Source of the DNA: Georgenia thermotolerans
Lineage (GTDB): Bacteria > Actinomycetota > Actinomycetes > Actinomycetales > Actinomycetaceae
NCBI RefSeq assembly: GCF_009193185.1
Contig: NZ_VUKF01000040.1
Coordinates: 1-45,677, forward strand
Length of the DNA: 45,677 bases
Reading direction: 5' to 3'
In this document: positions 1 to 45,677 of the stretch, piece after piece
Layout: the number at the start of each line of letters is the position of its first letter
Numbering within the stretch: the first letter of the stretch is position 1
Made by a program: the position numbers and the translations under genes
The notes under the pieces: generated by a model
What the model was told of the DNA's origin: nothing
Database searches by the model: none
What the model saw: the letters and a program-made list of their open reading frames with translations, nothing else

Positions 1-2569
1 GGCCCCCGCCCCGGCGGCGGAGACCCCCGCTGCCCCCGCACGCCCGGCCCGCCCGGACGCGCCCAAGCCCGGCGCGGCCCGTCCCGAGGCCAAGCCCGCG
101 GCGGAGACCCGCCCGCAGGCTCGTCCCGGCGGCGCGCCCCGTCCCGGCGAGCGTGCGCCCCGCCCCGGCGCTCCCCGCCCGGGCAACAACCCGTTCGCGA
201 CCTCCCAGGGCATGCCCCGTCCGGGCGGCTCCGGTGGCTCCGGCGCCCCCCGGCCCGGCGGCCCGCGCCCCGGCGGTCCCCGCCCGGGCAACAACCCGTT
301 CGCGACCTCCCAGGGCATGCCCCGTCCGGGCGGCTCCGGCGGCCCGCGCCCCGGTGGCACCGGCGCGGCCGGCCCGCGTCCCGGCGGCACGGGCGGTCCG
401 CGTCCCGCGGCGCCGCGTCCCGGCGGTCCGCGCCCGAACCCCGGCATGATGCCGAACCACAGCTCCGTGGGCCGTCCCGGCGCCCCGGCCCGCACCGGCG
501 GTCGTGGCCGTCCCGGTGCCGGTGGCGGTGCCGGCACGGGTCGTCCCGGCGCGGGCGGCGGCTTCGCCGGTCGTCCCGGCGGTGGCGGCGGCTTCGGCGG
601 CCGTCCCGGTGGCGGCGGCCGCGGTGGCCGCGGCGGCACGCAGGGTGCCTTCGGGCGCGCCGGCGGCCGTCCCGTCCGCGGGCGGAAGTCGAAGCGGGCG
701 AAGCGCCAGGAGTTCGAGCAGCAGTCCGCGCCGTCGCTCGGCGGCGTGCAGGTCCCGCGCGGCGACGGCACCACGGTCGTGCGCATCCGCGCCGGCGCCT
801 CGCTGGCGGACTTCGCCGACCGCATCGACGCCAACCCCGCGAGCCTGGTGACGGTGCTCTTCCACCTGGGCGAGATGGCCACGGCCACCCAGTCCCTGGA
901 CGAGGACACCTTCAAGACCCTGGGCGCCGAGCTGGGCTACGTCGTCGAGGTCGTCTCCCCCGAGGAGGAGGAGCGCGAGCTCCTCGAGAGCTTCGACATC
1001 GACCTGCAGGCGGAGGAGGCCGGGGAGACCGACGAGGTCCTCCAGGCCCGCCCGCCGGTGGTCACCGTCATGGGTCACGTCGACCACGGCAAGACCAAGC
1101 TCCTCGACGCCATCCGGTCCACGGACGTCGTCGCGGGCGAGGCCGGCGGCATCACCCAGCACATCGGTGCCTACCAGGTCACCACCGAGCTCGAGGGCAG
1201 CGAGCGCCCGATCACCTTCATCGACACCCCCGGTCACGAGGCGTTCACCGCCATGCGTGCCCGTGGTGCCCAGGTGACCGACATCGCGATCCTCGTGGTC
1301 GCCGCGGACGACGGCGTGATGCCCCAGACCGTGGAGGCGCTCAACCACGCCCAGGCGGCCGGGGTGCCGATCGTCGTGGCCGTGAACAAGGTGGACAAGC
1401 CGGAGGCCAACCCGGCGAAGATCCGCCAGCAGCTCACCGAGTACAACCTCGTGGCCGAGGAGTACGGCGGCGACACGATGTTCGTCGACGTCTCCGCCCG
1501 CAACCGCACGGGCATCGACGACCTCCTCGAGGCCGTCCTGCTCACCGCGGACGCGGCGCTGGACCTGCGGGCGAACCCCGACAAGGACGCCCGCGGCGTG
1601 GCCATCGAGGCCAACCTCGACAAGGGCCGCGGCGCCGTGGCGACCGTGCTGGTCCAGTCCGGCACGCTGCACGTCGGGGACGCCATCGTCGCCGGCACCG
1701 CCCACGGCCGCGTGCGGGCCATGTTCGACGACCACGGCGAGAACGTCACGGTCGCCGGCCCGTCGTTCCCGGTGCAGGTGCTCGGTCTGCAGTCCGTCCC
1801 GCGCGCCGGTGACAACTTCCTCGTCGCGCCCGACGACCGCACCGCCCGGCAGATCGCCGACAAGCGGGCCGCCGCCGAGCGCGCCGCGACGCTGGCCAAG
1901 CGCCGCAAGCGCGTCAGCCTCGAGGACTTCACCAAGGCGCTCGAGGAGGGCAAGGTCGAGACCCTCAACCTCATCATCAAGGGCGACGTCTCCGGTGCCG
2001 TCGAGGCGCTCGAGGACGCCCTGCTCAAGATCGATGTGGGCGACGAGGTCGCGCTGCGGATCATCCACCGCGGGGTGGGTGCCATCACGCAGAACGACGT
2101 CAACCTGGCGACGGTGGACAACGCCGTCATCATCGGCTTCAACGTGCGCCCCGCCGAGCGGGTCGCCGAGCTGGCCGACCGCGAGGGCGTCGACCTGAAG
2201 TTCTACTCGGTCATCTACGACGCGATCGACGACGTGGAAAACGCCCTCAAGGGCATGCTCAAGCCGGAGTACGAGGAGGTCCAGCTGGGCACCGCGGAGA
2301 TCCGCCAGGTGTTCCGGTCCTCCAAGTTCGGCAACATCGCCGGCTCGATCGTGCGGTCGGGTCTCATCCGCCGCAACGCCAGCGCGCGGCTCACGCGCGA
2401 CGGCGTCGTGGTGGCGGACAAGCTCACCATCGGGTCCCTGCGCCGGGAGAAGGACGACGTCACCGAGGTCCGCGAGGGCTTCGAGTGCGGTATCGGCATC
2501 GGCTACAAGGACATCAAGGAAGGCGACGTCATCGAGACCTTCGAGATGCGCGAGAAGCCGCGCGCCTGA
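1..2569 (+). CDS. infB: Translation initiation factor IF-2 (5' end outside window)
   Basis: IF-2 is the GTPase that places initiator tRNA on the 30S subunit and promotes 50S joining. The reading frame is open from base 2, giving 855 visible codons; the true start lies upstream of the window. The first ~230 visible residues are a low-complexity Pro/Gly/Arg/Ala linker typical of actinobacterial IF-2. An IF2_N-like segment (starting [11 protein letters not shown]) follows. The GTPase domain shows GHVDHGKT (G1, nt 1073-1096), [10 protein letters not shown] (G2), DTPGHEAF (G3), NKVDKP (G4) and SARN (G5). The C-terminal beta-barrel and tRNA-binding regions run to the stop. rbfA and truB follow, the usual infB operon order, but a strong hairpin separates infB from rbfA. 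Identification is secure. Confidence 0.98.
172..339 (+). repeat. 63-bp perfect direct repeat inside infB, 105-bp period
   Basis: Bases 172-234 and 277-339 are identical over 63 bp. The period of 105 bp (35 codons) keeps the frame, so the peptide [20 protein letters not shown] appears twice in the IF-2 linker. The identity includes third codon positions, which suggests a recent duplication rather than selection on the peptide. Confidence 0.95.
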
Positions 2570-2583
2570 TCGCCACACCGCCC

Positions 2584-2625
2584 GAGCCGGGTCCCGTGCC
2601 GCTGATGCGGCGCGGGGCCCGGCTC
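2584..2625 (+). terminator. Strong hairpin between infB and rbfA
   Basis: A 19-bp stem (two G-T pairs) with loop TGAT lies 15 nt after the infB stop. No T-tract follows, as is common for GC-rich actinobacterial terminators. It may end part of the infB transcripts or protect their 3' ends. rbfA, 86 nt further on, has its own ribosome binding site. Confidence 0.7.
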
Positions 2626-2711
2626 CCGGCCCTGCGGCGCCGGTTCGGTGCCGCCCCCCATCCGCCCCGGCTCCGCCCGTCGGCGGTCGCCCTCGTCCCA
2701 AGGAGACACCC

Positions 2712-3173
2712 ATGGCCGACGCGCCCCGCGCCCGCAAGCTAGCCGAGCGCATCCAGCAGATCGTCGCGCGCATGCTCGACACCCGGATCAAGGACCCGCG
2801 GCTGGGCTTCGTCACCGTCACCGACGTGCGGGTGACCGGCGACCTGCAGAACGCCACGATCTTCTACACCGTCCTCGGCGACGAGGAGGCGCGGACCTCC
2901 TCCGCCGCCGCGCTGGCCTCCGCCAAGGGGATCATCCGCTCCGAGGTCGGCAAGCAGACCGGCGTGCGGCTGACCCCCACGATCGAGTTCGTGCCCGACG
3001 CCGTGCCCGAGACGGCCGCCAGCCTCGAGGAGGCGCTGCGCGCCGCGGCCGAGCGGGACGCCGAGCTCGCCCAGCTCGCCGCCCGCGCCGCCTACGCCGG
3101 CGACCCCGACCCCTACCGCCGCCCGGCGGAGGAGGACGACCAGGACGTGGCCGACGACGACGCCCGCCCGTGA
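2712..3173 (+). CDS. rbfA: 30S ribosome-binding factor RbfA
   Basis: RbfA binds free 30S subunits and assists late maturation of the 16S rRNA 5' end. The 153-aa product has the conserved N-terminus with [15 protein letters not shown], then [27 protein letters not shown], the KH-like fold signature. The C-terminus extends into an acidic tail ([11 protein letters not shown]), a common actinobacterial variation. The ATG at 2712 is preceded by AAGGAGA at suitable spacing. The last bases overlap the truB start in a GTGA junction, which points to translational coupling. Family assignment is firm. Confidence 0.96.
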
Positions 3174-4201
3174 CGGCGCCCGGCACCACCGGCCTGGACA
3201 TCCCGCGGGGGCGGGCGACCACCCCCGACGGCCTGCTGGTGGTGGACAAGCCGCAAGGCTGGACCAGCCATGACGTCGTCGCCCGCACCCGGCGGCTGGC
3301 GGCCACCAAGAAGGTCGGCCACGCCGGCACGCTCGACCCCATGGCCACCGGAGTGCTCGTGCTCGGCGTGGGCCGCGCCACCCGGCTGCTCACCTACCTC
3401 GTGGGCGCCGACAAGGAGTACGCCGCTACCGTGCGGCTGGGCCAGACCACGATCACCGACGACGCCGAGGGTGAGGTCGCCGCGGCGCCCGGCGCGGGCC
3501 CGCTGCTGACGGCCGACGGCGTCGACACCGCTGCCCTCGAGCGGGCGCTGGCGGCGCTGCGCGGCCCCATCTCCCAGGTGCCCAGCGCCGTCTCCGCCAT
3601 CAAGGTCGACGGCCGCCGCGCCTACGCCCGTGTCCGGCAGGGGGAGGAGGTGGCCCTCGCCGCGCGCACGGTGACCATCCACCGCCTCGAGGTGACCGCG
3701 CCGCCACGGGTCGTGGAGGTGCCCGGCGCCACGGTCGTCGACGTGGACGTCGTCGTGGGCTGCTCCTCGGGCACCTACGTGCGGGCCCTGGCCCGTGACC
3801 TCGGCGCGGCCCTGGGGACCGGCGGGCACCTGACCGCCCTGCGCCGCACCAGCGTCGGGCCCTTCACCCTCGCCCAGGCCCGGTCGGTGCCGGACCTCGC
3901 CGCCGAGGTCGCCGCGCAGGCCGACGCCGCCGAGCCGGCGGGCCTGCGCACCCTCACGCTGACCGAGGCGGCCACGACCGCGTTCCCCGTACGGCGCCTC
4001 GACGAGGCCCAGACCCGGGCCGTGCGCGTGGGCAAGTTCCTGCCCCCTACCGGGCCGGCGGGAGCGGAGCCGGCCGCGCAGCAGGCGGGTGGCGGGCACC
4101 CCGCGGTCACGGCGGCTTTGGCCCCCGACGGGCACGTGGTGGCGCTGCTGGCCGACCGGGACGGGGCGGCCCGGCCGGTCCTCGTCCTCGACCCCGCCTA
4201 G
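3170..4201 (+). CDS. truB: tRNA pseudouridine(55) synthase TruB
   Basis: TruB isomerises U55 of the tRNA T-loop to pseudouridine. The 343-aa product starts at GTG 3170, overlapping the rbfA stop as GTGA; the frame is open further upstream, but that part lies inside rbfA. The motif [14 protein letters not shown] carries the catalytic aspartate at about residue 56. Other family marks are [15 protein letters not shown] near the N-terminus, [13 protein letters not shown], and [17 protein letters not shown] in the second half. The C-terminal ~80 residues form a PUA-like tail. It is the last recognisable member of the infB-rbfA-truB order here. Confidence 0.97.
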
Positions 4202-4207
4202 CGTCGG

Positions 4208-4280
4208 CTCCTCCCTAGGGCGGCCTCCTGGTCCCGGGGCGGCTCCTCCTCCCCAGGGGCGCTCCTGGTCCCAGGGCGGC
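4208..4280. repeat. Four degenerate 17-19 bp tandem units after truB
   Basis: Four consecutive units (4208-4224, 4225-4243, 4244-4261, 4262-4280) share the pattern CTCCT, three variable bases, then a CCC(N)GGGGCG core. Each core is a short palindrome. The array fills most of the gap between truB and the next small gene. Function is unknown; transcript-end hairpins or slippage expansion are both possible. Confidence 0.7.
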
Positions 4281-4337
4281 CCGAGGCGGCCCGATTACAG
4301 TGGGAGCAGGCTGCGGCCGATGACGAGAGGAGCTGTC

Positions 4338-4595
4338 ATGAGCGAGACGACCAGGCCGGCGGAGTCCGCCGAGCGCGCCGGCGGCTGCGGGTGCGGGTGC
4401 GGCGAGGGCCACGGCCACGGCGGCCAGGGCCACGGGCACGGGCACGGCGGGCACGGGCACGGCGCCCCGCTGGACATCGCCGGGCGCCGCAACCTCGGGC
4501 TGACCTCCGCCCGCCCCGGCGAGGGCACCGACCCCGCCACGCTGGCCCAGCAGGGGCCCCGGCCCGGCGGCGGCTGCGCCTGCGGGCGCCACTGA
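4338..4595 (+). CDS. Small His/Cys/Gly-rich protein, putative metal binder
   Basis: An 85-aa product starts at ATG 4338 behind GAGAGGAG. Near the N-terminus is a GGCGCGCGEGHGHGG stretch followed by repeated HG dipeptides, giving four Cys-Gly or His-Gly clusters, and the C-terminus ends with GGGCACGRH. The middle (LDIAGRRNLGLTSARPGEGTDP) has normal composition. A TACAGT -10-like hexamer occurs about 40 nt upstream. Histidines and cysteines at both ends suggest binding of Ni, Zn, Cu or Co, but no named family was recognised. The good ribosome binding site and protein-like centre argue against a spurious GC-rich frame. It sits between truB and ribF on the same strand. Confidence 0.65.
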   Translation: MSETTRPAESAERAGGCGCGCGEGHGHGGQGHGHGHGGHGHGAPLDIAGRRNLGLTSARPGEGTDPATLAQQGPRPGGGCACGRH

Positions 4596-4662
4596 CCCCG
4601 GGCGGCGAACCCGTGGCCCGGCCCGGGCGCCGGGGGAGGTAGTGTCGTCCCGGCCAACGGCC

Positions 4663-4684
4663 CCGGGGACGCCACCGTCCCCGG
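4663..4684 (+). terminator. 9-bp GC hairpin ahead of ribF
   Basis: CCGGGGACG, loop CCAC, then CGTCCCCGG, 68 nt after the stop of the His/Cys-rich gene. It could end that transcript or be part of the ribF leader. A TAGTGT hexamer (-10-like) lies just upstream near 4640, which would place the hairpin in the ribF 5' leader. No FMN riboswitch consensus was seen. Confidence 0.4.
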
Positions 4685-4721
4685 CGGGCCGGCCGGCCCC
4701 GGACAGCCAGGAGGACAACGC

Positions 4722-5756
4722 GTGCAGGTGTGGAGGGGAACCGAGGAGGTTCCCGCGGACCTCGGCCCGACCGTGGCCACCCTCGGGATCTTCGACGGCG
4801 TGCACCGCGGTCACCAGGTGGTGCTCGGCGCGGCCGTGAGCGAGGCCGAGGACGCCGGCTGGACGTCGGTGGCCATCACGTTCGACCCCCACCCCGCCAC
4901 CGTCCACCGCCCCGACGAGCACTTCGAGCTCATCGCCTCCCTGACCGACCGGCTCGAGCGGCTCGCCGCCACGGGCGTGGACGCCGTGCTGGTGCTCGAG
5001 TACACCCTCGACCTGGCGCGCCACACCCCCGAGCAGTTCGCCCGCCGCTACCTCGTCGACACCCTCCACGCCGGGCTGGTCGTGGTCGGGGAGGACGTCC
5101 GCTTCGGCTGGCAGAACGCCGGCGACCAGCACACGATGGTCCGCCTCGGCCACGAGCTGGGCTTCGGCGTGCGGATCGTCAAGGACATCGAGTGCCCGGA
5201 CACCGGCCGGCGCTGGTCGTCCACCTGGGTGCGCGAGCTGCTCGCGGCCGGCGACGTCGCCGGCGCGGCCAACGTCCTCGGCCGCACCCACCGGGTGCGC
5301 GGCGTCGTCGTCCACGGCGCCCAGCGCGGCCGCCAGCTGGGCTATCCCACCGCCAACCTCCTCGCCGACGACCTCGGCGTGGTGCCCGCCGACGGCGTCT
5401 ACGCGGGCTGGCTCATCCGCCCCGCCCACGCGCCCGACGACGGCACCTCCAAGCGGCTGCCCGCCGCGATCTCGGTGGGCACCAACCCGACCTTCCACGG
5501 CGTCGAGCGCACCGTGGAGGCCTACGTGCTCGGCCGCACCGACCTGGACCTGTACGGCGAGGAGGTCGTCGTCGAGCTCGTCGCGCGGCTGCGCCCCATG
5601 GTCGCCTTCGACGGGATCCCCGCCCTGCTCGACCAGATGGCCGACGACGTCGCCCGCACCGCCGGCCTCCTCGGCGTGCCCGCCCCGCAGCGGCCCGACG
5701 CGGCCCGCGCGGCCACCCCGGGCGGGCCGGCCGGCGCCGAGGCGGCCGGAGCCTGA
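4722..5756 (+). CDS. ribF: Bifunctional riboflavin kinase / FAD synthetase
   Basis: RibF phosphorylates riboflavin to FMN and adenylates FMN to FAD. The 344-aa product starts at GTG 4722 behind CCAGGAGG. The N-terminal FAD synthetase half has [13 protein letters not shown] and [11 protein letters not shown] (nucleotidyltransferase HxGH-type signature) and the STWVRELL region. The C-terminal flavokinase half has [20 protein letters not shown] and [11 protein letters not shown]. The last ~25 residues are an Ala/Pro/Gly tail. Its position near truB and rpsO is the usual bacterial arrangement. Assignment is firm. Confidence 0.97.
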
Positions 5757-5759
5757 CCA

Positions 5760-5775
5760 CCCCCTTGCGAGGGGG
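5760..5775 (+). terminator. Short GC hairpin after ribF
   Basis: CCCCCT, loop TGCG, AGGGGG: a 6-bp stem starting 4 nt after the ribF stop. Short but GC-only apart from one pair. It is a plausible weak terminator before the Clp ATPase gene. Confidence 0.45.
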
Positions 5776-5868
5776 CACCGCCGGGTGTCAAGGTCGAAGG
5801 ACCGAATCCACCCGACGCCGAGACGCCCGGCCGCGGTGCCCCGGTGCCCTCATCGATGCGAGGCGATC

Positions 5869-8391
5869 ATGACCGAGGGCTGGCTGCATTCGCGCGACCC
5901 GTTCGACGAGATCTTCAACCGCTTCTTCGGCCCCGGCACCCTGGCCCGGCCCCCGGTCCAGCGCGTGGACCTCGGACGGCTGCTCACCGACGACGCCAAG
6001 ACGCTCGTCGGCGCCGCCCACGACGCCGCCCGCGAGTGGGGCACCGCCCAGGTCACCCCCGAGCACCTGCTCTACGCCGCCACCCTCGACGACCCGACCC
6101 GGGGGATCATCAGCGAGCTCAAGCTCGACCCCGACGAGGTCGCCGCCCAGATGCGCCAGGTGGCCACGCGGAACGGCGGGGCCGCCACCGGTCCGCTGAC
6201 CCTCAGCCCCGCCGCCAAGGCCGCGCTGCGCGCGGCGCAGCAGCAGGCCCACGAGGCCGGCGTCAGCTACGTCGGTCCCGAGCACCTCCTGCTGGGCATC
6301 GCCGCCAATCCCGAGACGCCGGCCGCGCAGGCGCTGGCGGGCGCGCGCGTGGGCGACGCCGCGCACCCCGGGCCGCACCCCGGCCCGCGCCCCGGCGGGC
6401 AGGAGCCCAGCGCCACCCCCACCCTCGACCAGTACGGGCGGGACCTGACCGCCGAGGCCCGGGCGGGCAACGTCGACCCGGTGGTCGGCCGCGCCGACGA
6501 GATCGAGCAGACCATCGAGATCCTCTCCCGGCGCCGCAAGAACAACCCCGTGCTCATCGGCGACCCGGGCGTGGGCAAGACGGCGATCGTCGAGGGCCTG
6601 GCCCAGCGGATCGTCAACGGCGACGTGCCCTCCACCCTCGCCGGCCGGCGGGTGATCGCCCTGGACGTCGGCTCCCTCGTGGCGGGCAGCAAGTACCGCG
6701 GGGAGTTCGAGGAACGCCTGACGCAGGTCCTCGACGAGGTCCGCGCCCACCGGGACGAGCTGATCCTCTTCATCGACGAGCTGCACACCATCGTCGGCGC
6801 CGGCGGGGCGGAGGGCTCCATGGACGCCGGCAACCTGCTCAAGCCCGCGCTCGCGCGGGGCGACCTGCACTGCGTGGGCGCCACCACCGTCGACGAGTAC
6901 CGCCGCTACATCGAGAAGGACGCCGCCCTCGAGCGGCGCTTCCAGCCGGTGATGGTCTCCGAGCCCAGCGTGGAGGACACCATCGAGATCCTCCGCGGCC
7001 TGGTCGACGCCTACGAGGCCCACCACCAGGTCCACTACTCCGACGAGGCGCTGGTCGCCGCGGCCGAGCTGTCGGACCGGTACATCACCGACCGGTTCAT
7101 GCCCGACAAGGCCATCGACCTCGTCGACCAGGCCGGGGCCCGGGTCCGGCTGCGCGCCAAGACCCCCGACGCCGACACCCGTTCCACGGAGGAGGAGCTG
7201 GCCCGGCTGCGCCGGGAGAAGGAGTCCGCGGTCTCCGCCGAGGACTACGAGAAGGCCAACCAGCTCAAGGAGCAGATCGACCGCCTCGAGGAGCAGCTGG
7301 GCGACGTCGTCACCGCGGCGACCCCCGAGGTGACCGTCGACGACGTCGCCGAGGTCGTCTCCCGCAAGACCGGGATCCCCGTCGCGGAACTGACCACCGA
7401 GGAGCGGCAGCGGCTCATGGGCCTCGAGGACGCCCTGCACGCCCGGGTGATCGGGCAGGACGAGGCCGTCACCGCCGTCGCCGAGGCGGTGCGCCGCGCC
7501 CGCGCCGGCCTGTCGGACCCGGACCGCCCGATCGGGTCCTTCCTCTTCCTCGGCCCGACCGGCGTGGGCAAGACCGAGCTCGCCAAGGCCCTGGCCGAGG
7601 CGGTCTTCGGCGACGAGGACCGCATGATCCGCTTCGACATGAGCGAGTTCCAGGAGAAGCACACCGTCTCCCGGCTCGTCGGGGCGCCCCCGGGCTACGT
7701 CGGGTACGAGGAGGCCGGGCAGCTGACGGACCGCGTCCGGCGCCAGCCGTACTCGGTGATCCTGTTCGACGAGGTGGAGAAGGCCCACCCGGACGTGTTC
7801 AACGTCCTGCTGCAGCTCCTCGACGACGGACGGGTCACCGACGCCCAGGGCCGCACGGTCGACTTCAAGAACACCATCGTCATCCTCACCTCCAACATCG
7901 GCTCCGACCTCATCCTCGGCGCGAGCGACACCGACCTCGCGGCGCTGACCCCTCGGCTCATGGAGCGGCTGCGCGCGCACTTCCGGCCCGAGTTCCTCAA
8001 CCGCATCGACGAGACCGTGGTGTTCCACCGCCTCGACAAGGCCCAGCTCCACCAGATCGTCGGCCTCATCCTCGAGGGCACCCGCCGCCAGCTGCGCGCC
8101 CAGGACGTCGCGCTGGACATCACCGACGCGGCCGTCGGCCACCTCGCCGAGGAGGGTTTCCAGCCCGAGTTCGGGGCCCGGCCGCTGCGGCGCACCGTCC
8201 AGCGCGAGCTCGACAACCGCCTCGCCGGGCTGCTGCTCTCCGGCGCCCTGGCCCCGGGGGACACCGTGCGGGTGGACGCCGACGCGAACGGGCTCGTCGT
8301 CGAGCGCGTCGGGGCCCGGGGGGAGGAGGGCGTCGTCCCGGCCGGGGCGGCGGCCGAGGAGGTGCCGGTCGACCCGGCCGGCGGCGCCTGA
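5869..8391 (+). CDS. Hsp100/Clp AAA+ ATPase, ClpC-like layout without ClpP loop
   Basis: An 840-aa two-ring AAA+ unfoldase or disaggregase starts at ATG 5869. A short leader ([13 protein letters not shown]) precedes two Clp_N repeats (to about residue 165). D1 has GDPGVGKT at ~231-238 and ILFIDELHT at ~300. A short UVR-type coiled segment ([21 protein letters not shown], ~457-477) replaces the long ClpB middle domain. D2 has GPTGVGKT at ~562 and [13 protein letters not shown], followed by the D2-small domain. Between TSNIGSD and [11 protein letters not shown] there is no [LIV]GF tripeptide of the kind that docks ClpC/ClpA on ClpP, so a ClpP-independent role is inferred. The frame opens upstream at 5785, but ATG 5869 best fits the Clp N-terminus. 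clpC is the usual automatic name. Confidence 0.9.
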
Positions 8392-8410
8392 CCGGCCGCA
8401 ACCGGCCGGT
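8391..8410 (+). terminator. Hairpin touching the Clp ATPase stop codon
   Basis: ACCGGCCG, loop CAAC, CGGCCGGT begins on the last base of the stop codon. An 8-bp GC stem without T-tract is a likely terminator before the rpsO promoter region. Confidence 0.55.
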
Positions 8411-8538
8411 GGTGAGCAGGCAACCGCCCCCGGCCGGTGGCGCCTGGGCAGGCGGCAGCAGCGCCCGGGCGACCGAGCCCCTCTCGGGGCGGGCGTCCTG
8501 TGACGAAGGCCGGGTCGCAGGCGTTCCGGCGCGCCTGA

Positions 8539-8544
8539 TACGCT
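8539..8544 (+). promoter_or_regulatory. Candidate -10 box for rpsO
   Basis: TACGCT, 87 nt before the rpsO ATG, within a 240-nt gap after the Clp ATPase gene. No good -35 is visible. It would give a leader of about 80 nt, enough for S15 feedback control, but no such structure was identified. Confidence 0.35.
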
Positions 8545-8631
8545 GGCCCCTGCCGTCAAGCCGGCCACGGATGCGTCATGCCCGGGAGAACATGCCCCGG
8601 AGCTCCGTGCAACGACCTACAGGAGAACCAC

Positions 8632-8901
8632 ATGGCCCTCGCTGCTGACGTGAAGCAGTCCATCATCGCTGAGTACGCCACCCACGAGGGTGACACCGGT
8701 TCGCCGGAGGTCCAGATCGCCCTGCTGAGCCAGCGGATCAAGGACCTCACCGAGCACTTCAAGACCCACAAGCACGACCACCACTCGCGCCGCGGTCTCA
8801 TGCTCCTCATCGGCCAGCGCAAGCGCCTGCTGGGCTACCTCGCCCAGGAGGACATCGAGCGCTACCGCAGCCTCATCGCGCGGCTCGGCCTGCGCCGCTG
8901 A
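8632..8901 (+). CDS. rpsO: 30S ribosomal protein S15
   Basis: S15 is a primary 16S rRNA-binding protein of the 30S platform. The 89-aa product is the exact family length. It contains the conserved [19 protein letters not shown] and [20 protein letters not shown] segments and ends in LGLRR. The ATG at 8632 follows ACAGGAGAACCAC, a clear ribosome binding site. rpsO next to pnp is conserved across bacteria. A large terminator-like hairpin follows directly. Identification is certain. Confidence 0.99.
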
Positions 8902-8907
8902 CCGACC

Positions 8908-8939
8908 GACCGGCTCGGACCCTCGGGTCCGGGCCGGTC
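8908..8939 (+). terminator. 14-bp hairpin after rpsO
   Basis: Stem GACCGGCTCGGACC with loop CTCG and one G-T pair, 6 nt after the rpsO stop. It is followed by mixed sequence rather than a T-tract. This is the likely rpsO terminator, possibly with readthrough into pnp. Confidence 0.75.
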
Positions 8940-8970
8940 CTGCATGCCTGTCCGGCACGGCAGGCGCGCC

Positions 8971-8987
8971 GGGCCCGCAGCGGGCCC
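8971..8987 (+). terminator. Second GC hairpin in the rpsO-pnp gap
   Basis: GGGCCCG, loop CAG, CGGGCCC, 31 nt beyond the first hairpin. It could be a tandem terminator or an RNA-processing element in the pnp leader, since PNPase autoregulation often involves leader hairpins. That role is not shown by the sequence. Confidence 0.45.
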
Positions 8988-9139
8988 ACAACTGAACACC
9001 TACACCACCTCCGCACCGGCCACGCACGACCGGTCCTCGGTAGTGGCCTCCGGAACGCGGGACGACCCGCAACCCGTCCGTGGGCCTCGATCGATGACCG
9101 CCGGGCCGCCGGGGCGGACGAACCCGAAGGAGGGCACCC

Positions 9140-11536
<2,397 letters not shown>

Positions 11537-11538
11537 GG

Positions 11539-12957
11539 ATGCCTCAGCCGCTTCACCTGGGCCCGGCGGGAGCGCCGGGCACCGAGATCCACACCGAGCA
11601 GGACGGCAGCGTCATCCGGCGCTCCGTCCTGCCCGGCGGGATCCGGGTCCTCACCGAGGCCATGCCGGGCCAGCGCTCGACGGCGGTGGGCGCCTGGGTG
11701 GCCGTCGGCTCGCGTGACGAGACCGACGGGCACTTCGGCTCCACCCACTTCCTCGAGCACCTGCTGTTCAAGGGCACCGCGAGCCGGTCGGCGCTGGACA
11801 TCGCCGAGGCCTTCGACGCCGTCGGCGGGGAGGCCAACGCCGCCACCGGCAAGGAGCACACCTGCTACTACGCGCGGGTGCTCGACGCCGACCTGCCCAT
11901 GGCGGTGGACGTCATCGCCGACATGGTCACCTCCTCGGTCATCGACGCCGGCGAGCTCGAGACCGAGCGCGGGGTCATCCTCGAAGAGCTCGCGATGAAC
12001 GACGACGACCCCGTCGACGTCGCCCACGAGCGCTTCACCTCCGTGGTGCTCGGCGACCACCCGCTCGGGCGGCCCATCGGCGGCACCCCGGAGACCATCC
12101 GGGCCGTGCCGCGCGACGCCGTCGTCGAGCACTACCGGCGCACCTACGTCCCGCACGAGCTCGTCGTCACCGCCGCCGGCAGCGTCGACCACGACGCCCT
12201 GTGCGCGCAGGTGCTCGACGCCGTGCGGGCCGGCGGGTGGACCCTCGACCCGCAGGCCGTCCCAGCCGCCCGGCGCACCGGTGCCGCGGAGCTGCGCGGC
12301 GTGGTGCCGGGCTCGGGCGCCGTCGTGGTGCCCGGACCGGAGTCCGTGCCGCTGCCCGGGGAGGGTCGCGGCGTCACGGTGCGCCGCCCCACCGAGCAGG
12401 CCAACGTGCTGCTCGGCGGCCCGGGCATCGCCGCCGGCGACGAGCGCCGCTACGTCCTGTCCGTGCTCACCACCGTGCTCGGCGGCGGGATGAGCTCGCG
12501 GCTGTTCCAGGAGATCCGCGAGAAGCGGGGCTTGGCCTACTCCACCTACGCCTTCGCCTCCTCCTACGCCGAGGCGGGCACGTTCGGCCTGTACGCCGGC
12601 TGCGCGCCGGGGAACGTCACCCAGGTGGTCGAGCTGCTCACCGCCGAGTGGGACCGGCTCGTGCGCGACGGCGTGGGGGAGGACGAGCTGCGCCGCAGCG
12701 TCGGCCAGCTGCGCGGCAACCTCGTGCTCGGCCTGGAGGACAACGGCTCGCGCATGTCCCGCCTCGGCCGCGCCGAGATCGTCCACGGCGAGCTGACGGG
12801 CCTGGACGAGCTGATCGAGCAGATCTCCCAGGTCACCGCCGAGCAGGTGCGCGAGCTCGCCGCGGACCTCGCCGCCCAGCCGCGCTCGCTCGTGGTGGTC
12901 GGCCCGTTCGACGACGACGTCGCCGAACGGCTCCTCGGGACGCGCGCCTCGGCCTGA
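11539..12957 (+). CDS. M16 family zinc metallopeptidase (PepR/processing-peptidase type)
   Basis: The 472-aa product belongs to the pitrilysin-like M16 peptidases related to mitochondrial processing peptidase. The inverted zinc motif HFLEHLLFKG (HxxEH) and the downstream glutamate in ELETERGVILEEL are present, as is the C-terminal half with REKRGLAYSTYAF, so the enzyme looks active. Processing or degradation of small peptides is expected; the substrate cannot be read. It starts 2 nt after the pnp stop with no own ribosome binding site, implying coupling. pnp-peptidase order is conserved in actinobacteria. Confidence 0.93.
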   Translation: MPQPLHLGPAGAPGTEIHTEQDGSVIRRSVLPGGIRVLTEAMPGQRSTAVGAWVAVGSRDETDGHFGSTHFLEHLLFKGTASRSALDIAEAFDAVGGEANAATGKEHTCYYARVLDADLPMAVDVIADMVTSSVIDAGELETERGVILEELAMNDDDPVDVAHERFTSVVLGDHPLGRPIGGTPETIRAVPRDAVVEHYRRTYVPHELVVTAAGSVDHDALCAQVLDAVRAGGWTLDPQAVPAARRTGAAELRGVVPGSGAVVVPGPESVPLPGEGRGVTVRRPTEQANVLLGGPGIAAGDERRYVLSVLTTVLGGGMSSRLFQEIREKRGLAYSTYAFASSYAEAGTFGLYAGCAPGNVTQVVELLTAEWDRLVRDGVGEDELRRSVGQLRGNLVLGLEDNGSRMSRLGRAEIVHGELTGLDELIEQISQVTAEQVRELAADLAAQPRSLVVVGPFDDDVAERLLGTRASA

Positions 12958-12967
12958 CCGGGCACGG

Positions 12968-13001
12968 CGGCGGGCCGGCGGCTGCGGCCGCCGGCCCGCC
13001 G
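12968..13001. terminator. Bidirectional terminator hairpin
   Basis: A perfect 15-bp stem (CGGCGGGCCGGCGGC) with loop TGCG fills the 46-nt gap between the M16 peptidase stop and the stop of the convergent alpha/beta hydrolase. The symmetrical position suits termination of both units. Confidence 0.85.
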
Positions 13002-13003
13002 TC

Positions 13004-13654
13004 TCAGACCACCTCGGCCAGCCACCGCTCCAGCGCCGCCCGGATCGCCGCGTGATCCTTGCCGAGACTGTGGTCGCCGTCGACGACGACCACCTCCCGG
13101 TCCGGTCCCGCGGGCGGGACGCCGAACGGGTCGCGCGCGCCCTGGACGACGAGCGCGGGCACCCCTGCGCCGTCGAGCTCGGGCAGTCGGCTGGGCCGGT
13201 CGGCCTTGCCCGGCGGGCGCAGCGGGAAGGCCAGGCACAGCACCGCGACCGCGCCCACCGCGCCGGCCGTCCGGCACGCCACGCGCGCGCCCGAGGAGCG
13301 CCCGCCGGCGACGAGCGGCAGCCCGGCGAGGTCGGTCTCGCGCAGGTGCGCCGCGACGGCCGTCCAGGCGGCGTCGAGCTGCCGGGCCGGGGCCGGCGCC
13401 CGGCGCCCCGCCACCCGGTAGGGCTGCTCGACGAGCGCGACGCTCAGGCCCGCCGCCAGCGCCACGTCCGCGGCGAGCACCAGGTCCTTCGCGGTGACGC
13501 CGCCCCCGGCGCCGTGGCCGAGCATGATCGCCGCCCGCGGCGCGGCCGCCCGGCGCAGGTGCACCCGTGCCGGGCCGTGCGGGGTGGCCACCTCGCGGAC
13601 CAGGGTCCCGGAGACCGATGTCCCGTCCCCGGCGACCGGGGTGTCGTCCGTCAT
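13004..13654 (-). CDS. Alpha/beta hydrolase, KANL3/Tex30-like
   Basis: A 216-aa hydrolase with GHGAGGG (oxyanion region), GGRSSGAR (nucleophile elbow, Ser in GRSSG), QGARDPFG (Asp) and DGDHSLGK (His), a complete catalytic triad. The size and the GHGAGGG/GGRSxG pattern match the small dienelactone-hydrolase-like KANL3/Tex30 group. The substrate is unknown. ATG 13654 overlaps the stop of the upstream adenylate-forming enzyme as ATGA. It is the last gene of the pnuC-nadR-MoxR unit. The partner relation with the PaaK-like ligase (thioester or ester making and breaking) is only inferred from adjacency. Confidence 0.85.
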   Translation of the reverse strand: MTDDTPVAGDGTSVSGTLVREVATPHGPARVHLRRAAAPRAAIMLGHGAGGGVTAKDLVLAADVALAAGLSVALVEQPYRVAGRRAPAPARQLDAAWTAVAAHLRETDLAGLPLVAGGRSSGARVACRTAGAVGAVAVLCLAFPLRPPGKADRPSRLPELDGAGVPALVVQGARDPFGVPPAGPDREVVVVDGDHSLGKDHAAIRAALERWLAEVV

Positions 13655-15072
13655 GCCGTCCCTCCCGGCAGGTCGCTGGAGAACCGGCGCGGCTTGCCCG
13701 GTCCGAGCTCGTCCGGCGAGGCCAGCACCCGCAGCGCCAGGTCGCGCCCGAGCAGCCGGCGCAGGCTCTTCCGCGCCCCGTCGGCGTCGCCGCCGAGCAG
13801 GTCGAGGCGCAGCGCGCCGGCGGCGTCCTGGTGCAGCTGCCAGGCGCGGGCGCCGTGGGCCTGCAGCAGCTGGGTGGCGCTGACGGCGTCGACCCAGGTG
13901 CCGTCGTCGTGCCGGAACCGCACCGGCGCCCGGCCCTCGAGGGCGTGCAGCGCGCCGTCGGCACCGAGGACGGCCGTGTCGCCGGTGCGGTAGCGCAGCA
14001 GCGGCAGGTAGGGGTTCTCGTCGGCGGTGACCACCACCTCCCCGCGCCCGCCCACCGGCACCGGGGCGCCGTCGGCGTCGAGGACCTCCACGTGCACGCG
14101 GCGGGGGAGCAGCCGGTGCGGCTCCCCGGCGGCGCCGGACGCGGCCAGCGGCCCGGCCTCCACCAGCCCGTAGACGTCGAGGACCGGGGCGGCCCATCGC
14201 TCCTCGAGGACGGCGCGGGTGGCCGGGGCCAGCGCCGTCGCGCCGCTGACCACCGCCAGGGGACGCAGGTCCACGTCGAGCTCGGCGAGACGGAGGAGGG
14301 CGAGCGGGGTGGAGGTGATGACCTGCGGGTCCGCCCAGGCGAGGTAGGCCTCCCGGTCCCCGGCGCGCCGCCAGCCGGCGGGGTGGAGGGTGATCCGGGC
14401 CATCGCGGCCTGCTCGAAGGCGGAGAGGACCGATCCGTACGTGAACGCCGTCTCCTGGGCCACGACGCTGAGGACGGCCACACGGGCCGGGTCGGGCCGC
14501 CAGGTGCGCCCGGCCCCGGTCACGAGCCGGCGCAGCTGGACCAGGTCGGCGGCCACGGTGACGGGGTGCTGCGGGAGCACCACGGCCGCGCCCGTGCTGC
14601 CCGAGCTCGTCCCGGCGATGGCGTCGGCCAGCGGGACGTCCAGGGGCACGAAGTCGGCCAGCGCCCGGGCCAGGTGCGCCCGGGAGATCGGCGGGACCTC
14701 GGCCAGCGGGGGCGGCGCGCCGCGCCAGCGGCGCCGGTAGTGCGGGACCGTCCGGGCGGCGCGGGCCAGCAGCTCGTCCACCCACTCGGGGGCTGCCGCC
14801 CCGGCGGCCGGTGCGGGGGCGGCGGCGATGTCGTCGTGCAGCCGGTCCAGGCGGGCGACGTCGCCGGCCGTGAGCCGGTCGCCGCAGGCGTGCACCCAGG
14901 CTGGCGCGCGGGGGTGCTCGCGCACGGCGGTCAGGCGGGCGGCGCCGGCGGCGGTGAGGGTGGGCCACCGCTCGGCGTCGGTGAGCGCGGCGTCGGCGAA
15001 GGGGGTGTACTCGGCGAGCACCGGGTCGAGCCGGGGCTCCGCCGGCCGCTCAGGTGCCGGCCGCTCAGACAT
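13651..15072 (-). CDS. PaaK-like adenylate-forming enzyme (acyl-CoA ligase superfamily)
   Basis: A 473-aa product of the ANL superfamily, nearest in layout to phenylacetate-CoA ligase/CapK proteins. The N-terminus has ARTVPHYRRRW (a PaaK-like mark). The P-loop A3 motif is GTSSGSTGAAVV, A5 is VYGLVEAG, A7 is LRYRTGDTAV, and a C-terminal GKPRRF supplies a possible catalytic lysine. It should activate a carboxylate with ATP; the acyl substrate and acceptor are unknown, and no carrier protein gene is nearby. The ATG at 15072 overlaps the upstream stop by 8 nt (ATGTCTGA), and its own stop overlaps the hydrolase start by 4 nt. Finding such an enzyme behind a MoxR/VWA pair is unusual. Confidence 0.8.
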   Translation of the reverse strand: MSERPAPERPAEPRLDPVLAEYTPFADAALTDAERWPTLTAAGAARLTAVREHPRAPAWVHACGDRLTAGDVARLDRLHDDIAAAPAPAAGAAAPEWVDELLARAARTVPHYRRRWRGAPPPLAEVPPISRAHLARALADFVPLDVPLADAIAGTSSGSTGAAVVLPQHPVTVAADLVQLRRLVTGAGRTWRPDPARVAVLSVVAQETAFTYGSVLSAFEQAAMARITLHPAGWRRAGDREAYLAWADPQVITSTPLALLRLAELDVDLRPLAVVSGATALAPATRAVLEERWAAPVLDVYGLVEAGPLAASGAAGEPHRLLPRRVHVEVLDADGAPVPVGGRGEVVVTADENPYLPLLRYRTGDTAVLGADGALHALEGRAPVRFRHDDGTWVDAVSATQLLQAHGARAWQLHQDAAGALRLDLLGGDADGARKSLRRLLGRDLALRVLASPDELGPGKPRRFSSDLPGGTA

Positions 15073-15652
15073 AGGTCACCCGCATCGCGGCCTCCCGCGC
15101 GCGGCGCTCGGCGAGCTGGCGGGCGAGCTCCTGCGCCCGGCGCTGCTCCTCCACCATCTCGGCCAGGGCGGCGGCGAGCCCGGCGCTGCTCAGCGCGGCG
15201 AGGCGGTCCGCGGCCACCGCCGCCGACTCCCCGGCGGGACGCAGCCCGAGCAGGTCCAGCAGCACCCGGGCGGCCTCCTCGCGGGCGCGGGGGTCGGCCT
15301 GCCAGTCCCGGGGGCTGACGTGGGCGCCGAGCACCCGGACCATGCGCTCGACCACCTCGTGCAGCGCCGCCGGGTCGAGGCGGCCGCGCCACGGCCGCAG
15401 GCTGGGGGCGTGCAGCACCGCCAGGGTCACGGCGACGGCCTCGCGCTGCACCGGGCCGGTGGCCGGCGCGGAGAGGTCCGGCGTGGGACGGGTGCCCGGG
15501 GCGGCGAGGTCGGCGAGCGAGTCCTCCCACAGGGCGACCACGTCGAGGCCCGGGTCCCACACGTCGGGGGAGACGGCGGCGAGGTCGCGCATGAGCGAGC
15601 CCAGCGGCGGCCCCTCGGGGCCGGGCCGGTCCCCGGCTGGCCGGTCCGTCAT
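15065..15652 (-). CDS. Hypothetical 195-aa protein of the MoxR/VWA unit
   Basis: No family was recognised. The product is Ala/Arg/Leu-rich and predicted mostly helical. The middle contains RPWRGRLDPAALHEVVERMVRVLGAHVSPRDW, and the C-terminus (EMVEEQRRAQELARQLAERRAREAAM) looks like a short coiled coil. There is no signal peptide or membrane segment. The ATG at 15652 overlaps the stop of the VWA/metallopeptidase gene (ATGA), and the 3' end overlaps the ligase start by 8 nt, so all three are probably co-translated. It may be an adaptor of the ATPase/VWA pair; this is inference from position. Confidence 0.75.
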   Translation of the reverse strand: MTDRPAGDRPGPEGPPLGSLMRDLAAVSPDVWDPGLDVVALWEDSLADLAAPGTRPTPDLSAPATGPVQREAVAVTLAVLHAPSLRPWRGRLDPAALHEVVERMVRVLGAHVSPRDWQADPRAREEAARVLLDLLGLRPAGESAAVAADRLAALSSAGLAAALAEMVEEQRRAQELARQLAERRAREAAMRVTYV

Positions 15653-17556
15653 CGTCCTGCTCCCGTCACGTCCCACATCCGCGCGGCGAACGCACGCGCG
15701 AAGTCCACCAGATCCTCCCAATCCGCCACGCGGTGCACCGCGTAGGGCGCCGCCATCTCGCGGATGCGCGCCACCATGTCCGCGGAGGTCTGCAGCACGA
15801 GCGTGCCACCCCCGCCCGCCGCGGCGAGGGCGTCGACGGCCACGCCCGCCGTGCGGAACATCGTGTCCACCCCGGCGTCGGAGATCACCGCGATGTGGCA
15901 CGGGCGGCGGTCGGGGTCGACCGGGTGGCGGGGGTCCGCGCGCCGGTGCGGCTCCGGGCGGTCGGTGGGGTGCCCGCCGTCGTCGCCGGTGCGCGGCGGG
16001 TGGGCCGCGGCCAGGTGCTCGAGGGGGAAGGAGGTGCCGCCGCCGAAGTGGGCGACGACGGCGGCGAGCACGTCGTCCGACCGCTCGGTGAACCCGTCGG
16101 TGCCGGCGACCTGGTCCGGGCCGCTCCACGTCGTCGCCCGCACCCGGGCGCCGGCCCGCAGCGCCGAGAGCGCCAGCACCGTCCCGGCGAGGGCGAGCGG
16201 GGACCGTATCGAGCACGGGTCGGGGATGGACCCCGAGGAGTCGAGGTAGAGGTCCAGGTCGACCGGCTCACGGCCCGGCTCGGCCGGGTCGTCCTCCTCC
16301 ACCACCCGGCGCACGAGCGTGAACCCCGGCACCGGCCGGGGCCCCGCGGCCAGGCTGGCCGGCCAGTCGATCGCGGCGAGGTCGTCACCGGCGTCCCACG
16401 TCTCCAGGCCGCCCAGGAGGGGCTCGGGGGTGACCGGGCGGGCCAGCGTGGGGAACGGCACCAGGTAGGGGGCGGCGTTCTCGCGGTACCAGGCCGCCGC
16501 GGCCCGCGCGGGGTCGCTCTGGACGCCCAGCTCGGCGAGCACGGCGGCGTACTCGGCCGGGTCGATGCCGTGGGGGTGGTCGGTGGGCGACCAGGCGCCG
16601 GAGGTGGCGCCGTCGTCTCCCGTGGGCGTCCCCACGGTTCTGCCCGGCGTCGCGCTCCCGTCCGGGTCCTGCTCGCCGGCGGGCGCCAGGCCGCGGACCA
16701 CCCGCGGATCCAGGGCGGGGTGAACCGCGGGCGCGGCGAGGGTGGGGTCGCTGGCCAGCCCGGGCACCGCTCCGCCGTCCGCCGGGGCGTGCGCGCACAC
16801 CACGGCGGCGGCCCCCGCCAGCGGGGCCTCCCCGCCGCGGTCGGCCAGCAGCTGGCGCACGAGCGCGCCGAAGCCGCCGACCCCGCCGACCGGGTCGTCG
16901 GCATACGCCCGCACGGCCCGGGCGCACAGCTGCGCCTCCCGCTCCGGGACGGCGGCGTCGGGGCACGTCAGGGTGCCGGCGGGCAGCGCCCAGAGCAGCT
17001 CGTCGGTGCGCATGACCAGCTGCATGACGACGTCGTCGGGGTGCGGTGGGCCGATCGCGCGCCAGACGGAGCCCATGCGCAGCTCGGCGCGCCGCTGCAG
17101 GCGGTCGTTGATCAGCAGGTCCGACCACAGGTTCGCGACGACCGGGGCGAGGTCGACCCGGTCGACGAGCCCGGCCCGGGCGCGGACCAGCAGCCGGCCG
17201 GCCGTGGCGAGGTCGCCGGGGGAGAGGACGTGGTGGCCGATCTCGTGGGCGAGCACCTCCACCGGCAGGCCGGCCAGGCCCAGCGCCCGGGCCTGCTCGA
17301 GGTCGACGAAGACCTCCACGTCGCGGGTGGAGAACCAGGCGAAGGAGGCGACGTCGGCGGGCACGTCCGCCGGGCCGACCAGGTGCGGGGCGCGCAGGCG
17401 CAGGTGGCGGCCCCACGCGGCCAGGGCCCGCGGCCAGGCGGTGAGCCAGCGCTGGCGCAGGGCGTCGGTGGCCGCGTGGTCGGCGGCCCCGGGGTCGGCC
17501 GGCGCGGGGTCGAAGCCCCGCCGGTGGGCGTTGCTCGTGGACCGGGCCGCGCTCAT
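15649..17556 (-). CDS. DUF2201-like putative metallopeptidase with VWA-like domain
   Basis: A 635-aa two-domain protein. The N-terminal part carries EVLAHEIGHHVLSPGD (HExxH zinc motif, ~residues 103-107), matching the putative metallopeptidase region of DUF2201 proteins. A variable Pro/Gly/Asp linker (~300-400) follows. The C-terminal ~200 residues are VWA-like, with a MIDAS DLYLDSSGSIPD (Asp at ~439), a conserved GGGTSFPLEHL and a late VISDAGVD. Such proteins are typically encoded beside MoxR-type AAA+ ATPases, as here, and are thought to act with them as chaperone or metal-insertion pairs. ATG 17556 overlaps the previous stop as ATGA. Whether the peptidase is active is unknown. Confidence 0.85.
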   Translation of the reverse strand: MSAARSTSNAHRRGFDPAPADPGAADHAATDALRQRWLTAWPRALAAWGRHLRLRAPHLVGPADVPADVASFAWFSTRDVEVFVDLEQARALGLAGLPVEVLAHEIGHHVLSPGDLATAGRLLVRARAGLVDRVDLAPVVANLWSDLLINDRLQRRAELRMGSVWRAIGPPHPDDVVMQLVMRTDELLWALPAGTLTCPDAAVPEREAQLCARAVRAYADDPVGGVGGFGALVRQLLADRGGEAPLAGAAAVVCAHAPADGGAVPGLASDPTLAAPAVHPALDPRVVRGLAPAGEQDPDGSATPGRTVGTPTGDDGATSGAWSPTDHPHGIDPAEYAAVLAELGVQSDPARAAAAWYRENAAPYLVPFPTLARPVTPEPLLGGLETWDAGDDLAAIDWPASLAAGPRPVPGFTLVRRVVEEDDPAEPGREPVDLDLYLDSSGSIPDPCSIRSPLALAGTVLALSALRAGARVRATTWSGPDQVAGTDGFTERSDDVLAAVVAHFGGGTSFPLEHLAAAHPPRTGDDGGHPTDRPEPHRRADPRHPVDPDRRPCHIAVISDAGVDTMFRTAGVAVDALAAAGGGGTLVLQTSADMVARIREMAAPYAVHRVADWEDLVDFARAFAARMWDVTGAGR

Positions 17557-18482
17557 GCGCCCGTCCCGACGTGCAGGCAGTACGACCGGGGCGTGGTCCA
17601 GGCCCGCACCCCGCGGGCGGCGAGCCCCCGCTCGTCGAGGAACCACGCGCGGGCGAGGTCCTCGGCCGCGCGGGTGGGCCGCACGGACCAGCCGTGGCGG
17701 TCGGCCCGCACGAGCCACCACCGGGTGGCGGGGTCGGACGCCACGGTGGCGCCGCCGTCGTGCGGGGCGGCCGGGGTGCGCACGAGCCAGCGCACGCCGT
17801 CGCCGCCGACGAGGTCGGGCACGCGGACCCACGGCCCACCGAAGCCGCGGAAGCCACCTACGCGCCAGGTCCCCGGGCCTTCGCCCGGCCACCACCACGG
17901 CTCGCGGGCGTGGCGCTCCAGGGCGGCGCGCGCGTCGGTCGGGGCGTCCAGGCCGAGCACCGCGGCCAGCGCGGCGGCCGGCACGCGAGGCGCGGCGCCG
18001 AGGGCGGCGGCGCGCCACATCACGGCGCCGGAGCGCCAGGCGGCCAGGGCGGCAAGGTCCCGCAGGTGCCGGGCGTCGCCCGCGGCGTGGAGGGCGTCGG
18101 TGAGGCGACCGGCCCAGGCGGCCAGGTCGACCTGGCCGCGCAGCCGCGTGGCGGCGGTGAGGAGGTCGTCGAGCAGCGGGGAGACCTCGGCGGGCAGGAC
18201 CCGGGCGAGGCGCGGGACGATCGCGAGGACCACCCACCGCGTCAGCGACCGCTCGTCCCACCCGCGGGGGCACGCGCCGCACACGCGGGCGAACAGGTCC
18301 GCCGCCACCGCCGCGACCACCCGGTCGGGCAGCCCCTGGGCGGCGAGGGCGTCGACGACGGCACCGGCCTCGCCCAGCGCCCGGTGCAGCACGTCCCGCC
18401 GCGCGCCCGCGGCCTGCGCGCGGCGCAGCAGGGCCGCGCGGTCCACCCGGTGCGCGAGGACGTCCGCGCGCCAGCGGCTCAC
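17553..18482 (-). CDS. Hypothetical 309-aa protein between MoxR and VWA genes
   Basis: Not recognised. GTG 18482 is chosen because it overlaps the MoxR stop as GTGA; an in-frame GTG 9 nt upstream is also possible. The N-terminal ~190 residues are helical and Ala/Leu/Arg-rich (ALLRRAQAAGARRDVLHRAL and similar), reminiscent of helical-repeat scaffolds. The C-terminal ~110 residues have more Trp and Gly (PWWWPGEGPGTWRVGGFRGF, TRWWLVRADRHGWSV) and look like a beta-rich domain. No catalytic motif, signal peptide or transmembrane helix is apparent. Its place between a MoxR ATPase and its VWA partner suggests a bridging subunit. Confidence 0.75.
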   Translation of the reverse strand: MSRWRADVLAHRVDRAALLRRAQAAGARRDVLHRALGEAGAVVDALAAQGLPDRVVAAVAADLFARVCGACPRGWDERSLTRWVVLAIVPRLARVLPAEVSPLLDDLLTAATRLRGQVDLAAWAGRLTDALHAAGDARHLRDLAALAAWRSGAVMWRAAALGAAPRVPAAALAAVLGLDAPTDARAALERHAREPWWWPGEGPGTWRVGGFRGFGGPWVRVPDLVGGDGVRWLVRTPAAPHDGGATVASDPATRWWLVRADRHGWSVRPTRAAEDLARAWFLDERGLAARGVRAWTTPRSYCLHVGTGA

Positions 18483-20065
18483 CGGCTCCACTGCAGCCAG
18501 GTGAGGTAGTTGGTGTACCGCTGGTGGGCGTACTTCAGCGCCAGCGCGTCGTCGTAGAGGTGGCCGTAGAGCTTGCGCGCCTGGCCCCACCCGTCCAGCA
18601 CCTGCTCGATGCGGGCCATCCGGGCCCGGACCGTGGCCGCGTCGACGCCGTCGAGCCCGGCGTGCAGCTCGCCGAGGATCTCGGCGACGACGTCGTCGCG
18701 GTCCAGCCCGGCGACGTCGTACTGCGCGCAGGCGGTGTCGAAGATGTCGCGCAGCCAGGAGATGCGGTCCGTGCGCAGCGGCGCCCGGCCCTCGTCCTCG
18801 AACGCCGGGGCGCGCAGGTCCGGGGCGACCTTGTCGTGCAGGACGAAGGGCAGCACGGCGCGCACGTCGTCCAGCCCGACGGCGGGCCGGCCGCGGAAGA
18901 ACGCCATGGCCTTGGCGTAGGCGACGAGGGACTGCAGGGCCCGCACCGACAGGCCGTTGAGGGTGGAGGAGCCGACGTCGGACAGCCGGTCCCGGCCGGT
19001 GTCCTGGGCGGCGATGTGGTGCACGTCCGCGCCGGCCAGGCGGGCGGTGTCCTTGGTGCGGTACTCGAACTGGTCGCCGGCCCGCTCGAGGAGCTCCAGC
19101 TGGGAGGCGAAGAACTCGATCCGGCGGCGGACCTCCGCGGGCAGCGGCAGCGCGGTGATCGCGGCGTGCACGGCGGCGTGCTCCTCGGCGGTGAAGACGA
19201 TCTCCGGCGGGACCGCCTCCTCGGGGCGCAGCCGGCGCTCGGCCCGCTCGACCAGCTCGCCCAGGAAGCGGGAGTTGAACGGCAGGGCGTGGACGATGAC
19301 GTCGATGCGGTCGCGCAGGGCCTCGACCACCTGGTAGGTGCCGCCGCCGGCGTCGTCGTTGGCGGTGAGGTACCACGCCGAGGCGCCGGTCTCGTAGATC
19401 TGGTCGTAGACCTCGACGTAGCCGTCCGCCAGCACCGTCAGCAGCGCCGACTGGGTGCGGGTGGGGATGCGGTTGTACTCGTCGACGATCTTCACGCGCA
19501 TGCCGAGCCAGGAGCGCCAGGCGACGTCGACGTCGGCCAGCGAGTCGGCGCTGACGAGGTCCTTGGGCAGCGGGGTGCCGAAGAGGTCGGTCACCGTCAG
19601 CTGGGGGTGGCCGTGCTGCATGGCCCGGCGCACCTCCCGGACGGGGTAGCCGGCCAGGACGCCCATGAGGATGGCCGAGGCGGTCTTGCCGCGACCCGGC
19701 CCGCCCAGGAGCAGGCAGCGGCCGCGGACGGCGAAGGTCAGCAGCGGCAGGAGGACGAAGCTGGAGTAGGACTGCGCCGTCGGCAGCCGCAGCTCCGCCC
19801 GGGAGTCGCCGAGCCGGAAGACCCGCCCGGCCGCCTCGGCGTCGAACTCGACGTCGTAGTGCGGGGAGATGATCGCGTGGTTGACGATCCAGAAGTAGGC
19901 CTGGCGCAGCTTCTCGTCCAGCCCGGTGCCGGCGCCGGGGCTGGGGGCGGCGGCCAGCGGCCGGAAGAGGTCCTCGACCTCGAGCTCGCCGCCGGCGGCC
20001 GGGGACGGCGTGGGCAGGGTGGGCGAGGCGGAGACGTGGCGGAGCGGGTCGGTCGGTGCGGTCAC
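18479..20065 (-). CDS. MoxR/RavA-type AAA+ ATPase
   Basis: A 528-aa MoxR-like ATPase. Walker A is GGPGRGKT (~121-128), Walker B IVDEYNRIPT (~193-202), and a sensor-1 region reads YLTANDD. A long alpha-helical C-terminus (~330-528) ends with GHLYDDALALKYAHQRYTNYL, a region that in related proteins precedes or contacts the VWA partner. MoxR ATPases remodel or activate target complexes, often through a VWA-protein adaptor. GTG 20065 overlaps the nadR stop (GTGA). The VWA partner lies two genes downstream in the same overlapping chain. Family firm, target unknown. Confidence 0.9.
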   Translation of the reverse strand: MTAPTDPLRHVSASPTLPTPSPAAGGELEVEDLFRPLAAAPSPGAGTGLDEKLRQAYFWIVNHAIISPHYDVEFDAEAAGRVFRLGDSRAELRLPTAQSYSSFVLLPLLTFAVRGRCLLLGGPGRGKTASAILMGVLAGYPVREVRRAMQHGHPQLTVTDLFGTPLPKDLVSADSLADVDVAWRSWLGMRVKIVDEYNRIPTRTQSALLTVLADGYVEVYDQIYETGASAWYLTANDDAGGGTYQVVEALRDRIDVIVHALPFNSRFLGELVERAERRLRPEEAVPPEIVFTAEEHAAVHAAITALPLPAEVRRRIEFFASQLELLERAGDQFEYRTKDTARLAGADVHHIAAQDTGRDRLSDVGSSTLNGLSVRALQSLVAYAKAMAFFRGRPAVGLDDVRAVLPFVLHDKVAPDLRAPAFEDEGRAPLRTDRISWLRDIFDTACAQYDVAGLDRDDVVAEILGELHAGLDGVDAATVRARMARIEQVLDGWGQARKLYGHLYDDALALKYAHQRYTNYLTWLQWSR

Positions 20066-21147
20066 GCGCCCACTCTTCCGGACGGGGCCGCCGCGATGTG
20101 GTCGGCACGCGCGGCGGAGTGCACCTCCGTGCCGGCCTGGGGCAGCGGGTCCGCCAGCCGGCGCCCGTGCGGCAGGGCGTCGATGAGCGCCGCCGCGCGG
20201 GCGAGCCGCTGTGCGGGGGTGCCGCGGACCTCGTGCCAGGGCACGCCGGCGGCGTCCAGCACCGCGCGGAACCGGGCGGTCATGGCGGGGCGCACGTGCT
20301 CGCCGTCGCGCAGGCCGTCCTGGACGAAGGGGATCTCGTCCCCGGTGAGCAGGTACAGGTCCGGGCGCCGGCGGGCGGCCAGCGCGGCGACGGTGGGGGA
20401 TGCGGTGCCGACGTAGCGCTCGTGCCAGACCGTGGTGGCGAGCACGTCGGTGTCGGCCACGAGCAGCGGGCGCGGGGTGCGCGCGGCGGCGTCGTCCTCG
20501 AGGCGCGCCTGCTCGCGGGCGATCAGGTCGAACTCGGCGGTGTGCCAGGGGCGGGACAGGCCGCCGGGGCGGATCTCGCTCCAGGTGCGTCCGTACTCGG
20601 GCACCTCGGGGGTGCCGTAGCGGGCGGCGAGGGCCCGGGCGAGGGTGGTCGTCCCGGTCGACTCCGCGCCCACGACGACCACCCGGGTGCACAGGTAGGC
20701 GCGCACCGGCGCCGGCAGCGCCCACCAGTGCCGGCCGGGATCGGCGCGCACCGCGGTGCCCGACACCGGGGTGGCGGCGCGCCCGGGGTCGACCTGCACC
20801 CAGGCGGCGCCGAGGCGGTCGGCCATCTCGACGCCGTAGCCGTCGCCGGTGAGCACGGCGTCGACGGGGGCGTCCAGCAGCGCGGTGATGATCGCCAGGT
20901 GGGCACGCCAGGCGGCGTCGGAGCCGTAGTCGACCGGGGCGTCGTCCAGGGCGTGGACGACGCGGGCCTGGGGCACCTCGGCGCGGACCCACTCGGCGCG
21001 CACCTCGGCCGGGACCGACTCCACGCTCGAGCCGAGCACCTGCACCGTCAGCCGGTCGCACAGCCGCAGGCCCGCCCGCAGGAGGTTCAGGTGCCCGGCG
21101 TGCAACGGGTAGAACTTGCCGACCACGAGGCCGTGGGCGTACCTCAC
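20062..21147 (-). CDS. nadR: NadR-type NMN adenylyltransferase / nicotinamide riboside kinase
   Basis: A 361-aa bifunctional enzyme expected to phosphorylate nicotinamide riboside to NMN and adenylate NMN to NAD. The N-terminal nucleotidyltransferase domain has GKFYPLHAGH (HxGH, residues 16-19) and VSGTAVRADP. The C-terminal kinase domain starts near 155 with VVVVGAESTGTTTLARAL, then VPEYGRTWSEI, and DLYLLTGDEIPFVQDGLRDG. The Walker A lysine position holds threonine (GAESTGTT, Thr ~166). There is no N-terminal HTH, unlike the E. coli regulator NadR. GTG 21147 overlaps the pnuC stop as GTGA. A ~35-residue C-terminal tail is low complexity. Confidence 0.92.
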   Translation of the reverse strand: MRYAHGLVVGKFYPLHAGHLNLLRAGLRLCDRLTVQVLGSSVESVPAEVRAEWVRAEVPQARVVHALDDAPVDYGSDAAWRAHLAIITALLDAPVDAVLTGDGYGVEMADRLGAAWVQVDPGRAATPVSGTAVRADPGRHWWALPAPVRAYLCTRVVVVGAESTGTTTLARALAARYGTPEVPEYGRTWSEIRPGGLSRPWHTAEFDLIAREQARLEDDAAARTPRPLLVADTDVLATTVWHERYVGTASPTVAALAARRRPDLYLLTGDEIPFVQDGLRDGEHVRPAMTARFRAVLDAAGVPWHEVRGTPAQRLARAAALIDALPHGRRLADPLPQAGTEVHSAARADHIAAAPSGRVGA

Positions 21148-21782
21148 GGCGCGGGCACCTGAGCCGAGGGCGCCGCTCCCGCGGGGGCCGACGGCGCCGT
21201 CTCCGAGCCTGGCCGACCCATCGCCGGGGCGGGCGCGAGCGCCGCCTTCCAGTCACGGACACCGACGGCGCACAGCAGCAGGTAGCCGACGTAGAGCACT
21301 GCGGTCAGCCACAACCCCTGCGAGGCGTACAGCCCGACGAGCAGCACGTCGGTCGCGATCCACACCGCCCAGCTGCCCAGCCACTTGCGGCCGAGCATCA
21401 CCTGCGCGACGACGGAGGTCGCCGTCGTCAGCGAGTCCCACCACGGCACGGTCGAGTCCGTCCACGCGCCCAGGGCGGCGGCGCCGGTGACCGTCAGTGC
21501 GACGGTGACGCCGGCGGCGGCGGGCCATGCCCAGCGCGGGGTGCGCCTGACGTGCAGCCGCGCGCCGTCGGCGCCGTGCAGCCACCAGTACCAGCCGAGC
21601 ACGCCGAGGACGGCGAAGAGGACCTGGAGGGCGGCGTTGGCATAGAGACCGGCGGCGGTGAAGAGCGCGGCGAAGACCGCGTTGTTGGCGAGGCCGACGG
21701 GGAACGTCCACACGTTCTGCCGCACGGCCAGCCAGACACAGAGGGCGCCGGTGACGAAGCCGAGCAGCTCGGTCGGGTTCAC
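21144..21782 (-). CDS. pnuC: Nicotinamide riboside transporter PnuC
   Basis: A 212-aa integral membrane protein with about seven hydrophobic segments. PnuC marks are the VWTFPVGLANN segment near residue 24 and the WTDSTVPWWDSLTTATSVVAQ and KWLGSWAVWIATDVL segments, which line the nicotinamide riboside site in the family. PnuC is a facilitator; trapping depends on phosphorylation by the kinase of the next gene, nadR, which overlaps by 4 nt. GTG 21782 is the first codon of a probable leaderless mRNA (TAACCT, 6 nt upstream). A 30-residue Pro/Ala-rich cytoplasmic tail ends the protein. Confidence 0.95.
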   Translation of the reverse strand: MNPTELLGFVTGALCVWLAVRQNVWTFPVGLANNAVFAALFTAAGLYANAALQVLFAVLGVLGWYWWLHGADGARLHVRRTPRWAWPAAAGVTVALTVTGAAALGAWTDSTVPWWDSLTTATSVVAQVMLGRKWLGSWAVWIATDVLLVGLYASQGLWLTAVLYVGYLLLCAVGVRDWKAALAPAPAMGRPGSETAPSAPAGAAPSAQVPAP

Positions 21783-21788
21783 GCGGCG

Positions 21789-21794
21789 AGGTTA
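21789..21794 (-). promoter_or_regulatory. Leaderless-type -10 box for pnuC operon
   Basis: On the minus strand TAACCT is followed by six bases (CGCCGC) and the GTG start of pnuC. This is the spacing expected when transcription begins on the start codon. No ribosome binding site is present. The -35 region is not recognisable. It would drive all eight genes down to the alpha/beta hydrolase. Confidence 0.65.
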
Positions 21795-21892
21795 GCCGAG
21801 CGGGCCGGGCGGGCCGGGGACGGGTCCGCGCGCTGTCAGGCGGCGCGTCCGCGCGCCGTGCGTCGACGGGGGCCGGGGGCCGGGGCAAGATC

Positions 21893-21908
21893 TGGCAACT
21901 GGTTGCCA
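21893..21908. promoter_or_regulatory. Perfect palindrome, candidate operator
   Basis: TGGCAAC, spacer TG, GTTGCCA, in the 293-nt divergent gap between pnuC (-) and the GH3 gene (+). It is 111 nt from pnuC and 168 nt from GH3. It is more AT-rich than its surroundings and looks like a dimeric repressor site. No regulator gene is adjacent. The rest of the gap shows the pnuC -10 box, short GC runs and the GH3 ribosome binding site. Confidence 0.6.
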
Positions 21909-22075
21909 TGTGGGTGGCGCACGTCTCAGGGTGACGTCCACTGGGATTTACCTGGGAGCCGACCGGATGGCCGTGGCGTCGTCGCCGCTGACCGACGGAC
22001 GGCGTCAGTTTCGTGGTACGGGGGCACCGCGAGAGGGCTGCCCGGCCACTCGTCGAGGTCGAGGGAGACCAGCAC

Positions 22076-24445
22076 ATGAGCACACGCAGATCGCGCCGAC
22101 GGCAGGGCCTTGCGGCCGCCGCTGTCGCCGTCCCGCTCTCCTTGGCGCTGGCCGGCGGGGCGTTCGCGGCGCCGCCGGACCATTCCAGCGCCGGTGGCAA
22201 CCCGCCGGCGCACTCGCAGGCCGGGGGCAGGAACGCCCCGGACGTCGAGGCGCGCGTCAAGCCGATCATCAAGAAGGGGCAGCGGGAGTTCCGCGACCTC
22301 AACGCCAACGGCACGATCGACACCTACGAGGACTGGACCAAGCCGACCGACAAGCGGGTCGCCGACCTCGTCTCGCGCATGACGCTGGAGGAGAAGGCCG
22401 GCCTCATGCTCATCGACACGCTCAACGCCGAGTGCGACCAGGCGACGCAGACCCGTGGCGTGCCCGGTCCCAACGCGGCGAAGTTCATCGACGACCAGTA
22501 CATGCACCGCTTCATCTTCCGGAACACCGTCACCAGCGCCGACAAGGCGGTGTGCGGGAAGCCGGGCAGCGGCTTCGGCGCGACGACGTCGGTGACGCCG
22601 TCCGAGGCGGCGACGTTCATGAACACGATCCAGGAGATGAGCGAGGGCACCCGCCTCGGCATCCCGGTGCTGTACAAGTCCAACGCCCGCAATCACATCG
22701 ACCCCGACGCCCGGGCCGGGATCAACGAGTCCGCCGGCGCGATGAGCGCCTTCCCCAAGGAGGCCGGCATCGCCGCCGCCGCGCTCGGCGAGGAGGCGCG
22801 CACGACCGGAGCGGACCCCACCACGGGCGACATGTCCGTCGTCGAGGACTTCGCCGAGGTCATGGGCGACGAGTGGTCCTCCATCGGACTGCGCGGCATG
22901 TACGGCTACATGGCCGACCTGTCGACCGAGCCGCGGTGGTACCGCACCCACGAGACCTTCACCGAGGACGCGGACCTCAACGCCAACATCATGAAGACGC
23001 TGGTCGGCACCCTGCAGGGCCCGATCGACGCGCACGGCGTCTCGCTGAGCCCCGACAGCGACGTCGCCCTGACGATGAAGCACTTCCCGGGCGGCGGCCC
23101 GCAGGAGCTTGGCCTCGACCCGCACTACTCGTTCGGCAAGACCCAGGTGTACCCGGGCGGCGCGTTCGGTGAGCACCTCAAGCCGTTCGAGGCCGCCATC
23201 GACGCCGGGGTGTCGGCGATCATGCCCTACTACGGCGCGCCGATCGACCTGACCTACGACGGCGTCACCTACGACAACACCGGCATGGCCTTCTCCAACC
23301 AGATCGTCAACGACCTGCTGCGCGACAAGCTCGGCTTCCAGGGGTACGTCAACTCCGACACCGGCATCATCACCGACCGCGCCTGGGGCCTGGAGACCAA
23401 CACGGTGCCCGAGCGGGTCGCGGCCGCCATCAACAGCGGCACCGACACCCTCTCCGGCTTCAACGACGTCCAGACGATCATCGACCTCGTCGAGTCGGAC
23501 AAGGTGAGCGAGGAGCGCGTCACGCTCGCCGCCGAGCGGCTGCTCACCCCGATGTTCCAGATGGGCCTGTTCGAGAACCCGTACGTCGACCCGGCTGTGG
23601 CCGACGCGACCGTGGGCAGCGCCGAGCACCGCGAGGTCGGCCTGGACGTCCAGCGCAAGTCCGCCGTGCTGCTGCAGAACAACACCACCGAGGACGGCGA
23701 CACGGCCCTGCCGCTGACGAAGGGCTCGACGGTCTACATCCTGGGCGACTTCAACGAGGCCGCCGTGGCCGCCGAGGGCTTCACCGTCATCAACGGCAAC
23801 AAGCTCGTCGACGGCAAGCGGCCCAGCGCCGCGGACGCCGACTACGCGATCATCAACGTCACGGCGAAGAACACGAACACGAACACCTTCGACAGCCGCG
23901 CCGCGGCCGCCGACCCCGGCACGCCGGTCAACCCGATCGTCATGCCCGGCACCGCCGCCCTCGACGGGCAGCACAAGTTCGGCGCCGAGGACGTCTGCGT
24001 CTCCTACGACACCGGCGCGCCGTGCACGGACAACGGGCTGCGCTTCGGCGGCTCCGTGCCGTGGGAGTCCAGCATCCTCGACTTCTCGGGGATGGAGCAG
24101 TCCCAGTCCTGGCAGGTCGTGCCGGCGCTGAGCGACGTCCAGCAGGTCATGAACGAGGTGGGCGCGGAGAACACCGTCCTCCACGTCTACTTCCGTCAGC
24201 CCTTCGTCCTCGACGAGGCGAGCGGCCTGCGCGACGCCGGAGCCATCGTGGCCGGCTTCGGCATCAGCGACACCGCGCTCATGGACGTCCTCTCGGGCGA
24301 CTTCACGCCCCAGGGCAAGATGCCCTTCGCCCTGGCGGGCACCCGCGCGGCCGTCGAGCAGCAGTACAGCGACCTGCCCGGGTACAAGGAGACGGACGAC
24401 GGCGAGCTGTTCCCGTTCGGGTTCGGCCTCACCTATGAGGACTGA
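22076..24445 (+). CDS. Secreted glycoside hydrolase family 3 protein
   Basis: A 789-aa exported GH3 enzyme, beta-glucosidase-like. ATG 22076 follows CGAGGGAGACC; an upstream in-frame start at 22013 would precede the signal peptide and is rejected. The signal peptide has RRSRRR then a hydrophobic run ending ALAGGAFA, with cleavage near residue 31. After a short linker comes DLNANGTIDTYEDW, an EF-hand-like pattern usual in this GH3 subgroup, and SRMTLEEKAGLML. KHFPGGG (~335) and YVNSDTGIITD (nucleophile Asp ~428) mark the active site. The (alpha/beta)6 sandwich domain follows and the C-terminus ends EDDGELFPFGFGLTYED-like. Sugar specificity is unknown. There is no anchor, so it is probably released. 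Confidence 0.9.
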   Translation: MSTRRSRRRQGLAAAAVAVPLSLALAGGAFAAPPDHSSAGGNPPAHSQAGGRNAPDVEARVKPIIKKGQREFRDLNANGTIDTYEDWTKPTDKRVADLVSRMTLEEKAGLMLIDTLNAECDQATQTRGVPGPNAAKFIDDQYMHRFIFRNTVTSADKAVCGKPGSGFGATTSVTPSEAATFMNTIQEMSEGTRLGIPVLYKSNARNHIDPDARAGINESAGAMSAFPKEAGIAAAALGEEARTTGADPTTGDMSVVEDFAEVMGDEWSSIGLRGMYGYMADLSTEPRWYRTHETFTEDADLNANIMKTLVGTLQGPIDAHGVSLSPDSDVALTMKHFPGGGPQELGLDPHYSFGKTQVYPGGAFGEHLKPFEAAIDAGVSAIMPYYGAPIDLTYDGVTYDNTGMAFSNQIVNDLLRDKLGFQGYVNSDTGIITDRAWGLETNTVPERVAAAINSGTDTLSGFNDVQTIIDLVESDKVSEERVTLAAERLLTPMFQMGLFENPYVDPAVADATVGSAEHREVGLDVQRKSAVLLQNNTTEDGDTALPLTKGSTVYILGDFNEAAVAAEGFTVINGNKLVDGKRPSAADADYAIINVTAKNTNTNTFDSRAAAADPGTPVNPIVMPGTAALDGQHKFGAEDVCVSYDTGAPCTDNGLRFGGSVPWESSILDFSGMEQSQSWQVVPALSDVQQVMNEVGAENTVLHVYFRQPFVLDEASGLRDAGAIVAGFGISDTALMDVLSGDFTPQGKMPFALAGTRAAVEQQYSDLPGYKETDDGELFPFGFGLTYED

Positions 24446-24495
24446 CATGTCCGTCGACTGAACCGGCTTCACGTCCAGCGGCCCGACGCCGCCTC

Positions 24496-24527
24496 GGCGG
24501 GCCCTCACCTCCGGGTGGGGGCCCGCC
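24496..24527 (+). terminator. Terminator after the GH3 gene
   Basis: GGCGGGCCC, inner stem CACC/GGTG around loop TCCG, then GGGCCCGCC, 50 nt after the GH3 stop. A long two-part GC stem with a stable tetraloop is a good rho-independent candidate without T-tract. Confidence 0.75.
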
Positions 24528-24580
24528 TCGCTGCGCTGTCGCGGGCTTGGGGGGCCGCCTCGCTGCGCTGTCGCGGGCTT
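24523..24580. repeat. Two 26-bp direct repeats
   Basis: Bases 24523-24548 and 24555-24580 are identical (beginning CCGCCTCGCTGCG), 32 bp apart start to start. The first copy overlaps the 3' arm of the GH3 terminator. No coding role. A dispersed or tandem element of unknown nature. Confidence 0.85.
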
Positions 24581-24684
24581 TCCGGTGATGAAATGCGCCA
24601 TCGGCACATGCGCTAGCGGTGCGCGACGTGGGGGCGCGCTGGTCGGCCGGCGGTCCGCCAGGGCGCGCGTGCTGGCGGATCGCC

Positions 24685-24690
24685 TACCCT
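24685..24690 (+). promoter_or_regulatory. Leaderless-type -10 box for dapB
   Basis: TACCCT followed by six bases (GCCTGC) and the GTG of dapB. No ribosome binding site precedes the GTG. This spacing fixes the start choice at 24697 against the longer open frame from 24619. Confidence 0.65.
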
Positions 24691-24696
24691 GCCTGC

Positions 24697-25473
24697 GTGA
24701 CCTCCCCCCTCGCAGTAGCAGTGATCGGCGCCCACGGACGGATGGGCCAGGCGGTGTGCGACGCCGTGGAGGGCGCGGACGACCTCACTCTCGTCGCCCA
24801 GCTCGGCGCCGACGACAGCATCGACGCGCTCGCGGGCAGCGGCGCCACGGTGGCCGTGGAGTTCACGGTGCCGAGCGCGACCGAGGAGAACGTCCACGCC
24901 CTCATCGACGCCGGGCTCAGCGTCGTCGTCGGCACCACCGGGTGGGCCGACGAGTCGCTCGACCGCGTGCGCCGCCACCTCGAGGAGCGCAACGCCGGGA
25001 GCGACGACGGGGACGCCCTCGGGGTCCTCATCGCCCCGAACTTCGCCCTGTCCGCGGTGCTCGCCATGACGTTCGCGAAGCAGGCCGCCCGCTTCTTCGA
25101 GTCGGCCGAGGTGGTCGAGCTGCACCACCCCAACAAGGTCGACGCCCCCTCGGGCACGGCGCTGACCACCGCTCGCCACATCGCCGAGGCCCGGGCCGCG
25201 GCCGGGCTCGGCGCGATGCCGGACGCCACCCAGACCCAGGTCGACGGCGCGCGCGGCGCGGTGGTCGACGGCGTGCACGTCCACGCGGTCCGGCTGCGCG
25301 GCCTCGTGGCGCACGAGGAGATCCTGCTGGGCAACCCCGGCGAGCAGCTGACCATCCGCACGGACTCCTTCGACCGGTCCAGCTTCATGCCCGGCGTGCT
25401 CCTCGCCGTGCGCGAGGTCGTGCGCCGGCCGGGACTGACGTTCGGGCTCGACCAGGTCCTCGACCTCGGCTGA
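24697..25473 (+). CDS. dapB: 4-hydroxy-tetrahydrodipicolinate reductase
   Basis: DapB makes tetrahydrodipicolinate with NAD(P)H in the lysine/meso-DAP pathway. The 258-aa product begins VTSPLAVAVIGAHGRMGQAV, with the nucleotide-binding GxxGxxG-type loop (GAHGRMG). GTTGW lies near residue 85, APNFALSAVL near 112, and the signature ELHHPNKVDAPSGTAL has the catalytic His/Lys pair. RTDSFDRSSFMPGVLLAV ends the dimer domain. The length is normal for actinobacterial DapB. The GTG is probably the first base of the mRNA. Its pathway partner dapA is 2.7 kb downstream, separated by two opposite-strand genes. Confidence 0.97.
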   Translation: MTSPLAVAVIGAHGRMGQAVCDAVEGADDLTLVAQLGADDSIDALAGSGATVAVEFTVPSATEENVHALIDAGLSVVVGTTGWADESLDRVRRHLEERNAGSDDGDALGVLIAPNFALSAVLAMTFAKQAARFFESAEVVELHHPNKVDAPSGTALTTARHIAEARAAAGLGAMPDATQTQVDGARGAVVDGVHVHAVRLRGLVAHEEILLGNPGEQLTIRTDSFDRSSFMPGVLLAVREVVRRPGLTFGLDQVLDLG

Positions 25474-25574
25474 GGTTCGGCGGCGCGGTGCCGACGTCAC
25501 GGGCACTATCTGGCGCGCGCCTGTGCCGGGGCGGTGGCAGGCGGTCAGCACGGTCGGGGCGATGACGCGTTACC

Positions 25575-26963
25575 TCAGAAGGGCGGCGGGTCCTCGGGCG
25601 GTGGTGGTGCGGCCCCGGGTGGCTTGTTGACCTTCCGCCGGTAGGTGTGACCGGTCGGCGCGGTCCAGATGCTGTCGCCGGTGGCGGGGTCGCGGTGGGT
25701 GTGCCAGGCCTTGATGGTCTTGGCGCCGTGGTGGGAGCGGCAGCGGGAGTAGAGGGTGTCCAGGCGGGTCTGGACCTCGGTGGCGGTCTTGGCGGGGTCG
25801 TACTCGGGGGTGTGGTCGAGGTCGCAGCGCCAGGCCGGGACGCGGCAGCCGACGAAGGTGCAGGTGACGTCGCGGGCGAGGACGGTCTGGGCCAGGACCG
25901 CCCCGGGGCGGTAGGCCTTGGTGCCCAGGGCGACGACCTCGCCGGTGGTGGCGTCGGTGATCAGGGCCTGCCAGGTGGCATCCTGAGCGATCTCGCGGGC
26001 GAGGTCGGCGGGGATAGGACCGTAGCCGGCGAGCAGGCCGGGGGCCTCGTCCAGGCCGAGGAGGGTGCCCGCGCCGATCGTGACCTGCAGGTGGGGGCGG
26101 CGGCGCGCCAGGATGGGCAGATCGGCGCCGTCGAGGTCCATGCCGCGGTCGAGCAGGGTGCGGAACAGGTCGCGGAAGGCGTCGGCGCGACGCTGGTCGG
26201 CGCTGCGGGTGTCGCCAGGAGTCTGGGCGGCGGCGGCGAGGTGCTCGAGGTAGATGCGGGTGGCCTCGGCGTCGTCGCAGCGCAGCAGGGCCGAGACCCA
26301 CGACATGCCGTCGTAGGCGGGCTCGACGGTGACCGTGCGCTCGGCGTAGGCGGTGGTGTGGCGCTTGGCGGCGTGGTCGGGGTCGTGGGCCAGGGCCGCC
26401 CGGCGCATCCGGTCGCGCAGCTGGGGGCCGGTGAGTGTGGCGGCGGAAGGCAGCAGGCGGCCGTGGAGGGCGCGAAGCTTCTTGGCGGGCAGGCCGTAGA
26501 TGGGGTCGAGGAGGATCTTGGACTTGGCGGTGTCGATCTCGCCCCGGCTGAGGGCATCGGCGACCTCGGGGTAGTCGTCGAGCTGCATGGCGTAGCCGAC
26601 CTTGGCCTCGGCGCCGTAGCGAGTGATGCCCAGGCGGGCCTGGATCTCGAAGGCGGCGAGGACCTCGGGGTGGGGACCGGGCTTGGGGGCCGGCGTGCGG
26701 CGGGCGAGGAGCTCGGTGGTCAGGCGGGCCTGGGCGGCGGTGGCCCAGGCGATGAGGCGTTCGTAGCCGGCGATCGACTCGACCACGGTGGCGTCGTCGA
26801 GGCCGGCGGGGGACAGCGCGGCGAGGCGGCGGGCCAGGGCGGGGCCGGGCGCGGTGAGCTCGAGATCGCGGGCCGGGCCCGGGTTGAGGCCGAACCGGCT
26901 CTGCCCGCCGTCGGGGTCGCCGTCGGGATCGGGCTGTCTGTCCGCAGGGTCGTCGTTGACCAT
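25575..26963 (-). CDS. DUF222/HNH endonuclease (13E12-repeat-like)
   Basis: A 462-aa product with an N-terminal DUF222-type helical region (SIAGYERLIAWATAAQARLTTELL, then HPEVLAAFEIQARLGITRYGAEAKV) and a C-terminal HNH nuclease site (DVTCTFVGCRVPAWRCDLDHTPEYD and CRSHHGAKT). Such genes are multicopy in many actinobacteria and resemble mycobacterial 13E12-family proteins; their role is unclear, with mobile-intron or defence links suggested. ATG 26963 is preferred over the GTG at 26969 because a TAGCGT box lies exactly 6 nt upstream. The last ~15 residues are proline-rich. It lies between dapB and dapA in reverse orientation. Confidence 0.88.
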   Translation of the reverse strand: MVNDDPADRQPDPDGDPDGGQSRFGLNPGPARDLELTAPGPALARRLAALSPAGLDDATVVESIAGYERLIAWATAAQARLTTELLARRTPAPKPGPHPEVLAAFEIQARLGITRYGAEAKVGYAMQLDDYPEVADALSRGEIDTAKSKILLDPIYGLPAKKLRALHGRLLPSAATLTGPQLRDRMRRAALAHDPDHAAKRHTTAYAERTVTVEPAYDGMSWVSALLRCDDAEATRIYLEHLAAAAQTPGDTRSADQRRADAFRDLFRTLLDRGMDLDGADLPILARRRPHLQVTIGAGTLLGLDEAPGLLAGYGPIPADLAREIAQDATWQALITDATTGEVVALGTKAYRPGAVLAQTVLARDVTCTFVGCRVPAWRCDLDHTPEYDPAKTATEVQTRLDTLYSRCRSHHGAKTIKAWHTHRDPATGDSIWTAPTGHTYRRKVNKPPGAAPPPPEDPPPF

Positions 26964-26969
26964 GCCCAC

Positions 26970-26975
26970 ACGCTA
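26970..26975 (-). promoter_or_regulatory. Leaderless-type -10 box for the HNH gene
   Basis: Minus-strand TAGCGT, six bases (GTGTGGGC minus its first two, i.e. GTGGGC), then ATG 26963. The distance matches the other leaderless starts of the window. No ribosome binding site is visible. Confidence 0.6.
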
Positions 26976-27006
26976 TGACCGACCACTGACATCACCTGTC
27001 GGTCAT
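26975..27006. promoter_or_regulatory. Inverted repeat upstream of HNH gene
   Basis: ATGACCGAC and GTCGGTCAT, perfect 9-nt arms with a 14-nt spacer, span the -10 to -35 zone of the HNH promoter. A repressor site is plausible. The remaining ~190 nt to the GNAT stop show no further gene or clear signal. Confidence 0.5.
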
Positions 27007-27198
27007 GTGAACAGGGTCGGTCGGGTGTGGACAAAGGGGAGACAGACCGGCGCGGCCAAGCGGGTCGGAGAGGAGTCTTGACGGTCCGGGCGGCGCCGCG
27101 ACGGTACCTGAGAGGCGCGCGGGCGGCCCGGACGGCAGCGCTTGAGGGCAGCTGAGAGGTGCTCCGGCGGGTGGGGCCGACGTCCGCGTCGCCGCGGC

Positions 27199-27915
27199 TC
27201 AGAGCTCGGCGTACCAGCAGATCTCGGTGACCGGCGTGCCGGCCACGTCCAGCGTGCGTCGGACGCCGGCGGGCGCGAAGCCGGCCTGGCTGAGGAATCG
27301 CGTGCGCGACTCGTCGTCCTGCACGGCCCATGCCTGCACGCGGGTCGCGCCCTGCTCGCGCAGCAGGTCGACGCACGCGGCGAGGAGCCGGGAGCCGTGC
27401 CCGCGGCGCGCGTGGGCGGCGGGGACCTCCAGGGCGAGGATCTCCCCGACGGCCCGGGCGGGTCCGGGGGAGGGCGCCGTGGCGGGGTGCCCCTCGTCGT
27501 CGTCGCCGGGGCCGGCCTCGACGTCGACCGGGGTCTCCGCCGGTGCGAACGCCGCGAAACCGACCACCTGGGCGCCGGCGCACGCCGTGAGGACGCGGTG
27601 CCGGGGCGACGGCGGGGCGCTGATGGCTGCGCGCCAGGCGGCGCCGAGCGCGGCGGCGTCGATGGAGCCACCGACCGCCGGGTCCAGCTCGCCCACGGCC
27701 GCCGTCAGCGTCGCCCGCAGGGTCCGCGCGTGGATGTCGCCCAGCGCCTCGGCGTCCTCGGGGAGTGCCGGCCGGACGGAGTGGTCGGCGGTGGGCCGGT
27801 GCGGGTCGGCGTGGGCGTGACCGGCATGGGGATCGTGCGCCGGCGCGCCGGCACCGCCGGACTGTGCCAGGAGGCGGCCGAGCAGGTCGTCTTGGGCGTC
27901 GTCGGCGGAAGTCAC
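27199..27915 (-). CDS. GNAT family N-acetyltransferase
   Basis: A 238-aa acetyltransferase-like protein. The GNAT core begins near residue 46 (VRPALPEDAEALGDIHARTL). ILALEVPAAHARRGHGSRLLAACVDLL contains the acetyl-CoA loop (RRGHGS), and the last segment is ESRTRFLSQAGFAPAGVRRTL. An insertion of about 30 acidic/proline residues precedes the acetyl-CoA motif. The first 45 residues are unusual, with a His cluster (HDPHAGHAHADPHRP) that may bind metal. The substrate is unknown. GTG 27915 is supported by a TAGCCT box 6 nt upstream. It is divergent from dapA. Confidence 0.88.
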   Translation of the reverse strand: MTSADDAQDDLLGRLLAQSGGAGAPAHDPHAGHAHADPHRPTADHSVRPALPEDAEALGDIHARTLRATLTAAVGELDPAVGGSIDAAALGAAWRAAISAPPSPRHRVLTACAGAQVVGFAAFAPAETPVDVEAGPGDDDEGHPATAPSPGPARAVGEILALEVPAAHARRGHGSRLLAACVDLLREQGATRVQAWAVQDDESRTRFLSQAGFAPAGVRRTLDVAGTPVTEICWYAEL

Positions 27916-27921
27916 CGCCCC

Positions 27922-27927
27922 AGGCTA
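27922..27927 (-). promoter_or_regulatory. Leaderless-type -10 box for the GNAT gene
   Basis: Minus-strand TAGCCT, six bases (GGGGCG), then GTG 27915. Confidence 0.6.
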
Positions 27928-27948
27928 GCGGCCGGTCGGGCGGCCGAG

Positions 27949-28036
27949 AGCGAGCGGGGCTGGCTCGCGTGGGGGAGCGAGCGAGATTGGCTTCCGGGGG
28001 AGCGAGCGGGCTGGCTCGCGTGGGGCAGCGAGCGAG
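27949..28036. repeat. Two ~37-bp imperfect repeats with internal stems
   Basis: Copies at 27949-27985 and 28000-28036 start 51 bp apart and differ at a few positions. Each contains GCTCGC and GCGAGC arms (27963-27982 and 28014-28033) able to form a 6-bp stem. They lie in the divergent gap between the GNAT gene and dapA. REP-like or terminator-derived; function unknown. Confidence 0.75.
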
Positions 28037-28115
28037 GCCGGCCCGGATGCGCGGGAAGCCTCGAGCAGACCACCACCATGTGGGATGACGGTCTCCCGGC
28101 GGGCCGCGCGAGCGT

Positions 28116-28121
28116 TACGGT
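28116..28121 (+). promoter_or_regulatory. Leaderless-type -10 box for dapA
   Basis: TACGGT, six bases (TCGTGC), then ATG 28128. No ribosome binding site. Confidence 0.65.
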
Positions 28122-28127
28122 TCGTGC

Positions 28128-29045
28128 ATGACCGAGCAGACCGCCCCCCGCCTCCCGTCGCGCACCTTCGGGTCCGTCTCGACGGCGATGGTCACGCCCT
28201 TCCACGCCGACGGCTCGATCGACATCGACTCGGCCATCAAGGTGGCGGTCCGCCTCGTCGACGACGGGTGCGACGCCCTCGTGCTCAACGGCACCACCGG
28301 TGAGTCGCCCACCACGCACCAGCCGGAGAAGGACGACCTCGTGCGCGCCGTCGTCGACGCGGTGGGGGACCGCGCCATGATCATCGGCGGTGCCGGGTCC
28401 AACGACACCGCGCACGCGATCCGCATCGCCCAGGGCGCCGAGCGCTCCGGGGCCCGCGGCGTGCTCGTCGTGTCCCCGTACTACAACCGGCCCTCCCAGG
28501 AGGGCGTGTACCGGCACATCAAGGCGGTCGCCGACGCCGTCGACCTGCCGGTGATCCTCTACGACATCCCCGGCCGCACCGGGGTCGCCATCGGCGACGA
28601 CACCCTCGACCGGCTCGCCGAGCACCCGCGCATCCTCGGCGTCAAGGACGCCACCGGCAACGTGCCGGCCGGCTTCGAGCGGATGGCCCGCACCGGGCTG
28701 GAGTACTACTCCGGCGACGACGGGCTGAACTTCGACTGGCTGGCGCACGGCGCCTCCGGCGTCGTCTCGGTGGTGGGGCACGTGGCGGCCGGCGCCTACG
28801 CGGAGATGGTCCGCGAGGTCGACGCCGGCGACCTGCCCGGCGCCCGGGACGTCGCCGCCCGCATGCGCCCGCTCGTCGCGGCGATCATGGGCGGCGGCCA
28901 GGGCGCCGTCATGGCCAAGGCCGCGGTCTACCTCCAGGGCCTGATCGAGAGCCCCGCCGTGCGCCTGCCGCTCGTCGAGGCGTCCCCGGCCGAGATGGCC
29001 GCGCTCGAGCAGACCCTGCGCCAGCACGCCCTCATCCCGGCCTGA
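28128..29045 (+). CDS. dapA: 4-hydroxy-tetrahydrodipicolinate synthase
   Basis: DapA condenses pyruvate with aspartate semialdehyde, the first committed step to lysine and meso-DAP. The 305-aa product has the TIM-barrel family marks NGTTGESPTTHQPEK (substrate loop), VVSPYYNRPSQEG (catalytic Tyr) and LGVKDATGN (Schiff-base lysine). YYSGDDGLNFDWLAHGASGVVSV is also typical. The length is normal. The ATG is probably the mRNA 5' end. A hairpin follows the stop, before rnj. dapA-rnj adjacency is conserved in actinobacteria. Confidence 0.98.
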   Translation: MTEQTAPRLPSRTFGSVSTAMVTPFHADGSIDIDSAIKVAVRLVDDGCDALVLNGTTGESPTTHQPEKDDLVRAVVDAVGDRAMIIGGAGSNDTAHAIRIAQGAERSGARGVLVVSPYYNRPSQEGVYRHIKAVADAVDLPVILYDIPGRTGVAIGDDTLDRLAEHPRILGVKDATGNVPAGFERMARTGLEYYSGDDGLNFDWLAHGASGVVSVVGHVAAGAYAEMVREVDAGDLPGARDVAARMRPLVAAIMGGGQGAVMAKAAVYLQGLIESPAVRLPLVEASPAEMAALEQTLRQHALIPA

Positions 29046-29060
29046 CCGGCCCCGCGGGCG

Positions 29061-29081
29061 CGCCCCGGCGGCGCCGGGGCG
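29061..29081 (+). terminator. Hairpin after dapA
   Basis: CGCCCCGGC, loop GGC, GCCGGGGCG, 15 nt after the dapA stop. A 9-bp GC stem without T-tract. Confidence 0.6.
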
Positions 29082-29092
29082 GGCCGCGACCG

Positions 29093-29114
29093 GGTGGTGA
29101 CGCTGGTCACCACC
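29093..29114. promoter_or_regulatory. Inverted repeat upstream of rnj
   Basis: GGTGGTGA, spacer CGCTGG, TCACCACC, centred about 68 nt before the rnj start. It could be an operator or an extra terminator stem after dapA. Confidence 0.45.
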
Positions 29115-29159
29115 GTGCCCGGGCGCGGGCCCCGCGGGCCCGCCCGCGTCCCGGCCTGG

Positions 29160-29165
29160 CAGGAT
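29160..29165 (+). promoter_or_regulatory. Possible -10 box for rnj
   Basis: CAGGAT, six bases (GGGCCC), then GTG 29172. It departs from TANNNT at the first base, but the spacing equals the leaderless set and no ribosome binding site is seen. Confidence 0.4.
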
Positions 29166-29171
29166 GGGCCC

Positions 29172-30860
29172 GTGAGTCACCCGCATCCTGAGCTGTCAGC
29201 ACCCGGTCCCATCCCGCAGCGCGGCCTGCGCGTCGTCCCGCTCGGCGGCCTCGGCGAGGTCGGGCGCAACATGACGGTCTTCGAGGTGAACGGCAAGCTG
29301 CTCATCGTCGACTGCGGCGTGCTCTTCCCCGAGGACAACCAGCCCGGCGTGGACCTCATCCTCCCCGACTTCGACTACATCGCGGACCGGCTGGACGACG
29401 TCGAGGCGATCGTCCTCACCCACGGCCACGAGGACCACATCGGCGGCGTGCCGTACCTGCTGCGGCTGCGGCGCGACATCCCGCTCATCGGCTCCCAGCT
29501 CACCCTCGCGTTCATCGAGGCCAAGCTCAAGGAGCACCGCATCTCCCCGGTCACCCTCGCCGTGCGGGAGGGCCAGCGCGAGCAGATCGGCCCGTTCGGC
29601 CTCGAGTTCGTCGCCGTCAACCACTCCATCCCCGACGCGCTCGCGGTGATGATCCGCACCTCGGCCGGCAACGTGCTCCACACCGGCGACTTCAAGATGG
29701 ACCAGCTGCCCCTCGACGGCCGGATCACCGACCTGCGCGCCTTCGCCCGCCTGGGCGAGGAGGGCGTGGACCTGTTCATGACGGACTCCACCAACGCCGA
29801 GGTCCCCGGCTTCACCGCCCACGAGCGCAACATCGGCCAGGTTCTCGACAACGTCTTCGGGCAGGCCGAGGGGCAGATCGTCGTGGCGAGCTTCGCCTCC
29901 CACGTCCACCGCGTCCAGCAGGTGCTCGACGCCGCCGCCCTGCACGACCGCAAGGTCGCCCTGGTGGGCCGGTCCATGGTCCGCAACATGACCATCGCGG
30001 CCGAGCTCGGCTACCTCAAGGTGCCGCCGGGCACCCTCATCGACGTCAAGAAGGTCGACGACTACCGCGCCGACGAGACCGTGCTCATGTGCACCGGCTC
30101 CCAGGGCGAGCCCATGGCGGTGCTGAGCCGGATCGCCAACCGCGACCACCCCCGCATCTCCGTGGGCCCCGGCGACACGGTGGTCTTCGCCAGCTCCCTC
30201 ATCCCGGGCAACGAGAACTCGGTCTTCCGGCTCATCAACGGCCTCATGCGGCTGGGCGCCAAGGTGGTGCACCAAGGCAACGCCAAGGTGCACGTCTCCG
30301 GCCACGCCAGCGCCGGCGAGCTGCTCTACTGCTACAACATCGTCCGGCCGAAGAACGTCATGCCGGTGCACGGCGAGATCCGCCACCTCGTGGCCAACGG
30401 CGCCCTCGCCGTCTCCACCGGGGTGCCGGCCGAGCGGGTGGTGCTGGCGGAGGACGGCGTCGTCGTCGACCTCGTCGACGGCAAGGCCCGCATCGCCGGC
30501 GCCGTGCCGTGCGGGTACGTCTACGTCGACGGCTCCTCGGTCGGCGAGATCACCGACGCCGAGCTCAAGGACCGCCGGATCCTCGGCGAGGAGGGGTTCA
30601 TCTCCATCTTCGCCGTGGTGGACACCTCCACCGGCCAGGTGCTGACCGGGCCGCACATCCAGGCCCGCGGCATGGCCGAGGACGACTCGGTCTTCGACGC
30701 GATCCTGCCCGACGTGACCAGCGCGCTCAACGAGGTGGTGGGCCGCGGCAACGCCGACACCCACCAGATGCAGCAGGCCATGCGCCGCGTGGTGGGCCGG
30801 TGGGCGGCGAAGCGGCTGCGGCGCAGCCCGATGATCATCCCCACGGTCGTCGAGGCCTAG
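29172..30860 (+). CDS. rnj: Ribonuclease J
   Basis: RNase J is a metallo-beta-lactamase/beta-CASP nuclease with 5'-3' exonuclease and endonuclease activity in mRNA turnover and rRNA maturation. The 562-aa product has LTHGHEDHIGG (zinc site, His 84 onward), HTGDFKMDQ and MTDSTNAEVPG. The beta-CASP region has VASFASHVHRVQQV and CTGSQGEPMAVLSRIA, and NAKVHVSGHAS and MPVHGE complete the site. The C-terminal ~110 residues form the RNase J tail domain. GTG 29172 is chosen from the -10 spacing and the protein start; the frame opens upstream at 29094. Confidence 0.97.
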   Translation: MSHPHPELSAPGPIPQRGLRVVPLGGLGEVGRNMTVFEVNGKLLIVDCGVLFPEDNQPGVDLILPDFDYIADRLDDVEAIVLTHGHEDHIGGVPYLLRLRRDIPLIGSQLTLAFIEAKLKEHRISPVTLAVREGQREQIGPFGLEFVAVNHSIPDALAVMIRTSAGNVLHTGDFKMDQLPLDGRITDLRAFARLGEEGVDLFMTDSTNAEVPGFTAHERNIGQVLDNVFGQAEGQIVVASFASHVHRVQQVLDAAALHDRKVALVGRSMVRNMTIAAELGYLKVPPGTLIDVKKVDDYRADETVLMCTGSQGEPMAVLSRIANRDHPRISVGPGDTVVFASSLIPGNENSVFRLINGLMRLGAKVVHQGNAKVHVSGHASAGELLYCYNIVRPKNVMPVHGEIRHLVANGALAVSTGVPAERVVLAEDGVVVDLVDGKARIAGAVPCGYVYVDGSSVGEITDAELKDRRILGEEGFISIFAVVDTSTGQVLTGPHIQARGMAEDDSVFDAILPDVTSALNEVVGRGNADTHQMQQAMRRVVGRWAAKRLRRSPMIIPTVVEA

Positions 30861-30864
30861 TGCC

Positions 30865-31191
30865 GTGACCACCTACCAGGCGCCGCCGTCCGGGCGCCTC
30901 GTCGTCCATCGCCCCCGGGGCGGGTGGCGGGACCTGCTCCGCGCCTACGTGGTGGAGGTCGACGGCGTCGAGCGCGGCAAGGTCCGCCGCGGCGAGCGCC
31001 TCGAGCTCGAGGTCCCGGCGGGGGACCGCCGCGTCCGCGCGCGCATCGACTGGACCGGCAGCCCCGAGCTGCCCGTGCGGGTGCCCGCGGGCGGCGCCGT
31101 GGAGGTCGAGGTGACGCCCGGCGGGAACGCGTTCCAGGTGCACCACGTCGCGACGGAGCAGTCCTACCTCGCGCTGCGCGAGGTCCGGTAG
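30865..31191 (+). CDS. Small beta-rich protein behind rnj
   Basis: A 108-aa product starting at GTG 30865, 4 nt after the rnj stop. It reads as alternating beta strands: LLRAYVVEVDGVERGKVRRGERLELEVPAGDRRVRARIDWTGS and further strands to the end. The pattern (an inner VDG turn, a PAGD turn, then R-RARIDW-GS) is that of a small PEGA-like beta-sandwich family seen in scattered bacteria; no name is assigned. There is no signal peptide or membrane segment. Close spacing suggests readthrough or re-initiation from rnj. Confidence 0.75.
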   Translation: MTTYQAPPSGRLVVHRPRGGWRDLLRAYVVEVDGVERGKVRRGERLELEVPAGDRRVRARIDWTGSPELPVRVPAGGAVEVEVTPGGNAFQVHHVATEQSYLALREVR

Positions 31192-31288
31192 CCCGGCTCC
31201 GCCCGACGACGGGCCGTCCCCGCCGTCGCCGCTCGGCGGCCGGCCGGCCCGCCGCACCTCGACGTCGCGGCGCCCGCCGCGGCCCCGC

Positions 31289-31321
31289 TTGACCTCGCCA
31301 CCAGCGCTCTCGCTCTAGCAT
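31289..31321 (+). promoter_or_regulatory. Promoter of the purine nucleoside unit
   Basis: TAGCAT (31316-31321) followed by six bases (GCGCGT) and GTG 31328, a leaderless layout. TTGACC at 31289-31294 resembles a -35 box, but its 21-nt spacer is longer than usual. A short stem (CGCGGC/GCCGCG, 31266-31281) lies just upstream. Confidence 0.6.
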
Positions 31322-31327
31322 GCGCGT

Positions 31328-32206
31328 GTGACGAACGACTGGCGGGCCGCGGCCGAGGCGGCCGCCGCGCAGCTGCGCGACCGGCTCGGGCTCGACGACG
31401 TGGCCGCCGGCGTGGTCCTCGGCTCCGGCTGGGGCCCGCTCACCGCGGGCTGGGGCGCGCCCGTGGCCGCGGTGCCGACGGCGCAGGTGGCGCACTTCCG
31501 CGCCCCGGTCGCCCCCGGCCACGACGGCCGCATCCTCCGCTTCGACCTGCCCGGTCCCGACGGCGAGGCGCGCCCGGTGGTCGCGCTGGCCGGCCGGACG
31601 CACCTGTACGAGGGGCACGGGCCGGGCGCCGTCGCCCACGGCGTGCGCACCCTGGCCGCCCTCGGCGCCGGCACGGTGGTGCTCACCAACGCCAACGGCT
31701 CGCTGCGCCCCGAGTGGCCGCTGGGCCGCGTCGTCGCGCTGACCGACCACCTCAACCTCACCGGCGTCTCGCCGCTCGAGGGCGCCAGCTTCGTCGACCT
31801 CACCGCCGCCTACGACCCCGACCTGCGCGCGGGACTCCTGGCCGCCGCCGCGGAGGACGGCGTCGAGCTGGCCACCGGCGTCTACGCCATGCTCGCCGGC
31901 CCGCACTACGAGACCGCCGCCGAGGCCGGCATGGTGCGGGCGCTGGGCGCCGACGTCCTCGGCATGTCCACCGTGCTGGAGGCCATCGCCGCCCGCGAGG
32001 CCGGCCTGCGGGTCCTCGCGCTGTCCACGGTGACGGCGCACGAGGCCTCCGGCGAGCAGATCGACCCCGACGAGGTCGTCGCCGTCGCGGAGGCCGCCGC
32101 GGGGCGCCTGTCGCCGGCCGTGCGCCGCGTCCTCGCCGGCCTTCCCCCCTCCCACCCCCACGTCCCGGCCCCCTCCGTCGCCGGGAGCAAGGAGACGACG
32201 TCGTGA
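31328..32206 (+). CDS. Purine nucleoside phosphorylase (trimeric PNP type)
   Basis: The enzyme splits inosine/guanosine-type nucleosides with phosphate into base and ribose-1-phosphate. The 292-aa product has VVLGSGWGPL (phosphate loop), LAGRTHLYEGHGP, LTNANGSLRPEWPLG (base site; a trimeric PNP shows NAAGG- or NANGSL-type loops here) and GPHYETAAEAGMVRALGADVLGMSTVLE. GTG 31328 follows a leaderless -10. The 3' end overlaps the NCS1 permease start as GTGA. The permease, glycohydrolase and sugar kinase following suggest import and breakdown of a nucleoside. Confidence 0.93.
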   Translation: MTNDWRAAAEAAAAQLRDRLGLDDVAAGVVLGSGWGPLTAGWGAPVAAVPTAQVAHFRAPVAPGHDGRILRFDLPGPDGEARPVVALAGRTHLYEGHGPGAVAHGVRTLAALGAGTVVLTNANGSLRPEWPLGRVVALTDHLNLTGVSPLEGASFVDLTAAYDPDLRAGLLAAAAEDGVELATGVYAMLAGPHYETAAEAGMVRALGADVLGMSTVLEAIAAREAGLRVLALSTVTAHEASGEQIDPDEVVAVAEAAAGRLSPAVRRVLAGLPPSHPHVPAPSVAGSKETTS

Positions 32207-33690
32207 CCGACCGGACGCTCAGCCAGGAGGGCCCGAGCTCGGCCTTCACCATCGAGGCCACCGGCATCGAGGTGATCGCCGACGCGGACCGCAAGGGCCG
32301 CCCCGCCTCCCTCTTCTGGCCCTGGTTCGCCGCGAACATCTCGGTGTTCGGCATCAGCTACGGCTCGTGGATCCTCGACTTCGGCATCTCCTTCGCCCAG
32401 GCGACCCTGGTCGCCGTCGTCGGCACGGTGCTGTCCTTCCTCCTCGTCGGGATCATCGCGCTCGCCGGCAAGCGCGGCTCCGCCCCGACCCTGACCCTGT
32501 CCCGGGCGGCGTTCGGCGTGCGCGGCAACCTCCTGCCCGGCGTCGTGTCGTACCTGCTGCTCGTGGGCTGGGAGATCGTGCTCGTCGCCCTCGCCACGCT
32601 CGCCACCGACACCGTCATCCAGCAGCTGGGCTGGTCCGGCGGGAACACCGCCCGGATCATCGCCTTCCTCGTGGTCATCGCGATCGTCGTCGGCGCCGGG
32701 ATCCTCGGCTTCGACATGATCATGCGGGTCCAGACGGTCCTGACGATCGTCCTGGGCGTAGTCACCCTGGGCTACATCGCCCTGACCGTCGACCAGATCG
32801 ACCTCGCCGCCCTGGGGCAGCTGCCCGCCGGGTCGTGGGAGGCGGTGCTCGGCGCGCTCATGCTCGTCATGACGGCGCTGGGGCTGGGCTGGGTCAACGC
32901 CGCGGCCGACTACTCGCGCTACCTGCCCCGGGCGGCCTCCTCCGGCGGCGTCGTCTTCTGGACGACGTTCGGCGCCTCCCTGGCGCCGGTCGTCCTCATC
33001 GTCTACGGCCTCCTGCTGGTCGGGTCCAACCCCGACCTCTCGGCGGGCATCTCCAGCGACCCGATCGGCACGCTCGCCACGCTCCTGCCCACCTGGTACC
33101 TCGTCCCGTTCGTCCTGGTGGCCGTCGGCGGGCTGGTCTCCGGTGCCGTGCTGGACATCTACTCCTCCGGCCTGACGCTCCTCGCCGTCGGCGTGCGGGT
33201 GCCGCGGTGGGTCGCCGCGGCCATCGACGGGCTGCTCATGGTGGTCGGCACGATCGTCATCGTGTGGTTCGCCGCGGACTTCTTCGGCCCCTTCCAGGGC
33301 TTCCTCATCACCCTCGGCGTCCCGATCGCGGCGTGGGCCGGCATCTTCATCGGCGACCTGCTGCTGCGCCGCCGCGACTACGACACCTTCTCCCTGTTCG
33401 ACGCCCGCGGCGTCTACGGGGCGGTGAACTGGCTCAACGTCGTCGGCATGCTCGCGCTCACCGCCATCGGCTGGGGGCTGGTGACCAACGGCGTCCAGGG
33501 GCTGACCTGGCAGGGCTACCTCTTCGGCCCGCTCGGCCTCGACGTCGACACCTGGGGCTTCTCCGGGGTCGGCGTGGCCGTCGCGCTGTTCGGCGGGCTG
33601 GTTGTCGGGCTGGCGAACGCCGGGCGCATCCGCCGCCAGGAGGCGGCCACGGTCACGGCGCCCGAGCCGGCGGTCGTGGCGGGCGAGTGA
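32203..33690 (+). CDS. NCS1-family purine/cytosine permease
   Basis: A 495-aa polytopic membrane protein with about 12 hydrophobic helices. The start region SLFWPWFAANISVFGISYGSW and the helix with LTLSRAAFGVRGNLLPG match the nucleobase:cation symporter-1 family. ALGLGWVNAAADYSRYLPR is the conserved helix 6-type segment. The imported compound is probably a purine, pyrimidine or nucleoside; specificity cannot be read. GTG 32203 overlaps the PNP stop and is preceded by AAGGAGACG. Its stop overlaps the glycohydrolase start as GTGA. Confidence 0.93.
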   Translation: MTDRTLSQEGPSSAFTIEATGIEVIADADRKGRPASLFWPWFAANISVFGISYGSWILDFGISFAQATLVAVVGTVLSFLLVGIIALAGKRGSAPTLTLSRAAFGVRGNLLPGVVSYLLLVGWEIVLVALATLATDTVIQQLGWSGGNTARIIAFLVVIAIVVGAGILGFDMIMRVQTVLTIVLGVVTLGYIALTVDQIDLAALGQLPAGSWEAVLGALMLVMTALGLGWVNAAADYSRYLPRAASSGGVVFWTTFGASLAPVVLIVYGLLLVGSNPDLSAGISSDPIGTLATLLPTWYLVPFVLVAVGGLVSGAVLDIYSSGLTLLAVGVRVPRWVAAAIDGLLMVVGTIVIVWFAADFFGPFQGFLITLGVPIAAWAGIFIGDLLLRRRDYDTFSLFDARGVYGAVNWLNVVGMLALTAIGWGLVTNGVQGLTWQGYLFGPLGLDVDTWGFSGVGVAVALFGGLVVGLANAGRIRRQEAATVTAPEPAVVAGE

Positions 33691-34748
33691 GCGCCCCGAC
33701 CACCCGCGACCGCGCCCGCGGCGCCCTGTGGGGGCTGGCCGTCGGCGACGCCCTCGGCATGCCGGCCGAGGGGCTGCCCCGCGCGCTCGTGGCCCAGCGG
33801 TACGGGCTCATCGACCGGTTCCACCCCGGGCACGCCGAGGACAACGAGATCGCCGGTGACCTGCCCGCCGGGCACGTCACCGACGACACCGACCAGGCCG
33901 TCATCGTCGGCCGTCTCCTGGTCGACGGCGCGGGCCGGGTGGACGCCACCGAGCTGGCCGAGCGGCTGCTCGCCTGGCAGGAGCGCATGCGCGCGGCGGG
34001 CGCGGCCAGCCTGCTGGGCCCGTCGACGCTGCGGGCGCTGCAGCACATCCGCACCCACGGGCCCTCGCCGACCTCGGGACGCTGGGGCGACACCAACGGC
34101 GCCGCCATGCGCATCGCCCCGGTCGGCGTCGCCACGGCGGCCCGCCCGCTGCAGGTGCTCGTCGACCGCGTCGTCGCCGTGAGCGAGCCGACCCACAACA
34201 CCCACGTGGCCCTCGCCGGCGCCGCCGCCGTGGCCGCCGCCGTCGCCGTGGCGGTGGACGGCGCCGGCCTGCCCGAGGCGCTCGACGCGGCCACCGCCGC
34301 CGCCCGGTCGGGCGCCACCCGCGGGTTCTACACCGCGGCGCCCTCGCTCGCCGGCCGGCTCGAGTGCGCCGTGCGCCTCACCCTCGAGGCCGCCGAGGCG
34401 GCGTCCGGGGCCGGTGAGGCGGAGCAGGTCGAGGCCGGCTCGCGCGTCATCGACGAGGTCGTGGGCACCTCGCTGATCACCCAGGAGTCCGTGCCCGCCG
34501 CCTTCGCCGTGCTCGCGCTGGCCGACGCCGTGCGCCCCGGCGGGGCCGCCGACCCGTGGTGGGTGTGCCGCATCGCCGCGAGCCTGGGCGGGGACTGCGA
34601 CACCATCGCGGCGATGGCCGGGGCGGTGGCCGGCGCCCTGGGCGGGCGGCAGGCCCTGCCTGCCGAGGCGGTGGACACCGTGGCACGGCGCAACCCGACC
34701 CTCGACCTGGACACCCTCGCCGAGGACCTGCTGGAGCTGCGGAGGTGA
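33687..34748 (+). CDS. ADP-ribosylglycohydrolase family protein
   Basis: A 353-aa all-helical protein of the ARH/DraG family. Metal-site motifs are present: GALWGLAVGDALGMPAEG near the N-terminus, HVTDDTDQAV (~62-72), GRWGDTNGAAMRIAPVGV, VSEPTHNTHVA, and GGDCDTIAAMAGAVAGAL (~300-317). It should hydrolyse an N- or O-glycosidic bond of ADP-ribose or a ribosylated compound. Its position between an NCS1 permease and a PfkB kinase suggests a small ribosyl substrate rather than a modified protein, but this is inference. Both ends overlap neighbours as GTGA. Confidence 0.9.
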   Translation: MSAPTTRDRARGALWGLAVGDALGMPAEGLPRALVAQRYGLIDRFHPGHAEDNEIAGDLPAGHVTDDTDQAVIVGRLLVDGAGRVDATELAERLLAWQERMRAAGAASLLGPSTLRALQHIRTHGPSPTSGRWGDTNGAAMRIAPVGVATAARPLQVLVDRVVAVSEPTHNTHVALAGAAAVAAAVAVAVDGAGLPEALDAATAAARSGATRGFYTAAPSLAGRLECAVRLTLEAAEAASGAGEAEQVEAGSRVIDEVVGTSLITQESVPAAFAVLALADAVRPGGAADPWWVCRIAASLGGDCDTIAAMAGAVAGALGGRQALPAEAVDTVARRNPTLDLDTLAEDLLELRR

Positions 34749-34807
34749 GCCCGGCGGACGAGGCGGTGAGCCCGGCGGACGAGGCGGTGGGCCCGGCGGG
34801 CGACCCG
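34745..34807 (+). repeat. 21-bp tandem repeats at the PfkB gene start
   Basis: Two identical 21-bp units (34745-34765, 34766-34786) and a degenerate third (34787-34807). Each intact unit begins GTGAGCCCGGCGGACG and encodes VSPADEA. The duplication doubles the GTG start codon, so two equivalent starts exist. Confidence 0.9.
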
Positions 34808-35776
34808 CCGGGTGCCGCGCCGGCGCCGCGGCTGGTCTCCACCGGCTCGGTCGTGGTGGACCTGCCGCTGCTGGTGCCCGGTCTGCCCGCCCGCGGCGGC
34901 GACGTGCTGGCGACGACGGCCGGCCCGGCGCCGGGCGGGGGGTTCAACGTCGTCGCCGCCGCGGCGCGGCAGGGCGCCCGGGTGGCCGTGGCCAGCCCGG
35001 TGGGCACCGGCCCGAACGGCGACCTCGTGCGCGCCGCGCTGCGTGCGGAGGGCGTGGAGGTGCTCACCGCACCGGCGCCGGGGGACACCGGCGTCGTCGT
35101 CGCCCTCGTCGAGCCCGACGGCGAGCGCACCTTCGTCACGACCATCGGCGCCGAGGGGCGGCCCCGGGCCGCGGAGCTCGGCGCCGTGGCGCCGCGCCCC
35201 GGCGACCTCGTCTACGTCTCGGGATACGACCTCGTCTACCCCGACGCCGCGCCCGTCGTGGGCCCGTGGGCGGCCGCGCTGCCCGCCGGGGTGCGGCTGC
35301 TGCTCGACCCCAGCCCGCTGGCGGGCCTGATCCCGGCCGAGGTGCTCGACCCCGTGCTGGCGCGCTGCGACGTGCTCACCGTCAACGCCCAGGAGGCGGC
35401 GCACCTGGCCGGCAGCGAACCGGGGCGGGAGGACGGCAGGACCGGTCTGTGCTCGCGCGTGCCCGCCAGGTGCGCGGTGCTCGTGCGGCTGGGCGTGGCC
35501 GGGTGCTGGGTGCGCGAGCCCGGCGGCGGGGGCAGCCTCGTGCCCTCCCGGCCCGTGCGCCCGGTGGACACCACCGGGGCCGGCGACGTGCACACCGGGG
35601 TCCTCGCCGCCGGCCTCCTCGCCGGCACGCCGCTGCTGGAGGCGGTGCGCCGCGCCAACGCCGCCGCCGCGATCGCCGTCACCCGCGTCGGGGGCGGGGC
35701 GGCGCCGACCCGCGCCGAGCTCGAGGCGGTGCTCGGGGCACGTGATGCGGGCCGCCGGCGGCGGTCGGGCACGTGA
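34745..35776 (+). CDS. PfkB/ribokinase-family carbohydrate kinase
   Basis: A 343-aa sugar or nucleoside kinase. The N-terminal core begins RLVSTGSVVVDLPLLVPGLPARGGD, with the GGGFNVVAAAARQGARV substrate loop. The C-terminal signature PVDTTGAGDVHTGVLAAGLL (~274-293) contains the catalytic Asp; the usual Ala/Phe after GAGD is Val/His here. It should phosphorylate the sugar released by the upstream enzymes. GTG 34745 overlaps the glycohydrolase stop as GTGA; the GTG at 34766 is an alternative because of the 21-bp duplication. A hairpin follows the stop. Confidence 0.88.
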   Translation: MSPADEAVSPADEAVGPAGDPPGAAPAPRLVSTGSVVVDLPLLVPGLPARGGDVLATTAGPAPGGGFNVVAAAARQGARVAVASPVGTGPNGDLVRAALRAEGVEVLTAPAPGDTGVVVALVEPDGERTFVTTIGAEGRPRAAELGAVAPRPGDLVYVSGYDLVYPDAAPVVGPWAAALPAGVRLLLDPSPLAGLIPAEVLDPVLARCDVLTVNAQEAAHLAGSEPGREDGRTGLCSRVPARCAVLVRLGVAGCWVREPGGGGSLVPSRPVRPVDTTGAGDVHTGVLAAGLLAGTPLLEAVRRANAAAAIAVTRVGGGAAPTRAELEAVLGARDAGRRRRSGT

Positions 35777-35783
35777 TGCGGGG

Positions 35784-35805
35784 CACCCGCGGCGCGGCGC
35801 GGGTG
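35784..35805 (+). terminator. Hairpin after the PfkB gene
   Basis: CACCCGCG, loop GCGCGG, CGCGGGTG, 7 nt after the stop. An 8-bp stem that separates the nucleoside unit from ftsK. Confidence 0.6.
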
Positions 35806-35825
35806 TGACCAGCCGCCCCGGACGC

Positions 35826-35831
35826 TAGGTT
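35826..35831 (+). promoter_or_regulatory. -10 box for ftsK
   Basis: TAGGTT with nine bases to ATG 35841. This predicts a leader of only 2-3 nt, near-leaderless. No ribosome binding site. Confidence 0.5.
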
Positions 35832-35840
35832 GGGCTGGTC

Positions 35841-38561
35841 ATGGCTACCCGTACGCCTTCCCCCGGACGGTCGGCCTCGACGGCACGTGGGTCATCCGCG
35901 CGCAGTACTCGCGGAAGCAAGGCCCGCGGCCGCGGGCGCTCGACGGCTTCGTCGCGCCCCCAGCAGGTCCCCCTGCTGCTCCGGCCCTTCCGCTTCATCT
36001 GGATGGGAGGAGCACACGTGGTGGCAGGCACCGCCCGCAAGGTCGGGTCCGGCACGAAGGACCTCGACCCCGCCCTGCGCCGGGACGGGCTGGCGTTCCT
36101 GCTCCTCGCGCTGGCCATCGTCATCGCGCTGCGCGAGTGGTTCGGGCTCTCCGGCATCGCCGGCGACGTCATCCACCACGTGGCCGCCGGGGTGGTCGGG
36201 GTGCTCGGCGTCCTGCTGCCGCTCGTCCTCGTGGCCATGGCGGTGCGCCTCATGCGCCACCCCGAGCGCACCCAGGCCAACGTCCGGGTGACCATCGGGA
36301 TCGTCGCCCTCACCGCCGCCGTCTGCGGCCTGGTCCACATCGGCGCGGACCTGCCGCGCCCCACCGACTCCTTCGCCGCGGTCGAGTCCGCCGGCGGGCT
36401 GCTGGGCTGGGCGGTCGGCACCCCCCTCACGGTGCTGCTCTCGGCCTGGGGAGCCGTGCCGATCCTCGTGCTGCTGGCCGTGTTCGGGGTCCTCGTGGTC
36501 ACCGCCACCCCGGTCGCCGCGGTCCCCGCGAAGCTCTCCGCCGCGGGCGCGTGGCTCCTCGGCCGCGGGCCCGAGGCCACCCCCGACGACGCGACGACGG
36601 AGGTCGTCGCCGCCGACGGGACGCACCGGCCCCCCGCGCCGCGCCGGCGCCGGAAGAAGGCGGCCGACGTCCCCGAGGTGGTGCCGGGGGACTATACCGG
36701 CGACGAGGCCTTCGCCCAGCCGCACGACCTGGCTCCCGCCGACGAGGCGGCGACGGCGGCGCTCAGCGCCGCGCGCAAGGGCCGAGGCCGCAAGAAGTCC
36801 GCGGAGACGGCGCCCACCGCCGACACCGCCGGCGACGGCGGCCACGCGGAGGAGACCCCCGAGCGCGAGCTGCAGGCGCCGCCCACGCAGGCGCTGCCCG
36901 CCCGGGCCGAGCAGCTCCAGCTCGCCCCGGACGTCATCTACACGCTGCCCGCGGACGACATGCTCATCAAGGGCGCCCCGCACAAGGTGCGCTCGGCCGC
37001 CAACGACCGGGTGGTCGAGGCGCTGACGCAGGTGCTCTCGGAGTTCAACGTCGACGCCAAGGTCACCGGGTTCTCCCGCGGCCCGACGGTGACCCGCTAC
37101 GAGCTCGAGCTCGGCCCCGGCGTCAAGGTCGAGCGCATCACCGCGCTGAGCAAGAACATCGCCTACGCCGTCGCCAGCGCCGACGTGCGCATCCTCTCGC
37201 CGATCCCGGGCAAGTCCGCGATCGGCGTGGAGATCCCCAACACCGACCGCGAGACCGTCGCCCTGGGCGACGTGCTGCGCTCCTCGGTGGCCCGGCGCAG
37301 CGAGCACCCGCTCGTCGTCGGCGTCGGCAAGGACGTCGAGGGGGGCTACGTCGTCGCCAACCTCGCCAAGACGCCGCACCTGCTGGTGGCCGGCGCCACC
37401 GGCGCCGGCAAGTCGAGCTTCGTGAACTCGATGATCACCTCGATCATGATGCGCGCCACCCCCGAGGAGGTGCGCATGGTGCTGGTCGACCCCAAGCGGG
37501 TGGAACTGACGATCTACGAGGGCATCCCGCACCTCATCACCCCGATCATCACCAACCCGAAGAAGGCCGCCGAGGCGCTGGAGTGGGTCGTGCGGGAGAT
37601 GGACGCCCGCTACGACGACCTGTCCAACTACGGGTTCAAGCACATCGACGACTTCAACGCCGGGGTGCGCGCCGGGAAGGTCCAGCCGCTGCCGGGCAGC
37701 GAGCGGAAGATCGCCCCCTACCCGTACCTGCTGGTCATCGTCGACGAGCTGGCCGACCTCATGATGGTCGCCCCGCGCGACGTCGAGGCCTCCATCCAGC
37801 GCATCACCCAGCTGGCGCGCGCGGCGGGCATCCACCTGGTCCTGGCCACCCAGCGACCCTCGGTCGACGTCGTCACCGGCCTCATCAAGGCCAACGTGCC
37901 CTCGCGGCTGGCGTTCGCGACGTCGTCGCTGGCCGACTCCCGCGTGGTCCTCGACCAGCCCGGCGCCGAGAAGCTCATCGGCCAGGGCGACGCGCTGTTC
38001 TTGCCCATGGGATCGGCCAAGCCGATGCGCGTGCAGGGCGCGTGGGTCACCGAGTCCGAGATCCACGCCGTCGTCGACCACGTCAAGGCCCAGCTGCAGC
38101 CCACCTACCGCGAGGACGTCATCGCGCCGGTGGTCAAGAAGCAGGTCGACGAGGACATCGGCGACGACCTCGACCTGCTCCTGCAGGCCGCCGAGCTGGT
38201 GGTCACCACGCAGTTCGGCTCGACGTCGATGCTCCAGCGCAAGCTGCGCGTCGGCTTCGCCAAGGCCGGCCGGCTCATGGACCTGCTCGAGTCCCGCGAG
38301 ATCGTCGGCCCCTCGGAGGGGTCGAAGGCCCGCGAGGTGCTCGTCCAGCCCGACGACCTGCCCGCCACGCTGGCGATGCTGCGCGGGGAGGACCCGCCGC
38401 CGGTGGAGGACGACGGCGCCGGGCCCTACGACCGCGAGGCCGACGAGCCGCAGGACCGCTACGCCGACGGGATCGAGGGGCACGCCCCGCCGGTCGCCGA
38501 GAGCTGGGACGACGAGGACGACGACGGCGGCGAGGACGCCTGGCAGCTCACCGGCCGCTGA
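35841..38561 (+). CDS. ftsK: DNA translocase FtsK/SpoIIIE
   Basis: FtsK pumps chromosome ends across the division septum. The 906-aa product starts with a basic Ser/Arg/Gly stretch. Four membrane helices fall within residues ~75-225 (DGLAFLLLALAIVIAL, VVGVLGVLLPLVLVAMAV and two more). A charged Ala/Pro linker (~235-360) follows. The motor has VAGATGAGKSSFVN (Walker A, ~517) and LLVIVDELADLMM (Walker B). The C-terminal gamma winged helix (AELVVTTQFGSTSMLQRKLRVGFAKAGRLMDLLE) reads DNA polarity. The linker is short compared with E. coli FtsK, as usual in actinobacteria. The pgsA-cinA-clgR order behind it is conserved. Confidence 0.97.
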   Translation: MATRTPSPGRSASTARGSSARSTRGSKARGRGRSTASSRPQQVPLLLRPFRFIWMGGAHVVAGTARKVGSGTKDLDPALRRDGLAFLLLALAIVIALREWFGLSGIAGDVIHHVAAGVVGVLGVLLPLVLVAMAVRLMRHPERTQANVRVTIGIVALTAAVCGLVHIGADLPRPTDSFAAVESAGGLLGWAVGTPLTVLLSAWGAVPILVLLAVFGVLVVTATPVAAVPAKLSAAGAWLLGRGPEATPDDATTEVVAADGTHRPPAPRRRRKKAADVPEVVPGDYTGDEAFAQPHDLAPADEAATAALSAARKGRGRKKSAETAPTADTAGDGGHAEETPERELQAPPTQALPARAEQLQLAPDVIYTLPADDMLIKGAPHKVRSAANDRVVEALTQVLSEFNVDAKVTGFSRGPTVTRYELELGPGVKVERITALSKNIAYAVASADVRILSPIPGKSAIGVEIPNTDRETVALGDVLRSSVARRSEHPLVVGVGKDVEGGYVVANLAKTPHLLVAGATGAGKSSFVNSMITSIMMRATPEEVRMVLVDPKRVELTIYEGIPHLITPIITNPKKAAEALEWVVREMDARYDDLSNYGFKHIDDFNAGVRAGKVQPLPGSERKIAPYPYLLVIVDELADLMMVAPRDVEASIQRITQLARAAGIHLVLATQRPSVDVVTGLIKANVPSRLAFATSSLADSRVVLDQPGAEKLIGQGDALFLPMGSAKPMRVQGAWVTESEIHAVVDHVKAQLQPTYREDVIAPVVKKQVDEDIGDDLDLLLQAAELVVTTQFGSTSMLQRKLRVGFAKAGRLMDLLESREIVGPSEGSKAREVLVQPDDLPATLAMLRGEDPPPVEDDGAGPYDREADEPQDRYADGIEGHAPPVAESWDDEDDDGGEDAWQLTGR

Positions 38562-38572
38562 CCCCGCAGCGA

Positions 38573-38612
38573 CCAGAACGCCATTCCGGCTGTGACCGGA
38601 ATGGCGTTCTGG
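38573..38612 (+). terminator. Perfect 17-bp hairpin after ftsK
   Basis: CCAGAACGCCATTCCGG, loop CTGTGA, CCGGAATGGCGTTCTGG, 12 nt after the ftsK stop. The stem is perfect and contains several A-T pairs, unlike every other hairpin in the window. A terminator role is likely; the composition suggests a mobile or dispersed palindrome. Only one copy is present here. Confidence 0.8.
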
Positions 38613-38660
38613 CTGTCCGGACGGGTGTGGCTCCTGGCGGCGGCGCCGCCGCGCGGGCCC

Positions 38661-38666
38661 TACGCT
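38661..38666 (+). promoter_or_regulatory. Leaderless-type -10 box for pgsA
   Basis: TACGCT, six bases (GGGCGG), then GTG 38673. It fixes the pgsA start against the longer open frame from 38592, which would run back through the ftsK terminator. Confidence 0.65.
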
Positions 38667-38672
38667 GGGCGG

Positions 38673-39329
38673 GTGACGACGAACCCCCAGACGGTGCCCA
38701 CCGGCGCCGGTGAGCCCGCCGACGTGCCGCTGTGGAACATCGCCAACGTGCTGACGATGCTGCGCATCGCCATGGTGCCGCTGTTCGCGGTCCTGCTGCT
38801 GCAGGGCACCACCACCACCCGGGTGTGGGCGGCCGTCGTCTTCGCCCTCGCCGCCGCGACCGACAAGCTCGACGGCCACCTGGCCCGCAGCCGCGGCCTG
38901 GTGACGAACTTCGGCAAGCTCGCCGACCCCATCGCGGACAAGGCCCTCGTCCTCACCGCCCTGGTGCTGCTCTCGCTCGACGGGTCGCTGCCCTGGTGGG
39001 TCACGATCGTCATCATCGTGCGCGAGCTGGGCATCACGGTGCTGCGGTTCTTCATGAAGCGGCGCGCCGTCATGGCCGCCTCCAAGGGCGGCAAGCTCAA
39101 GACCACCCTCCAGGTGGCCTTCATCGTGCTGCTCCTCGTGCCGTGGGCGGAGCTCGTGCCCACCGGTGTCGCCGACGTCATCAACGTCGTCACCCAGGTC
39201 CTCGTCTACCTCACCGTCGCGGTCACGGTGATCACCGGCCTCGACTACGTCGCGCAGGCCGCGCGCATCGCCCGCGCCGGGGACGGCACGGGCACCAGCA
39301 CCAGCGCCGGCGCCGGCGCCGGGCGGTGA
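38673..39329 (+). CDS. pgsA: CDP-diacylglycerol-glycerol-3-phosphate phosphatidyltransferase
   Basis: PgsA makes phosphatidylglycerophosphate from CDP-diacylglycerol in the membrane. The 218-aa product has the CDP-alcohol phosphotransferase signature DKLDGHLARSRGLVTNFG followed by KLADPIADKAL, with all four metal-binding aspartates. About five to six hydrophobic helices surround it, starting WNIANVLTMLRIAMVPLFAV. The C-terminus is a Gly/Thr/Ser/Ala tail. Its stop overlaps the pncC start as GTGA. Its position behind ftsK is the standard actinobacterial order. Confidence 0.95.
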   Translation: MTTNPQTVPTGAGEPADVPLWNIANVLTMLRIAMVPLFAVLLLQGTTTTRVWAAVVFALAAATDKLDGHLARSRGLVTNFGKLADPIADKALVLTALVLLSLDGSLPWWVTIVIIVRELGITVLRFFMKRRAVMAASKGGKLKTTLQVAFIVLLLVPWAELVPTGVADVINVVTQVLVYLTVAVTVITGLDYVAQAARIARAGDGTGTSTSAGAGAGR

Positions 39330-39793
39330 CGGTCGAGCGCGTCGTCGCCGGGCTGCTGGGCCGGGGCGCGACGCTCGCCGTCGCCGAGTCCCTCACCGGC
39401 GGGCAGGTCAGCGCGACCCTGGTCACCGTCCCCGGGGTCTCGGCGGTGCTGCGCGGCGCCGTCGTCGCCTACGCCACCGACCTCAAGGCCGAGCTGCTCG
39501 ACGTCGACGCCGATCTGCTCGCCGCGCACGGCCCGGTGCGCCCCGAGGTCGCGCTGCAGATGGCCCGCGGCGCCGCCCGCCGGCTGGGCGCGACGCACGG
39601 GATCGGCACGACCGGCGTGGCCGGCCCCGGGCCGGCCGACGGGCGCCCGGCCGGGACCGTCTATGTCGCGGCGTGCGGCCCGGGCACGGCGCGGGTGCGC
39701 GGCCTGGCGCTGGCCGGGCCCCGCGCGGCCGTCCGGGCCGCCGCGACCGGCGCCGCCCTGGCGCTGCTCGGCTCCGTCGTCGACGACGGGTAG
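39326..39793 (+). CDS. pncC: NMN amidohydrolase PncC (CinA C-terminal family)
   Basis: A 155-aa single-domain protein of the CinA C-terminal family, which deamidates nicotinamide mononucleotide to nicotinic acid mononucleotide. Motifs are AVAESLTGGQVSATL (active-site serine region), VVAYATDLKAELL, and IGTTGVAGPGPADGRPAGTVYVA. The N-terminal MoaB-like domain of full CinA is absent, so the older name cinA is loose. GTG 39326 overlaps the pgsA stop. With pnuC and nadR in the same window it belongs to pyridine nucleotide recycling. An alternative competence-damage role is not supported. Confidence 0.92.
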   Translation: MTVERVVAGLLGRGATLAVAESLTGGQVSATLVTVPGVSAVLRGAVVAYATDLKAELLDVDADLLAAHGPVRPEVALQMARGAARRLGATHGIGTTGVAGPGPADGRPAGTVYVAACGPGTARVRGLALAGPRAAVRAAATGAALALLGSVVDDG

Positions 39794-39807
39794 CGGGCGC
39801 CGTCGCG

Positions 39808-39836
39808 GGGAACAAGCCGGGCCGACGCGCCGTTGG
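39808..39836 (+). promoter_or_regulatory. ECF-sigma-type promoter for clgR
   Basis: GGGAAC (39808-39813), 17-nt spacer, CGTTGG (39831-39836). This fits the GGAAC/CGTT elements of actinobacterial stress sigma factors (SigE/SigH/SigR type), which are known to drive clgR in mycobacteria and corynebacteria. It predicts a ~165-nt leader before the ATG. A TACGGT hexamer at 39959-39964 could be a second, housekeeping promoter. Confidence 0.6.
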
Positions 39837-40006
39837 TACAGGTGATGACAACCAGCAAGTACGTGTACCGTGCCACCACCACACACGGCACGACTCCCAC
39901 GCGACCCCAGGGCCGCCGGGACGCACGACCGGGCAAGCGCCCCGCCGCTCCGGCAGGGTACGGTAGGACCACATCGCCCAGCAGGGCAGGGGAGGAGGGC
40001 CGCACC

Positions 40007-40312
40007 ATGATCTTGCTTCGCCGCGAGATCGGGGACGTGCTCCGTGACGCCCGTCAGCGTCAGGGCCGGACCCTGCGTGAGGTCTCCTCGGCCGCGCGTG
40101 TGTCCCTCGGCTACCTCAGCGAGGTCGAACGCGGTCAGAAGGAGGCCTCGTCCGAGCTGCTCGCCTCCATCTGCGAGGCGCTCAACGTGCCCATGAGCTT
40201 CGTACTGCGCGCCGTGTCCGACCGCGTCGCCGTCGAAGAGGGCGTCCATGTCCCCGACACCGTTCCCGACGAGCTGGTGCGCCGCGAGAGCCTGCTCACC
40301 CCGGTGGGGTGA
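40007..40312 (+). CDS. clgR: ClgR-like XRE-family transcriptional regulator
   Basis: A 101-aa helix-turn-helix protein starting at ATG 40007 behind GGGGAGGAGG; an in-frame upstream extension to 39833 crosses the promoter and is rejected. The HTH is [58 protein letters not shown]-like, with the turn at SSAARVS and recognition helix [10 protein letters not shown]. Position after ftsK-pgsA-pncC, size and HTH match ClgR, the activator of Clp protease and stress genes in actinobacteria. The Clp ATPase of this window is a possible target, though no clear ClgR site was found before it. Confidence 0.9.
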
Positions 40313-40337
40313 GATCGGCGCCCAGCCGCCACGACGC

Positions 40338-40371
40338 CGCGAGGCCCGGACCGCACGGTCCGGGCCTCGCG
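40338..40371. terminator. Bidirectional terminator hairpin
   Basis: CGCGAGGCCCGGACC, loop GCAC, and the perfect complementary arm. A 15-bp stem in the 75-nt gap between the convergent stops of clgR and the endonuclease VIII-like gene. Confidence 0.85.
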
Positions 40372-40387
40372 CCATGCCCGGGCCCGT

Positions 40388-41185
40388 TCACCCCCGGCGC
40401 TGGCACGACGGGCAGTAGTACACCGACCGTTGCCTGGGCGGCGTGCCGGCCTTGCCCCGGGCGATCGGGGTGCCGCACCGCGGGCACGGGCGCCGCTCCC
40501 GGCCGTGGACGTTGGTGCTCCGGCGCGGGTCGCCGGTCGCCGTGGGCAGCCGGGCGTCGGCGGAGCGGCGCATGAGCCGGCGCCCGGTCGTCACGAGCTC
40601 GCGGGCGACGGCGTCGAGGGAGCCCGCCGGCGTCCACGGCCACACCCGGTGGGTCCACAGCGTCTCCGCCATGTAGATCGTGCCCAGGCCGGCGACCACG
40701 GTCTGGTCGAGCAGCACCTCGGCGATGCCGCGCTCGTCCTGGGCGAGGATCCGTGCGGCCGCGGCGTCGGCGTCCAGCTCCGGGGCGAGCAGGTCCGGGC
40801 CGAGGTGCCCGACGAGCCGGGCCTCCTCGGCCGTGGGCACGAGGTCGACCATCCCGAGGTTGATGCCCAGGCAAGTCCATCGCGCGGTGCCCAGCACGGC
40901 GCGCACGTAGGGGTTGCGGTCCGCCCGGCTGGCCCCGCTGGCGAGGTCGCCGGTGCGCACGAGGCGCCAGACGCCCTCCATGCGCAGGTGGGTGTGCAGC
41001 GTGCGGCCGTCGTCCAGGCGCGTCAGCAGGTGCTTGCCGCGGGTGGCGTTCTCGACCACGCCGACGCCGGCCAGGTCGACGGCGCCCAGGTCCGCCCAGC
41101 GCAGCTCCCCGCGGGTGAGCACCTGCCCCGCCAGCGCGGCGTCGAGGCGGCGCGCCACCCGCACGACGATGTCGCCCTCAGGCAC
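40388..41185 (-). CDS. Fpg/Nei-family DNA glycosylase (endonuclease VIII-like)
   Basis: A 265-aa base-excision glycosylase/AP lyase. The protein begins (f)MPEGD, giving the catalytic Pro2 and Glu3; PEGD rather than PELP marks the Nei branch. GKHLLTRLDDGRTLHTHLRMEG has the conserved lysine, QTVVAGLGTIYMAETLW is the helix-two-turn-helix, and the zinc finger is CPRCGTPI...YYCPSC. It matches the Nei2 group of actinobacteria. GTG 41185 overlaps the MFS stop by 8 nt (GTGCCTGA), so it appears co-translated with the transporter. Confidence 0.93.
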   Translation of the reverse strand: MPEGDIVVRVARRLDAALAGQVLTRGELRWADLGAVDLAGVGVVENATRGKHLLTRLDDGRTLHTHLRMEGVWRLVRTGDLASGASRADRNPYVRAVLGTARWTCLGINLGMVDLVPTAEEARLVGHLGPDLLAPELDADAAAARILAQDERGIAEVLLDQTVVAGLGTIYMAETLWTHRVWPWTPAGSLDAVARELVTTGRRLMRRSADARLPTATGDPRRSTNVHGRERRPCPRCGTPIARGKAGTPPRQRSVYYCPSCQRRG

Positions 41186-42521
41186 CGGGCACCTCGTTCC
41201 CCGGCTCGGGCTCGTGGGGCCCGGTGGCCGCGTCCATGCTTCCCGGTTGCTCGGGTGCCCGCGCCCGCGCCCGCTCCGCCCGCTCCTGGCGCCAGGCGGG
41301 CAGGTACAGCGGCGCCGCCAGGGCGAGCACGACCGCCCCCAGGCACACCGCGACGGCCACCGAGGCGGTGTCGGCCAGCGCGGTGAGCGCGACGGCGCCC
41401 AGGGCGCCGGCGGGCTGGGCCACCATGGAGTTCAGCGACACGACGGTGGCCCGGCGGGGGCCGTCGACCTGTCGGTGCAGCAGGGCCATGTGCGCGGGGT
41501 TGGCCGCGCCGTGGACGACGTAGCACGCCAGGTAGGCCGTCACGACGCCGACGACGCCGCCGAACAGGCCGATGCCCACGACCGTGGCGGCCTGCAGCAG
41601 GCGCGTGAGCGCGGCGAACCGGGCGAGCCCGAGCCGGCTGCCCACCAGCGGCACGAGCGCCGCCCCGGCCGCGGAGGCGAGCCAGGCGGCCGAGCTCGCG
41701 GGGCCCACGAGCGCCGCGGCGGCGTCGGGGTCGCCGAGGATCTCCAGGAGCCGCACCGGGGTGAGCTGCTCGAAGGCCACCATCCCGAACCCCCAGGACA
41801 GCTCCACGGCGACCAGCGCGAGCAGCACCCGGTTGCGGCGCAGGAGGCCCACGCCGTCGGCGATCGCCCGGGGCGTCCCGGCGGCCGCGCGCCACGCCGC
41901 CCGCGCGCCGCCGGCGCGGCGGGGCTCGACCATGAGCGCGGCGATGGCGGCCAGGCCGGCCACCTGCAGCACGAGGGCCGCGGCCACCGGGGTGGCCAGC
42001 GCGTCCAGGCCGGGGACCGGGGCCCAGGCGACGAGGCCGCCGCCGGCCAGGGCGCCGCCGGCGATGGCGACCCCGAGCACCGCCGAGTGCGCGCTGAGCC
42101 CCCGCTCGATGGCCGCGCGGGGGTCGGCGGCGAGCGCGGCGTCGACGTACCACGCCTCCAGCGGCCCGCTGTCGAGGGCACGGAAGACCCCCTTGAGCGC
42201 GTAGACGACCGCGAACGCCGCGAGGCTGTCCGCGGCGAGGTACAGGGCCATCGCCCCGACGCCGACGACGGCGGCGAGGAGCAGGACCGCCCGGCGCCCG
42301 AGCGTGTCGGCCAGGCCGCCGGTGGGCAGCTCCAGGGCCAGCACGACCAGCCCCTGCAGGGCCGTCGCCAGGCCCACCTCGGCGAGGGTGAGGCCGCGGT
42401 CGAGGGGCAGGAGCACCACCACCGGGATGACCAGGCCCACGGGCAGCCACCGCAGGGCGGTGAGGACCAGGAACCGGCGCCGGGCCGACGACGCCGTCAA
42501 CGCCACGCCGGCCGTGCTCAC
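41178..42521 (-). CDS. MFS transporter
   Basis: A 447-aa major facilitator with about 12 membrane helices. The loop 2-3 motif is GGLADTLGRRAVLL (motif A type). VFRALDSGPLEAWYVD and the later VEPRR loop resemble drug-efflux or exporter members of the family. The substrate is unknown. GTG 42521 overlaps the regulator stop as GTGA. The C-terminal 40 residues are charged and cytoplasmic. The linked winged-helix regulator probably senses the exported compound; the linked DNA glycosylase suggests a DNA-damaging or oxidising agent, which is inference. Confidence 0.88.
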   Translation of the reverse strand: MSTAGVALTASSARRRFLVLTALRWLPVGLVIPVVVLLPLDRGLTLAEVGLATALQGLVVLALELPTGGLADTLGRRAVLLLAAVVGVGAMALYLAADSLAAFAVVYALKGVFRALDSGPLEAWYVDAALAADPRAAIERGLSAHSAVLGVAIAGGALAGGGLVAWAPVPGLDALATPVAAALVLQVAGLAAIAALMVEPRRAGGARAAWRAAAGTPRAIADGVGLLRRNRVLLALVAVELSWGFGMVAFEQLTPVRLLEILGDPDAAAALVGPASSAAWLASAAGAALVPLVGSRLGLARFAALTRLLQAATVVGIGLFGGVVGVVTAYLACYVVHGAANPAHMALLHRQVDGPRRATVVSLNSMVAQPAGALGAVALTALADTASVAVAVCLGAVVLALAAPLYLPAWRQERAERARARAPEQPGSMDAATGPHEPEPGNEVPGA

Positions 42522-43099
42522 GGCTCGCCGCCGGGCACCCGCGGGAAGCCATGGAGGACGACGAGCACGGGGCGGGGCTCGTCGTCGGCCGCGGGCGGCG
42601 GCGCGGTGCGGTAGCGCTCGACGACGGCGGTGAGGTCGGCCAGCAGTGCCGCGAGCTGGTCCGCGGTGAGCTCGAGGGCGAAGTCGGAGCTGCCCGCGGC
42701 GTCGCGCCAGGCGAGAGGGTAGTCGTCCTCGTGGGCGAGCCAGGCCTGCGCCCAGGCCTGGTACTGGCGCTGGTACTCCGCGCGCAGCCAGGCCTGCGCG
42801 GCGCGGGCGTCGGGGGAGTCCTCGACGTCGCCGGCCGTGAAGCCGTGGCTCTCGTGCGCGGCGCGCCACCGGCGCTCGCGCCCGGTGCCGCCGTCGGCGT
42901 CGGTGACCAGGCCGACCTCGGCCAGCCGGCGCAGGTGGTAGCTCGTGGCGCCGCTGTTCGTGCCCAGCGCGCGCGCGAGCGTGGTCGCGGTGGCGGGCCC
43001 GTCGAGGCGCAGCGCGCTGAGGAGCCGGGTGCGCAGCGGGTGCGCGAGGACCTTCACGGCCCGCGCATCGAGGCGGACGCCGCCCGGGAGGGTGTCCAT
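42518..43099 (-). CDS. ArsR-type winged-helix transcriptional regulator
   Basis: A 193-aa regulator. The N-terminal ~85 residues are a winged helix (VKVLAHPLRTRLLSALRLDGPATATTLARALGTNSGATSYHLRRLAEVGLV), typical of the ArsR/HTH_20 group. The C-terminal half has SPDARAAQAWLRAEYQRQYQAWAQAWLAHEDDYPLAWRDAAG and a helical end, probably for dimerisation or ligand binding. There are no metal-site cysteines, so the signal is likely organic. Its promoter carries a palindrome over the -10 box, suggesting self-repression of the regulator/MFS/glycosylase unit. ATG 43099 is 8 nt from the -10. Confidence 0.9.
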   Translation of the reverse strand: MDTLPGGVRLDARAVKVLAHPLRTRLLSALRLDGPATATTLARALGTNSGATSYHLRRLAEVGLVTDADGGTGRERRWRAAHESHGFTAGDVEDSPDARAAQAWLRAEYQRQYQAWAQAWLAHEDDYPLAWRDAAGSSDFALELTADQLAALLADLTAVVERYRTAPPPAADDEPRPVLVVLHGFPRVPGGEP

Positions 43100-43103
43100 G
43101 GGA

Positions 43104-43136
43104 GTGCACAGTACGTGTGCACACTTTCTGTGTAAA
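43104..43136 (-). promoter_or_regulatory. Promoter and operator of the regulator/MFS/Nei unit
   Basis: On the minus strand TTTACA (43136-43131), 17-nt spacer, TACTGT (43113-43108): a near-consensus housekeeping promoter. The palindrome GTGCACA, GTACG, TGTGCAC (43104-43122) covers the -10 box and the downstream spacer. A bound dimer would block RNA polymerase. The -10 box is 8 nt from the ATG, so the leader is about 1-2 nt. Confidence 0.75.
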
Positions 43137-43141
43137 GAGGT

Positions 43142-43180
43142 GGGCCGCGGGCACGCCCCCCTGCAACGTGCCCGCGGCCC
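43142..43180 (-). terminator. Terminator of the M28 peptidase gene
   Basis: GGGCCGCGGGCACG and its exact complement, 14 bp, loop 11 nt, 6 nt beyond the M28 stop on the minus strand. It lies between that stop and the promoter of the next minus-strand unit. Confidence 0.75.
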
Positions 43181-43186
43181 CCCGGG

Positions 43187-44683
43187 TCAGCCGGCGAGCA
43201 GCTCGCCGCGCGCGTGCAGGTCGCCCTGCGGGTGCGGCTTGCCGGACTTGCCGGCGCTGCGCTTGCCGTTGATGTCGGAGGTGTCCTGGGCGAGGGTGAT
43301 GGTGGCGTGGGCGATGGCGTCGCTCATGATGTCCAGCGCCGTGCGGTTGACGTTGGCGAGGTCGTCGGCGGCGGTGTGGTAGTTCGGGTCGTAGGTGATC
43401 CCGGCCGTGCCGCCGAACATCTCCGCCTCCCGCGCGGTCTTGACGCCGTCGGCGCCGGTGAACAGGCCCGACGCCGGGATGCCGTTCTCGATGAAGGCCT
43501 GGTAGTCCGAGCGGCCGGAGAACTCCGTGTCGACCCACGCCTGCCGGGTGCGGTCGAAGTAGTCGGTGAAGACCGCCTCGGTCTGCGCCGAGCCCGCGGG
43601 GATGGTGACGCCGTCGGGCGCCGGGTGGGTGGACTCGTTGGCGTCGTAGACGCCGATGACGTAGTTGGGCGAGGCCACCATGTCGAAGTTGAGGTAGGTG
43701 GTGATCCTGGCCTTCTCCTGCTTGCTCAGGCTGTCGACGTACGCCCAGGAGCCGAGCAGGCCGTTCTCCTCGGCGCCCCACCAGGCGAAGCGCACCTTGT
43801 TGTTGAGCTTGTTGACCTCGGCGAGCTGGATGGCGGTCTCGAGGATGGCGGCCGAGCCGCTGCCGTTGTCGTTGATCCCCGGCCCGTCGGTGACCGAGTC
43901 GAGGTGGGCGCCGAGCATGACGACGTTGTCCGCCCGGCCCGTACGGGTCTCGGCGATGAGGTTGAAGGTGCTCGACGGGTAGGCGACGGCCTCCACGCTG
44001 AGGTCGACGGCGGCCGGTCCGGCCGCCGTGTGGGCGAGCAGCTCGCGGCCGAGGTCCTGGGTGATGCCGAAGCCGGGCACGTGGTCGGGGTGGAGCCCGC
44101 CGTAGGTGCCGTTGAGCGGACCGGGGGCGTTGTTGTAGATGATCACGGCGTCGGCCCCGACGGCGCCGGCGGCCAGCGCCTTCTCGCTGAAGGTGCACGA
44201 GCCCCGGCTCACCAGGGCGACCTTGCCCGTGAGGTCGGCGCCCGCGTACGCGGCGGCGGTGCACCCGAGCGGGTCGGCGGGGGCGGCCAGCTCCCCGGCG
44301 GCGCTGCCGCCCGGGGAGTACTCCATCGGCACGCCCTCGAGCGTCCGCGTGCTGGGGCTCGTCTGCTGCAGCGAGCTGGCGCCGAGCTCCCAGTAGTCGA
44401 AGGGGAACTCCTGCCGCTCGACCTCGTAGCCGGCGGCCTCGAGCTGGGCCTGGACGTAGTCGGCGGAGGCCGCGTAGCCCGCGGTGCCGGAGGCGCGGCT
44501 GCCGTGCTCGTCGGCGATGGCCTGGAAGGCCTCGAGGTGCTCGAGCACGCCGTCGACGGTGACGGCCTGGGTGAGCTTGGCGGAGTTGTTCGGGTTGCCC
44601 TTCGCCAGCGCCGGGGCGGCGGCGCCCGCGGAGAGGACGAGGGTGGCGGCGGCGAGGGCGGCGACGCGTCTGGGATGGTGCAC
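43187..44683 (-). CDS. Secreted M28-family zinc aminopeptidase
   Basis: A 498-aa exported peptidase. The signal peptide (RRVAALAAATLVLSAGAAAPALA) is cleaved near residue 27. A PA-type insert (GKVALVSRGSCTFSEKALAAGAVGADAVIIYNN) lies around 150-200. The M28 zinc motifs are MLGAHLDSV, GINDNGSGSAAI, WWGAEENGLLGS and YLNFDMVASPNY, followed by a late YHTAADD. This matches aminopeptidase S/Y-like enzymes that release N-terminal residues outside the cell. GTG 44683 follows CAGGAGGATCAC on the minus strand. Upstream, TTGACC about 100 nt away may be its -35 box. No cell-wall anchor is present. Confidence 0.93.
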   Translation of the reverse strand: MHHPRRVAALAAATLVLSAGAAAPALAKGNPNNSAKLTQAVTVDGVLEHLEAFQAIADEHGSRASGTAGYAASADYVQAQLEAAGYEVERQEFPFDYWELGASSLQQTSPSTRTLEGVPMEYSPGGSAAGELAAPADPLGCTAAAYAGADLTGKVALVSRGSCTFSEKALAAGAVGADAVIIYNNAPGPLNGTYGGLHPDHVPGFGITQDLGRELLAHTAAGPAAVDLSVEAVAYPSSTFNLIAETRTGRADNVVMLGAHLDSVTDGPGINDNGSGSAAILETAIQLAEVNKLNNKVRFAWWGAEENGLLGSWAYVDSLSKQEKARITTYLNFDMVASPNYVIGVYDANESTHPAPDGVTIPAGSAQTEAVFTDYFDRTRQAWVDTEFSGRSDYQAFIENGIPASGLFTGADGVKTAREAEMFGGTAGITYDPNYHTAADDLANVNRTALDIMSDAIAHATITLAQDTSDINGKRSAGKSGKPHPQGDLHARGELLAG

Positions 44684-44932
44684 GTGATCCTCCTGTCGTC
44701 GGTGGCCTTGGAGGGGCCGGGAGCGGCTGCGCGGTTGCGCAGGCCACGGATCCCGACGTTCTCGGCTCCGTCATATCTGGGTCAAGGGGGAGAACAGGCC
44801 ACGTCAGCAACCTGCCAACGGGCGGCGGGTGGCGGGGTGGTGCCGGCCGCGCGGCGGGCGGCGTCGTGCCGGGTGCCGGCCGGGCCCGGTCCCTACCATG
44901 GAGCCAACTGACCCAGGCACCGGGAGGACGCC

Positions 44933-45589
44933 ATGTCCCAGGCTGGTCCACCGGAGGGGGCGGGGCGGGCGGTGCTGCCCGTGGTGACCCTCTTCGAGTC
45001 GTACGGGTCCGGCGCCGGCTACGTCGGCCCCCGCGTGGCGCAGGCCCTCGGCCTGCCCTTCCACCAGCAGGCGTTCAGCTCGGAGGAGATCGAGGCGGCG
45101 GAGAGCCACCGGGAGCACGAGGGGCTCCTCGCCCGCGTGTTCGGTGCCGTGGGTACCTCCTACGGCGGGCTCGACGTCGGCGACGTCACCGCCGCCCAGC
45201 GCGACAAGTACGAGCTGACGATGGAGAACACCCGCGTCGTGCTCGAGGAGGCCGACCAGGGCGGGGTGATCATGGGCCGCAACGGCGCCTTCATCCTGCG
45301 CGACCGCCCGGCCACGCTGCACGTCCGGCTCGACGGGCCGCTCGAGCAGCGGGTGGCCCGCGCCGCCCGCGACGCCGGCATCGACGTCGAGCGGGCCCGC
45401 AAGCGGCAGAAGCGCGAGGACCAGGTGCGCGCGGACATGTCCCTCGACCTCTACGGCTGGGACCCGCGCGAGGTCGACCACTACGACCTGGTCCTCAACA
45501 CCGGGCTGCTCGACCTCGACACCTGCGTGGCGATCGTCGTCGCCGCCGCGCGCCTCAAGGCCGCCGGGCCCGGTGCGGCCGGGGGCTGA
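44933..45589 (+). CDS. Cytidylate kinase-like family protein
   Basis: A 218-aa protein of the cytidylate kinase-like family, distinct from housekeeping Cmk. It begins VVTLFESYGSGAGYVGPRVAQALGLPFHQQAF, where ESYGSGAGYVG stands in for the P-loop. GGVIMGRNGAFILRDRPATLHVRLDGPLEQRV and ARKRQKREDQVRADMSLDLYGWDPREVDHYDLVLNTG match the family's LID/NMP-binding pattern. The substrate is unknown. ATG 44933 follows CCGGGAGGACGCC. It is divergent from the M28 gene across a 249-nt gap that holds only weak promoter-like hexamers and a small CTGCGC/GCGCAG stem. Confidence 0.85.
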   Translation: MSQAGPPEGAGRAVLPVVTLFESYGSGAGYVGPRVAQALGLPFHQQAFSSEEIEAAESHREHEGLLARVFGAVGTSYGGLDVGDVTAAQRDKYELTMENTRVVLEEADQGGVIMGRNGAFILRDRPATLHVRLDGPLEQRVARAARDAGIDVERARKRQKREDQVRADMSLDLYGWDPREVDHYDLVLNTGLLDLDTCVAIVVAAARLKAAGPGAAGG

Positions 45590-45612
45590 GCGCCCGGGGG
45601 CGGGCGCTCAGC
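45585..45612. terminator. Hairpin containing two convergent stop codons
   Basis: GCTGAGCGCCCG, loop GGGG, CGGGCGCTCAGC, a perfect 12-bp stem. The TGA of the cytidylate kinase-like gene is in the left arm and the TGA of the opposite gene is in the right arm. A bidirectional terminator is likely. Confidence 0.75.
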
Positions 45613-45677
45613 GGTGCCCCGCGCCCGGGCGCAGGCGCAGGCCGCGCGGGGTCGGGCCGAACCCGGCGGCGTCCAGC
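45608..45677 (-). CDS. C-terminal end of a convergent gene (cut by window end)
   Basis: Minus-strand frame with TGA at 45608-45610 and 22 complete codons visible before the window edge, ending AGFGPTPRGLRLRPGAGHR. The composition is protein-like and the stop sits in the shared hairpin, which supports a real gene. Too short to identify. Confidence 0.5.
   Translation of the reverse strand, partial: LDAAGFGPTPRGLRLRPGAGHR

Follow-up and report, generated by a model that had tools for sequence, protein, structure and literature searches.

The first seven genes of an eight-gene run in Georgenia thermotolerans form a conserved functional system rather than a random run, in which a five-gene core (a MoxR-type ATPase, the 309-residue protein U309, an HExxH and VWA protein, the 195-residue protein U195, and a PaaK-like ligase) follows the NAD salvage genes pnuC and nadR. 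Our best reading of the system as a whole, set out below, is a tentative one. The window analyzed (the whole stretch of DNA, 45,677 nucleotides) contains, as originally predicted, eight overlapping open reading frames, all on the minus strand, between positions 13004 and 21782. The junctions from pnuC downward are GTGA, GTGA, GTGA, ATGA, ATGA, an 8-nt overlap (ATGTCTGA), and ATGA, so that the predicted 4-nt overlaps number six and the 8-nt overlap one. The run exceeds chance, as the identical order is seen again in other genomes. A single visible promoter had also been proposed, which the promoter scan does not support: it gave no sigma-70-like sites and no T-tailed terminators. The gap 5′ of pnuC spans positions 21783 to 22012, and the 3′ end of the run, between convergent genes, has a very strong hairpin that lacks a T run (−51 kcal/mol; z, −5.7).

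We surveyed the loci of the best 80 of 303 MoxR relatives, using open reading frames from a simple gene caller, with approximate start positions. According to the record titles, from which phyla were assigned (L053, titled Rhodococcus rhodnii, was grouped with Pseudonocardiales), these 80 loci span ten phyla, and the five-gene core is complete in 67 of them. The MoxR identity is 60 to 82% in Actinomycetota and 57 to 64% elsewhere. Of these loci, 78 contain U309 and 68 contain U195, in line with the prediction that both are subunits specific to the system. A VWA match is missing in 10 of the 80, most of which stop at a contig edge; L096, L097, and L107 continue for ∼9 kb without one. The cassette is patchy and was found in none of eight congeners. 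An alignment of Micrococcales VWA proteins matched 18 of the 396 genomes of a phylum sample (E ≤ 0.001), strongly only in the window's genome and one other; the other 16 matches were weak (E of 1e-26 to 1e-31) and presumably represent distant VWA relatives. The eighth gene of the run, a KANL3/Tex30-like alpha/beta hydrolase (13004 to 13654; Abhydrolase_11, PF20408, 85.8 bits against a cutoff of 27), had been counted as a member of the system. We rejected it, as no homologue was found in 12 Micrococcales relatives or in the 80 loci.

MoxR (528 amino acids; 18479 to 20065) has AAA_lid_2 (33.7 bits; cutoff, 22.7) and AAA_3 (26.5 bits, just under the cutoff of 27) domains with Walker A and B motifs, and its GGPGRGKT, VDE, and TAND motifs are invariant in a 10-row alignment. 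By sequence, one weak relative (2r44) was found among solved structures. The VWA/HExxH protein (635 amino acids; 15649 to 17556) combines a putative metallopeptidase domain with a MIDAS-bearing VWA domain. Across 41 aligned sequences, H104, E105, G107, H108, N142, D146, and N150 are invariant, as are D439, S441, S443, and D560, which include the MIDAS motif DxSxS. The window protein has no Pfam or NCBIfam match above the cutoff; VWA_2 matches 12 of the 41 members at an E of ≤0.1 (best E, 3e-4), the window protein not among them, and Peptidase_M48 matches only two, weakly, with the HExxH motif itself invariant. Solved structures gave nothing useful for this alignment. The label "DUF2201-like" fails: there was no DUF2201 match among the 41 members at an E of ≤0.1, PF13203 matched nothing in the window's genome at a threshold as loose as an E of ≤10, and membership, judged by PF13203 and PF09967, was rejected. 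The pattern HExxH...N..D..IN presumably resembles that of DUF2201_N. The alignments of the core proteins (A4, A5, A7, and A8, with 58, 56, 43, and 41 rows) hold part of the homologues found.

Profile searches and structure prediction, as suggested by the original prediction for the 309- and 195-residue proteins, placed neither above a family cutoff nor in a solved fold. U309 (17553 to 18482) is predicted by AlphaFold2 to have a helical domain (residues 1 to 193) and a beta domain (residues 205 to 307) (pLDDT, 92.6; pTM, 0.89), with no counterpart to this fold in the PDB or among viral models at an E of ≤0.001. The window protein has no family match at an E of ≤0.1, and its 58 homologues have no Pfam family in common, giving just nine one-member matches at that threshold. 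U195 (15065 to 15652) is predicted to be helical with a long C-terminal helix (pLDDT, 91.5; pTM, 0.81), and its fold likewise has no PDB match at an E of ≤0.001. The window protein matched nothing above a family cutoff; Pfam matches among its relatives are weak, the commonest being DUF4158 (5 of 56 members at an E of ≤0.1).

In a characterized case, clients are remodeled, or metals inserted, by MoxR/VWA proteins; NorQ/NorD is such a pair, for metal insertion into nitric oxide reductase (PMC13036017). The core is similar in that a MoxR-type AAA+ protein adjoins a VWA protein. It differs in the HExxH motif of the VWA protein, in the additional, scaffold-like U309, and in its surroundings, where no client oxidoreductase was recognized and its place is taken by an adenylating enzyme with U195 and by NAD genes. 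Metal-insertion pairs such as NorQD and CoxDE serve a metalloenzyme client, and no such enzyme was recognized next to the core.

The MoxR-vWA ternary conflict systems (VMAP and iSTAND; PMC7159879) also combine an AAA+ protein, a VWA protein, and an extra component. The core might be a defence system of this type, in which U309 or U195 would be the third component, and its patchiness among congeners fits such a role. Against this, gene content is steady across phyla, the gene runs read contain no swapped effector module, and the NAD salvage link sets the core apart from those systems. PADLOC matched none of the eight proteins, which speaks against defence. Plasmid or phage carriage of this MoxR was rejected, as searches for homologues gave none at an E of <1e-40 (plasmids) or <1e-10 (phages). 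No VMAP or iSTAND match was found with PADLOC or Pfam, whose libraries may or may not include such profiles. We consider a role in biological conflict very unlikely.

U195 pairs with the PaaK-like ligase (473 amino acids; 13651 to 15072). The two are duplicated as a pair in three of the best 80 loci (L069, L088, and L094) and in L080 both members of the pair are on the opposite strand. The ligase belongs to the AMP-binding superfamily (PF00501, 31.4 bits; cutoff, 29.9); Y301, E305, Y361-R362-T363, D365, and G380-R381 are invariant in 43 aligned sequences, the consensus of which has a C-terminal K. Among solved structures, phenylacetate-CoA ligases come closest to it (E, 1.1e-20). It shares the AMP-binding motifs of PaaK and DVU_1553-type AMP-dependent CoA ligases but falls far under both curated cutoffs (TIGR02155, 30 bits against 646; DVU_1553 family, its best NCBIfam match, 57 bits against 300) and differs from them in adjoining U195.

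A radical-SAM/SPASM-like protein occurs in 21 of the best 80 loci, that is, in 21 of the 42 nonactinobacterial loci, and in none of the actinobacterial loci surveyed. It lies between the VWA protein and U195 in 14 of the 21 and beside a second U195-ligase pair in 3. This placement, together with the intact adenylation motifs of the ligase and the precedent of metal insertion by MoxR/VWA (PMC13036017), is consistent with the biosynthesis of a nicotinamide- or peptide-derived cofactor, in which the ligase would activate a carboxylate, the radical-SAM protein, where present, modify it, the HExxH domain trim a peptide, and MoxR/VWA insert a metal or product in a target. However, neither a precursor peptide nor a target enzyme was recognized, without a systematic search, and the radical-SAM protein appears dispensable: at an E of ≤1e-30, it was found in none of 24 tested cassette genomes that lack it in the locus (a search without a positive control), so the core would work without it. 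On these grounds, and given its absence from actinobacterial loci, it was rejected as an essential part, and the cofactor route seems to us unlikely.

The prediction that pnuC-nadR is joined to the MoxR, VWA, and adenylating-enzyme cassette is borne out, as one or both genes occur in 48 of the best 80 loci (pnuC in 44). The linkage is not confined to one lineage, since it recurs from Micrococcales through Verrucomicrobiota, Pseudomonadota, Planctomycetota, Chloroflexota, an Acidobacterium, and a Geobacteraceae metagenome-assembled genome to KSB1. Three main arrangements relative to the core were seen (same strand upstream, same strand downstream, and divergent). Among 12 Micrococcales relatives, 10 have pnuC with nadR 5′ of the core, with other genes separating nadR from MoxR in 3 of the 10; in Pseudonocardiales, the pair is not near the core in any of 11 loci. 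Where the locus lacks NAD genes (32 loci), 18 genomes were searched, and nadR was found elsewhere in 16, over both domains in 14, with no match in the other two (G812 and G814). Stretches fetched around such nadR genes contained pnuC in 14 of 15 cases.

Background rates of nadR, which cover the window's order and Verrucomicrobiota only, are low: 27 of 396 genomes in the order, where the gene is uncommon, and 7 of 145 Verrucomicrobiota for full-length nadR, the centre genome being one of the 7. Within the order, nadR occurs in 11 of 13 U309 genomes (none at an E of ≤1e-30 in the other two) against 16 of 383 others (P = 1e-12 by Fisher's test, relatedness ignored) and, by genus, in 7 of 8 U309 genera against 9 of 102 others (P = 3e-6, relatedness ignored). 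Of the 16 genomes with nadR and no U309 match, 7 were inspected; two have MoxR, VWA, U195, and PaaK, and U309 was recognized in one of these. In quick trees (SH-aLRT support only), two nadR clades adjoin the same core, and L085 and L089 combine a proteobacterial MoxR with an actinobacterial-type nadR. Could pnuC-nadR merely be neighbors by descent, with no common function? Inside Micrococcales, a single clade with a single arrangement (quick tree, SH-aLRT only) would fit this, but the several arrangements, the two nadR clades, and the presence of nadR in 16 of 18 genomes without NAD genes in the locus argue against it, and we regard it as a disfavored and highly improbable explanation. The pair instead looks dedicated to the cassette. 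Of 22 cassette genomes, 21 encode NadA, which marks de novo NAD synthesis, and this suggests that pnuC-nadR is unnecessary for bulk NAD.

PnuC (212 amino acids; 21144 to 21782) is a nicotinamide riboside transporter by TIGR01528 (89.5 bits; cutoff, 42.45) and PF04973 (166 bits). The NadR-like protein, a predicted NMN adenylyltransferase/NR kinase (361 amino acids; 20062 to 21147), matches AAA_28 (105 bits) and, under the cutoff of 341, TIGR01526 (174 bits). As in NadR/PnuC nicotinamide riboside salvage, the same two genes are present with the HxGH site intact (alignment and motif survey). Here, unlike in that pathway, they are tied to a MoxR machine, and the Walker A (P-loop) lysine of the kinase half is replaced, by T in the window protein and by either T or S in the NadRs read from Micrococcales, with or without the core. 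This is odd and would count against the preferred model if NR phosphorylation matters.

The core could instead be an NAD+-consuming or ADP-ribose-handling system for stress or RNA repair, with pnuC-nadR refilling a drained NAD+ pool. At L066, a gene run for a Nudix-type protein (NrtR-like by eye), PARG, cREC+ADP-ribosylglycohydrolase, KptA/Tpt1, and two more ADP-ribosylglycohydrolases leads directly into MoxR on the same strand, and pnuC-nadR lies farther along the same contig. KptA, cREC, and such hydrolases are members of an NAD+-ADP-ribose network described previously (PMC9503650). This run is found beside MoxR in only 1 of the best 80 loci, family searches found no NADase or ADP-ribosyltransferase domain in the core proteins, and KptA is present in just 5 of 18 other cassette genomes, on which KptA/RNA repair was rejected as a constant partner. 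We therefore think an NAD+-consuming core improbable.

We tentatively favor, at somewhat less than even odds, a model in which the MoxR/VWA machine matures or switches the PaaK-like/U195 adenylating enzyme in NAD-linked chemistry. MoxR would be the AAA+ motor, presumably a hexamer, the VWA/HExxH protein a substrate adaptor and putative metallopeptidase, and U309 a scaffold; as a physical complex, the three would act as an ATP-driven remodeling machine. The likeliest client would be the ligase with its partner U195, and the radical-SAM protein might be a further client in many nonactinobacterial loci. The machine may mature, metallate, or switch its client, which would adenylate an acid substrate in NAD- or nicotinamide-linked chemistry. 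Rather than supplying bulk NAD, PnuC and NadR may import and convert a nicotinamide precursor for the client reaction or, in the other direction, recycle a released product. The NAD genes are linked to the core; the chemistry that joins them we infer.

MoxR/VWA pairs are widespread, and to our knowledge many have no known target. Here, a strongly conserved gene context suggests which proteins the clients might be, namely, an adenylating enzyme that has its own partner and sometimes a radical-SAM enzyme, and points to a metabolite class, nicotinamide/NAD. No description of this gene set, and nothing joining MoxR, PnuC, and NadR, was found in the open-licence papers searched, which is weak evidence of absence because the search was confined to such papers. 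For the NAD salvage genes, this context makes bulk NAD supply an unlikely reason for their retention. It is possible, though doubtful, that the cassette is a new system, present in about ten phyla, whose AAA+/VWA-metalloprotease machine, with two new protein families, drives an adenylation that uses or yields a nicotinamide (NAD-derived) molecule and has dedicated import and conversion genes. The questions of the client and of the NAD genes can be tested in culturable bacteria, and such a system, if real, would be a new branch of NAD biology.

The original prediction of an eight-gene overlapping run, joining NAD salvage to a MoxR/VWA pair, an adenylating enzyme and a hydrolase, was borne out: all the open reading frames lie where predicted on the minus strand, with six junctions of 4 nt and one of 8 nt. 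PnuC (21144 to 21782) is certain in identity, NadR (20062 to 21147) is clear yet under its equivalog cutoff, and MoxR (18479 to 20065) exceeds the AAA_lid_2 cutoff. The 309-amino-acid protein U309 (17553 to 18482), the VWA/HExxH protein (15649 to 17556), and the 195-amino-acid protein U195 (15065 to 15652) fall under every family cutoff. The PaaK-like ligase (13651 to 15072) is over the AMP-binding cutoff and far under that of PaaK, and the last gene (13004 to 13654) encodes an Abhydrolase_11 hydrolase. The G+C content is 78% in the cassette and 75% in the window. Scanning found no sigma-70-like promoters and no T-tailed terminators; a strong hairpin lies at the cassette's 3′ end, between convergent genes. 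None of the eight proteins was matched by PADLOC, and we regard a role of the unit in genetic conflict as improbable. About 10 kb from pnuC, a second overlapping unit on the plus strand (31328 to 35776) encodes a nucleoside phosphorylase, a purine/cytosine-type permease, an ADP-ribosylglycohydrolase, and a PfkB kinase, and resembles a nucleoside or ADP-ribose salvage operon.

An alignment scan with MoxR yielded 303 relatives, the best 80 of which were kept as loci and scored for gene content with cross-phylum profiles. Among these 80, U309 was present in 78, the VWA protein in 70, U195 in 68, the ligase in 67, nadR in 47, and pnuC in 44; the full core (MoxR through the ligase) was found in 67, and the majority of the incomplete loci stop at a contig edge. 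Three loci (L096, L097, and L107) have MoxR and U309 with no VWA match over ∼9 kb downstream, and MoxR-U309 may therefore be the innermost pair of the system. Individual loci deviate in other ways. A proline racemase gene separates U309 from VWA in a Chloroflexi locus (L094:12823-13875), and a weak nucleoside-deoxyribosyltransferase-like gene, below the cutoff, separates MoxR from U309 in a planctomycete (L102:1837-2832). Two verrucomicrobial loci, L073 and L077, have nearly identical MoxR proteins in the tree; L073, from a metagenome-assembled genome (MAG), gave no match for U195, PaaK, pnuC, or nadR and carries an AAA_14/DUF4143 gene after VWA. The MoxR of L053, titled Rhodococcus rhodnii, is a very short distance from that of Kibdelosporangium aridum, and the record may be mislabeled.

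A radical-SAM protein occurs in 21 of the best 80 loci, all among the 42 nonactinobacterial ones. Its first member resembles many SPASM-type maturases and is over the cutoff for none of the 25 best models listed. That the genes form a cofactor or peptide pathway is one of the less likely readings. In a Limisphaerales MAG (Verrucomicrobia; L066:4468-9964), an NAD/ADP-ribose gene run leads straight into MoxR: a gene of the Nudix type that resembles NrtR as judged by eye, PARG, cREC plus ADP-ribosylglycohydrolase, KptA/Tpt1, and two further ADP-ribosylglycohydrolases, making three of the latter. Of 18 other cassette genomes, just 5 have KptA, and an NAD+/ADP-ribose stress system is likewise a doubtful reading.

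The NAD genes (pnuC and/or nadR) occur in 48 of the loci of the best 80 of the 303 relatives. They lie upstream on the same strand in all 25 Micrococcales and 2/14 Pseudomonadota, and downstream in 6/9 Verrucomicrobiota, 7/14 Pseudomonadota, 1/5 Chloroflexota, and single Acidobacterium, KSB1, and Geobacteraceae MAG loci; they are divergent in 3/4 Planctomycetes and within a longer run in one Chloroflexi. No NAD genes were nearby in the 11 Pseudonocardiales, 2 Acidimicrobiia, 2 Cyanobacteriota, 1 Gemmatimonadota, and 4 unassigned loci, nor in 3 Verrucomicrobiota, 5 Pseudomonadota, 3 Chloroflexota, and 1 planctomycete. Whole-genome searches covered 18 of the 32 loci that have no NAD genes nearby: nadR was elsewhere in 16 (14 over both domains, 2 over the kinase half only), and two genomes (G812 and G814) had no match. 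Of 15 stretches fetched around such a nadR, 14 also contained pnuC; in the L066 genome, the separate nadR stretch is on the contig that carries the core. The presence or absence of the NAD genes requires 14 changes on the MoxR tree, so this neighborhood has often been acquired and lost; many rows scored as "none" still have nadR elsewhere in the genome. Two loci, L085 and L089, have a MoxR within Pseudomonadota, whereas their nadR falls on the actinobacterial side of a 99% split. No fewer than two lineages of nadR therefore now adjoin the core.

Within the order, nadR matched 27 of 396 genomes (E ≤ 1e−30) and U309 matched 13. With relatedness ignored, nadR was present in 11/13 genomes with U309 versus 16/383 others (P = 1e−12) and, by genus, in 7/8 with U309 versus 9/102 without (P = 3e−6). 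Mere hitchhiking of neighboring genes is, in our judgment, very improbable. Seven nadR loci were viewed from the 16 genomes without a U309 match; two hold MoxR, VWA, U195, and PaaK, and five do not. Among 145 Verrucomicrobiota, nadR matched in 18 (E ≤ 1e−30), full length in only 7 including the centre genome of the sample, and the VWA protein was confined to that centre genome.

Loci were fetched from the 12 U309 genomes other than the window's own. All have MoxR, U309, VWA, U195, and PaaK in the same order; in 10 this block is preceded by pnuC and nadR, with extra genes separating nadR from MoxR in 3 of the 10, and no hydrolase homologue was seen in any. In Oerskovia-type loci (L035, L036, and L021), a gene of 930 to 940 amino acids lies between nadR and MoxR, that of L021 being a P-type cation ATPase. 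U309 and the VWA protein had no copy in any of eight congeners, and each occurred in only 2 of 39 relatives, the window's own genome included. As the best E values for all seven genes (pnuC to the ligase) came from four genomes of one genus in another family, and the window MoxR and NadR each pair with Occultella in trees of named loci (SH-aLRT, 100), these comparisons, taken with the lack of a copy in congeners, suggest that the seven genes were transferred as one unit.

The VWA/HExxH protein has H104, E105, G107, H108, N142, D146, N150, D439, S441, S443, and D560 invariant in 41 sequences. In the ligase, Y301, E305, Y361-R362-T363, D365, and G380-R381 are invariant in 43 sequences, and the consensus includes a C-terminal lysine. 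Confident models were obtained for U309 (pLDDT, 92.6; a helical and a beta domain) and U195 (91.5; helical, with a 39-residue C-terminal helix), and neither matched a PDB fold at E ≤ 0.001. Since U195 and the ligase are duplicated jointly in three loci (L069, L088, and L094) and lie jointly on the opposite strand in a fourth (L080), they behave as a pair.

Of the 22 cassette genomes checked, the window's own among them, 21 encode NadA, a de novo enzyme, and pnuC-nadR therefore looks like a dedicated rather than a bulk NAD supply. NadR retains an invariant HxGH across 25 aligned rows. In its kinase half, the window's protein has T (GAESTGTTT) in place of the Walker A lysine. Of 65 NadR frames surveyed, 43 show T or S at this position (Micrococcales, L085, and L089, with some genomes counted twice), 19 from other phyla show K, and 3 were not captured by the pattern. 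Core-less Micrococcales NadR proteins (L139 to L141 and L144) have T too, so this substitution is a trait of the NadR lineage and not of the cassette.

The characterized pair NorQ/NorD spends ATP on target remodeling and metal insertion (PMC13036017). On that precedent, we tentatively propose, as the leading reading, that MoxR, the VWA/HExxH protein, and U309 form a machine whose nearest candidate client would be the ligase with U195; given the NAD gene link, the client reaction would consume, make, or release a nicotinamide compound. A literature search with partial coverage did not find a description of this gene set. The proposed machine is of the MoxR/VWA kind; its gene composition is apparently new.
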